Part shown: positions 1 through 64,000 of the stretch, one piece after another
Layout of the letters: each line of letters opens with the position of its first letter
How positions within the stretch are numbered: position 1 is the first letter of the stretch
From: Pleodorina starrii
Lineage: Eukaryota; Chlorophyta; Chlorophyceae; Chlamydomonadales; Volvocaceae
NCBI GenBank assembly: GCA_030267565.1
Contig: BRXU01000005.1
Coordinates: forward strand, 248,001 to 312,000
Reading direction: 5' to 3'
Length of the DNA stretch: 64,000 nucleotides
Made by a program: the position numbers and the translations under genes
The notes under the pieces: model-generated
Told to the model about the DNA's origin: nothing
Database searches by the model: none
Seen by the model: the letters and a program-made list of their open reading frames with translations, nothing else

Positions 1-175
1 GGTCACCACTTGTTGCATAACACCGCACCTGACGCTCGACACCCGACACCAGGCGGGGCGGGAGCCCCGAATTGGCACCGCTGTTGCTACCGCCATAGCA
101 CTACCGCTCCTGCTGACGTCCCCCGCCCCCGCCGCTGGCGCCCCGCCCCTGCCCCCACCCCCGCCCTGCCCCCAG

Positions 176-457
176 GTCTGCAACTACGATTTCTCCAACC
201 CGGGCTACAGCGAAGCCACGGGCCACTTCACGCAGATGGTGTGGGCCGACACCACTTCCATCGGGTGCGGCTACACCAACTGCGGCGCCGGCGGCGTGGC
301 GGGTCTGCGGCGCAACACCGGCATCCTGGTGTGCCACTACAGCCCACCGGGAAACCAAAACTACGCCGCTGCGTTCATGAGGAACGTCCAGCCGCCATCG
401 GCCTACCCGGCATCATGCGCTGGCGGGCTCGCCGGCCGCCGCCGGCGCGGCCAGTAG
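176..457 (+). CDS. CAP/SCP/PR-1 domain secreted protein, C-terminal exon (5' part outside window)
   Basis: Last exon of a CAP-superfamily (cysteine-rich secretory, antigen 5, PR-1) protein. A pyrimidine-rich tract ending in CAG at 173-175 is the acceptor, and the frame then runs 93 codons to TAG at 455-457. The CAP1 signature GHFTQMVWADTTSIGCGY and the CAP2 signature ILVCHYSPPGNQN are both present, with the conserved His and the Cys residues that form disulfides in this fold. The tail after the CAP core is short and basic (AGRRRRGQ). Family members are extracellular; algal ones are thought to be wall or matrix proteins, but their biochemical role is not known. Earlier exons, including any signal peptide, are not recognisable in the 175 bases upstream and probably lie beyond the left edge. 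Family call is firm; function is open. Confidence 0.85.
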   Translation, partial: VCNYDFSNPGYSEATGHFTQMVWADTTSIGCGYTNCGAGGVAGLRRNTGILVCHYSPPGNQNYAAAFMRNVQPPSAYPASCAGGLAGRRRRGQ

Positions 458-995
458 GGCAGGAAGGGTTCGCCGCCCGCCGCCGCCGCCGCCGCCGCCG
501 CCCGCCACCGCCGCTAATGCCTCCGATAGTCGGTTTCCGAGGGGGGCAGGCCGCAGCTGCGGGCAGTGGCTCTGGCTCCGGCAGGCGCATGGTGTGGCGC
601 CTACGACGGCTGCATTGTCTCATCTGGGTTTTTGGCGGATAGAGTGCCCGCAGCAGCGCGTGAGTGGCCTTGATCTGTCATAGTTCGGAGTGAAATTGGG
701 CGGAGCACCGTTCTGCTTTGGAAGGCTTGGCAAGGCGGAGGAGAGTTCGCAGGTAGAATGAGGCGTGCGTCGGAGAGAAAGAAAGGTGCCATCTGCACTC
801 CGGGGCTGTCCTTATCGTCAGCCTGGCAGGGCCCGGCCTGCTGGCGGGGTGCCTCGCCACGCACGCCCGGCGACAGCCCACAGCCCACGTCTCCGCTGGT
901 TTTTGATTTGGTTTTACTCGTTTCGCTTGACAGATCGTGCGTAAATGGGCAGGATGTGCCCCGCAGTGTGTTACCGGTACTGCTGCAAGGCGGAG

Positions 996-1084
996 CCCAA
1001 AGCGGCTTGCCAGTCCTGCCATGTCCCGTGAACAGACTCTGCCCATGGGCAGAGTACATGGCAGGACTGGCAAGCCGCTTTGGG
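996..1084. repeat. Perfect 29-bp inverted repeat with a nested 20-bp palindrome
   Basis: Arms at 996-1024 and 1056-1084 are perfect reverse complements over 29 bases. The 31-base loop contains a second perfect palindrome at 1036-1055 (ACTCTGCCCATGGGCAGAGT) that abuts the right arm. Transcribed, it would fold into a long hairpin with a side stem. It could be a tiny MITE, a small-RNA hairpin or a 3' UTR structure; no target-site duplication is obvious. Confidence 0.8.
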
Positions 1085-2034
1085 TTGGCACCGCATTCAT
1101 ATCAAAAGGCTTTAAACAGTGTATGTGCCTGTTCTCGATTGGGGATGCCGTGGAGTTGAGAAGCGGGGAAAGACAGCCGCACTCGAGTCGTACATGGATG
1201 GGCGGTCCCGCCCGAGCCATTACGCCACACGATTATCTTCCTCGTGCCCGAAAACGATAGCGTAAAAGACTGTCTGATTTGGTTTGGGCGTGGTTGAGGG
1301 CTACGGAATTCTGAACCCCAAAGGACCCCAAGCCTGGCACATAGTCCTGTGTTGTGAAGGGCTCATGGAGGCGGCGGGTGCTTGGCAATGGAGGGCACTG
1401 AATGGGTCAGCGAGAAAGGCGACGACTTAGACCGTCCCTAGGGTTTACCCTGGTATGCGCACGGGGCCTTTTTAGACGGTGTTCGAATTTTTGCCGCGGG
1501 CGCCCGGATAATGTCGCTGCTATTCAAGAGGGGTGGCGCAGGATGGCGGTAGGTCGCGGGCATCCGCGACGGAGACGTGCAGGTTGCTGACCGGCAAGCC
1601 GCGATCAGCGCGGCTACATCAACCACGCCTTAACGCTCGTGCGATTCTCGAGCGCAAGGCAAACTGCGGGAATTTTAGACAGCAGGCATAAGCGGGAGTG
1701 CTACAGTGCTAGTTCGTCGTGGTGGTGCACCCTAAGAATGAGCGCCTAGTGCTCATGTGTAGCGGCAGCACGGCGCCATGTTGTTATGACGCCCTGCCTG
1801 GGTCATGTAATAACCAAGTATCTCGCTCCCACCTTCGACCCGCCCCAGCAAGACCCCCTCATAGCTGGAGCTACCTCGCCCGCTGATCGAAAACGCCATA
1901 CCTCCCGATAATGTTGTGTCGTCACGATTCGTCAATTTTGCTGATTTAACCTGAGCCTGCCTCCGCCCATACTCGCTCGCCCTAGCCATGGCCGCACGGT
2001 CGCTTACGCCCTTCAGAAACCTCGTGCTGGCCCG

Positions 2035-2106
2035 CAGACTCTACCTAGGCTTGTAGACTCTACCTAGGCTTGTAGACTCTACCTAGGGCCCGCAGACTCT
2101 ACCTAG
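2035..2106. repeat. Short tandem repeat, unit about 19 bp
   Basis: The block AGACTCTACCTAG recurs four times, the first three separated by GCTTGT and the last by GGCCCGC. This gives a period of about 19-20 bases. It lies in the intergenic region and does not look coding. Confidence 0.75.
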
Positions 2107-2502
2107 CCAACGGCCATTGAAAGATCTGCAGCCCACTGTAAATCTTGTAATTAACAGGATAACTAACTCTTGCACATTAACAGGAAAACTAACTAACTAG
2201 AGAGCGACGTGACCTCGAGAGCCCCAGATGGCGCAACACGTGGAGCGCTCCGCTCGCCCCCAGCCCGCGGACAGGTCACAGTCCTCTTCGAATCGCAGCC
2301 CAGCCCCCATGCTTGCTTGTCAACAGTACGCCCGACGTGCGACATTCTACGCACAGTGCCACTGCCAGCATCGGCAGCACGCATTGGCACACACTTCCCT
2401 GCTCTGTCGGATGCGGCGACCCACGCACACGCCGGCTATGCCCCCGCCCTTCTCCCTCCCATTTTCCTCCCATCCCATCTTCTTTCCTGGTGAAGCACCA
2501 GC

Positions 2503-5500
2503 TCAGCACGCCACGGCCCCCGTTCGGTAGATGGGACTCCCGGCCAGCGCCGGCATGGGCGGCATCGGCGGCATGTTGGGAACACGCACCGCCGCGCCCA
2601 CGTCATGCAGCGGCGGCGATGTGATGGACGGCAAGTTGACGGCACCGCCGCCGCCGGCGCCGCCGCTGTAGGGGTCCATCCCGGAGGGCGGGCCCACGGC
2701 GGTTTCGGAGGTGACGGTGGAGCCGCGCATCGCGGGCATGCCCGACATCTGACCCACGATGCCCCCGTGCCGCTGCGCCTGCGGGTGCGGGAGATGACGC
2801 ATTACAGCGAGTAAGGGGATGCAAGTATTACAAGAGGGGAGGGTGATTGGAAGGCGCCCGGCCTCGCCAGGCAAACGCAGACAAGAGCGCGTTGTGGCCG
2901 GATCGCTTCTGCCGTTGTGGCCGGATCGGTTGTGCCGTTGTGGCCGGATCGGTCCACCAGCGGCAATCTTGGAGTTGACCAGCCCCAGCAAGGTGAGTTG
3001 AGGCCGCACCGGTCTGCCCAGGGGCCTCTGGGGAGAGTCAGCTGCTGCCGCTTCTCCGCCTGCATCAACCCTCGGCACACGCCCCGCACTGCATTCGAAG
3101 GGTGACCGCCCCAGCGCGCGCCGCTGGCAAGGCGAACATGCCTGGCCATAGAGGACACACCGTCGCCTCCCTCATCACGCCCGCTTCGCAGACACTGCGC
3201 TGCTCACCTGGCCGAGCTGTTCCAGCGGCCCCACCGACGAAACAGCCCCCGCCGAGTCCGTCACCGACAGCGGCTGCTGCGCCCCGGCTAACATCGGCAT
3301 CTCGCCGGTCGCCGCGCCCGCGCCCGCGGCGGCCTCGCCGGCGGCGCCACCGCCGCTCATGTACATGGCCACGTGGGGGGCGGACATCTGCTGCTGCGCA
3401 GCGCCGCCGCCGGTCTCTCGGCCAATGCCCAAACCATCCGTGTCGTATCCGTCGTAGTCAGTCGGCGTCGTCATCTGCGCGCAACCAAGCACGCCATGGC
3501 CCGACGGCCGTGACGATGACAAACCAAACAGCCTTAACAGCAGCACCCACACGAGGGTTCTGGGCACCCATCGCAGGACTTTGCATTGCCTGGCGGATCT
3601 TTGGCAAGTTTTTTCGCGAGCATTAGATCAACCGCACGGCGGATATTCCATGTGGACAGGCGCAAGAGGCGCACGCATCTCTCTGAACCCAAGAGCCCAA
3701 CGTCAGCGCCAAACAGACCAGCGCCGGCAACACAGCAGCCCCAAACATCGCAGCACAAGCGCCGGTGCCAGTGCGCCAGTCCCAGCGCGACACGCGACCC
3801 GACTCTCAACAGCGCGACCCGACTCACCACTCCCACTTGGTCGAGCACCTCAAACAGGCTGATCGTGTCCAGGACGGCTTCGTCAAAGGGGTCCTCCATC
3901 GCCACCACGCTGTCCAGAATGCCCAGCAGCGCAATGTGGCTCTGCGGGTGTGTGCGCCGGGAACAAACGGAAGACGAGGAGGAGAAGCGGAAAAGGAGGT
4001 AAGTAGCGGTAATGAGAAACTGCAACGGGAGCTTCGGTACTGGGCGCTCAGCCGGAGACATGCGTGCGCTCAGGGGGTTGTTGCTGTGCGCTTGCAGGTG
4101 CTTGGTCCAGGTGCTTGGGGCCCCAAGACCGGCGGTTCGGGTGTGCAAATGAGGTGCGTCGCGCGGCGTAAAGGGCGGGCCGGCGTCCAGTTGCTGTGCG
4201 CTGCGGGGCACTTGGGAACATCGCACTCTGCACTTTGTGTGGCCAGCCAGCGACGACAACGTGCAAGTGCGCCGACGGTGCTGCTGCGGCGGTACCGTGG
4301 CCCCACCGTAGACCTACCAGCACACCCACGATGCCCGCGAACGTCCGCATGTTGCGAGCAGAGCCGACCGAGTTCCAAAACGGGCCCATCGCCACGGGGA
4401 TCACCACAACCACGAGCCAGCGGAACGTCGCCCTGAGGACCTGCGGCCAAGGCAATGGTAGCACAGCAGCGTCAAGGCGGCGCAGCCGCAGCCACGTGGG
4501 CGAAAGTCAGTCGCCAGTTATTGGGAGGCCTGTCCCCACGGACGGCGCACCCCGCCACGGGCGTCCCAGACAGGAGAAGCCCTTCTCCTCCGGCCGCAAA
4601 CTCCGGGAAAGTCATGACACATGGACACATTGGCGGCTGGGTGCACCAGGGTGAGGGGCCACTGCGACAGTTGGCGGGCGCCCCATGCAGCTAATGTCGC
4701 GTGAATCGAATTGCCAGTGAGTTCAACCGGGCAGCTGGCTCACCACGGGCGTGCGCATCTCCTTGATGCTGCTGAGCCGCTCCGTCGCCGCGTGAATGGC
4801 CTCCACCTTGGCCGACAAGCTGAGGATCTGGGGTGGGCCATTCGGGGTTTAGTGGTTTCGTTCGAAGTACAGCGCTGCGGCCGGGCGAAAAGATCCAGGG
4901 AAGCAGCGACAACGCTGGCGGCGGCGCAACGCGAGCGGGCGGCGCCAACCCGGCGGCTGCGCCTTCCCTGGAGCCAGCACGTGCAGCCACATGATCCACG
5001 TGCAAGCATGACCGTGTTTACTGCAACTTTGCAAATACCTAACCTAAGCGCTAACATGGGGAGCTGTCGACGTGCCCGCCCGGCGACCTCCCCAAGCACC
5101 ACCCTATCCCTGCAAGGGTTCTACCGCTGACCCACATCGCCAAATGCGTCTCCGCAATCTCCCGCCTTGCGCTTTCCCATCGCGATACCACTCCACCCCA
5201 CTGCCTGCCGTCCCCCTGCGGCCCTGCGCACCCTGTTACCCATGGGCTGGGCCCTGTATGGACCATGGACGGCCCGGCCCCAACCCGAATGATTGTCGGT
5301 CCGGCCCAAGCCGCGCCGGCCCCAACAGCACCCACTCACCCACCCCGACCTCACCAGGGCCTCGCTCACGCCCGTCGCACGGAGTCGCGCCACAGCCAGG
5401 TGCATGTCGCGAACACCCCGATGCACCCGCCGCAGGTACAGTCCCAGCTCCGTGGAGACTTTGAGCTGCGGGGGAAGTGGGTTGGGGAGGGCAAGGGGTG

Positions 5501-6226
5501 GGGTTGCTGCCGCGAGTGATCACCTGCCAAACCCTAGCAAGCCACGCAGTCGTGAGGCACACGCACGTGCAAAACCCAGGTCCCTTGGGGGCAGCAATCA
5601 CCCAGGCCTCGCGGAGTTTCTACCACCTCAGGACCACCACGCGAGGAATGCTCCGGGGAGAGGCAGATCCCCAACGGAAGCCTCACCAGCTCATCGGTGG
5701 AGCTTGGCGTGGACGAGCGGTACGGCAGAAAGAAATGACGAGCATATGGCCGGCGATGCTGCAGGTACTGGCGCACGTCCTCGATGAACGCGGCTGCTTT
5801 GCGGTAAAGGTCGGCCGACGCATCTTGTTGCGCGGCTGTTGTTCCAGCCGGGCGGTTGATGAGCAACGACACGAAAGACGCCTTAAAATCAGTCAGGGAG
5901 CGGAGAGCTCTTTCTCTCCGGTTGAAGACGAAGATGAGCAGGATGGTGAGGGGCAGCACTATGTACATGAAAAACACAAGGACCACCTCCGACGACGCTT
6001 CCGCGTAGTTGGTGGTCTGCGTCCCCGCGATAGCTGCGACTATGACTCCAATGCTGATCCATGCCGACCATGACAGGCACGCAATTGAGACGACGAAGGC
6101 GAAGAAGAGGTCCAGGAACTCGGTTGCAAATTGCACTAATTGGTGACGGAAGTCAAATATAGTCGACCGGGTGAAAGAAGGAAGCCCCTTCGAGCGCAGC
6201 GAGACAACGATAGTCCCCTTGGCCAT
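2503..6226 (-). CDS. Multi-pass membrane protein with a bestrophin-like EDPF motif, 7 exons, about 503 aa
   Basis: Exons on the minus strand: 6226-5687, 5465-5355, 4827-4744, 4440-4318, 3941-3828, 3474-3208, 2778-2503. Every intron is GT-AG and phase 0, which makes the model internally consistent. ATG is at 6226 and TGA ends at 2503. Residues about 39-68 and 80-103 are strongly hydrophobic. A basic, helical middle follows (about 104-245), then two more hydrophobic stretches (about 251-270 and 279-300). Right after the last one comes VVAMEDPFDEAVLDTISL, which resembles the E-[DN]-PFG segment that follows the last helix of bestrophin-type anion channels; this is a motif-level likeness only. The C-terminal 180 residues are Gly, Ala, Met and Pro rich and probably disordered. 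The gene is divergent from the NDUFB9 gene across 450 bases. Function is not assigned; an ion channel is one possibility. Confidence 0.75.
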
Positions 6227-6676
6227 AGTTATTGGCTGGAAGGTAACAGCGTTGAGGCGAGGTTTTCCGCCAGGGCTACCGTTTTAAAATGTGTCCTTCA
6301 ATACGTCCGTCAGTTAGCTTATACTGCAATAAACTGCTGCTCGTAGCACGCAGAGCTTCTGTGAAAGCAGTGCTTTGAACGCGTAGAGAGAATGACAGCC
6401 CAGCAGCGATGCTCCTTCAACTGTTGTTCCATCTAGACCACATCACAGTGTGGCATGTGGAGTATCAGCGTGCAATGACTGGCCGAATGAAAGGGGATTG
6501 GATTTGCATGAGTTTTGGGCCCGTCAGTGTCTCGTCCAATCGTACAACAGTTCCTGTATTCTGTATTTTGTGTAATGCTTCTCTAGCGAAGGAATGCGAT
6601 AGGAGCGTACCCGCACTTCAGGCACGTTTCTGTTATCGTCACTGCCGCTGTGAAGGAGGACTTAGGCTTGCCAATC
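6227..6676. promoter_or_regulatory. Divergent intergenic region between the membrane-protein gene and NDUFB9
   Basis: The start codons at 6226 (-) and 6677 (+) are only 450 bases apart, so both promoters and 5' UTRs must share this stretch. It is less GC-rich than the flanking exons. No clear TATA box or known operator was recognised. Confidence 0.5.
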
Positions 6677-7648
6677 ATGGCGTCCGAGATAGTCCTTGCT
6701 TTACCGCATAAGCTGCGCGTTATGCGGATGTATCGGACGGGTCTGAAGGAGCTTATTAACTGGAGCTCGCACCGGCACGAGTGGTACCCTCGGGTGGGTT
6801 GTGCCCCATTTCCGAAGAGCTGGAACTATTGCAATGATAGTTTTGATTTTTAATGCAATCTAAGCTCAATTTACTAAGGTCATATTTAGCGGAAACAGGG
6901 CGTGGGCAGGCTGGCCCCTCAAAATGGTCGCCGTCCTGCCCTTTCAGGCTTACGCTCTGCGTCAGGAGTTCGAGGACAACCGCAACTTGGTGAGACCGTG
7001 AAATGTGTCCGCAGTTGCTCAAAGATGGCACATTAAATCTTGTGTCATGTCGTTGCGCGTCTTGCCTAGCCTTTTGCTGCATTTGTCACGGTCGCGGCGT
7101 TGGTCACGGACGCAGACGGACCGTGAAGATATTCGGAAAAAGGTGGAGCACGGCGAGGAGCTGCTCGCTCGCTTCCGGTACTGGGAGCCCGTCATCAGTA
7201 AGTCAAGTTGCGTTTCCTAAGTCGTCCTGCTGTGGCATGTTCTTATCGTGAGTGTGCCCTGCAGAGCCGGAGTTCATTGGTGGAACGGCATACTCCATCA
7301 ACCCCAGCCAACCCAAGGTGGGGCCCGGGGTACAAGCACGTGGGGGTACGACAGCCGCAGCAATGGCGGGTCAGGCACGGGTGTTGGTTCTTAAGCTCCC
7401 TGCGGAATGGGTTCAATGTGTGTGGCCTGGGCGATGCAGTGGTGTTGCAACACGCAAAAGCCGCAAACCGCGCGAGTCTGGGGAGCTCCGCATCCTTTTC
7501 TCCCACGGCGCGAAGCGCTTTCTTATCTTGGCGCCAGGTTCAAAGACACCGCTATGCCCCACCACGGCTGCTGCTTCTGTGCCTGCAGCTCAAGTTCATT
7601 CCCAACTTCGACTATCTGGACGAGTACAAGAAGGGCGACCACCTCTAA
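6677..7648 (+). CDS. NDUFB9: Mitochondrial complex I subunit NDUFB9/B22 (LYR family), 5 exons, 117 aa
   Basis: Exons 6677-6793, 6948-6989, 7116-7197, 7265-7317 and 7589-7648 join in phase to 117 residues ending with TAA. The start HKLRVMRMYRTGLKELINW carries the LYR-type motif as MYR. LYR proteins bind the mitochondrial acyl carrier protein, and NDUFB9 does so in the distal membrane arm of NADH:ubiquinone oxidoreductase. The middle (YALRQEFEDNRNL, then a Lys/Glu-rich helix) and the segment KPEFIGGTAYSINPSQPK match the PGGTSY region of the family. The tail FIPNFDYLDEYKKGDHL is short, as expected for algal and plant B22, which lacks the long C-terminus of the animal subunit. The ATG at 6677 is preferred over an upstream in-frame non-ATG start. 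Confidence 0.87.
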
Positions 7649-9665
7649 GCGGTCATGGACCCATACGGCGGCTGGTGGTCGTGTTCGGGAGGGCTTGGCA
7701 GGTTGCGCAGCTGCTAGCTTCCGCCGAAAGGGCGCGGTATGCGCTTGGACTTGCCGCGGTCATGACGCTGCTTGCCGCCCTGGCGGAAGCACTTCCGTGC
7801 GGATGCCAACAGAGCGTAATCGTGACCTTCAGTGGGCTCGCATGTCCTAGGACCCCTGCGTCTTGGTGTACTGGGGTCGAGAAAAAGGTTGCGACGCCAG
7901 CCCTCCTTTGGTCATACTCCCCGCGCCCTCAGAAATGGGGAGGAACATGAGGCCGCCGCGGGACCCGCTGAGCATCGCGTGTCGTGACAGGCGTGTTGGG
8001 TGGTGTTTACGGTGGCTTGGCTTGCGCTGCGGCATTGCCGCTTTTAGAGGATACGCGTGCGCAACCTCTGATGGCATGGCTCAGTTTCCTTGGCTTATGT
8101 GTGTGTCCACTAGATGACAGGCGCGAAGGATGGTCGAAGGCGCGAGCGTGTTGAGGAGCCTTGTAGGGTTCGTTATGTTTCAGGGCATGGTTTCTACAGA
8201 CGGCCATGCCTCTCGATGTACCGTAAGTTTGCCACCAGGTCGACCGGTTAGGCATGCACTTGGTGCGCCCCTGCGCTACCGTGCGTACATGCACAAATGC
8301 GGATTGTCCTATCTGTGGTGTTGAATGACGTGTAACAGCGCTGTAGGATGTCACGTAGGCCCTAGCCCTGATTCCCGAGAGGACACCCAGTTCAGCAGCC
8401 AAGTTAACGCCACACATAGCCCTACAAGGCCGTTCTTTGAAATGCATGGAACATGATGACGTCCATGACCTTCCATCTGCTCAGTCTCCCCGTGACAGTT
8501 GTGACGACAAACGGGCGGCCAGCGGGTTTGCAAGGCATCGAGAATTGGGTCAAAGATCTTGCGGTAGTGTGAACTTGCACGCCGCAAAGGATGTCTTGCA
8601 CGCGTGACCAGCGCCGCATGAAGGGCGTGCGGTGAAAGCCCGTAGACCCGCCCAAATACGCCGTACAAACGGTCGTGGGTGATTTTGAAGCAACGTGGCT
8701 CACCATGACATATTCACCTCTGCATTTGCGTTTGATACTTGGTACCATTTGCACTGTGCCTGAAATAACAAAAACACGCAGAAACAGGCATTTGCATTTT
8801 GAAGGCGAGGTACGCCAGCTGATTTTATACAGTAGACCTATGTGGTTTAAAATATATAGGCGTTGTTGGAGTTATTGATGCTGTTTGAGCTGGCGGCTTG
8901 AGCACGCTCGGAAGACCGGAGGATGGACTTGTGCCAGAGCACCGTCAGCAGCGATCGTCCACGGACCGCCTTATAGCTGAGCTTTGTAGAGGTGTCAGCC
9001 AATTGCGCAGAAGTCCTGCTTCGGCGTCGCTCTCTGGTGTGATTTGGAGCATGAGGAAGCCTAAGTCCACAGCTGCGCTAGACGTGGAAGCGGCTGAACA
9101 GGCGCCAGGGCGCGGGGTAAGATGGGGGCATGGGCGCCATACCACACTCGCCTCGTCCTGCGCGGTCATTTCCTCTCTGGGTCGAGGGTTGCGCGAAAGC
9201 AGCTGCTCGGCTTCCGTCGTCAGCTTCCGACAAACCCTGCCAACGCCACTTGATCCTGGCCAATGCAGGCAGGATCAAGCACGTGGGGGGTTAATGGCCA
9301 GTCAGATGAGCGTGGTAATGGGCCCAGCACCAGTCGGCATGCGGCCGGGTATAGGGCGGAGGAGTATGCGGTGAGTCCGGCTATGGTCGGTCGAGGCCAC
9401 GGGTGGCCGTGAGCGTGCTTGCTAAGCGGGATAGGGAATCCCGGCGTCCTACCCGGGGGTGTTTACTGCGTCGACGCCTCTTTGAGGCCACTATTCAGGC
9501 TGCCGCCACGCGGGTGGTCCGTCTGTGAGTGTGAGCAAGCAGGCCTGCCTTGAAGCCTGCCCTCAAGACGAAGCGTTCAGCACTCTGCGTGTGCACCGCG
9601 TGCGCAGTTCCGGGGCCGATGTTCATACATTATTGCACATTGCGCTCTCGCGGCAGGCCGACAAC
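7649..9665. other. Intergenic: NDUFB9 3' UTR and upstream region of the TM-LRR gene
   Basis: A TGTAA at 8331-8335 would end an NDUFB9 3' UTR of about 0.7 kb. A small perfect 10-bp hairpin lies at 9249-9279 (CTTGATCCTG facing CAGGATCAAG). The open frames have no ATG start or family likeness. Nothing else was recognised. Confidence 0.45.
8331..8335 (+). other. Poly(A) signal TGTAA, probably of NDUFB9
   Basis: TGTAA is the usual polyadenylation signal in Chlamydomonas-type algae. No earlier copy was found on the plus strand after the NDUFB9 stop codon. Confidence 0.5.
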
Positions 9666-12600
9666 ATGGAGGGGGTGCCCTTCACCGCGGGCGCCGGGGG
9701 CTCCTCCGCGCTGCTCAAATACCGGAGCACAACGCAGGACCTCATAATCGGCGCGATGTTCAAGGTGCGCCCTGGCGTGCACGGTCAAATGCTTTGCCAT
9801 TACAGTAATAACTAGATTATGCGGGTGGGATGCCGATGCACCTGCCACGTGCGCACTCGGGCGCGCGGCTGAATCCTAGGTATCGCCGCACTTGGATGTG
9901 GCCAGTGCCTACTAGGCTCACGTGCTAGTTTAGTTGAGACAAAATGGGGACCATCGTTGCTGGAGGGCGCGGCGGATGGGCGGGCTGGAATCGCACAACG
10001 AGGTCACAAGGCACCTCCCGCGCGTGAGCCTCCTTCCGTGCCTCTTGTCCTGCAGTACCTGATGTGGGTCATCGCCATAGGGCCCTGGAAGTGCATCAAG
10101 GGCGTGTCCTGGGTGCTCAACAAGTGGCAGCGCTTCGTGTACCCGCTGTCGTACGCGCTGTTTTACGGCAGCGACGCGATGGACAAGACCATGCCCACCG
10201 TGCGCGCCGTCATCGTGTGGTTCTGGAACACCTCCTCACTGGCCCTGCACTTCGTGGACGTCATCCTCATCTTCGCAGTCATCAATGTACGTGCAGCAGC
10301 GCTATACGTCGGGAGCGGGGGTGGGGGCCCAGCGCGGTGTAGCGGGTCTTGGCGGTGGCAGCACGGGGTGCCCAGTGAGGGGGAGGAACCCGGAGACAAC
10401 CAACATCGAAGCCGATGGGGAAAGCCGGGAGGAAGGGGGGCCTGGGACAGAAGGGGCGCTTCCGAGTCCGAAACAGCTAGAGGCGAGGGAGAATGGATGG
10501 ACCCGCACGGGATGTGGGCGGAGCGAGAGCAGGGATAATGCGGGCAACGGCTAAACCCAAAGGCCTGCCTCCACGGCTGCCCCGCATCTCAACGGCCCGC
10601 ATGCAACCCCCCGGCCGGCCCCACCGCCTGCATCGCTCGTTCACCAACCTTTGTCGCCACCCTCCATTCCCGCCACCACTCAGATTGTGTCGCAGAACGG
10701 CAACGGCTGGGTGTCCATAACAATGGGCCTGCTGTACTTCCTGTCGCATTACCTGATGGCGGTCATCATGTGAGTTAGGCCCGGCGGGTCGCGGGCGCCG
10801 GTTTGCAGCGCCAGCAGCTGCGGCAGCTGCAACTGCAGCTGCAACGGGTTGTACCGAGAAGCGCATGTGGGTTACCTGGAGGGGCGCAAGCTCTGCAGCT
10901 GGGGCGGCCGTGAGGGCTCCAAAGAACCTCTTTCAGTAGCTGCCCGTCTTGGTTGCCGCCCCAAAGGCATGCGCCCGTGCTTCCACGCTTCACTCCTGCG
11001 GGCCTGCTCGGCGCAGGTACATGGAGAACGACAGGCCCATCGACTGCCCCGTCTATACCGGCGTGGATTTCCTCAACTTCGCCAGGCGGCAGGTGCGACC
11101 CAAAACAAGCCGCCAAGACATGCACCTGACAGGGTCCTCCCCGCTTGGCTTCGGATACCCGCACGCCTCGCGTGACATACTTCCAGTTCCCTGTCCGTCG
11201 GGCGTCTTGCCGCGGCCCTCCCCATCCGCTTCCCTAGCTACGCCCCTCTCAAACACCACTCTTGCGCTCCCATTCTCTCTCTCAACCTTCATTGTGTCCC
11301 ATCGCTTTCACACGGCTCTTTACTCCTCCCTCCCTTCCCTCCCTCCGCATCCGGCTGTGTCCCTGGGTCGCTGTGCTGCAGCTGGACGTGCTGTTCTTCG
11401 ACATCCAGCTGTTGTCGTCCGTGGTGCACAGCAACATCATGATTGAGGGCATGACGCAGATGATGCTGCAGGGCTACGAGGAGGCGCGAGTGTGCCTGCA
11501 CATGATCATGAACTCCCTGCCCGCCTGCATCATCCTGGGCGTGCTCTACGACGCCATCTTTGCGCTCAAGGACCAGTTCGAGTTGAGTGCTGGCTGCTAG
11601 CTGCGGTGCCTGTGCCGCCGCCGACCGCCGCGCTCCGGCCCTTAACCCCCTCGCTGGGTCCTCCGGCCTCGTATGAGCGACATCATGCATTTTTGCCTCA
11701 TGGGTGACGGTTTCGCAGCCCGCACTCGCCAATCCATGCTTGTCTCAATATCCTCGGTTCACCCGGAGCCGTGTGCCGCTCTCCCCTCTCTTGTCCTTCC
11801 CTGTCCTCGATTCGATTGTTTAACCCTCTGCGCCTCTGCTGCTCCTCCTCTGCTCCCCGTCCAGGCACATCCTGGAGCGCAAGTCGGCGATCAACGCCAT
11901 CTACGCCGCCTTCATGCTGGCGGTTCTCAATGTGGTGGACAAGTTCATCCGCCTCTCGCTGGCCGACCCCTGGCTGCACCCGCTCAACGAGGACGGCTAC
12001 CCGCTGCTCTACATGCGCTCCAATGCGGCGCGTCTGCCGCGAGCGCTCATGCTGGACTTCGTGTTCCGGTGCGGTTCGGAGCCTGGCTGTGAGGGACTGG
12101 GAGGGTCGCGCTGCTGCGGCCTTGCGGCCAGTCGGGGTCGATCGGGAGAGGGGTTGTTTTGTGGCGAGGGTGTTGCAAGATTGCGCGTGTGGCGCAGACG
12201 GTTTATGGTTTGTTGGCCGATACGCGCCGTTGCGGCTGGAGTACAGGAAGCCCTTCGAAAGGTGTTTGTGGCCGCCTGCCCTCCGCCTTGTGGCGGAGAT
12301 GGCGGGTGCCGCAGATCCTTGCCACCCTGTCCCTGGTGTCCCCGTAACGCAGGTGCAACGTTCAGCTGTCGGAGAACAACGACAGGCTCACGCTGCGGCC
12401 TCTGTACGACAAGTACGTCATCAACTGCAGGTACGGCGGCGGGATGCAGGTCGGCGCGCACGTTACCCCAGCTGGAGGGCCCACAGACACCTTCGCAGCG
12501 GCCGCACTGCACCGCGGCACACGCGACGCCGCGAGTGCCTGCCTGCGTGCCTGCCTGTTTGCCTCTGCATTCATACATGAAAAACATGGGGTTTTCGCCC

Positions 12601-15465
12601 TTTCTGTCGCTGTGTGTTTTGCGCTGCTCTGCGCGCCGCCGCCCCTGGCTGCAGGGGTGAGGCCAAGCACCTGGCTGACGGGCACAAGATGTACCTGCTG
12701 CGCAAGGCGCTGCGCTCCTTCAACAAGGGGGCGGTGCGGTTCAACAGGGCGGAGGAGATTGCGCGCAAGGTGGACCGACACATCACACGGGACCAGGTGC
12801 GGCACTCGGGGCACTTGTCCCCAAAGCGGCCCCGGGACGTCGTGTGGATGAGATGAGTCAATACCGGTACACAAGCGAGGCTTCCAGGCCCGGAAACCCT
12901 TTGCTTGATCTTACCTGGCTGTCATGTCTAGAGCGAATATGAGCGTCATGAGCGTCGTGGTCTTGAATTGGGCATTTTCCTTCAGGACGGGTCCCACATG
13001 GGTTGGCAGGGCTCCCAGTGAGGATGAAGCCACACCGCCCGAACATGCTGTGACAAGCCCTGTGATCTGTTGGGCTTTTGCAGACGCTCTCTGAGACGCG
13101 GACGGTCCGGGAGGTGGACGCGTCCAACATCCGGCCAGGTGAGGCAGCGGAGGGGTGCTCGGGCCCACTTGGCGGCGCATCGGGATGGAGGAACATCGCA
13201 GCGGAGGGCTTGTGCGGGGGGCTCAAGTGTGGGATGGGCGTAGAGAATCAGATTATCGCCCTTTGCGGCCCCGCTCTCAGCACCGTCCGCCGTCGCCGCC
13301 GCCGCCACCGGCCCCCGCCCAGGCGCAGGTCCCCACCTGGCCAAGATGCTGGAGGAGGTTTTGAGCGAAACGACCGGCTTTGACTTTCTGTCGCTAGCGG
13401 ACAACCGCTTCAGCGACGAGTCGGTGGTGCACATTGTGGAGGGGCTCCGACACAACGTGTATGGGCTCAAGATCAGGTGCGCTCGCTTGCCGCGCGCCGT
13501 CGACATGCCGTGCCGTGGACCCCAACCCGTGGGAGGCGTTGCGCCGCTTGCACCGCGAACTGCGGGCGGCTCTAGACGTAAGCCTGTGCTGCAGACGTTC
13601 AGTGTGATGTTGCCCATTTCACGGTGCCCTGCGAGCCTTCACGTTGCACAGCCCGCCGGCTCGGCTGCAGACTGCGAACTGCTCCCTTGCTGCCCGCAAT
13701 GCGGACTCCGCACGCCCCCGCTGCCCTTCCCCTCGTCTGCGGCTGTGGCAGGGAGCTGGACCTGAGCAACAACGACATGGGCGACAAGGGCGCCGAGGCG
13801 GTGGCCACCTACATCATGCAGTACAAGTGCGTCGCCAACCTCAACCTCAGCAGCAACGTGCACCTGGGGCCGGTCGGCGTCAAGGGCATCGCATCGGTGC
13901 GTGCCTTGGGCTCCGGGCTGCGGCGGGAAGGAGGCAGGGAGACGGGTGCTGGTATGGCGTGCGAACTCAAGGCTCCGTAGCGAGCAGACCCTGAAGACGC
14001 GCGCTGTACTGTGCCGGCGGACAATCGGGAGCCTGGTGATAAAGGTTCCTTGGTGGGGTGCAGCGCCAGCTGTTGTGCCCTGGCTTCGTCACGCTGTTTT
14101 GGGTCCATGTCTCGAGCCATGTGGTATCCGGTCGGTCCATCGCGGGTACCTTGCCTGGTGCAGGTGCTGAACGAGGACTCAGTGCTGGAGCGGTTGGACC
14201 TGTCGGGCTGCGACGTGACCGGGGAGGGCGCGGCGGCACTGGGCGCGATGCTCAAGGGCAACCGCGGCCTCAAATGCCTCGTGCTGGCCAACACACGGCT
14301 GGGCACGCAGGGTGAGCGGGACAACCAAGCCTGGCTGGACGGAGTGCTTCGCCCCCCCTCTTGCGTGCACATGAGGGCCTCTACTGCGGTACCGGTGCTG
14401 TAACCAGCATTGCGCTGCTGGCGGCGTGCGTTCAAGCTTTCCAACTTTAGGCCCATTTGGCTCCGCTGGCCGGACGGACTGGGAAAGCTGGCCACCTAGG
14501 GAACCTTTCGTTACGGAGCTGGTTTGTGCGTATCGTATATGCGTGTGACACGGATGCCATGCATTGGCGCACAGGCATCGACTCGATCTGCAAGGGCATC
14601 TCCAAGAACACGACGCTGAAGGAGCTGGACATCTCCCGCTCCGGTTGCGACGACAAGGCGGTGGCCTACCTGGCGCAGGTGGGTGGCGGAGACGGCGGGG
14701 GCGGCGGCGGAAGACGGCAGATGCCCTCGCTGGGAGCGAGCCCGGCTCTGGCCGCGCGCCTTGAGGGATGAGTCTCTGGCTTCCTGACATGCCAATGACG
14801 CGTCTGCAGCGCTTGAAGGTTTCCGATGTGGCACGCGCAGCACCTTGCGCACATTTCCGTCCTTGATGTCCCCTGTACTCGCTTGCGCTGCCGTCACTTT
14901 CCTTCCTGAAAAGGTCGCTGCCGACCCTGTACTCGCTTGCGATTTTGTCAGGCCCTTCAGCAGAACAACACGCTGGAGCGGCTGCATGTGGGCAACAACC
15001 GCATCACGGACGTCGGGGCCAAGATGCTGGCGGACGCCTTGCAGGTGCGCTAGGGAGGACGGACGGAGGAGGGACGCGGGACGGCTCGGATACGTCGTAG
15101 CTCGCTCGAGTGGTGGTCCGGACTCGGGAATGGTAGAACCCGTCTGGCCGCGTGGATTGGGGTACGGGCAGACCCGGGCGGGGAAGTGCAGGTATAAGCT
15201 GACCCACCCAGCGCCCCGATTTCGGTGTGAGCGATAGCTGGCTGGCGTGGGGTGGTCCGGCTGGGCGCTGACCCCCGCGAGAAGAACCGCTGCACCGGCC
15301 TTTGCATGACGCCACTTTCGCATTGCTGTCCCCTCTCTTGGCCCGACTTGCAAAACGCAGGCGAACACCGGCTTGCACTTCGTCGACCTCGCCGGGTGTC
15401 CCATCGACAAGTCGTGGAAGAAATTAATTTCGAACATCGTCAAGGGCTCGTCCAACATGCACTAG
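9666..15465 (+). CDS. Multi-pass membrane protein with C-terminal RI-type leucine-rich repeats, 15 exons, 637 aa
   Basis: Exons: 9666-9764, 10056-10286, 10684-10769, 11017-11092, 11382-11581, 11865-12068, 12353-12430, 12655-12796, 13084-13138, 13329-13476, 13752-13896, 14164-14311, 14575-14678, 14952-15044, 15361-15465. All phases match, and the only unusual donor is GTTGAG at 11582. Residues about 34-300 contain several hydrophobic helices (YLMWVIAIGPW, LALHFVDVILIFAVIN, WVSITMGLLYFLSHYL, ACIILGVLYDAIFAL, NAIYAAFMLAVLNVV). A charged linker (about 300-390) leads to leucine-rich repeats of the 28-29-residue ribonuclease-inhibitor type, for example LERLDLSGCDVTGEGAAALG and LERLHVGNNRITDVGAKMLA, running to the C-terminus. 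The membrane part matches no family I recognise. The likely arrangement is a membrane anchor displaying an LRR protein-binding surface. Structure is well supported; role is unknown. Confidence 0.83.
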
Positions 15466-16747
15466 TTGGCAGGCTTCCATACAAAAGCAGGCCCTTGCCC
15501 AGTTGGGCGGGACTGGGTAGGCGGGCGGGGGCTTTGTCGGGACGGTGGCAGGTTTGTCCGGTATGTTTGTACAGCCACTGTGATACGCGGGGCAACTTCC
15601 GGACTGCTGTGGGCGTGCGTGTGATTTACGCGAGTGCGACCGTATGATCATTCCAGGGGGGTTTAAAAAGAGAGGTACCGCAGCGAAGGGACAGGGACGG
15701 CGTTAGCGAACGGACCCGGAACCCAGCAATACATTCCAGGGGGGGCAGCAAGCATTTCAGGAGGGTGGCGAGCTAAAGGATTTTGCAGGGGAGGCAGGGC
15801 CACAGCCACGATAACTAGGCCTTTTCGCAGGTCTTGACAGGACGCAGTGATCGGTAATTTTGGGGCCGAGAGCGGCAGCGATGAAGCGGTGGCTCTTTGA
15901 CCAACTCTATGGGGTCGCGTGTACAGATTGCCGGCTGCGGAAGGCAGGCTTAGCTTATACCAGGAGTTAACAGGAGGTCGCCGGAAGGGGCGGGGCAGCG
16001 ACTTCACTGTGTACGGTATCGTGACTCACTCTGGAAGATTTTGAACCCACAGCTGCTGCTGCGAGGGCCATGAACTGCATAAATCCTGGACGGATGGTCT
16101 TCCTCGCCCCCATGTGCTGAGGTCGGGCTGAAGAGCGGCATGTTTAGGGGGGCTCTGGCCATGTGCCAGAGCTCGTGGCCTCTGTACTCGCGACGTCTGT
16201 TAGTAGGGGTTGTCTTGCGGCCTGGCTCGCCCTCGGCGTTCGCGTTGCCTGGGTCGCCCTGCCGATGGTGCTCGGTTTCCGGTCCGGGTCCTGTTCTCGC
16301 AGTTGCTTGGCCGCGCGTCGCGTTCTGGGTTGGGTTTGGGTCGTCCCGCAGGGTGCTCGACCGGCAGAAACACCCCTCGTGACGTTTAAGGGACACAGCG
16401 GGTGCATCCCTTCTCAGGCGCTGGGTTGGCAGCACCTGGCTGCATGTCGCTTGCGGACTCTCTTGGTCAGGCCAACCATGGCAAGTTGGCAACCCCCGGG
16501 GATGCCCCCTGTGGCAGGATACGGCAGGATGAACTGTCCGTCTAGCCGGTACGGCTAGCGATCGGTGTGAAAGCTTGTCCCGGGTCCCACTTTTAACAAT
16601 CGCACCCTAATAAACTTAGGCGCTTGGGCATTCCCTTTAAGAATCAAGAAACCAGCGCTCGTAGTCTGAAGGGTTTCAAACAGTCTCCGCCGTTGGCATA
16701 AAAGCATTCCCCGTCTTCACCAAAATTCAAAATAATGATATTTTAAA
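15466..16747. other. Intergenic region, no gene recognised
   Basis: This 1.3-kb stretch holds the 3' UTR of the LRR gene and the upstream region of the next gene. No TGTAA was found on the plus strand after the stop, so the poly(A) site is unresolved. Open frames are short and unconserved. Confidence 0.45.
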
Positions 16748-18365
16748 ATGCCTCAAGGCAGGCGACGTTCGGAAGCAGCTTCATCCGACGTCACGCCATC
16801 TTCACTCGACCATGCCTTCGGGGAGGACCTAACCAGGTCCTGGCGTCGGGTTGCGTCTACACATGCCCTCCAGGTATATTTTCATAATTTTATCGCTTCG
16901 ACGCCAATTTGACTGGGAACAACTGATGGGGTGCCGGGGCTTCGCCATCTGTGGTGCCGACGCACGCAGTCGTTGATTGCTCCCGACACAACAGCAAAAC
17001 ATCCCAAGTCCCGTGCGATAACACTCAAGGGGTAAGATGAACTGGCGGACGAAGCCGCACGGGCGCTCCCAACCAGCACCGTGTGGTGCCATGCCACTGT
17101 CGTGGGGTCGGCTGCGTCCTAGACTCTCCCCTCTGGGCTGCTCCTATTCGCCCAACGCTGAACACTGGCCCCGTGCTCGCAATCCAAGCCTGGGTCATTG
17201 GATTCGACACATCGAGCCCTTCCTTCCTCCTAACGCAAGCCCTTCCACGACTTCCCTCTCCCTTCGCCGTCCACAGGCTTTTGTTGCTCGCCGCGGCAGT
17301 CACTCTCGTGGCACTGCACATCGCACACGCGGTGAGGGGTGACGGTCGATGAGGGCTGACGGGCTCAGCCCCGTCGCGCGTACCGCATCTCTGGGATGTG
17401 CCCCATTCCATGCAACTTTCGAGTGCTTCGGGTGTAACTGGCGCTGGCCGCAGCCGGCTTCTATAGCCATGGGGCTTTCCGAGTCGCGGCGACGCATTCC
17501 GACCAGCAAACACAGTGTCCCTGTCTCGCAAACCGATAGACACCCAGTCCCATAAAGGCACAAGCCAGCTGCCGGTATGCCCATGGCCCCTGTTGCTTAT
17601 CGCATCACAGGCAGCGTTATGGCTCCCACCGTCGCTCCTTCCGCCGCTCCTGAAGAGCATGCGGGAGCACTCGTGAGTACGGCATTGGTCGGGAGGTGGG
17701 GCTGGGGTAAGAAGAGCCTCCCTGCGTGGCTCCCGGACAGCAGCACACCCGTTGCCGACTGCCTCGGCGAGCGACAAGGAGCTGATCTGGAAGTGTGCAC
17801 CTGGCCATGTATGGACGAACGGCTTAGGCCTCCTGGGCTCTCGCGGTAGGCATACACTTAGGCGAACGTTCCTTCTAATTGGCAACGTACCGCATTTCCC
17901 CGGTGGTGTTCCGTGCCCTGCAGGCAGCTGCTCTTCCAGGTGGCATTCACCTTTCACGGCACGGCGATAGCGGTGAGTCCCCGGGTCCGACCACGGCAAA
18001 GTGCGAGCTGCATTTGCGGTCCTGCTGCTGCATCGATGGAAGCCAGCCGACATGGCCTGAGGCGCCGGGCGCTCCATTCGGAACCGTATGCTCAGTCTCA
18101 GCCTTCAAACTGTACCCGCCAATTCATGGAGTGTTGGATAGCCCGAGCGCCGGACAGGTGCCTCCGTTAGTTGACTGTGCAGTGAACAGGAGGAGACGTC
18201 CACTTTGTTGCGTTTGCGATCTGTGTGCATGAGTGCGTGAGCGTCTCGGTTTAGGTGCTATGTGGCGTTCTGCCTGCCCTTGCCCAGCTGCCCCGCACCC
18301 TGCTTGCATGACAGGTCTTTCTTCACTGGTTCAGCCTCAAGCTCTTCAAGCACAACTCGTCCTGA
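16748..18365 (+). CDS. Small membrane protein with two or three hydrophobic segments, 6 exons, 134 aa
   Basis: Proposed exons: 16748-16873, 16970-17031, 17277-17331, 17611-17672, 17924-17972, 18315-18365. Each has a good GT donor and AG acceptor, and the phases (0, 2, 0, 2, 0) all agree, which is unlikely by chance. The first 60 residues are polar and Ser/Arg-rich. Then come LLLLAAAVTLVALHIAHAA, an amphipathic loop (LLPPLLKSMREHS) and QLLFQVAFTFHGTAIAVF, ending KLFKHNSS. The pattern of ALHxxxA in one helix and a QLLFxxxxxxxG helix followed by a basic tail loosely recalls TMEM254/DUF4499 proteins. That is only a resemblance by eye. A TGTAA at 18542 gives a short, plausible 3' UTR. Translation start and first exon are the least certain parts. 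Confidence 0.62.
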
Positions 18366-18541
18366 GTGCCACACGCGTAATTGCAAATGACAAGCCGCGA
18401 GGCTGGCTCGGTCGAGGGCGTTGGGGTGCCGAGGACGTGGTTGCAGGCAAGATTGCAGGCGGTGCGAGGTGTCGGGAGCGTCGCAGTTCGCGTGATACGG
18501 CTGGCGACCGGTGTGCGGCTCTAACGAACATGCAACAAGCT

Positions 18542-18546
18542 TGTAA
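18542..18546 (+). other. Poly(A) signal TGTAA of the small membrane-protein gene
   Basis: The motif is about 180 bases after the TGA at 18363-18365, the normal position for this signal in volvocine algae. Confidence 0.55.
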
Positions 18547-18691
18547 CATCGAGCTAACCAGTAGCGAGATTATGAATTGCATGTGCAGGCGGTGATGCAT
18601 TGGGCGAGCTGGGTTGCCCAGCTCGCCATGTGGTCGCCCATGCGGTCCCCCACGCGGCCCAACACCCATATTCCTTTTCAGTATAATACGT

Positions 18692-19162
18692 AAAGGGGTG
18701 AGACCCCTGGACACCCCGCTGTACGGGTCTCGTGAGACTCCGAGTGGACGGCCATCGGGCTGCCCGGGGGTCTCAGCCCTGATACCGTAGCGCGCCCTTC
18801 AAAAGTCTTCAATGCGCGAGTCTCAGAGGAATGAACTTAACAGCATTTTTAGTGCTTTGACTGCCTGATCAAATATGCGTTAGTTTGAGGGCCGTCAGCA
18901 GGTCATCAAATCCGCGATGAACGGAAGAACGGTCTCCGCACTTTGGATAATACTAAGTTGTATACTTGGTTGTATCCTTCCTACTCATTGTAAGGCCGCT
19001 TTGAGCCTCCATGGTCATGGGAAAATGGATCCACCGCATCTTCGCACGTGTACGTGTCTCGCCCGCCACTAATCAGTACAATATTTTGCATAGAACACAC
19101 AGCAATAGACTGACTAGTGCTGGCTGAGACCGCGAAGGGGTCTCAGGGGGTCTCACCCCTTT
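18692..19162. mobile_element. MITE-like element with 16-bp perfect terminal inverted repeats, 471 bp
   Basis: The left end AAAGGGGTGAGACCCC (18692-18707) is the exact reverse complement of the right end (19147-19162). Further GGGTCTC and GAGACTC motifs sit just inside both ends, so the terminal repeats look compound. The interior is AT-richer than the surroundings and has no coding frame, as expected of a non-autonomous DNA transposon. No clear target-site duplication is visible next to the ends, so the true boundaries may be a few bases off. Confidence 0.55.
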
Positions 19163-19531
19163 CGATAACAACCTGAATCTTCGGCTCGAAAACCTCTCTT
19201 AAACACCACCCAGCTCCATTGAATTCACAGCCTGCGCTAACGACTACAAAAAACTGTCGTCGGATGGAAATCGCGGATTTTCAAACTGTATAGGGTGTGA
19301 CGGCGGTTGGTCTCTTTAACCGGTTCCTAAGTTATCTTTCCAACACAGCTGAACTAAATCTCCTTGCTCTAATAAATAATACGTTTGGCATATTTGAGCC
19401 CACCGAATTGCAATGAACATCTCCCTGGCCAGATTACATCGTTACCTGCAAAGCGCAAGAGCGCAAACGCGAGCTATCCCAAAGCTCTAAGCTAGAAAAT
19501 GAGGGCATAATATTTGATTACTATGCAGCAT

Positions 19532-22500
19532 ATGTATGTAATCAAATTCATTGGCGCGCTCCTTGCTCTGTCATTGGCAGCTGCGTTCGGCGAAAATGAT
19601 GGTGTATCGGGCAGCTGCACGGGGCAGTGCAATCTTCACCCAGCCTTCATAAGAAGGTGTGGATGACGTCTGGATAACCTGCTGATTTGGGAGCCTGAAC
19701 TATGGCAAGAGCTCTCAAGTGAAATCCCCGGGCGCGCTGCCCGCAAGTCACCGTCATGATTCTCATTGGTGTGCATGTGACTGTTCACACATTGTATGCA
19801 GTTGCATTTACGTGTCGTACGGCACCTGGACGCAAACCCTTGCTGCTGACGTGCGTGCGTATTTTGCCCGCTGCAAGGAACGCAGGATTGAAAAGGATGT
19901 GGCGTGGCTTGATGAAGCGGGGGGTATCACGGATGATATGATCCGAAACATATCGCTGGTGGGTTGCCCGGGCGGGGGAGGGGTAGGGCCAATGGATGGG
20001 CTGCTGGTGTGCAACAGCTGCGGAGCGGGAAAGTACGCGGATAGCCCTGCGGGTGCACTGCTCCACCACAAACCGTGCACTCATCCTGGGGTCTCCGTTT
20101 CTTTCTGGGAATGATTTCGTTTCTCTCTGGGAATGAATGACGCTCTCTCAGGTGTGCGACGTCAAGATCCGGCACCAGTGTAACGTCAAAGCGGTGCGCC
20201 TGATGATCAAGGACGGCGAGGTGCGCTGAGGGGGGCCTGCACACGGGGAGTGCGGGAGGGGGTACCGGACGGCGGGACAGGGGCCTCCAGCGATGCTCCC
20301 TGCAAATACACCGAAGCCCGCACGCACCCCTGCCGCGCGTCGCACTCAGAAAGTCCCTTCTCTCACCATCATCATCAGCAGCAGCACCAGCAGCACCAGC
20401 AGCAGCTTCCTGCCGGTCCACTGGCCCCCCCCCCCACACACTGCTGATTTACCCCTCTGCGCGCTCTGGCCCCCCGACTGGATCCGCACCCGCATGGCCC
20501 ACCAGATCTACCTGAACAGCCTGCACCCCGACTGGCGGTTGGGGCCCCCGGAACTGGTCGGTTTTCTGTTGGAACTGTACGAGACGAGCAAAATGTACAG
20601 GTACGGCAGGGAGCGTTATGGGACCGCGAGTCCACTGCTCCTGCTTGCTGCTCGCGCCACGGCAGCGTCACGCAACCGCGCCCGGACCCGCAACCGCAAC
20701 CGCAGGTTGCCTGATTTGGAGTTCGCCTACAACGGAGACGACGACGCCTCCAGCCCCGTTTTCAACTGGAAGGACCGGGCAGCCCTGCGGACCGTGTGAG
20801 TGCCCCCGTGCGGGTGTGTGTGTGTGTGTGTGCACGCGTCGAGTTGACCGCTTGGTGCGCCTTTTGGATTGACCTTCGGGATAGCATATGTTGGTGCCGA
20901 CAGCCCCGCACCGCACCGCACCGCGGCGTGTCTGCTCCGTCCTGCTCCACCCTCGGGGGGGGGATTGAATGTGTCGTTTCGGACTGGCTGCTGTCCGGGT
21001 GGCTCCACGTGCAACTGGGGGCTCCAACTGGGGGCTGCTTTCACCCCGGTACGGTACGGTACGGTACGGTACGGTCCGCTGCCGCTATCGTGTTCCGGGG
21101 GCTCCGGGTGTCACTGCTGCCTGCACTGGCCAGTGCTGCACAACGGCCCAGCCCTCTGGTCACCCCTCTGCTCGGCCTCATCACTGCCGCCAACGGCCTC
21201 ACTCCGCCTCTTGCGGTGAACAACGTACCCGACACATGGCGGCGCACCGCACCGGGGCACACCGCATGGGGGCTGGCACACCGCACCGTACGGACTCGAA
21301 TGTACGACGATGCTCCGCAGGTTCCACGGGGGGCCCTTCCCGCTGCTGGCGTGGAGCAAGAGCGACAAGAGCATGGCGCAGCTGGTGCCGTACAGTGGTG
21401 CCTTTCGGTACGACATATAGGGCCCGGCTGGCGCGCGTTGCGCGGAGCGCCTCGGGAGGATGGCGGGTTGCGGCGGGCCTCGCCATTGCAGTGTGTGTCA
21501 ACCTGCCAGCACCTGTGTGTGTGTGGGGGGGGGGGGCTGTGTGGGGCTGTGTGTGTCCGTGTCGGGGCTCCCTCGGGGGCATGGCGTTCCCCCTCGGGGG
21601 CCGCATTGCTCCTGCGGCCTGCTGCACCCTGTATGTGTGTGTGTGTGTCGCACACCGGCCATTGGACAGACCGTGTTTTGCCATTGTACGGCCGCCCTTG
21701 CCCGCGATGTCGTACAGGTGTACGGATGACAGTTTCGACAACTTGCTCGGCCGCATGGACGAGATCCGCCGGGTGCCCTGGGGCGAGAAGCGACAGGTGC
21801 GCGGGTGGGCTCCCGAACCGGAAGGGGGAGGGGTGGGTGGGGGTGGGTGGGTTGGGAGGAGGAAACGGTATCTATCCATATCCATATCTATATCTATACC
21901 TTAATCGGGCCACGGTGAGCCGCGGGCTGCTGCGCCGCCGTCGCCGTCGCTGCTGCTGTTGGCGCGCTGCTGCTGCTGCGGCCGCTGTTGTCGAAAGAAC
22001 TGCTGCTGCACCTGCCGGGTCCCTCGGGTCCCTCCGCTCCCCCGCCGCTGCACGCAGGTCGCGTTTGGTCGCTGGAACGAATTCTGCGCGCCGTACATGT
22101 ACGAGATGCCGCCTCTGTCCAACGGCGATCGGTACAAATGCCCGCGGTCCTGGCTGCCCAAATTCAGCGAGGAGCATGGGGATGTACTGGTGAGGTGGGG
22201 GTGGCGGTGGGGGTGGGGGTGGGGGTGATGGTTGGGTCGCGGTTGGGGGTTTCCGTTTCGTTGCCGTTCGCTTGGTTGTACTCCACTCCGCTCGACTTCG
22301 CTGCACGCGCTCCTGCTGCCGCCCCCCCCCCCCGCCGCCCCGCTGCAGGACGTGGGTATCCTGGGGGGGACGCTGCGGGGCCAGCACGTGTCGGCCGTCC
22401 CGCTGATGCACCAGAATGCGTACAGGTGCGGTGGGGGAGAGAGGGAGAGGCGGGGCTGGGGGATGGGGTGGGGCGGGAGGAAGGAGAACCGCAGCCAAGG

Positions 22501-24719
22501 CCTCCAGGAGGCCTCTCTGGCGACCGGGCGGGGGGCTGGAGACTAGAGGGCTGGAGACTAGAGGGCTGGAGGGCCACCTCACGTCAGGGCTGGCCCGAGC
22601 GCCGTCCGTCACTGAGCTTCCCACCGCCGCACCCCCCATGGGAGCTGGGCTGTGTGGCGCCTGAGGGGGGGGTGGGGCAGTCGGTCAACCGAGTCCTCGC
22701 CGGCGGGACTGCAGCCGAGCTCCCACTGCCACTGCCCCTGCCACCCTCATCTTGGCATCTTCGCATCCGCCATCTGGCGGTGGTCATTGCGGCCTCCTGC
22801 CAGCTTGCCAGCCACAGCACACAAGCGCTACCACCGCTTGCCTTTCCCTTCTTTCCTCCCACCCCCTCTCCCGCCCCGGTCAGTCTCCCCCCCCCCCTCC
22901 CCCCCGCCGCCCCTCCCTCCCCCCCTCCCTCCCCCCGCCCCGGAGTTCCGGAGGTTCAGCGGCGGTAGCAGCATGATCAACAACGTCCGCAGTGACTCAT
23001 TTTTAATAAAGGAGCTTATCACTCCCTGACCCCCCGCCCCTCCCTCCCCCCTCCCTCCCGCCCCCCCCTGCTGTCAGGTACCTGGTGTCCACTGACGGTT
23101 GGGCTATCAGCTCCAAATTCGATAAGTACCTGCTGCTGGGGTCGACCTTACTCAAGGTGTGGCGGAGGAGGGGGCGGAGGGGGGGGGGGCGGATGGAGGG
23201 GCAGCTCCTCCAGGGCAGGGGTGGCAAGTGGGGGGAGGGAGGTGGGGGCGCGGATGAGTGAGTGACCGAGTGCAGCCGAGCTGTGGGAGCTGCCGCATGT
23301 GGGTGCGGGTCGGAAGGGGCGGGGGAAGGGAGACCGGGAGACCGGGAGGGAGGGGGCAGTGGAACACGAACAGCTCCAGGCGCAGCTCCCCGTGCGATCA
23401 GCCAGCGCCGCTCCGAAACCCAACCCGCCCACCCGCAACCCGCACCCCACACCCCTCCTCCCCCCCAGTCCGCATCCTCCCGCCTCGGCTTCTACTACGA
23501 TGCGCTCCAACCGGAGCAGCACTACTTGCCCATCATGAACAAGTCCCTCACGGACGTCCTGGAGGTGGGGGGGATGAAGATGATAATATGATTATCTGAT
23601 TTTCTGATTTCCTGATGAGCTGGTGATCTGATGGAGAGGAGCACAGCAGCCGCAGCGGACGAAGGGCAGTGGCGGATAGCGACGTCACTTTTTGGGGGCG
23701 CAGAGCTGTTGCCCGCTGGAACCGGGGCCAGATGGGGCCCTCCCTGGTGTGAACCCTGGTGTGAACCGTGGTCCCTTGAGCACATGTCCCCCGCATATGG
23801 CGATACGCACTGTACCGCACCGCCGTACGCAGGCAGTGGACTGGCTGAAGAAGCACGACCGGGAGGCGGAGCGCATGGCCTATGCCGTACAGCAGTTTGC
23901 GGTACGGCACCTGCACCGCAACGCGCGGCTGTGCTACTACCGGACACTGCTGGTGGAGCTGGGCAAACGGATGAGGTGCGGCTGGGCGGTCGGTCGGTCG
24001 GTCGGTCTGTACGGCATCTCCCCCACACGTTGGCTCCTCTCTCACACCTCCACCCTCGCACCCTCATCTCGCCAACCCTAAGCACAACCCCCTCCCTTCT
24101 CCCTCCCTTCCCCCTCCCTTCTTCCCCTTCCGGCAGGTATACCCCGGACTGTTCACAGCGCAAGCTGTGTGTGCCGCTGGGCCGCTTCCTGGAGTATCTG
24201 TCCAGGAAGCCGGAGACCGCACACACTTGCAGGTGGGTGGCCGGGGGCTGGGGGAGGGGGGGACGCGTGTGTGTGTGTTAGTGTGTGGAGGGGGAGGGAG
24301 AGGGAGTGGCTGCCGATGTTGTGGAGACCTGAGTGCCCCAGGAGCAGCAACAGCGGCGTGAAGCCCGGGCCACAGGGACTGGGGGCGCGGGGCCCGGGGG
24401 GAACTCGGGGGAAGCGCTGAAAGCCGGGGGGGAAGCGGTGGCGGTACGCGGATGGCACTGACGCGCTGTCAGCCAGCGTGTTTCCGGCTGCGCCTCCCTC
24501 CCTCCCTGAAGTTCGCCCCGCCCCGCCCTGACCCGCCTTTCCGGGAGCAGGTATCAAGAGTTGTTCGTACGGTACGGCACCGGCCAAGGGACGCCTGCGT
24601 ACGACGCGTACGACGACAAGAGGATCAGATCTCTGCTGGCCGACCCCAAGCATTGGCCGCGGGACACGGACATTCCGCCTCTCGATGTGGAGCCGTACTT
24701 TCCGGGGGCGCGGCGATGA
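19532..24719 (+). CDS. Secreted glycosyltransferase family 90 protein (CAP10/POGLUT-like), 14 exons, about 549 aa
   Basis: Exons: 19532-19656, 19802-19958, 20152-20220, 20350-20600, 20706-20795, 21321-21407, 21718-21796, 22058-22189, 22349-22425, 23078-23156, 23469-23564, 23833-23975, 24137-24232, 24551-24719. The first exon encodes a signal peptide (MYVIKFIGALLALSLAAAFG). GT90 hallmarks follow in order: LPDLEFAYNGDDD (about residue 202), the PLLAWSKS strand, LVSTDGWAISSKFDKYLLL (about 358-376, the conserved DGW and K-YLLL nucleotide-sugar core), LGFYYDALQPEQHYLPI, and a helix with ARLCYYRTLLVELGKRM. GT90 enzymes transfer glucose or xylose to proteins or glycans in the ER or Golgi. The exon at 20350 is the weakest: its acceptor was chosen because it alone keeps phase 0, and it encodes a Ser/Thr-rich stretch from an AGC microsatellite. 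The acceptor substrate is unknown. Confidence 0.88.
21046..21075. repeat. Microsatellite, 5-bp unit GGTAC
   Basis: About six tandem copies of CGGTA lie in an intron of the GT90 gene. No function is suggested. Confidence 0.8.
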
Positions 24720-24952
24720 GGCCGCCCCCAACCGCCGGGAAGAGAGGGACACGAGGGGGATGTAGGTAGGGAGGTAGGAGAGTTGGGAGAGGTAGGGAGG
24801 TAGGAAAAGAGGAAGGGAGTGGCGCTCCGGCGCTCGCGGATGGGAGGGATGGAGAGATGGATTGGCGGCGTCTGCGTTGATGGAGTCCTGGGGTGAGGTT
24901 CGTGACCAGACCACCGACCCGCGGGTCATTCATTCTTCTGGCATGACGGGTC

Positions 24953-24957
24953 TGTAA
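24953..24957 (+). other. Poly(A) signal TGTAA of the GT90 gene
   Basis: First TGTAA after the GT90 stop codon at 24717-24719, implying a 3' UTR of about 250 bases. Confidence 0.6.
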
Positions 24958-25815
24958 CAGTCCGTGGTTTTGGGACCGTCGGAATGCCAGAGAGGATTAT
25001 TAGGGTTATGGCCTTTCAAGTACATCATGGGCATAATGGCATAATGGCAGGGGTGAGAGATCCGGATGGTTTGAGCGAATACGTACGTGGGGGCACTCAA
25101 GGGCCGCCCAATGCTGTCCAGGGCTGGGGCACCAGCTGCTGCAATACCAACCAAAGTGACTCCAACGGTGCACTCATAACTACTGGTAGACAAGCTTAGG
25201 AACAAGCTCAGGAATGATCCTCGGCGACCAAGCTTTAGATGCAAAGGTTCCCATCTATCCCGTAGTTCGGTAACGCACGGGCAGTCGGAAATTGAAGTAT
25301 ATTGGGGCGGGAGCCAAACCGTCAGTGCGCATACCTGTATGCCTTGTAAGAGAGAAAAACTAGGCTCTGTCGCCAGCTCGTTACAACCCAAGCCTAACCA
25401 AGCAACCAGGCTCCAAAACACGCTCCCATGCTCGACCAAGCGATTGCAATATCATAACTCAGCATTGTACATCATTGACAATCAGAGGGGTCCTCTCGGC
25501 TCCCGGCCTCCAGTGCAGGAGGCGAGCGAGTTTCCGTGAATACGGCGTCGTTCATGTGTGGGACTTTAACCGATCACAGACGGATTTGCCACGTAATGAG
25601 CAACTTCAACGTTGGCCAGAGTATTTGTCTGCTTACATATACGATCAGTCAGCTCCACCAACTGTATGTCGTCGTCTACGAACGAGGCAACGAGCGGCTT
25701 GTGAACTAGAGCAGGGCCTTGTCTATTGTGCGCTAGCGCTTGCGTTAACTTATGTATTCAAATTTTAATGACAAGACCGTGGGTTTGAGGCTTTGGGCCT
25801 GGAGGTTGTTGACGA
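24958..25815. other. Intergenic region between GT90 and the EGF-exostosin gene
   Basis: This 0.85-kb stretch is lower in GC than the flanking exons and presumably holds the promoter and 5' UTR of the downstream gene. A 97-codon open frame at 25475-25768 has no family likeness and no splice partners. Confidence 0.45.
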
Positions 25816-28800
25816 ATGACTACAAGTTGTGATCAAAAGCTGGCACTCGTTTTATCGTCAGTTCTTGTCATATGCTGCTCTGTAAGTATTGTTCTGCGCA
25901 ATGAAGAAGTTTGAGCGTGGTGTTGGCGTCATTGCGGGGAAGATGAACCTGCGCCGCTCTCAACTGCCTCGCACATGTTCTTGTAAAGCCAACGCATCCC
26001 TGCTTGCATAGAAACGAATTTCAGTCTCCAATTGCCTCTGCCTGTGAAGCCTCCTCGCATTCCCTCGCAACACCCACCGCTCCCATGCGCTCCTTCCCGC
26101 TTTCCCCCTGATGCAGCTCAGCACCGGATCTGGCCTGCAGCTCTCTTTCCGCCGACTGCGGTTTGACTTGGACCTGGATCCCGGCGAAGGCGCGCGGGCG
26201 GTGTCGCACCCCGTGGACAGCGTAGCAGCCATCCAGGGTATGTCTGCCACGCGCCAGCTTGCCGGTCGCGCGATACGGGCAGGCAACCGACCCATCCAGT
26301 TGCCGGACGGAAGGGTGCTGCACGCTCCTTTCGGGCTGTACGGACTATGGGTGCCGATGCTGGCTCGCAGGCCAGCGAACCAGCAGGGCGCCCTTTGCGC
26401 GAAGCACCGTAACGCTCAATCGGCTAAACGGAGTTTCTGTGAATCGGGTGTCACGCCGTTTGCACTCTGCACAGCGGTGCGAGAGCGCACTGGTGGGGCA
26501 CCGACTTCGGGAGGCGCCCCGCGGTGCCCCGGCCCCGCCGACCCGTTGACCCGCCTCTCCCTCTCCCTCTCCCTCCTGCCAGCAACACGACATGTGCCAA
26601 TGCGCAAACGTGTTCCCATTGCCGCACATTTCGCCCTCAACCCCTTTGTTGTACGGCGTGTTTGCAGGCAAGTACGACCACGCAGTTCTGCACCCGGTAC
26701 ACAAAGGTGGGGGGCTCAGGGTTTTAGGGTGGAGGTTTAGGGTGAGGGTGAGGGTGAGGGGACACCTCTACCCCAGATGAGCGCGAAGCGGGCCAGCGCA
26801 TGGCAGAAGCCCGAAGGGGCGGAAGGGTTGTAAGCGTGAAGGGGGCCCGGCTCAGCTCAGTTCAGAACCTCAGTTACGGCCTACGGAGCTGCCTCCCCCG
26901 GCCCCGCCCCGGCCCCTACTGCTGTTGCTGTTGCTGCTGCTGTCACCGAACCATCGACTGACTCCCGACCGCCCGCGCTGGCTGTGGATGGCGGTGGTGG
27001 TGGTTCTGGGACACAGGCACAGGCGGGGGGGGCCGCAGCTCCCGGGGCCGCGGCGAGGTGCACTCGCCTTGCGCCTTGACACGCGGCAGCTGGTGCAAGG
27101 ACTACTTTCGGTGAGAGTGCCCCGCACTGGGGGGTAGGGGGAGGGGGAGGCGGTGCAGGGGAGGGGAGAGGGGATGCAGGGGAGGTGGGGGGCGCGCCAC
27201 GATGTCGCCGACCCAGTTTGTCTGTGTCACCACCCCGCCGGGATCGATGTGGCCTCCCGGTCCCGGCACACACGCCCACAGGCGGCGCAGGGGACAGCGG
27301 CATACACCCACGCACGAGAGCGAGGGTGACCCCGTGTTGGGTGACCCACTGCGAGCAGAAAAGTCCCAATGCGGGTGTTTGCCCCCCTGCCGGACTGGAA
27401 TGGACACGACCCACATCCCTTCCTTGGGACTGAACTGAACTGGACTGGCCGTGAACCCCGCCTCCCGCCCTGCCTCCCGCCCTCCAACCCCTCTCAGTCA
27501 GGAGCGTGTCCCCTGGAGGCCGGGGCCGCGGGGCAGCAAGGACTGTCCCAAGACCAAGTGGGGGCCCTGCAACGGCGTGGGGAACTGCCACTACGACATT
27601 GGCGTCTGCCAGTGTCCCGCGGGTAGGTGGGCGGTAGGGTGGGAGGGGGTGCGGGTGCGGATGTGGACCTGTGGGGAGGGGGGAGGGGGATGTTAGCCCG
27701 GAGGCGACTCTCGTCCACTGCGACGGCAACGGCTGCGGCGGCCCGGGGTGGGGAAGGGAGGGGTGGCCTGGGGCCCAGTCAACTGTGAAGGCGAACTCCT
27801 GCGTCGTCTTGTATTAGTTGTGTATGCGGGGCGAGTGCGTGATGTGTGTCGGCCACTGGGGGGCCACTGGGCGGAAACCCTGAACCCCCCTGACTGCCCT
27901 CCCCGGTCTGGGAATGGGAATGGAACTGGGAATGGACTGGTCTAATGGATACTGGTGCGGACACTGGTGCTACCGGTGCTCTGTGCCTCCCGCCAGGTTG
28001 GAAGGGTGGTGCCTGCGATGAGCCGGACAAGCGGCCCTGCACCAACGCCCACAAGGACCAAAAAGCGCCCGTGGACCTCATCTTGGTGGGTGGGGGGCTG
28101 GACGTGGGCGGTGGTGGTGGTGGGTAATTAGAACGGCCCGGGGCGAGGGAATGCAACGCAGTTACCTGGAATATTACCTGATGATTACCTGATATCTCCA
28201 GCAGAAAAAGCGCGCGGCCGCGTCGCCGCCAACCAACCCCAGACGGACTGGCACACGACAGCACAAGACCAACATAGACACACAGCCCGGACAGCACAAA
28301 AGGAACGATGGCTTACTCACCTGCGCTCAGTGGAGAAAGGAATCGGAAAGAAGCGAAGGAAGGGCGTTAGTAACGGCAATGGGGAGCGGCAATGGGAGCG
28401 AGGCAAGGAGCGAACAGGCAGGCAAAGCAAAAACACTCAGAAACCCACAAACGAGCTGGGGCGGCGACGCGGCGCAAAAGAGGGCGGGATGGAGAGCGGG
28501 GCGGATAAGATGGGATACGGAAGGGCAAAAAGTACGACGGCAGGCGGCGAAGGGTAGGGGAGAAAGTGCAAAGGGAAAGAGAAAGGCAGAGGGAACGGCA
28601 AGGGGACAAGGCAAGGAGAGCGGCAAAGGGACAACAGAATGCAAGCGGAACGGATCGCGGGGTAGGGGACGAGGGCGGAGGCGAAGAGAGGGGAAAAGGG
28701 CGGCAGGAGGGGAGGTAGCAGAGGCGACGCGACGTCGGAATCGGGGGGCCGGGAGGAGGGAAACCAGACGGGGAGAGGCCACGGGGTGGGGGAAGGGGAA

Positions 28801-31800
28801 GGGGATGCATACCGGGGGCGGGCCAACGTGTTGGCTCCCCACCGCACCGGCTGCGCGGGTTACCCACATGCATGAGGGGTACCTCGCTACGGCAAGGTTG
28901 CAGGGGTGATGCCGGGCAGGAAGCGCCAGTGAGGTACAGAGCATGGGGGTAGGGTGGGAACTACGCGGTGGCAGTCGGGCAGGAGCAAAGCAAAGCAGGG
29001 GCGGGGGTAGGGCAGGAGCAAGGTAGGTGCTGAGGCGGGGGCAGGACATGGTGGTGGTGGGGGTTATGGATTGCGGATGGTTCCGGAGCTCTCCGGGCAG
29101 AGGGCGGGAGGGGCCACCGGCGGCTGACCCAACACTGACAGCGGCGGCGGCGGCGGCGGCTGGAAGCGGATAGTGCATTGGAAACGTGCGCGCGCGCGTG
29201 TGTGTGTACAAATGCACGTTTTATTCGCACGACACGACACGGCCTGTCGTGTCGTGTCATGTCGCGTCTGTCACTGTCGTAAGTGCGTGCGTGTCTCTGC
29301 TTCTGTTTCTGCTTCTGTTGTCGCAGTCGTTCATCGGCCCGGATGGGATGGACCGGGATCTGTCTGTCGGCGGCTGGTCCGCGTCGAGATGCGGAGGTAC
29401 GGGAAGCGCGGGGCATGGGATGTACGGAACCGTACATTTCCGTACAATCCATCGTAATATCAAGGCGTGCGATTTCGCCGTTGCCACGTCAAGGCTACAC
29501 GGAAACGAATCCGCTCGTTCCGATCAGGCTTTGCAGTGCTGTGCGGTGCGGTGCAGTACCCGCTGTCCGCAGAAGCAACACTCTCCGCCTCTCGCTCCTC
29601 TGCACGCGCCCATCATTGCTTGCCCGCGCATGCCACACGTACATGTGTACGGCATGTACTGCCTGTACGGCACGCTTTCCCCAGGGTTCTGCGACGCCGA
29701 CCGCGCTTCGTGCTGGTGCCCCCCCAACACGACGTACGGCCGCAAGCCGCCGCCACCCGACTCGCCGCCCTGGGTGCGCTACTCGCAACGCGGCCGCCCC
29801 ATCCTCGAGTCTTGCAAGCCCGGTATGGTGAGTTGGGGGCCTGACAGCACTGGTCGCCCTTCCCCCCGCCCCGCACTGGTCGGCCCCCCTGGTCACAACC
29901 CCGCCTGCACCCGCCTCCGTCCGTCCGTCCGTCCGTCCGTCCGTCCTTTGTGTTCCAGTTTGACGTGTGGTGCCCCCCTGTATGTGGTGCCCCCATCCGG
30001 TGCGGTGCTGCGGACATACAGATGTACATACGTACATCTGCTGCTCTCCCTCTCTCTCACCCTCTCTCTGTGCCTGTGACCCGCTTGCTGTCCATGTTTC
30101 CACCTCTTTACCCACCGATGGGTTATGTCGATCCTCTCCGAAACCACCTACCTGCCGCAGGTCCGAGACGCTAAGGGCGTTAAGAAGAAGAATGACTGGG
30201 GCCAGCGGGAGCTGTCCGTGGATGACCTGTGGGGCGAGCAGGTGGGGGGTGGGAGGCGGAGGGGAGGGCGGAGGGGAGGGGCAAAGAGGGCGACGGTGGA
30301 GGCGGAGGGCGAGGCGGGAAAGTGGGGGGGGGGCGAGATGGGCCCCTGCGAGTGCCGAGGTCGGAGTGCCGAGTCTCCCCATCGACCCATTCGCCGTCCA
30401 TCGCACCCCGCCCCGCCCCTCATCACACCGCCCCTCATCCCACTGCCCATTCTCGCACCGCCCCCCCCCCCCCCTCGGTCTCCAGGGCTGGTGCAACGTC
30501 AAAGACCGAGATGCCGCTCCCAAGAGCGCACTGTGAGCACCGAGTGAAATGGGGTTTTAGGGGTTTAAGGTTTTAGGGGCGGTCGACTGGGTGTAGTGTT
30601 TTTGATGGGGAGGGGGGCGCTCAGGGCGGGCGGGCCGAGGGCTGCGGTCGGCTGCATTAGGCCCCTCACCTCACCTCACCCCACCTCACCTCTTGCTGCC
30701 CGACAGACAGACAGAGCCTTCCCGGCCCCTCCCCCACCCACTGCAATGCCCCGCCCCCCGCTCCCCTGCCCCACCCCCTTGCCCCCCTCAGTGGCCCCTG
30801 CGGCGGCGGCTGTCAGGAGGAGGGTCTGCAGGGGGCGATGTGCGAGGAGATCACGGAGGAGACGTGTCTCAATCAGTGCTCGGGACACGGAGAGTGCGAC
30901 GCGGGGTACTGCAGGTGGGTGGGCGGGCGGGTGGAGGGGTGGAGGGGTGGGTGGGTGGGTGAGTGGGCGGGTGGATGGATGGGCGGTCCCTCGCCCACAC
31001 CCACACCCACAGCCACAGCCACAGGTCGAAAGGGCCGGAAGGGTCAAATGAGCCACGTGAAAGGGTCGGATCTGGGAGGGGGCTGAGGGGCGGCGGGGGG
31101 CATCGGAGGGCGCTGCCGGGCGAGATGGGGAGGAGGGCGCAGAAGGGGACGTTGCGGGAGGGGTGGGTGGCTGAGTGGGTGGGTGTGCGTCCACGTCTGC
31201 GTCTACCCGCTACCGGTACACCTGGGGGGGCGGGGCGATGTGCAATGTGTGTGGGGGCCACATGGGGTAGGGGGGTGGGGGGCGGTAGGTGACTCTGTGG
31301 CCGCCGTGTAAAACTTACCGACACCAGCCCCGTGCCTCCTCTCCAATCCTTCCCCCCCCCCCGGCCGGCTGTAGGTGTCACCCCGGGTGGTACGGCCACG
31401 ACTGCGCCCGCAAGAAGGCGGGAGAGGAGCTGGAGCCGGGTGGGTGGGTGGGTGGGTGTTGGGCTGGAGCTTGGAGGCGCAGGAGGGTGGGGGAGAGGAC
31501 GGGGAGGAGGGAAGGGCGGGGAGGGTCTTCTGATGCGGTCGGAGGGGAAGGCGGGGGGGGGCGATGTAGCGGTGGGGTATCTGGCACAGACACACACACA
31601 ACAATGGTGCCGTCCACGGGTAAGGGGTGCGGGTAAGGGTACTGAGCTGGCGGTTGCTCATCCGTTGGTATGGCCTAACTAACCAACCAACCAGGTAGGT
31701 AGGTGCTGTACATGTGGGTACATATTGGGTTGGTCCGCTGGATGTGCACCTGACCTCCCGAGGACACCTTTCAGGGCCCGCTGCACACCAGTTGCTGCGG

Positions 31801-34800
31801 CTGCTGTTGGGGTGCCCAGTCACACGCAACGTCCGCCTGACGCCGCGGAACCGCTGCCGCTGCGTCCCTTGCTGCTGCCCCTGCCGCTGCTGGTTGTTCG
31901 CTACCTGACTGCCGGTGCCGCCGGTGGTGCTGCCGCCGGTGGTGGTGCTTCTTCAGGCCTGGAGGAGTCTCGCAAGTGGATCAAGCCGATCGTGATGCCC
32001 GTGCCGGCAGCGGCGCAGGAGCCACCCGCCGCGCTGGCGCTGTCGCTGGGAGGGGGAGGTGGGGGAGGTGGGGGTGGAGGAGGGGGAGGGGGCGGTGAGG
32101 GCGCTACCCGCATGCGGCCGCTGATCTACGTGTACGACATGCCGCCCGAGTTCACCAGCCGGATGCACCAGTACAAGCTGATCACGTGAGTTGGGGGGGA
32201 GTGGAGTGGGGGGGAGGGGGGAGGGGGGAGGGGGGAGGGGGGTTTCAGGGGGGGACGGAATGATACGAGGCGAGAGGGGTGGGATTGGGCGAGCGGGGAG
32301 GGTGCGGGGGGGGGGGAGGGCGAGAGTGGGAAGGGGACTGGGACCTGGGTGGGGTATCTGTGCTGCTTCCAACAACGCTGCTGCCTCCAACGCTGCTGCC
32401 ATCTCCCCTCCCCCACCCCACCCCCCACACCCACCCCCACACCCCCGCCCCCCTGGCAGCGAGCACTGCGGCTACCGTCAGTTCGGTCGGTTCAACCGCA
32501 CTGAACTGTTCGCGGACGGATACTCGGTGGAGGTGTACCTGCACGAGATGCTGGCCATCAGCCCACACAGGTACGACACAGTGCGACACGGTACGACACG
32601 GGCGCGGTGGAAGGCAAGCAAGGATATTGGTGGGGAAGGGGGGAGGGGCACCCGGCAAGAGTGGGGACGGGACATACACCCAGACACCCTCTCCGCACGC
32701 GGGGCCCCCCCTGCAACTGCCGCATCTCACTCTCAACCGCCCACTCCCTCTATGGACTGCTTTCGCCCTCCCTCGCATGCCAGCCTGGCCTATAGCCTCC
32801 CAGCTTGCCCCCCGGCCGTCTGCCTCCCCCTCGCCCCCGGCCGCCTGCCTCCCCCTCGCCCCCCCTTCCCCTCGCCCCCCCCCCAGGACCTTTGACCCCG
32901 ACGAGGCCGACTTCTTCTATGTGCCCGTGTACTACACCTGTTGGATGTGGCCCGTCAACGGATGGGCCGACACGCCCTTTTACGGGGCACCCACATGTGA
33001 GCGACCTTTGATGGGGTGTGGCCTGTGATGCGGCCTGATGTGACGTGTGCGTGTGACTGCCCAAGGTGCCGCCCCCTTCCCTTACGGGTGTGTGGGGTTA
33101 TGCTGGGCTGCTTCAGCCTCCACCCCTCCATCTCCACCTCAACCTCAACCGCCGCAAACTGCTTCTCTTAGGGTACCTCCGCAGCTGCCTCCTGCTCCTG
33201 CTCCAGCTTCCAACCTCGCCCTCGTCTTCGCCCTGCTATTGATGACCCCGCCCCCTGCCCCCCTGCCCCCGCCCCCCCCCCTTCGGTCCCAGCCTGGCAC
33301 CGCTACTCGAACGCGGCGCACTTGTGGCTGAAGGCGCTCCGCTGGATTCAGTCCAACTTTCCGTTTTGGGAGCGGAGGGGCGGTCGGGACCACATTTGGG
33401 TGACCAACCACGACGAGGGGGCGTGCTACATGCCCACGGGTGGGGTGGGGCGGGGCGGGGTGGCTCGGGTTGTGTGGGGGCTGACGTTCCGTGAGTTCGG
33501 CATTCGGGGCTGTGTGCGTGCGTGCGTGTGTGTGTTGAGCTAGCGAGCTGCCCTCCCTCCTACCCCTATTTTGTGTTTATGAACTATTCACCTCACCTCA
33601 CCTCCCCCGCCTCGATTTCGCCCCCGCTGTGGCCCTCTCCCGCTCTCCTCTGCCCCTCACCCCTCACCCCTCACCGACCCCCTCACCCCTCACCTCTCAT
33701 CTCCCACCTCACCCGCCACCTCTCTCCAGAGATCTACCGCCACAGCATCATGCTCACACACTGGGGCCGCATGGATCTCAACCACACCTCCAACACCGCC
33801 TACGGACCCGATAACTACTCCGCCGGCATCCAGTGGCGGGGGGTGCTGGGGGGGCAGGACGTCAAGCAGCTGTACGAGGGACACCCCTGCTACGACCCAA
33901 ACAAGGTGCGTGGCGGCATGCATGCAGGCATGTGTGTGTGTGTCTGCATGCATGAAAGTGTGCCAGGGTTAGCCAGGGGCAGCCAGCTGGAGGTAATCGA
34001 GGGCGTGTCGATGTGGGTTGAAGCTCCCGGCCAGAAGGAGAGACGCTCCAGCCAACCGAAGAGACGGACCGCGAGTCCCCTCCCCTCCCCTCCCCTCCCC
34101 GCGCTTTACCGGCCCCCCTCCTCCCCTCCTCCCCTCCTCCCCCTCCCCCTTCTGCCCTCCATCCCCTAGGACCTGGTGATCCCCGGCTTCAAGCCCCCCG
34201 AGCACTTCAGTCAGTCGGCCCTGCTGGGCAACTGGCCCTGGCAGCGGGACATACTGATGTACCTGAGGGGGGATGTGGGCAAGCACCGACTGCCCAATTA
34301 CAGCAGGGGAATACGGCAAAAGCTGTACAGGTGGGGGCGGGGGTGGGGGTGAGAGGTGGGGGGGTTCGCCATTGGCCGCAGCACCACCACCATAACGACC
34401 ACCACCACCACCACCAACGACCATCACTACCAACGACCACCACCACCACCACCACTACCAACGACCACCACAACCACAACCACCACCGTGCATCGACGGG
34501 CGGTGGAGGTGGGGGTTCGGGGGGTACGTACTGCGGACCGCTGCCAAGGAAGCGTCTTTCACTATCTCCCCTCCCTGGTCCCCTCCCCACTGCAATGGTC
34601 CCGCACCACCACTGAACCGCATGTCGCTCCCACATCTCACCCCTGAGCCCTGACCTCCCCTCCCCGCCCCTGACCTCCCCTGACCTCCCCTCCCCTCCCC
34701 CGGCACTGCACGCCGGTGCATGCATGCATGCATCATGGGACATGTATGTATGCATGCACCGGCATGCATGCAGGCTGGCTGCGGATCACGACTGGGCTGG

Positions 34801-36509
34801 CAAGTACCGCATGTTTGTGGGGGAGAAGGGCGAGGTCCAGGGACACTACGGACAGCACCTGGCTCGGTCCGTGTTCTGCCCCGTCGTGCCAGGTGGGCCC
34901 GGGGTGCGGCGGGGCGGTGTGGGCGGGTGGGTGGGTGGGATGGATGGAGGGACGGATGAGCCCTCCCGGGGGTCCGGGCTCCGAAGTGGATGGCGGGCGG
35001 GATGGATGGAGGGAGGGATGGCGGGGGACCGATGCGTGGTTTTCCTTCAGGTGCGGGCGAGTCGAGTCATTGCCGGGTTGGAAACCCTAAAACCCTGACT
35101 CTGTCCCCCACCGCCCCACCCCATCGTCAGGTGATGGCTACTCGATGCGCTTCGAGGACGCGGTGCTTCACGGCTGTCTGCCGCTCATCATCATGGATGG
35201 CACCCACACCGTGTTCGAGTCCATTGTCGACATTGACGCCTTTTCACTGCGCATTGCGGAGAAGGCGGTCGACGAGCACCTGCCGCAGCTGCTGCTGGCC
35301 ATAGCGCCTGAACAGGTGGGGGCTGGGGATGGGGATGGGGAGGGTGGTGGTGGTGATGGTGGTGGGTCTGCACCGCCGCATGAGGAGCCCAACTAAAAGT
35401 GTGTAAGGTCGCGCCTCGGAGGTTGGCCCGTGTGGTGTGGTGCGGTGCGGTGCGGTGCGGTTCCACTCAAAGTAAGCATTGCGTTGCGCATCGGATCACA
35501 CCGCAAGAAATAACGCTCACCGCACCTCACCTCACCCTCACCTCCGCCCGGGTGGTGTTGGGCTCCGCTCGTCCGCTGCTGCTGCAGATTGAGCGCATGC
35601 AGCGGCGGCTGGCGCAGGTCTGGCACCGGTGAGTGAGTGAGTGGGTTCACGGAGGTGGCAAGCGCAAAAACGCAGCAGCGCAGCGGCAATCAACGCGAGG
35701 CAGTGGCCGCGGCGGCGGCCGCTGGCGCCGCCGTTGCCGCTGTAACGGCGGCGGCGCCGCGGCCGCTTGGCCTCGCGTGACTGTCTGGTTGGATCCGCCC
35801 CCTGGTGGTGGGCACCGGTTGCGTGGCTGCAGGCCAGCGGTGCATGGTTGGGTTACATCCGTCCCCGGGAGGTGGGGGGATGATGGCCCCATGCCAGTGG
35901 CGCCGAACCTCTCCGCCGTGCTCCTCTGCTCCCCCGCTCCTCCCCCGCTCCCCCGCTACCCGCCAGGTTCGCCTACGGTCACGGCCCCCTGGTGCACTCG
36001 GCGATGCGGGCGGTGGTGCAGCGCAACGAGGAGCTGCGGGGTCACATTGCGTCGGTCAGACCGGAGGAGGACAAGGAGGTGTGTGTGTGTGTGTCTGGGG
36101 GGGTTGGGGGGGTTGCAGGTGTTGGAGGGGAAGGGAGCGGGGGCCCTCCTCGCCCAGGCCGGCCTCTCCCTCCACCGGCTGCCCTTTTGCCCACCCATCA
36201 GCCTTTCCGCACTCAGAGGAGCAGCTCCGTCCCCACCCGCCCTTTGTCCCCCCGGTTGCACCACCAGGTTCCGTACCCACACGCCGCACCTCACCGCACC
36301 TCGCCCCTGCTGTGCCTCCTCCTCCTCCTTCCGCCCCCCCCCCCCAGATCCCCCCCGAGCACCCCCAGCAGCCGCTGCACGCCTTCCCGGTGCACAACGA
36401 CGCCTTCGCCACAATCCTGCAGTGGCTGCACAGCCGCATCCCCGCCACCCGCGACAAGGAAGGAGGGGCGGACGCGGCAGCGGACAGGCCCGACGGCGAG
36501 GCCCGATAG
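25816..36509 (+). CDS. ELG: EGF-like/exostosin (GT47) glycosyltransferase, about 22 exons, about 858 aa
   Basis: Exons: 25816-25881, 26117-26237, 27017-27110, 27498-27622, 27997-28085, 29327-29396, 29685-29827, 30161-30241, 30486-30532, 30792-30914, 31375-31439, 31957-32185, 32460-32570, 32887-32996, 33293-33439, 33730-33905, 34170-34330, 34774-34892, 35131-35315, 35588-35628, 35967-36078, 36348-36509. Exon 1 is signal-like (QKLALVLSSVLVICCS). Cys-rich EGF-like units follow (GPCNGVGNCHYDIGVCQCPA; CSGHGECDAGYCRCHPGWYG). After a poly-Gly linker comes the exostosin domain: LIYVYDMPPEFTSRM, DEADFFYVPVYY, HIWVTNHDEGACYM, DLVIPGFKPP and SMRFEDAVLHGCLPLIIMDG. EGF-exostosins of Chlamydomonas (ELG family) are Golgi glycosyltransferases linked to wall and flagellar glycans. 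The first three exons are inferred from phase only; everything from 27498 is solid. The start of exon 3 could instead be 27023 or 27039. Confidence 0.88.
28330..28930 (+). repeat. Long purine-rich tract in an ELG intron
   Basis: The intron at 28086-29326 contains about 0.6 kb in which the plus strand is strongly biased to A and G with few interruptions. The bias leaves long open frames on both strands that are not genes. Such mirror-poor purine runs can form triplex DNA, but no function is evident. Confidence 0.6.
34381..34490. repeat. ACC/AAC triplet-rich low-complexity stretch
   Basis: Interrupted tandem ACC triplets lie within an intron of the exostosin gene between the exons ending at 34330 and starting at 34774. 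Confidence 0.7.
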
Positions 36510-37075
36510 AGGCTGCCACCTGGGGGGCGGTTGAGGCTGTGGCTTCGGCTGCGGGCAGGTATCGCAGCTGGAAGCGGCACGTCTTACTGTGACGGCGGCA
36601 GCGGAGGAGAAGCAGGACGCGGGCGGCTGGGGGATGCGGGCGGCTGGGGTCAGAGCGTGCGCTCGTATTGAGCCTTGACCATTCGAATGGGGATGGGACG
36701 CCTGCCCTGCCAGCTCAAGATCCTGCGGCCCTGCAGCCGTTCGCGCGCCTCGACAGCCAGCAGCACCAGCAGCAGCATCGCCGACCTGATGCAGGGCCCC
36801 CCGGGAGCCAACAGGGAGACGGGGAGGGGTTGGGCCGGCAGTTTACCAATGTCTTCGTGACGCGTCCGTTTCGCAAAGAGGAGGAGGTGGCCGGGCGGCG
36901 GTGCACTGCGCCATCACGTCATTGCGCACACGCACTCGGCGGTGGTGTCGGGGGCTGGTATTGGATTGTGTCGTCCAAGTCGTCAATCGTAAAGATGAGG
37001 ATTGTTTTCGGCGTTTGTCGAGCACTGCTGTGACTGATGGGTAGGCAATGTATTATGTGACCTCCCGTGATCTGA

Positions 37076-37080
37076 TGTAA
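37076..37080 (+). other. Poly(A) signal TGTAA of the EGF-exostosin gene
   Basis: First TGTAA downstream of the TAG at 36507-36509, giving a 3' UTR of about 0.6 kb. Confidence 0.55.
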
Positions 37081-37510
37081 TTTGTGATGTGGCTTGATGT
37101 AGGACGTCTTACCAATGATTGCGACCCGCAATTCCACCAGGCGACCTCGGTGACCAACATTGCCGTAAAATAGGGATTTCACGTTCACGATCGACTCGAT
37201 TTAAACTGGGGTTACGCGGACTGAAACCCGGGTTGCTACACCACCACACGCTCCTCAATGCGGCGCAAATGCACCTCGTGTGCGCGAAACCGGCCTCCGA
37301 TACCGTTGGCTGTTCACCACGTCTGGGTGGCACACGCCCCCTGGCCGCTGCCTGGCCGCTTCAGGGCCTCCACGCGCCCTGTCCGCCGTTTTCCGCTGCA
37401 TCGCACTGCCCGCTGGCGCACCGTCTCTACCCACAGAACCACAACCCACTTTCCGTCCGGAGGTTCCGGAGCCCGTTGTGATAACAATGACTGAGATACC
37501 ATGTCATGTA
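37081..37510. other. Intergenic region, nothing recognised
   Basis: Between the ELG poly(A) signal and the repeat block. No coding, RNA or regulatory signal was recognised. Confidence 0.4.
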
Positions 37511-37582
37511 ACAGGTCAGGTCATAAGTCAGGTCACCGGTCACAGATCAGGTCAGGTCACAGGTCAGGTCACTGTTCAGGTC
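37511..37582. repeat. Degenerate AGGTC pentamer array
   Basis: AGGTC and close variants (AAGTC, CGGTC, AGATC) recur about a dozen times. The array directly precedes the 12-bp minisatellite. Confidence 0.7.
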
Positions 37583-38549
37583 CGACCCATAGACCGACCC
37601 CTAGGCCGACCCACAGGCCGACCCCTAGGCTGACCCATAGGCCGACCCATAGACCGACCTAAAGGCCGACCTATAGACCGACCCCTGGGCCGACCCCTAG
37701 GCCGAACCCTACGCCGACCCCTAGGCCGACCCATAGACCGACCCCTAGGCCGCCCCATGGGCCGACCCATAGGCCGACCCCTGGGCCGACCCCTAGGCCG
37801 AACCCTACGCCGACCCCTAGGCCGACCCATAGACCGACCCCTAGGCCGCCCCATGGGCCGACCCATAGGCCGACCCATAGGCCGACCCACAGGCCGACCC
37901 CTAGGCCGACCCCTTGGCCGACCCCTAGGCCGACCCTAGCCCGACCCCTAGCCCGACCCCTAGGCCGACCCCTAGGCCGACCCCTAGGCCGTGCCCTAGG
38001 CCGACCCATGGGCCGACCCCTAGGCCGACCTCTAGCCCGACCCCTAGGCCGACCCCTAGGCCGACCCCTAGGCCGTGCCCTAGGCCGACCCCTAGGCCGA
38101 CCCCAAGGCCGACCCCTAGGCCGACCCCTAGACCGACCCATAGGCCGACTCACAGGCCGACACAGCCCGACCCCTCGGCCGACCCCTAGGCCGACCCCTA
38201 GGCTAAACCCTCGGCCGACCCCTAGGCCGACCCCTAGGCTAAACCCTAGGCCGTGCCCTAGGCCGACCCATGGGCCGTCCCATAGACCGACCCCTTGGCC
38301 GACCCCTTGGCCGACCCCTAGGCCGACCCCTAGGCTGAACCCTAGGCTGAACCCTAGGCCGTGCCCTAGGCCGACCCATGGGCCGACCCCTAGGCCGACC
38401 CATAGACCGACCCCTTGGCCGACCCCTAGGCCGACCCCTAGTCTGAACCCTAGGCCGTGCCCTAGGCCGACCCATGGGCCGACCCCTAGGCCGACCCATA
38501 GACCGACCCATTGGCCGACCAATAGGCCGTCCCCTAGGCCGACCCCTGT
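37583..38549. repeat. 12-bp minisatellite (unit CCGACCCCTAGG) with higher-order repeats
   Basis: About 80 copies of a 12-bp unit, consensus CCGACCCCTAGG, with recurring variants (CCCATAGA, CCCATGGG, AACCCTA, GTGCCCTA). The variants are not random. One block starting near 37678 recurs at 37774 (96 bases later), and the GTGCCC variant recurs at 38251, 38359 and 38455 (108 and 96 bases apart). This is higher-order structure. Because 12 is divisible by 3, several frames stay open and encode GRPL or RPTP repeats on both strands; nothing indicates that they are translated. Confidence 0.9.
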
Positions 38550-38943
38550 CATTGCCGTCGAGGGCCCTCCCAGCGAGGCCCCGCTATCGGCCCGGGTAGC
38601 AGCATGTGTGTGCGTGACACCATATGTGGGCGGCGGGTAATACGGTATTAAATAACTCCAACCCCGAACAAATACGGTACCCGAGATACACAAGCCGGCA
38701 GCCGGAGGCCCCAGGCTGTATCTATGTGCTTGGCCGGAACGAGTGTGAGGGCGAGCTCTGCAAAGCCGACCACAGACGCAGCAAGCCCATCAGGGTTCTT
38801 ACAGGGGACAGCGCGTGTCGTTGTGCTGATGCCGCGGGGGCGGCCACTCACACACACACGAGAGAGGGCGGCTCATACCGCATTCATCACCGCTGCACAC
38901 TGAACGACCGGAGCCAGCGCCAAGATCCCAACCATGCACTTGA

Positions 38944-38948
38944 TTACA
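38944..38948 (-). other. Candidate poly(A) signal TGTAA for the CBM20 coiled-coil gene
   Basis: Reads TTACA on the plus strand and is the first such motif found downstream of the stop at 40341. The implied 3' UTR is long, so this is tentative. Confidence 0.35.
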
Positions 38949-39496
38949 TCGACACGTGCAGAGGTGGTGGCGTCACTGTCCTAACTGCAACGGCGCATGA
39001 CGCCTCACGTAGGAGGAAGTCGCCACAACTGCAACAGCCTGACTCCAACAGCCCGTTGAGCTCGAGGGGCCACTCAACGCTCACAACCCCATCGATCAGG
39101 CAACCGTTGACACAACCCTATAAATTAGAGAACCGTTGAACCGTTGGCATCAACCAAACAACCAACCAATCTGCTTCCGGCCCAAGTAAACCCTTAAAGG
39201 GTTCCACATTCCGTCTCTCGTGCCTGATCGGTCCGGCTCTCTCCGGCGCCCTGCTCCTTCCCAACGCGCGTCCACTCGCCCACGCACCAACACGCCTCTC
39301 CTCGCTCGATGAGAGTCAAATGTTTGTCATATCGTAATGTACGGCACATCACATCAGTCGGGCCGATGCGCATCGTGCCCTATAACATTACTTGACGCTA
39401 GCTCGCATTGCAACGGACACACGTACTCCCTCTCCCCACCACAACAAAAGCCGGTGCAGCGCAGGCGCGCCGCACCATCCATAATAAGGAAAACCG

Positions 39497-39497
<1 letters not shown>

Positions 39498-39531
<34 letters not shown>
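39498..39531. repeat. (CA)n microsatellite
   Basis: About 17 uninterrupted CA dinucleotides in intergenic DNA. Confidence 0.9.
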
Positions 39532-39533
<2 letters not shown>

Positions 39534-40340
39534 CAGGCACTCATCCACCCGCCAGTTCGCAGTAACAGCTAGCTGCACTCTTTCCCCCCTGTGGCCCAAT
39601 TCGAGCCGGCTAAGCCCGGCATGTGTTGTCGAGTCGAGTCGGCAATAATAAATGCGTAGTCGGGTCCGTGGCTCCGTGGGTGAGAGTTGGGTTGGCGATT
39701 GCCGCTCCAGTCGCTAATCCCGGAGGGCGCACGGAGCCTGCGCGGCATGCTGCTGTTGTCTTTAGCGATGGCCGCCCCCCCTGCCCTGGCCGCTACGACT
39801 GCCGCGGCCGCGACTACCGGTAGGCTGCGTCGTAACAACCCGTATGCTTACGGCACTTCGATTCGTGGAGAGGGTCAACCACATGGCCCCAAGCTCTGAC
39901 GAGCAAGCTCCGACGGGCACGCGGCAAGCAGCTCCCCTCCCCTCCCCCAAACCCCTCTCACCATTCGAGGCACCCGCGCCGTGCAACGCATGCGCAGACC
40001 AGTCAAGGTGTACGACAGGCACAATCGGGAAGCAGGCAGTTGAAGCGCGATACCCCCAACGCTAACCCCCGCCTGAGAAGCTCAACAAAGAGAAACACAA
40101 CAGCCCTCCCCCCGCGCTGCAACACGACACGACACACCCTCCCCCGAGACTTACTCGCCCCAACATGCCCCATCTTCCCGGGGGCCGCTTCCCGGGTCGG
40201 GCCAACCCAAACTCTCCTGGAACCACCGCCCCGTCCGCCCCCCTCGTTGGGAGCTCGATCCGATCTATGAACTGAACTGATCTGGCTGCCTACTAGCCTG
40301 TCGTACAACTAACCCAACTGCAACGTTATTCGGTTGTTGG

Positions 40341-43300
40341 TTACGACGATCGCCAGTCGCCGTAGCTGCGGCGGGTGGGGCTCACACCCCTGTCGCCGCC
40401 GCCGGCGTCCCCGCCCGCCCCCAACCGTTGCCGCCAATCGGAGGGCGGTGTCGCACCCGACTTGGACGGACTCCGAGGCGGCGCGGCAGCGCCGCCGCCG
40501 GTGCCGGCGCCGCCGGCTTCTCCCACCCCACTCCCGCCCTTGGTCCGTGAGAAGATGCTCTCAGACGCCGCCGAGCCGTCAGATTTGGAGTCCCCAAAGA
40601 TGCCGCTCCCGCTGCCGCTGCCGCTCCGGTCGCTGGTGCTGGTGGTGCTGTTGCTCCTGCTGCTGCTGCTGCCGGCCGCTGCTTCTGCTTCCGGTGTGGG
40701 TATGGATGTGGATGCGGGTGTGGATGTGGGTGCTTCAAGGAGGCCGCGGGCGCGTCCTTGCGCCGCCGCCTCCGCCGACGGGGCCTGCATGTACTTTGCC
40801 GCCAAGGAGACGATGACGTCCAGATCGCTCTCAGCGGCCTTTGTGTGGCGAGGGGAAGGGAAGGAGGGGAGGGGCGCGGACAACAAAAGGAAAGGGCGGG
40901 CGGGCGGGCGGATGGGCGGAAAGGTGCAGACGAAAGGCACAGTCTGCTTTTAGTCAGGATTGCTGATGTAGTATCGCTACAGTGTGAGGGTAAGTAGGCT
41001 TCTGGGCCCCTTTCTTAGTTTTTTTCATTGTTGCGATGCTGCGAATTTTGTAATGCCAGCTGATGAAGTACAGAGGCGCAGCATGGAAAAGGTAGCTCCA
41101 CGGGGTTGGACATGCGAGATCGTCCCTTCGTCGTACTGTGCCGTACCCGGAGCTCTTCGATAAGACGCTCCTGGGCCGCCGCCGCCGCCATGCCGCCACG
41201 CTTTATCAGCAGCAGGCTCTGTCGTACCGCCCGGAGCGCGTTGCGGCCCGACGTGGTTTTGGAGCTGCAGATTGGAACACGCCGAGGGTCAGGGCGACGG
41301 AGCGAAAAGAGGGTTTTTAGGGTATTTTAGGGTTAAGATGAAAGATGAACGAGTTGAAAGAGGAACGCAAACGCAGCGCCCCCCGGCAGCAACATCTAAT
41401 CTCGTTCGACACAAGCAGCAAAATCAATTCCGACGTTTTTTCCGAGGCTTTCTTTTTCGACACCGCACACCGCAAGGCGCACAGAGGTGTGGAGCGGGGT
41501 AGCGCTGCGACCTAAACAACCCTGTGTCGTACCCGTATTCCTTGGCCATTGCCACCATGCGCTGCTCGTACTCCACTCGCACGCCGCCGCCGCCGCCGCC
41601 CGCCTGTCGGGAGGCGGCCTCCGAGGCAGACGTGACCTGCGCGCTCAGCTGCGTCACCATCTGGGTGGCGCGCGCCAGCCGCTCCTGAAGCTCCGAAACC
41701 TGCCGCCAAGAACAGCACATTCATGACATTCACGAATCCAGTGAGGTTTTGCTGCTGCCGATGTTGAAATCCAGTATGTCGCACACACACACGCACACAC
41801 GCACGGCCGCACGCACACACACAGAAACGGTCGCACACACGCACGCACAGACGGACGCACCTGCGCCAGCCGTACTGCCTCCGACTGCTTCAGCTGCATT
41901 CTGAGGTCGGTGATCTCCGCAGCGCTGGCCCCCTTGCCGCTGGCGGTCGCCTGCAGTGGGGTTTTAGGGTGGTAGGGTTTTAGGGTTTCAAAGGCTTTAG
42001 GGCGCAAGGGCAATGATGGGGCGGACGAGATGACTAAGGGTAGATGGGGACGCGCGCGCCAGGGGTGGCAGCTGCGGACACACACGATATACCCTTTCCC
42101 CCGGTAATAACAACAACACACATCTTTACGAAGATTGCCGTTGACACACATGCGGGAAAGACGGACGGACGCACGCTCAGGCGCACCCCCGCACATCCCC
42201 GCTCCTCCTCCTCCTCCTCCCTCCCTCCCCTCCCTCCCTCCCTCCCTCCCTCCCTCCCTCCCCCCTCCCCCACCTGCTTGACCTCCCTCAGGAGCGCCTC
42301 CCGCTGCGCCTCCGCCGCCTCCGTGTCTCTCCGCCGAGCCACCTGCTCGTCCGCCAGCTGAGTCATCAACCGCTCAGACCGGCTCTCGGAACGCTGCGAC
42401 AACATCGGAACACCAACACCGAAGAGCTCGAAGAGGGAAAGTAAAGGGCGGCGGGAAGAGCCCGACCAGGCGACGGCCGCGCACGCGCGGCCACGCGCGG
42501 GCACCCAGCCACCTCGCTCGCCCACATCCCCAAGCCCTAAAACCCTAAAACCCTAAAACCCTAAAACCTCACCCCTCCCGAACCCTCCCCATCCAGCCGG
42601 ACGTCCAACACCGCAGACACGGGCATGGACATGGACAGAAACACGACCACGTCACTCCCGCACCCAAAGCACACACACACACACACTCGCCGGCCCCCGC
42701 CCCCCGCACCCCCATCCCTCCGCCCCCCGCCCCCTCCCCTCCCCCCCCCCCACCTTGAGTGCCTCCTGAAGCTGCGACACTTTGGAACTGAGCGCCTCCA
42801 CATCCGCACCCCGCCGCCCGCCGTCAGACGCCGTTCGCTGCCGCTCCTGGGAGGGGGGCGGGGTGGGGTGAGGTGGGTGGGAGTTGCCAACCGGGGTTGG
42901 GTGGGAAGCGGCAGGGGCGGATTGAGGCGCGCGGACTGAGGGCTTCGTGCTGCCGCGCGGATACGGTAGCTACATGCAACGTGTAATCCGCACATCCCGC
43001 CGCAAGTCACGTGCTAACTTCACCCTCCCTCACCCTCTCGCACCCCCTCGCCCCTTCCCCCCTTCCTCCCCTCCTTTCTGTTCGTCTTCCTCGCCCCTTG
43101 GCCCTTGCCGCCCCTCTTCCAGCACCCCCGGCCCCCGCCCCCGCCCCCCACCCACCTCCACCCGCCCCTGTCCCCCCCCACCTGCAGCAGGGTGTTGTAT
43201 CGCTCCATGAGCCCCGCCAGATCGGTGTTGAGGTCGGAGATGGTCTCCCGGTATCGCACCACCGCCTCACTCAGTTCGCTGATGTCGGCCAGGTAGGCCT

Positions 43301-46300
43301 CCTCGGCAGACATCCACCGGGCGCTCTGATCGGGAGGGCAGAAGGGGGAGAGGGAGGGAGGGGGAGGGAGGGGGGTCATTGAAGTGGGAAGAGGAGGAGG
43401 GCAGCTTCGGCATCTGAAGGGGAGAGAGATGTTGTGTTGTGTTGTGTTGAGGAAACGGTGCAACAAAAGGCTTCCAACACAACAGCGGTGGAGAGGACCC
43501 CTTACATGACTCGTAGACGAGCGGCGTGACGTGCCGCCCGCCCGCAGGCCCTCGCGCGCGTGCCCTCCCTCTGTTGCTGGGTCCCCGCCACCCCTCCACC
43601 GCTGCATGCGTTCGTCCTCAGTGGGTCGGCTCAGTCGCTTAACCCCGCTGCCGGCCGCTGCCCTCCAGAGGGCTTCGCCCTCCTCCCTGCCGTTACCTGC
43701 TCGCCCGCCTCCCGCTTCGCGTCCTCCGCGGACTTTGACGCCGCCTCCAGCTGCCGCTTGGCCGCCTCGTAATCGGTGGAGAGGGAGGCCAGCTGGGCCT
43801 GTGGGAGCAGGGGAAGGATGCGGGGGGTTGCGGCACACCTTGGGGGTTTTAGGGTTTCAGGGTTGTTTTAGGGTTCGACCATGGTACACATTATATCGTA
43901 TACAACACACGGCAGCGCCGTGCGTCGAGTTGGGTCCTGGGGGTTAGGGCCCGGGAGTTAGCGAACCTCATTGGGTTTGCACGGTCCGAATACGGTAACA
44001 AAAGCACGAACGCCCCGACCGACCTGCGCCTGGTCGTACGACGATCGTACGGCAGTGAGTTCCTCCTTTGCCTCGTCGTACTGCTCCATGAGGGAGGACA
44101 GCTCCGCATTCAGGTCGTCGATAAGGCCCAGGCGGGACTCGATACCCGACAGAGCAGCCACCTGGGAGTCGCGGTCGGAGAGCTGGGTGGGCGCGGGGGG
44201 TTGGGGGGGGGGGGGTGGAAGGGGTTGGAGGGTTAGGGGGTGGGGGTGGGCAGCAGCACGGGAGGCGGCTGCGCTGCGCTGCTCGGAATGACAGGCTGGG
44301 TCACCAAGCGCGAGCAAGGGCCCAGGAACCGGCAGAGGACAGACACGTCGGCGTTTAGGACCGCCCGCAAACCTTAACGCACAAACACACGCTTCCCCTC
44401 CCCCTGCCTTAATCCGCACCCTCCCCCCGCTAAACCGCAACCGGGTCGCCTCCGTCCGACCTCCTTTCTCCGTTTCCGCCGCGCTTCCCTTTCTTCGCCC
44501 CGCCCTCGGCCCTCCCCCCTTTCTCTTCCCTTTCCTTTCCTTCCCTCTCCTTCCCCTCCCCTCCCTTCCAGCCCCTCCAGTGTCACCGCCCAGTCAGTCA
44601 CCTCAGTCAGTCACTCACCTGCTGCTGCGCGTCTTCCAATTGGTTGCGCAGTTCGCCCACCTCCGCCCGGGCGGCAGCCAGAGCCTGCTCCGTGCGACCC
44701 ACCTGATTGGGGGGGGGGGGAGGAAGGAGGAAGGATGAGGGAGGCAGGGGAGGGAACGAGGAGAGAGAGGTGGAGGGAGAGGAAGGATGAGGGGGAGTTT
44801 GAAGAGTGAATTTGCAAAATGGAAACAAGAAGTTCTGCGGACGTTGTAGTCTGAAGGTCGACTGGATGACTGTCAAGCCTCCCGCAGATAAAACTGCTAC
44901 CGGACCGGATGAGGGGGAGTGGAGGGAGGGGAGGGAACGAGGAGGGAGAGGTGGAGGGAGGCAGGGGGGGCTGGCGGGAGCGTGAGCAGTGGCGGCAGTG
45001 ACACGGAGATGCCATCCATACGGGCAGATCCCTCCTTCCCTTCCGAAGAAAGGGAGGAAGGCGGGGATTCGACGAGGTTGGGAGAGACGGGTGTGTGCGC
45101 CCCGTGGCCCCCTCCATCCCCGCCCTCCACCCCCCTTCACTCCCACCTCCCACCCTCCACCCCGCCCCCTACCTGCTGCGACAGCTCCCGCTCCCTCTCC
45201 TGCGCCTTCCGCAGCGCCGCCTCCCGCTCCGCCAACTGCGACTGCAACCGCTCCGTGTCGGCACGAGAGGACCTGCAGCGGGGCCCAGCGGGGCGGACAC
45301 ACACCAGGGGGGGGGGAGGTTATCCAGGTGTAAGGCCGAAAGGGGGGGTTCAGGGAGTGATATGCTCCTTTATAAAATAATGAGTCACTGCGGAAGGGGG
45401 AGGGGGTACAGGAGAGCCGACCAGTTTTGCAAGCTGACAGACACACACAGACACACATGCATGCTTAAGGAACACTGAACACTGAACACCGAAATACTCA
45501 TCAGAGGACCATTGGCACCACCACCACCACCCCCTATCTCGGTCCTTGCAGTCCTGTGTTGTAAGGACTGAGATGGGTGTGCTGGTGCCAGTCTTGTGTT
45601 CTAAGGAAACCAGCCCCCCGTATCGAGACCCCCGTATCGACCCCCCCCCCCTCCTCTTACGCGAGCAGCCCCTGCAGCTCCGCCTCCTTGGCCGCCCCCG
45701 CCTGCTGCAACGCACTCAGCTGCACCCGCGCGGCGGATGCAGCCGCCCGGGTCTCCTCCAGATCCCGGGCCGCCCGGGACTGAGCCTCTGCCAACGAGGA
45801 AGCCTCCTCCTGGGAGGCGGCAACCTGAGGCGGGGAGGGGGAGGGGGGGGGACGGAGGCAGCAGACGCAGGGGCGTGTTTCCCTACAACACAGGGCTGCA
45901 AGGATAGATATGGGTGGTGGTGGTGGATGCGGGGCGGCCGAGCTTCGTGGGGCAACTGCTGCAGGTGGGGCGGTGGGTGGCTGTGTGTGCGTGTATGTGT
46001 ATGTGTATGTCTATGTGTAGGTATGTACGTGTGTGTGCGCTTTTTACGCAACAGTGAGCGTGTTTCCTTAGGGTTTTTTAGGTCTCCTTTTTTCCAAGGG
46101 CCGTGAGTACAAATGGTTTGTTGAAGTACGCATACCTCTTCCAACCACCGCATCCCCCCGCCCTCGGCTCCCGCTGCCTCTCCTCGCGCCGAACATTTCC
46201 CCTCGGTCCCCGCCTCCGTCCCCTGTCTCGCCCGCCCACGCACACCCCCCACCCCCCACCCCCACCCACCTGCTCCCGCAGCTTCGCCTCCGCCACGGTA

Positions 46301-49300
46301 GCCTGCAACCGCAGGGCGTCAATCTCCCGCTGCAGGGTCGCCTCCCTGCAGCAGATTCGGGGGGAAAGTCATGTTGGGGGGTTTGGAAGGCTCCTCTCCG
46401 GATTGATTCCCTCGGGGCTGTGCCCTCCCTGCTGCTGCTGCTGCCCTGTCTTCGCGGGGCCCAGCAGGTCGCCTCCACTGACTGACTGAGTGGCTGAGTG
46501 GCCCCCACCGAGGCTGAGTGCTGCCGGGTCGGGCCCCCCTTTCCCCCATTCGGTTTTCTCCACTTGGCACCCAATCCCCTAACCGCCCCCATGTCCCCCA
46601 TCCCGCCCCCCTTCCCCTCTCCCGCCCCCACCTGGCCTCCGCCTCGTCCCGTACCGACGTGACTTGACCCTTCAGCCGCCGCTCAGCCTCCCGAGCCGCC
46701 TCCGCCATCTCCGCGCGCGCCTTCTCCGCCGCCGCCTCACGACTCGCCACCTCATCCTGCGTCACAACAACCGCCAGCAGCCGGCAGCAGCAGCACGGGC
46801 GCACAGGCGTCGTGCAGTAAGGGCGTGCGCGTCCAGTTGGGGGGGCGGGGCACACCCAGCTCGTCCCAAACACAGCACAGCACACGCGCGCGTTTTATTC
46901 CATACCCTCCCCCCATCCTACCCCACACCTCCCACACTCGCTCTGCGGTTTCATGTTCCTTACCCTCCCGGATAAGCACCCACACTCGAGGTCCCACACC
47001 CTCCTCCTCCCTACACGTTCTTTTGCAGACGAGACGGCCTTCTTCTGTTACTTGACCGTTCACGGGTTCCGGCCTATACGCGGATAACCCCCCTACACGT
47101 GGACACCTCCCCACACACACCCTCCTCTTCCACACCCCACTCCCTAACCACCCCACCTGCAGCTCCCTCAGCTCCAGCTGCAGCCGCTGCTGAGCCGCCA
47201 GTGCCGCATCCAGTGCCGCCACCCGCTCCCTCAGCACGATGGCGCCCTTCTCCCGGGCCTGCCGCTCAGCCTGGAGCAGACCCTGCGGGCAGCGGAGACG
47301 GGGCAGGGCGGGCAAGGAGCGGGGCGGGGAGGAGGGGGCAGGGGCAACGTAGAGGGGTTGGGGCAACAGCCCCAAAGAGCAGGAGGGGAAGAGGGGTTAA
47401 GGCAGCAAGGGGGACGACACGAAGAGAGCCAATCAAGGGAGGGGCCCTCAAGAAGGGTATCACCCACCCACCCACCCGCAGCTCTGCCTCCTTGGCCTGT
47501 GACTCCTGCTGCAGCGCCAGCAGCTGAGCCACCAGCTCGCCCTGCCGCTCCTGGGCGGTGGCTAGGCTGGCGGTCTGCTCACGAGCCAGCTCCTCGTACT
47601 TGGATGTGGCGTCCTGGCCGTCCGGACACACAGCGCGGGAGTGGGGGAGGGGAGGGAAGGGGAAGGGGAGGGGGTGTTTGGTTGGTGGTTACTTGGTCGT
47701 AAAGCCGGACTCGCTCTTGTGTACAGCAAGAAAGGGGGGCTGCTGCTGGAATTTGCCGGATCGTCGCTCACTCCCCTTTCCTCCCCCCGCTCCCTCCCTC
47801 CCTCCCCCCGCTCCCCTCCCTCACCCCGCTCACTCCCCTCCCCCCGCTCCCTCCCTCACGCACGCACCCGCAGCTCCGACTCCCGTGCCGCCGTCTCCTG
47901 CTGCAGCGCCAACACCTGAGCCACCAGTTCCCCCTGCCGCTCCTGGGCGGTTGCCAGGGTGGCGGCCTGGTCGCGAGCCAGCTGCTCAAATTGGGCGGCG
48001 GTGCTCTGAGGCGGAGTGACAAACGGGGACAAGCGGTGCACACAGGCGCGTATGTGTGTGTATTGAGTGTGTGTGTGTGTGTGTGTTGAGTGTGTGTATA
48101 TGGGTAGAAGGTCAGGGGCAAGTCGGCGGCGGGAAGTAATAACACTCCGATTGGGCAATGGCTGACAGGCTGCCAGACGCAGAAGGAACATCCAAGCACA
48201 TGCGGCCCCCCTCCAGTCCCCTCCAGTCCCGCTCACCTGCACCTGCGCCAGCTGACCCTCCAGATCTCCCTGCCGCTGCGCCGCCTCGGCCGCCGCCGTC
48301 CGCAGTGACTGCAGCTCGTCCTCCAAACGAACCTGCGAACCGCCGGGGTGCGCCGATGTCGCCCCAACGCCCAGTACAAACGTTGAAACTCGTGCACAGG
48401 CGCTGGCAGCGTGCCCCCCCGGCATTCGCCCGGCCCCGCCCTCCGCCCTCCGCCCTCCGCATCCAAAACGCTGCGTCTGGCCGCGACAACGCCCCGCCGA
48501 AGCACTGCCACTGAACTGCCCACCCACCCACCCACCCACCCGCTCTCTTTCCTGCTGGCGCCTGCAGTCCCCGACGGCCGCACAGCCATATTCCCGGCCG
48601 GCGGCCCACCCGTGAGGACGCCCGCCCGGCCGCGAGAGAAAGTGGGGAACAGGGCGCCAGCTCCCACAACAGAACGGAGAGCTAGCTCCCACAAGCGCCC
48701 GCCCCGTCTCAGTTCCCCCCGGCCTTCCATTCCCCGGCACCGCCCCCCTGCCCCCGCGCTCCCAGGTAATAAGCCAGGCAAGAGGCAACCCAGCCCAGCA
48801 AACCCAAACCCGCCAACAGCCACCCACCCACCCCGCCCCACCCACCCACCCGCGCCTCCGTGGCCTCCGTCTCCGCCCGGGCCAGTCGGTCCGTCAGCTG
48901 GGCCTCCCGCTCTGTCGCCTCCCGCATCTGACCCTGCAGCTGGGCCAACTGGGCCGTGTACTCCTCCGCACTCTGCCGCTGCTTCTCCTGTGAGAGTGAG
49001 GGTGAGGGCGAGGGTGAGGGCGAGGGTGAGGCGGGGTCGGGCGAGGCGGGGCGAGGAGCCAGTCACAGCGGCGCAACCAAAAACGACCCGGGCGAACGGA
49101 GCGGTATGCACGTCGGGGGTGGCTGTGAGTCTCTTGCTTTCCTTCCCCACTGAGTTGGGTTGGGTTGGGTTGGGCAGCGAATGCGGGTTCCAGTCCCAGA
49201 GGCACTGTGAGTGCGCAAACCCTCCCACTCCCCCACCTGCTCCTGAGCGATGGCCGCGTTCAGCTCCTCGATCTGGCCGCCGTACTCGGACTGCAGCGAC

Positions 49301-50886
49301 TCCATCTGACCGTTCAGCTCCTCAATCTTGTCCTCGTACAGCTGCGCACGACGGCCGTACAGTACAGCACAGTACAGTTACAGTACGATACAGTTGAGTA
49401 CGGCAGCAGTCAAAACCCAAATCAATTGTCGTCGTCAGCGCAGCACAGTACACCACATCACCCCATCCTCAAAACCCCAACCCTTACATTCCTCAAAAAC
49501 CAAACTCCCACTGCCCTTTCTCCGCGCTGCCGCAAACAAACACGTTTGCCTCGCCTCGCGCCATCCCGGTCCCCGATCCAGCCCATGCGGCGCCTGCTTG
49601 CCTTGAGTGTGGCCTCGTACTGGTGGCTGGTGGCCGTGAGGCTCTCCTCCAGCTCTCCAAGCAGAGCCGCCTGGGCCTGCCGCGCCGCGTCCAGCTCCGT
49701 CTCCAGCTCCGAAACCTCCTCCTGCCGGGACTTCTCCGCCGTCTCCAGGGCCGCTTCCAGCTCCAAGACACGAGTGTCGTACAACTGCAGTACAAGGCGC
49801 GACAGCGCACGGCCACACCCCGCAAGGCCGGGACCCAAGATCCGAGGGAGTTTGGATTGGAACGTTCAGCGCCGGCACCGGTAAGGGCATTTCCATCCAC
49901 CACCTTTTCCGTCTATCCCTAGGACTGGCTTTCCCAAAGGGACGCCGACGCGGCTACCGTAATCTCCGTCCTCTGTCCCGTCCCCGTCTCTCCCCTCCCG
50001 TCCCTGCTGCCGGCCGCCCCCCCTACCGTGAGTGTGGTCTCGTACTGCTGAGAGGCCGCCACGAAGTTCTCCTGGATCTGATGCAGCACCTCCTGCTGCC
50101 CCGACCGGGTGGAGGCCAGAGCCTCCTCAAGCGCGTGAACCTCCTCAAGCCGGGTGCGCTCCGTCGCCTCCAACTGGCGAGTCAGCTCCGAAACCCGCGA
50201 GTCGAACAGCTGCGATGGGGAGGGCGGGCGGGTGGTGGTGGGTGGTGGGAGGGGGCGGAGGGGAAAGCGGCGTGAGGAAAATAAATGTATGTGTGTCTGT
50301 GTGTGTCTGTGTGTGCGTGTGTGTGCATGGATGTGTGTTTGGGTGGGTGAGTGTTTAGGCCAGAGACCGCAGCGGATAGAAGAAGCAGCGTGCGCGCGCC
50401 ATGCAGGGCACAAGAACGTATGACAGGTAGTACGACGTACAGCAGAATCTCCGTACACTGCAGTCGTACCTGCAGCGTGGCCTCGTACTGCGTTGACGCC
50501 GCCGAGAAGTTCTCCTCCAACTGGGAGAGCAGTGCGCGGCTGTTGGCGTTGATGGAGTTGGCCTCAGCCAGCTCACGCAGAGTGGCCTCGTACATCTGCC
50601 GTACAGACGTGTACAGGCGACGCAAGGGGACGATCAACGGGGCGGAGCGGAGCGGGCGGGGCGCGGCGGTTACGCGGATGTGCCGACACCAAGACAAGAC
50701 AAGACAAGACATGGACATGCGCCAGCACCGACATTCGAAAAACACGACTGCGCACGTTGGGTGTGGGGTAATGTGCGCACGTGGCGCGCAGGTAGAGCCT
50801 ATCGAACGGGAGTCACACGTGTGTTTGTGTATGTGTGTATGTGCGTGCCCACCCGAGATGAATGCGTCCACGACCCAACAACACAT

Positions 50887-50920
<34 letters not shown>

Positions 50921-53797
50921 GGGTCCCCAGGATGGATGTCACCCCCCACCTGTCAGCCCCCCCACCTGCTTCGTCTGCATCAGCTCCGCTTGCATTGCCC
51001 GGGCGGTGGCGGTGGCCAGACTGTCCGCATTGGCGGAGGCGTCCGCGGCGGCGTTGGAGCGAGCAGTCGCCTCAGATAACTGGGTGCGCAGCGCCTGAGG
51101 CCGGCGGGCGGGACGCACGGGGCAGAGGGGAGCGGTTGCGGGGCGCGTTCGCGACACGGGGCTCGGAGATTGCACGGGGCACCGGATACCGGACACGGAG
51201 GTGTGCGCAGGCAGGTGCAGGCGGTGGCAGCAGCAACTGGGGCACGCGTGCGCGAGTTGAGCTCCTTGGTGGGAGGTTGGGAGCGGGGAGAGAGAGAGCT
51301 CATGAGGCAAGATGGCACCGCGACCTGCGTTGCTGAGGGCGCCTGGGTAAGGACGGACCGCAAGCCGCAAGCAATCGACGCAACCCTGGCGCCCGGGCTT
51401 CCCCGGGAGGCCTGCCCGCGCGCTTGCGTGTGTCGGCGCGTGGCGAGAGTACCCCGGCCCTCCCCGTCCCGCCCCGCCCCGTCCCTCAACCCTCCCCCGC
51501 CCCACCTGCAGCTCCTGCTTGCGCTCCGCGTCTCGCGCCGTCGCCCTGTTGAGCCGCTCCTCCAGGTCCGCCACCGCCCTCTCCTTGGCCGCCACCGCCG
51601 CCCTCGCCGCCGCCATCTCCGCCATCGTCAGTTCCAACTGGGAGGCCATGGTCTGAAGCTGGGTGCTCAGCAGCTGCACATCGGCGGGAGGGCCAGCGGC
51701 GCTAGAGGACGCGCCGCCGCCGCCGCCAGAGGCGGCGGCGGCGGCTGCGCCGCCGGCGCCGCTCCGCGGCGCCGGCCGGGCTTCGCCCGGCCCCGCCGCC
51801 TGTCCTTGCTCCTGCGGGCGCTTGCCGGGTGCCGCGTCGGCAGCGGCTGCGGGCCCCGCCGCTGATCTGGTCGAGGCTGTCCCCGCCTCGCCGCCCTTGG
51901 TGCCCGATGATGTCGACATCATCTGACGGACCTTTTGGAGCTCGTCGGTGCGGACCTGGCCAGCGCGGCGGCAGAACAGACCCCAGCGGGAATCGAAGGG
52001 GGGTTCCAAACAGGTTGCCTTGCCGCCGCCGGGGGATGTGCTGGAATACAATAGCGCGTTTTTCCGGTTCCTTAACCCGCGGCACGTCCGCACACGCAGA
52101 ATGGCAACCGCTATGAAACCCCTGTAGTTTCCTGAATGGCTGCATGGGGTCGGGCCAGAATGCAACGCGCAGCGCATCCGAAGCAGCGGCCCGCCTCCCG
52201 CAACTCTCACACACACTCACGCACCTGCACGGGCGGCGCCGCTGCCTTCCCGCCCGCCGGCGCCTTGGCCGGCCCCGGGTTTGGCGCCGCTGCAGCGCCG
52301 GTGGCCGCAGACTTCTGCGGCTGCTGCTGCTGCTGCGTCCGCGGCGCCAGGCGCAGCGGCGGCAGCTGCCCCGGCTCAATCTCCATGCGGCCCGTGCGCT
52401 CCGGCTGGCCCCAGGCGCATTCCAGCAGCAGCGCCTTGCGCCCGTTGTACGGCTGAACGATACGGTTGCCGCCGTTCTCCCATTGCACGCTCTTGTCCTT
52501 GCCTTCGCCCCGAACAACCATGAGCTGCAACGGTGGAGAGCGTGGTGGGGTGGTGGGGTGGTGGGAGTAAAGCAGCAGGACACCGGGGACTTTGGGTTCG
52601 AGAGAACCCTAAGAGAGACCGCGGAGAGAGCGTTTCCCCGATGAGCGCTGTGGTCCCCACCGGGTTCCCGACCCGTGGGACGCAACTTTTCCGGAACTGC
52701 CAAGCTGACGAGGTAGGCAGGTAGATTTGGTCGGCATTGCTGGTTCTGTTCGTCGACATCTCGCCTCCCCCCCAGTCCTCCGCTGCAGTTTCGTGTCCTT
52801 CTTACCCCACCGGCCCCCCGGGTGAATGAACGCGAGTGCTGCTGCACCGTTCCGGCCCCTCGGCGCTCCGTGACCCGCCACATCTGCCAGACCCACGGGT
52901 CAATCCCGCCATCTGCCTGACCCACGGGTCGGTCCCGCTCGCGCCACCAGCAGAACAGGCAGCACCCGGCGCCGCACCGCACACCTTGGCCGCCACCTCC
53001 TCCCGCAGCGTCAGCTCCACCTCCGCCGCCCATCCGCCCGCCTCCGCCGGCTGCAGCACCAGGCCCCGCCCCGGATCCCACTCGCCAAGCTCCCTGCAGC
53101 TGCCAACCAGCAGCAGCCGCTCGGTGACCCACGGGTCATCGCGCAGCGGCAGCGGCGGGTACTCCGGAACCACGACGCGGCAGCGCGTCACGACGCCAGC
53201 GTCCGACGGCGACGCTGCCGCCGCGCCGGCGGCGCCGTTGCGCGCAGCCCCCGGCGCCGCTGGTCCGGCGGCTTGACCGCTGCCGCTGCCGCCGGCAGGC
53301 GCTGAGCCGTTCGCTTTCGGGGCGCCTGACGGGGGCAGATAGCGGGCAGCATACGGCACAGCAATCATAGCGCCGACAGAGCGCCGAGTGCAGTCAGGGA
53401 GGCAGCATAGGACTGCTTCTGCGGGTGCGGGAACACGGCCGTACATACACACACATTCCAGCCCACCGCCCCTCATCCTCATTGTCCCTACCGGCGCTGC
53501 CGCTGCTGCTCCCAGCGTCCTTCGCCACGGCAACGGCGCCGCCGCTAGCCGTGGACGTGGCGGCCGCTGCGGCCTTGTCATCGGCTGTCGCCTGTGGGGA
53601 TCGGCGTTGACGAGGTTGAGGCGTGAGACGACGGATTGAGGTGCGGCCCTCCTCCGATACAAGCGGACACAGACCAGACCAGACAACGGACCGAACCAGC
53701 AGGCACAGCAACTGACCTTGAGGGCAACGAGGCGCGAGGCGGGCCGCGCGGGCAGCCCCCCACCGCCGCTCAGCCAGGAGGCCGCTGCGAGCTGCAT
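40341..53797 (-). CDS. SAGA1/2-like: SAGA-type pyrenoid protein: CBM20 starch-binding domain, long coiled coil, C-terminal Rubisco-binding motif; 29 exons, about 1557 aa
   Basis: Exons (minus strand): 53797-53717, 53591-53492, 53325-52985, 52524-52225, 51955-51506, 51094-50966, 50595-50470, 50209-50027, 49784-49602, 49341-49237, 48987-48850, 48332-48237, 48005-47868, 47613-47476, 47282-47157, 46756-46632, 46345-46270, 45824-45661, 45272-45173, 44702-44619, 44182-44024, 43798-43697, 43325-43182, 42846-42754, 42393-42274, 41950-41861, 41699-41533, 41264-41147, 40838-40341. All phases agree. The N-terminus is transit-peptide-like. CBM20 spans about residues 108-210, with LLLVGSCRELGEWDPG, a GGW strand and VQWENGGNR carrying the starch-contacting Trp. 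Residues about 330-1400 are Glu/Gln/Ala/Arg heptads. A Ser/Gly-rich tail holds DWRQRL (1526-1531) and ends in DWRSS; the first matches the known Rubisco-binding pattern [DN]W[RK]xx[LIVA]. In Chlamydomonas, SAGA1 and SAGA2 share this layout and act at the pyrenoid Rubisco/starch interface. Which paralog this is cannot be decided here. Confidence 0.88.
42535..42568. repeat. Interstitial telomere-type repeat (CCCTAAAA)x4
   Basis: Four exact copies of CCCTAAAA, the complement of the Chlamydomonas telomere unit TTTTAGGG, lie in an intron of the SAGA-like gene. Single or double copies recur nearby at 41962, 41978, 43847, 43866 and 54086, and in the ELG gene at 26722, 30555 and 30571. Confidence 0.85.
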
Positions 53798-55587
53798 CCG
53801 GCGCGCGCGTACGGCAGCGCCGGCTCCGCCACGACGTACGGCAGCGCTTTGGACGAGCGACTGGAGGTGCACCGCATCACCGCCGCCGACGACGCGGAGA
53901 ATCCCCGGCCGCAAGGGGCAGTGCAGCGACCGGGCTGCGCGGGGGGAGGGGCCACACGGGTGTTAGTTGGTGTTGGTTGGCGGTTTCGGTAGGGACCAAC
54001 GGCACACACATGTCCCGAGCTTGAGAAGGACACCGCACCCCAGCGGCGCACCGCACGGTGCCGGACGGTGTGCTTGCTAGGGTTGTTTTAGGGTTTGAGA
54101 GAGACTGGCAGCGTGTCATGACGCCGTGGAGTGATGACGGCACACGGTCGGGTGAGAGGGGAGCTGTGCGCCTGCAAAGAGCGGTCCGTTGTTCGCACGG
54201 CAGGGTTTGGGGTAGATAAGTGGCTGGCATTCTCGTGTGGTGCGATCAACAGCCCCGCGAGATCGCTGGCTGCTTCTTGGGGTGAGACCCGGGTGCATCC
54301 CGGGTGCATCGCCCAACGTCCTCACCGAACAGTCGCTGGCCGCACTTCAACGCCACCGGCCGGCTCAGCAAGGGGACGCCGCATATTGAATGCGCACGTC
54401 CGGGTGCGGCTGGGCATGCTTGAAGCCTACGCATTATGGGTTGCAAGCATAGCGAAGAATATAATCGAGCGGTGGCCATGAGGCACCCTAACAGGGGGCG
54501 GCACCTCAATTTTTTATTAAATTATACAAGACTGGGTTTAATTGGCACCCATCAGCCGTAGGCATGCTTCCAGATTGCTCGTTCTTGTGGCGTCGGGGCC
54601 TTGACCCTACCCACGCACCTTGAGGTATGCGTGGATGCCATTGTGTGGAGCCGCGAGCACTCCTGTATAAGCTGATAATGATAAGGCTCTTAACAAAGCG
54701 GTGCAAGGGTGGCGGTAATGACTTGGCCACAGCCGCCCAGAGCGAGGACTTGTCACTTGCCCTCCCGCGTGGCGAATGCTCTATCAACTTCAATCAATAA
54801 TCAACCCGAGTGACGTTGTAATGGGTTAGCAGGTCGTCTACACGGTTCAATTCGCCTTCATGTTTTTAAACTACAGCGATGTCAGAAGCGAGGGGCGTGA
54901 GTCCTACGCTAACGCCCCATTGGAAGCTCCAATGTTCATTTTTAGTTCTGTTGCCCAAGTCTGCGGTCGTCTATGGAACAATGGAAGGCTGGTGCTTCAT
55001 GCAGTTGCTCGTCCCAGGTCGTTTCAACCAAACCAAGTGCCCCTTCTGCAAACGTCTCATAGTTTTTACTATCTTATAGCACTAACCTGACGTCCACACG
55101 CTTTGTCCTTTGTTCGCAAGTACGTAGGGGTTCTTCTTTTCCTCTCACTGACTGAAGGTGCTACCTGCGCCTTCAGGATGCTAGTTAGCATTAATTACCG
55201 AAAATGAAGGACACTTGCTTACGCGGTGAAACTGCTGGGTCGCGTCGGTTGCTTAACAGCGTGGCGCCGCCTGGCTCGGCGCGTCCTTGCGCGGCGAGGG
55301 CCCCGACGAGGCCGTCGCATGGATCTCGTCAGCCCGGACGCGGCGAAGTGGGCAGTTACGCAGGCCGCCAGGTATGTCCTGGGCTTTGGAAGTCGCACGG
55401 CCGGAATCGTCCATCTTGAACACCGATCGCCGGAGTCGGAGTCGCGTCCCACGAACCATCGTGCGAGCTCGCGTCTCGTCAAGGGTTTCTTGACGCTTCG
55501 CGCTAAGCGGTTCTTACAGCGACCGCAGCGCCTGACGCGGCCAGGTTACCCGGCTGTCGTCGTCGCCCGCGTCACGCGTTTGTAATA
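53798..55587. promoter_or_regulatory. Divergent intergenic region between the SAGA-like gene and SECA2
   Basis: The SAGA-like start at 53797 (-) and the SECA2 start at 55588 (+) are head to head, so both promoters lie in this 1.8 kb. The part from about 54500 to 55200 is AT-richer than the rest. One TTTTAGGG copy lies at 54086-54093. Short open frames exist, but none has an ATG, splice partner and family likeness together. No defined promoter element was recognised. Confidence 0.45.
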
Positions 55588-58500
55588 ATGAGGAAACGCA
55601 CTGCGGGTATCGTTGGGGGCCACAGCGGCTCGTCATCGCTCCGCTGCCGCCAACATCGGCGCAGCGCCAACGGTGTACGCGGGGCCGATCGCCACGGGGG
55701 CATTCCTCCACCTCCATCAAGTGCCGCTTACCCCGAGCCCGCAACGCGCCCGGGCCGGACCGTGCGCCCACAGGACTCGCGCCCCCTGGTGCTCGCACCG
55801 CCGCCCTCCCAGCGGCCGCCGCCGCTGACCCTGCTGCAACAGCTGCCGCCCAGCCTTCACCCCGGCCACCCGCTCCAGCTCCTCCTCCCGCACCATGCAG
55901 CGGCGCTGCCGGGGCCCTGCTCGTACGGAAACCGTCAGGGCTCTGCCGTACTGACGAGCCCGGCGGCGAACCACCACCCCCTGGCGCGGCCCCGGGCCCG
56001 TGCTGTGGCCGTTGCGGCCATGGCGGGCGAAGGCGGCGGTGGCAGTGGCAGCGGAGCGCAGGCATTGTCAGCGGGGGCAGCGGCAGCAGGGGCGGGGGCG
56101 GCAGCGGCAGCGGGCGAGTACCATCTGCCGGCTCACTGGCAGGATCAGATGGAGAAGGCGCCTTTGGGCCGGAAGCGTGTGCTGCAGAGGTGGGTGGGCG
56201 GCGGGGCTTCCTGTGCGGTGTCTGGGCGGGGCGGTGTCTGGGGGAGGGAGGGACGGAGGAGGGGCGGCGGCCCTCTGGGGGGGTTGGGCCCGGCGGGCAA
56301 GAACGAATGCCAGCGGGAGACCTGTCGGAAGGCGGGGAAGTGCGGAGGAGCTCCTCCGGAGCCCACCCGGACTGACAGGGGCGGGCGGGCGGCTGGCGAG
56401 GGATGTGCTGGGTGTGCTGGCGGCGGCAGAGGCTGGGTGCGGGGGGCGCTGCGCCCTGCACTGCACTGCACTGCACCTGTACGCCGCGTCAGGGCGGCAG
56501 TCCGCGTTCATCCAGGGCGGCACCATCGGGTGTCTCTCAGCCTACTGAGTGTCTGTCCGTCCGTCCGTCCGTTCGTCTTCCAGCTGGCGCTGTGCACCGG
56601 CTCTTGCCCGGCTCCGCTCCGCTCCGTTCCGTGCGCCTCTGTGCAGCCCCATGTGGGTCTCACACTATAATGCGGCGCACATGATCCTTAGAGCCACATA
56701 GCAGCCAGAAACTCAACCTATGCCCTTGCCTGCCGCCCGGGGAGTTGGCTAGTTGAGTACCAGTCCCCGCGATGCACGGACGGACGGACGGACGGATGTC
56801 GGTGCACGCACCTCACCGATGCGCGAAGGGGCGGGTGGGGCGGGTGCCGTCGTGGGGAACTGCTCCCCGAGGCAGTGTGGACGGAGGTGGTCGAGGGGCT
56901 GTCGAGCGCCCACACACTCCCAGTGGAGCAGTGTGGGCGGAGGTGGTCGAGGGGCTGGAGAAGGCGGGCAGGCGGCTTGCCTTGCGCCCGCTGTCGGGCA
57001 AAGCCGGCCGCTATCCAGTCCAGTCGACGCCGCAGCATGGAAGGGCGCCTGCGGCCCGCTGCGCCGCCGTTGCGCGCGCGGGTGGCGAGTCTTGGCTGCA
57101 GCCTGGCCACACCCGACCCGCCAAGTTGCGCGGCCTCACTCTGCCGTATTCCTGCCGTACTTTGCCGTGCAGGTACTATGCTGACGTCATCGCCATCAAC
57201 ACGCTGGAGCCAGCCATGCGGGCGCTCAGCAACGTGCAGCTGCGGACCAAAACCGGTGCGTGGCTGGGTGGGCGCGGCGGGTGGGTGGGTGGGCGGGAGG
57301 GTGGGTGGGTGGGTTGGCGCGTGGGTGGTTGGATGTTGGATGTTGAAGGAAGCTGCGCTTCCGATCAGAGGCGGCATGAAAAGGAAGCTGCGCCTGGAGC
57401 AGCCGAACCCGTGCCCAGTCTGGCACCCGCCGACAACCTGTTTGCTGTCTGTGCGGTCCGTCTGATCAGAGAACAGCGCAGCTTCCTCTCCCAGTGGCTC
57501 AGACCTGTAGCCGCACCCACTCCTCCAATCCTCGCCCGCACTCCAATTCCCATCCTCACCCAACTCCGACCCTCCTCCCGCCCTCACCCTCCCTCTCCAG
57601 GCGAGTTCCGTCGGCGGCTGTCCGAGGGCGAGTCTCTGCAGTCGTTGCGGGTGGAGGCCTTTGCGGTGGTGCGGGAGGCCTCGAGGCGCGTGCTGGGCAT
57701 GAGGCACTACGACTGTCAACTGGTGAGGCAGAGGGGGGGGGCAGGCGGGTGCAGGGGGGTGGGCAGGGGGGGGCCAGGGGTAAAAAGAAGATATACCGCA
57801 GCGGAGACGGAGACGGCAGAGGGGTGGCACGTGGCAGGGGAGGATGAGGAGGACAGCGAGCACGGCACAACAACGTGCTGCCCCTCCCCACATTGGATAC
57901 ACACACCCGGGCAAACGTGTGGCTGGCGGAGCCACCGCCAGGCGTGCAGCAGTGCGTGTGGGACGTGATCTGCCTGGCGGCACTGACGGCCATGGAACGG
58001 GCGCGCGTGGGGCTGTGGGCAGTCAGGAACTCACCCACCGCCCCGGACGCCCCAGACCCAGTCGAGGTGGCCAAGGCGCGCGCAGCGCTAGATTTTTGGC
58101 AGCGTGTGCGGGGGTTTGCGGAGCTAGACGTGCCAAGGCGGGGATGGGAGGGGGTAGGGCCTGACCACCCCATCCTGGCGGTGGTCAACGGCCACTTTCA
58201 GTGTGTGCAGCACGCAGGGATGGGTATGGAGGGAGAGGGAGGGGTCGTGGAGTGAGGGGATGAAGGGGCTTTAGGGGTGAGGGAGGGAACTTAGGGCGTC
58301 GAGGCAGGGAGGCGTGAGAGGAGGGGAGGAGGGGGGGTTCCTTTGGGTCCGAGAGGACTTAGGGTGCAGAGACCGCCGCGGGCTGCCTTTTGTAGGCGAG
58401 GGAGGCTTTAGGGAGCGGGTACAGCGAGAGTGAGGCGAGTTGGCGAGGTGCCGCCTAGTGCGAACTATAGCTCCGTCACCTAGCCCGCTGCCGCAAGGCC

Positions 58501-61500
58501 CGCTCCCGACCTCCTGCCGCGTCGAGGCCAAGCGGCGCTCTGGAGCTCGGCCTCTAGGGCCCCCCCCGGCCTCTCCGGGGCCGTCGTAGTAGGAGTAGTA
58601 GCAGGGGTAGGGCGCGCGCTGTCTTGGGTTCTCCCTTGGTGCTGACCGCCCACGAGCCGGACCAAGCTCGGGGCAGGTTCTCAGCGCTTTGTTTTCGCGC
58701 CAAGAGGAGCACCGCCAGCCGATAGCGGGCCGGCCGGGCGCCCCGGCGCTGCAAGGACTTCAGGGCGGGCAGGACAGCGCGGGCGCCGCGTAGTGCGCCG
58801 GCGCGACTGCTGTTTGTGCGGACGAAGGGCCCAGCTGCCGTATATGGCAGGCTGTGAGCTCAAGCCTTTGGGGAGCCGCTGCGCCGTACACCCGTATATG
58901 GGGTGTACGACGCAGCCAGCTCTGCGTCGAGCAGGAGGGGGTAGCGGCCCCTCACGCCCTTCTCCCACCGCAAGGGGGAGAGTGCTTAGGCGGTCTTTCC
59001 GTCGGGGCTGGGTTAGCAGCGCCTGGCCAGCGTCAGGGCCCGGTCAGATACTGTAACGACACACACACTCTCACACACACACACACATACACACGCAACC
59101 CGAAACACACACGCCCTCGGGGGCGCCGCCCCTCTTACACACACACGCACCCACACACCCACCCGTGCGCAGGTCGGCGGCATGGTTCTGTCTGAGGGGC
59201 AGGTGGCAGAGATGCAGACGGGGGAGGGCAAGACGCTGGTGGCCACACTGCCCGGCTACCTGGGGGCGCTCACCGGCCGGGGGGTGCACGTGGTCACCGT
59301 CAACGACTACTTGGCGGCGAGAGACGCGGCGTGGTGGGTGGGCGGGCTGGGGGTGAGGGGTTTGGGTTGTCCAATGGGTGAGGGGGTTAGGGTGGGTTTT
59401 GGGGGGAGCCCGCGGGGTTTATTCAGGTGGGTTGAGGGTTGAGGGTTTTGGGCCCATCCCAGCCCAGCAGCACCCCGCTCTTCAGGAAGGGCAACTCAGC
59501 CTCAACGCATTGCAACTCATCCCAACCCAACCCAACCCATATCAGTCAGCTCGCCTAATCGGACCCAGCCTACCCCACCCCACCCTACCCCACTCCCGCG
59601 CTCTCCGTCCGGGCCCTTCGCTGCGGCTTCTTCTCTTCCCTCTTCCTCTTCACTGCCGCAGGATGGGCAAGCTGTACCGCTTCCTGGGCCTCAGCTGTGC
59701 CGCCGTGCAGTCAAGCAGCAGTGTGGCCGCCACCCGGGCCGCCTTCGCCGCCGATGTGACGTACGTGACGGGCCAGGAGCTGGGCTTCTCCTACCTGCGA
59801 GATAACACGGCGCTCAGTCCGCAGGACCTGGTGGGTGGGTGGGTGGGTTGGGGGGAGGGGGTGTCAATTAGTCGAGACAGTCGGGCTACGCGATGCCCTG
59901 CCCTGCCCTCTTCTGACCTGACCTGCCCTATTCTGCCCTGCCCTGACCTGACCTGTCCTGTCACATTCTGACCTGACCTGTCCTGTCCTGCCCCATTCTG
60001 ACCTGACCTGACCTGCCTCCCCCACCTCCCCCCGTCTCCCCCATCTCCCCCATGCCCCCTCAGACGCTCCGAGACGACCGCTTCCATTTCGCCATCGTTG
60101 ACGAGGTGGACTCCATCCTCATTGACGAGAGCCGCAACCCCATGATCATATCGGGGAGGGGCTCGTGCGACATGCAGATGGTGCAGCTGGTCGACCGGGT
60201 AAGGAGGGGAGGAGGGGGGGGGCGGAGGCGGGAGATGAGGGCTTATAAAGACGATTGCCGCAGCGGAGGGACGTAGGGGACCGAGAACTGGAAGTAAACA
60301 TACACGTTTTACCGACAAGAGAATGACTTTTACCTGCGCTTAAAAAGGGGTGAGGGAAGAGGGCGAAGGGAGGGTTGTAGGTAACTGGAATGGAGAGGGA
60401 AAGGAAAGGAGCAAAGCGGCGGCGACGCGGTGTGAAAGAGGACGGGGAACGGAGGGCGAGCGCGGGTTCCTCACTTGCCCGACTCAACCCCGCCTTGCCC
60501 GTCGCCCCGCCTCACCCCGCTGCTCCGCGCTCGGCCAGGCAGTCAAGCGGCTGTGGAGTCAGGTTCAGGAGGAGGTTGCGGCGCAGGTCGCCGGCTGCGG
60601 TCCGGGAGCACTGTCCGACACGGAAGTGCAGCGGCTGGAGAAGGGGGTCAAGTCCAGGTGGGGAGGTGGAGGTGGGGCATGGGGTGTGGCGATTTGAGGC
60701 GGTGGGTTTAGGAGGGTTTTATTTTTATTATTTATATATTAATATTTATATTTATATTAGTTTTATATTATTATTTAGTATTATTATTTTTATATTTTTA
60801 TTTTTTTTAGGTTTTATTTTTTTGTTGAATTCTGGAAGGATTGGGATGGGGGAAAGGCTGCGCGGATGATCCGATGACCCATTGGGAAATGCCACTCAGG
60901 GGCACCTGACAGCCGTGTGCCGGGTCCTGCCGGGCCCCATGTGCCGGGCCCTATGTGCCTGATGGGGCCTCCTCCCACGATTGCGCCTCTGCGCGCACGC
61001 AGGTACTACACCATCGACGAGAAGAGCCGTACATTGTCGTACACCTCGGCCGGAACCGACCTCATCTTCAATTACCTCTGTGAGTGGTCCGTCCGTCCGT
61101 CCATCCGTCATTCAGTCCGTCCGTCAGTCAGGGCATTCATTTAGTCAGTCTGTCAGGGCGGGGCGGGTCTGCGGCGCCCCACACTGCGCCCCGCCCCACC
61201 TTCGCGGCCCTTGTGTCGTTCTCATCGCCATCGCCGTCATCGTCGGGATGGCCAACTGCGGCACCCGTTGTCACACGACCGGGCAGTCGTGTGCCAAACT
61301 GCCAATTGGTGCTCGTAGCGAGCAGGCGAACAGGGCAGGCGGTGCGACCCGATATGGGCCGCCAGAGCCGAGCCGAGCAACCGAATGCCAGCCAGCCAGG
61401 CAGCCACACGATTGGTACCGCTTTCGGAGCCGTCATTTGGGGGCGTTCTAAGACGGCGTGAAGTCAGTGCGGCCGGAAGGCGCGGAAGCCGGGGCGGAAG

Positions 61501-64000
61501 GCCGTCACGTCGGGCCCCAACTCCCCGGCGGACGCCGCCGCCCTGTCCGCCGCATGTCCGTGCACCGGAGGACCTCCGGCCCGCCCACAACCTCCCAGCC
61601 CCCCGCCCAACCCGTCTCTCATCCGTCCTCCGGCCCACCTTCGTCCGCATTCCGCATTCCGCAGTGCGACTCGGAAAGGAAAGGAAACACCATTTGCCTC
61701 GCGCCCTGCCCCGCCGCCACCCCGCCCCACACCCGACCTTCCCTGTGCAGTGTATGAGGGCGCCCAGTTCAGCGACCCCTACCCCGGGGTGCACAGTCTG
61801 TGGGAGGAGGAGGTGCCCTGGGGCCGCCTGGCTGTCACCTCGCTCACGGTGGGTGGCTGGCTACCGGGGTGGCTGGGTGGGTGGCTGGGTGGGTGGGTGG
61901 GTGGGGGGCTGGACACGAAACACACACCGGTTCGGCGCTCGACTCCGTTGCCTCCCCCCTCCGCCTCGCCATTCCCCGCCGGCCCTCCTGTCCGCCCCTG
62001 CCCCCGCACCCGTCCATCCCCCACACTGGAATGTTGCTCATGTCGCTCACACCTGGGTGGCTGGGAGGGTGGGTGGGAGGGATGTGTTCGTGACGGACGC
62101 CAAGCGAGGAGGTGACTCCCGACCAGGCGAGCCGGGCACTAGCGGGGTGAGGTGGTATGTATGCCAAGCACGCAATGTGCTCCGGAGCTCCGAAGTGGCA
62201 CCGGACCGACCGACCCGAGGGGCCGCATCATCGCCGCTGGACCGGACCAGGTTGTTGGACCGGACCAGTTTTTTGAGCCCAAGTTGAGCCCAATATGAAA
62301 AGGTCTGCCCGCCCCACCCGCTGCCCGCCCCCTTTCTCCCTCCTCTGCCTCCCCAGGCTTACGAGTTGTACCTTAACGGCCGGGACTACATCGTTCGGGA
62401 GGGCGAGGCGGTGATTGTGGACCCCTCTACGGGGCGACTGAGGGCCCAGACGCGGTGGCAGGGGGGCATCCACCAGGTGGGGCTGGGGGGGCTGGGGGGC
62501 TGGACACGAAACACGCACCGGTTTGGCGCTTGACTCCGTTCCCTCCCCTCCGTCTCGCCATTCCCCGTCGGCTCTCCTGTCTGTCCCTCCCCCGCCCATC
62601 CCCCACACTTGAATGTTGCTCATGTCGCTCATGTCGCTCACATCTCTCGCTCTCATGCCCCCCCACCCCCACCCCGCCGAGTCCAGGCGGTTGAGGCCAA
62701 GGAGGGGCTGAAGGTTCAGGCGGAGAACCTGGTGACAGCCACCATCACCTTCCAGCTCTTCTTCCGGCAGTACGAGTGGCTGGCGGGCATGACGGTGGGT
62801 GCGTCGACAGCGGCCGCGCGCACTGGACGTTTGGACACCCTAGTTCGCGTCTCGTCACTGTGCCAGCCTGCCACCCACCTACCCACCCCCACGCTCATCC
62901 CGCTCGCTAACGCCGTCTCCGTCCCCTGACCTTGAAGGTATCTCTTTCCTCATCCCCCACCAGACGGGCCTCACCCTCACACGCAACACCTCCCCTCTCC
63001 ACCTGCTGCTAATTGCTGACAGCTGCTTGGGATCGTCTTCTCTACCCCCCGCTCCGCCTCCCGCCCCGCCCCCATTCATCTTTGCAGGGCACCGCCCAGC
63101 CGGCTGCCGCTGAGCTGTTTGAGCTGTACGGCATCAAGGTCGTACCCGTACCCACCAACCGGCCCTCCCGCCGCAAGGACCACCCCCCGCGTCTGTTTTA
63201 CGACAAGGCCCTCAAAATGCACTCCCTGGCGGAGGAGGTGATGCAGGCGGCGGAGCAGCAGAGGTGGGGGGGACACCCACTCGCTCGCTCTCTCTGGCGC
63301 TCACTCTCACTCTCGCGCCCCGCACACACACACCAGCGCCCGACTTGTCAAGCGGCTCATTGAGCCGTCAAACGAAGACGCAAATGCGTCCTCCCACTTT
63401 GCATACCGTCGCCCCGATGGCCCCCCGCCGTCGTCTCCGATGGCCCCCCCCCCTCCCTCCCCCCGCCGACCCGCGCCGTCCCGTGCAACAGGCCGGTGCT
63501 GATCGGTACCACTAGCGTCCAGGAGAGCGAGCTCGTTCTCAACTACCTCTCCCAAACCGTCTACCCGGCGATTACCGCGGCGGCGGCGCGGCGCTCCGCC
63601 GCAGCGGCGGCGGCCGCCGCCCGCGCCGGCGCGGTCGGGCCCTCCGTCTCGGCTGCTGCTGGCGGCGGCCCCAAGCCGCGCATCACGTTGCTCAACGCTA
63701 AGCCGGAGTTGGTGCGGTTGGAGGCGCAGGTCATCGCGCAGGTGAGGGGGTTGGCAGTTGACGGTTGGCAGTTGTCCGATTGCAAGTTATCCGCCGTAAT
63801 CCTCAACCTCACCGCTCCGCCCCACCTCTCCGCCCCGCCCCCCCAGGCCGGCCTCCCCGGCGCAGTGACCATCTCAACCAACATGGCGGGTCGGGGCACG
63901 GACATCATTCTGGGGGGCAACCCCGAGGGACTGACAAAGCTGGCACTAACACGACTGGTGTACCGGAGACTGCTGAAAGGTGGGGCAGGGGCGGGGGGGT
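55588..64000 (+). CDS. SECA2: Plastid preprotein translocase ATPase SecA2, 14 exons seen, 3' end outside window
   Basis: Exons: 55588-56189, 57173-57255, 57601-57722, 59173-59333, 59662-59830, 60064-60198, 60539-60657, 61003-61079, 61751-61848, 62357-62476, 62687-62794, 63088-63263, 63492-63741, 63847-63979, continuing past the edge; 784 codons so far. The first 175 residues are Ala, Pro and His-rich with a plausible transit peptide. The SecA core follows: [19 protein letters not shown], Walker [11 protein letters not shown] (about 283-292), [13 protein letters not shown], the DEVD box in [20 protein letters not shown] (392-395), [26 protein letters not shown] and [17 protein letters not shown]. 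The form [17 protein letters not shown] is typical of plant SECA2 rather than SECA1. SecA2 drives protein integration at the inner envelope. An Ala-rich insertion (about residues 670-710) interrupts NBD2, and one 1.45-kb intron carries a LINE fragment. Confidence 0.88.
57890..59065 (+). mobile_element. 5'-truncated LINE (L1-type) fragment in a SECA2 intron
   Basis: The intron between exons 57722 and 59173 holds an open frame to TGA at 58253-58255 whose codon use looks coding: [40 protein letters not shown] and [12 protein letters not shown]. This resembles the C-terminal end of ORF2 of L1-type retrotransposons common in volvocine genomes (recognised by eye). It lacks the reverse transcriptase, so it is 5'-truncated. 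About 0.8 kb of non-coding sequence follows, as a 3' UTR would, ending near CTGTAACGAC. An ACACACAC string flanks both sides and may be the target-site duplication or chance. The intron still splices in phase in the model. Confidence 0.5.
60713..60828. repeat. Extremely AT-rich low-complexity tract in a SECA2 intron
   Basis: About 115 bases of nearly pure T and A (TTATTATTTATATATTAATA and similar) lie in the intron 60658-61002, inside otherwise GC-rich DNA. It has no coding content. Confidence 0.85.

Follow-up and report, generated by a model that had tools for sequence, protein, structure and literature searches.

The window analysed here, a stretch of 64,000 nucleotides from Pleodorina starrii (G000:C5:248001-312000), lies in an assembly whose 95 contigs sum to 136,057,477 bases; for strain NIES-4479 a published assembly is described as having 95 contigs and 136.1 Mbp (PMC10256686). 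On the minus strand, from 53797 to 40341, we found a 29-exon gene whose reading frame is kept across all junctions, laid out as follows.

40341..53797, minus strand: SAGA1-like coding span, 29 exons, 1557 aa
53717..53797, minus strand: exon 1, MQLAAASWLSGGGGLPARPASRLVALK, basic Ala/Arg-rich start
53492..53591, minus strand: exon 2, low-complexity linker
52985..53325, minus strand: exon 3, linker and first part of the CBM20 domain (LGEWDPG; Pfam match from 53125)
52225..52524, minus strand: exon 4, second part of the CBM20 domain (VQWENGGNR, ECAWG; Pfam match to 52453) and linker
51506..51955, minus strand: exon 5, linker and start of the predicted coiled coil
41147..51094, minus strand: exons 6-28, predicted coiled-coil rod
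40341..40838, minus strand: exon 29, end of the rod, Ser/Gly-rich tail and stop
40422..40439, minus strand: Rubisco-binding motif DWRQRL, residues 1526-1531, in SPSKSGATPPSDWRQRL
40344..40358, minus strand: DWRSS, the terminal motif (residues 1553-1557), which lacks the sixth position, in SPTRRSYGDWRSS*

The model was finished by hand from splice signals in genomic DNA alone. Its 4674 nt encode a product of 1557 aa (164.0 kDa) with a single, terminal stop. All 28 acceptors are AG and 27 of the 28 donors are GT, the exception being a GC donor of exon 9 at 49602; 24 of the 28 introns are in phase 0, and third-codon-position GC is 0.849 in the exons versus 0.636 in the introns. Splice sites, the single stop and coding bias all agree with the 29-exon model with matching phases that an earlier note had read from this DNA. 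An automatic splice model likewise has 29 exons, but its exons 1, 3, 5 and 28 are shorter, exon 2 is absent, and an end at 40579 is ranked first (score 548.9) with 40341 second (540.9). Protein database searches with the full model, the CBM20 region and residues 1060-1420 listed no deposited protein equal to the window model, and this gene may thus be missing from the published annotation or divided in it.

Elsewhere in the window, a plus-strand frame at 56757-57965 holds a fragment of a SecA DEAD domain (6.5e-10), and no other recognised domain was found in the 10 frames scanned of the 40 that lie outside the gene and reach 230 aa. The unit TTTTAGGG, which we take to be the Chlamydomonas-type telomere unit, occurs 15 times between 26722 and 54093, where 0.68 copies would be expected. 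Most copies are in introns at 41315-43873; 10 of the 15 fall within the span of the gene, with one run of four.

The basic Ala/Arg-rich start encoded by exon 1 was judged by eye to be a putative chloroplast transit peptide. Downstream of it, Pfam CBM_20 matches residues 128-198 with 35.1 bits (cut-off 23.3; E 1.2e-8), the single CBM20 match in a scan of the first 467 and last 205 residues, and a genome scan placed a CBM20 exon match within exon 3 (G000:C5:301000-301125). The run VQWENGGNR occupies residues 187-195, and in an alignment to the glucoamylase domain 1ac0 LGEW and VQWE have their tryptophans in the columns of those of LGDW and VEWE, two residues that we take to form the cyclodextrin (sugar-binding) site. 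The stretch from residue 365 to residue 1411, 1047 residues that start in exon 5 and reach into exon 29, is free of proline and rich in A, E, L, Q and R, a composition by which we judge it to be a long coiled coil. The hand-assembled protein holds the CBM20 domain, the predicted coil of about 1000 residues, the DWRQRL of the tail and the final DWRSS that the earlier note had named.

The published Rubisco-binding motif, [D/N]W[R/K]XX[L/I/V/A] (PMC8320531), has a reported binding site between two small-subunit helices of Rubisco (PMC10473226), and in some proteins its presence is described as insufficient for recruitment to the pyrenoid (PMC8320531). The pattern [DN]W[RK]xx[LIVA] occurs once in the window protein, as DWRQRL at 1526, and at the terminal DWRSS (1553) the stop removes the sixth motif position. 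Because the consensus needs six positions, only DWRQRL is strict, and the description of this gene as a complete tether goes slightly too far, the terminal motif being one residue short. This truncation suggests that Rubisco binding may be weaker at one of two contacts. Both tail motifs are preceded by the EPYC1-like context [ST]P[ST][RK], in SPSKSGATPPSDWR and SPTRRSYGDWR, a pattern that was picked after inspecting both EPYC1 and the window tail. A search of the tail peptide against PDB sequences gave no match.

Shuffling and six-frame controls give a measure of how often such tails occur by chance. Among 20,000 shuffles of the whole protein, 1.9% contained at least one strict motif and 0.125% at least two copies of [DN]W[RK]; when the last 147 residues were shuffled 200,000 times, no shuffle had the motif in its context twice and 6.5 per 100,000 had it at least once. 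The six-frame control used stop-ended ORFs from selected P. starrii DNA, with the EPYC1 locus (L018) and the SAGA2-like loci (L052, L053) excluded and the window ORF included. Among distinct ORFs that reach 100 aa, 3 of 1241 carry a strict motif within their final 60 residues and 2 of 1241 have [DN]W[RK] no more than 3 residues from the end; with the limit lowered to 40 aa, which brings in the shorter NWR* frame of gene A (described below), the corresponding counts are 6 and 4 of 3754. W-R motifs that lack the EPYC1-like context do arise by chance at six-frame ORF ends, and the motif in that context was found in one ORF of the 1241 and one of the 3754, in both cases the window ORF.

The genome also encodes probable partners. 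EPYC1 of P. starrii lies at about 1276690 on contig C29 and has five nearly identical repeats; its motifs are NWRQEL, four copies of NWKQEL and a sixth, DWRKGL*, that ends the frame read, and [ST]P[ST][RK] precedes five of the six. RbcS is present in four copies on C14, with helix-A and helix-B frames readable in all four. A query joined from the first and last RbcS exons matches the solved small chain 1 without a difference in the two aligned helix regions and departs from it by one substitution in the rest of the alignment, and the helix-A variant found in two of the copies (S for T) is that of another solved chain, small chain 2; we take the matched chains to be those of Chlamydomonas. On sequence grounds, a Chlamydomonas-type Rubisco-binding system, with a five-repeat EPYC1 and compatible RbcS helices, appears to be present. 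RbcL was not found in the assembly, as expected given that organelle contigs are described as having been removed from it (PMC10256686). LCIB-type carbonic anhydrase genes are represented by 10 matched exons in three places; a genome search for bestrophins gave no match, but its controls were silent too, and it therefore carries no weight.

Genome-wide there are 26 CBM20 exon matches, and the corresponding genes were read for only part of them. A cluster at G000:C5:1829800-1868000 contains at least four CBM20 genes, a SAGA2-like gene and genes A, B and C (loci L023, L024 and L029), the last three with coil-like parts. The SAGA2-like gene, at about 1.842-1.830 Mb of C5, has CBM20s of 35.4 and 21.2 bits (cut-off 23.3) N-terminal to its rod, coil segments, the motif NWRQML and a C-terminal SIPSNWRDAL*, and it fits SAGA2 best among the genes examined, as judged from these sequences, with two motifs found versus the four reported for SAGA2. 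Gene A (L029/L023; G000:C5:1853088-1849290, minus strand) adjoins it and combines a short coil with two CBM20 stretches that jointly score 61.2 bits; its rough model, 428 residues from CBM20 to stop, ends in MTRSNWR*, where the terminal NWR* may be a weak motif, a decayed motif or chance. On C11 (L019-L021; G000:C11:805000-821400) lies the gene for the P. starrii protein P0001 (2001 aa; 26 pieces at 91-100% identity, counted only above 90% with weaker ones dropped), which has three CBM20s, a long coil and no [DN]W[RK] in its sequence. Its domain content would make it a further starch-binding rod protein. The strict Rubisco motif is absent from P0001 and from A, B and C as roughly modelled, the copies elsewhere in the scanned stretches lying on the opposite strand or between modelled exons, and a rod of about 1000 residues was not modelled in any of A, B and C.

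When the whole window model was compared with the protein database, P0001 was the one match (7986 candidates scored, E <= 0.001), and it was rejected as an ortholog on account of its three CBM20s and its lack of [DN]W[RK]. Nothing was matched at E <= 10 by the CBM20 region (495 candidates) or by residues 1060-1420 (7981 candidates), and no Chlamydomonas SAGA sequence was among the matches of the three queries; these negatives are weak, because the prefilter depends on 5-residue words in common and its candidate list fills up with generic coils. Coil-to-coil similarity was dropped as evidence of kinship: the window rod scores z 8.1 against the SAGA2-like gene and z 6.9 against the same sequence reversed, which makes it indistinguishable from a generic coil. 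Among 11 CBM20 domains aligned, the window domain has its best pairwise score with the first domain of P0001, so that the CBM20 alone leaves the closest relative undecided. The window domain and the second CBM20 of the SAGA2-like gene have in common the run GSC[RQ]ELG[ED]W and, ahead of the central strand, a 7-residue insertion, both absent from the other nine domains.

Of the known proteins, SAGA1 (Chlamydomonas reinhardtii, Cre11.g467712) is like the window protein in having one CBM20, a long coiled coil, two W-R motifs and a similar mass, a likeness drawn from published descriptions rather than from an alignment to the Chlamydomonas sequence. In the original SAGA1 report the CBM20 is said to be N-terminal. 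Other accounts imply one CBM20 in SAGA1 (PMC13167743) and give it two Rubisco-binding motifs and a predicted 168 kDa (PMC11649565) or about 180 kDa, with the CBM20 of both SAGA1 and SAGA2 near the C terminus (PMC10823261). The window protein differs from SAGA1 in its terminal motif, one residue short, and in the N-terminal position of its CBM20 relative to the latter account. SAGA2 (Cre09.g394621) also combines CBM20, coiled coil and Rubisco motifs; it is described with two consecutive CBM20s (PMC13167743) or, in an account that gives it one, with four motifs and about 190 kDa (PMC10823261), whereas a single CBM20 is present in the window protein, together with one strict and one truncated motif. 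MITH1 (Cre06.g259100), described as a SAGA1 homologue, has 139 kDa and no detectable Rubisco-binding motif in that description (PMC11649565). EPYC1 resembles the window tail in its W-R motif after an S/T-P-S/T-R/K context but is a repeat linker, with no CBM20 or rod in the P. starrii frame read. The Arabidopsis starch-initiation factors PTST2 and MFP1 are coiled-coil proteins, PTST2 with a CBM, that have been likened to the SAGA proteins, and the parts of that source available to us mention no Rubisco motif for either (PMC13167743).

That the window protein is of the SAGA type is well supported by the content and order of its domains, its size, the context of its motifs and the presence in the genome of EPYC1 and a compatible RbcS. 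Within that type we consider it probably the P. starrii SAGA1 or a SAGA1-like protein, a candidate tether between starch and Rubisco. The earlier note had proposed orthology to SAGA1 or SAGA2; SAGA1 has become the probable member of the pair by elimination. A second gene with two CBM20s and strict motifs fits SAGA2 and leaves SAGA1 for the window gene, an argument weakened by the finding of only two of the four SAGA2 motifs in that gene. Counting against the SAGA1 assignment are the truncated terminal motif, a rod that scores like a generic coil, the best pairwise score of the CBM20 with P0001, the published finding that the motif does not suffice in every protein for recruitment to the pyrenoid, the preference of the automatic gene model for the end at 40579, and the N-terminal CBM20 and 164 kDa of the product, as opposed to a CBM20 near the C terminus and about 180 kDa (PMC10823261).

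The same elimination bears on whether the window gene is instead the ortholog of SAGA2, which would act as a tether at those parts of the matrix surface that lie between the entries of tubules; we regard this as unlikely. The domain types are the same, and the gene shares contig C5 with the CBM20 cluster at 1.83-1.87 Mb, which may correspond to a Chlamydomonas chromosome 9 group with LCI9 and SAGA2 (gene numbers from PMC10473226, from which we infer closeness). A single CBM20 and at most two motifs are, however, a poor match to the two CBM20s (PMC13167743) and four motifs (PMC10823261) given for SAGA2, and the cluster itself contains the better candidate. Unlikely, too, is a lineage-specific SAGA-like paralog with the true SAGA1 elsewhere in the genome. 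At least four genes combine CBM20 and coil (P0001 with its three CBM20s on C11, and A, B and C on C5), the count of paralogs is partial in that genes were read for only part of the 26 CBM20 exon matches, and gene A, with two CBM20s, ends its rough model in NWR*. An incomplete terminal W-R motif is therefore not special to SAGA1, which slightly weakens the SAGA1 assignment and slightly strengthens that of a paralog. Against the latter, no strict Rubisco motif was found in P0001 or in A, B and C as far as their rough models go, and none of A, B and C was modelled with a rod of the length seen here.

The chance controls address a starch-binding coiled-coil protein that has no Rubisco role and carries two coincidental W-R motifs. 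The motif is short, a strict copy turning up in 1.9% of whole-protein shuffles and at 3 of 1241 six-frame ORF ends, but the tail has two copies, both in the EPYC1-like context, and one of them stands at the extreme C terminus, as do DWRKGL* in EPYC1 and NWRDAL* in the SAGA2-like gene. We consider coincidence most improbable.

On the SAGA1 assignment, the CBM20 would hold starch and the W-R motifs of the tail would hold Rubisco, by analogy to the Chlamydomonas SAGA proteins. SAGA1 and SAGA2 of Chlamydomonas are described as binding starch and malto-oligosaccharide through their CBM20s, as located at the matrix surface and as jointly required for the starch sheath there, and SAGA1 as also recruiting MITH1 and starting tubules (PMC13167743, PMC11649565). 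Since the window protein is built of the same parts, its best reading is that it does the same work. We infer its chloroplast import, Rubisco binding and location; at the matrix surface it would have the starch-sheath role and would recruit MITH1, both functions being taken from the Chlamydomonas work. We see in it a sound further member of a known protein type rather than a new type, its one small surprise being the tail.

The earlier note had held that such a gene implies a pyrenoid-based CO2-concentrating mechanism. This fits a volvocacean host but adds little, since the conservation of SAGA proteins in Volvocales (PMC13167743) and the pyrenoids of other Volvocaceae (PMC4015742, PMC6591512, PMC6844456) are already in print; the excerpts available from the literature on Pleodorina and pyrenoids contained no description of the pyrenoid of P. 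starrii itself.

The terminal motifs of this genome are complete in EPYC1 and the SAGA2-like protein, end before the last hydrophobic position in the SAGA1-like protein, and are reduced to NWR* in gene A. Loss of SAGA1 in Chlamydomonas leads to many pyrenoids per chloroplast, and several Volvocaceae have multiple pyrenoids in mature cells. Since loss of SAGA1 multiplies pyrenoids in Chlamydomonas, a weakened SAGA1 tail could help explain the multiple pyrenoids of Volvocaceae, and Rubisco binding by sheath proteins would then be tuned at the C terminus in colonial volvocines, a conjecture that we regard as a long shot. P. starrii is a multicellular volvocine with EPYC1, a compatible RbcS and two distinct SAGA-type genes, and the presence of the two genes indicates that SAGA1 and SAGA2 had probably already divided their labour before the lineages of Chlamydomonas and Pleodorina parted. 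If its terminal motif is truly weaker, the window protein would be a natural variant in which the valency of Rubisco binding could be related to pyrenoid number and starch-sheath coverage.
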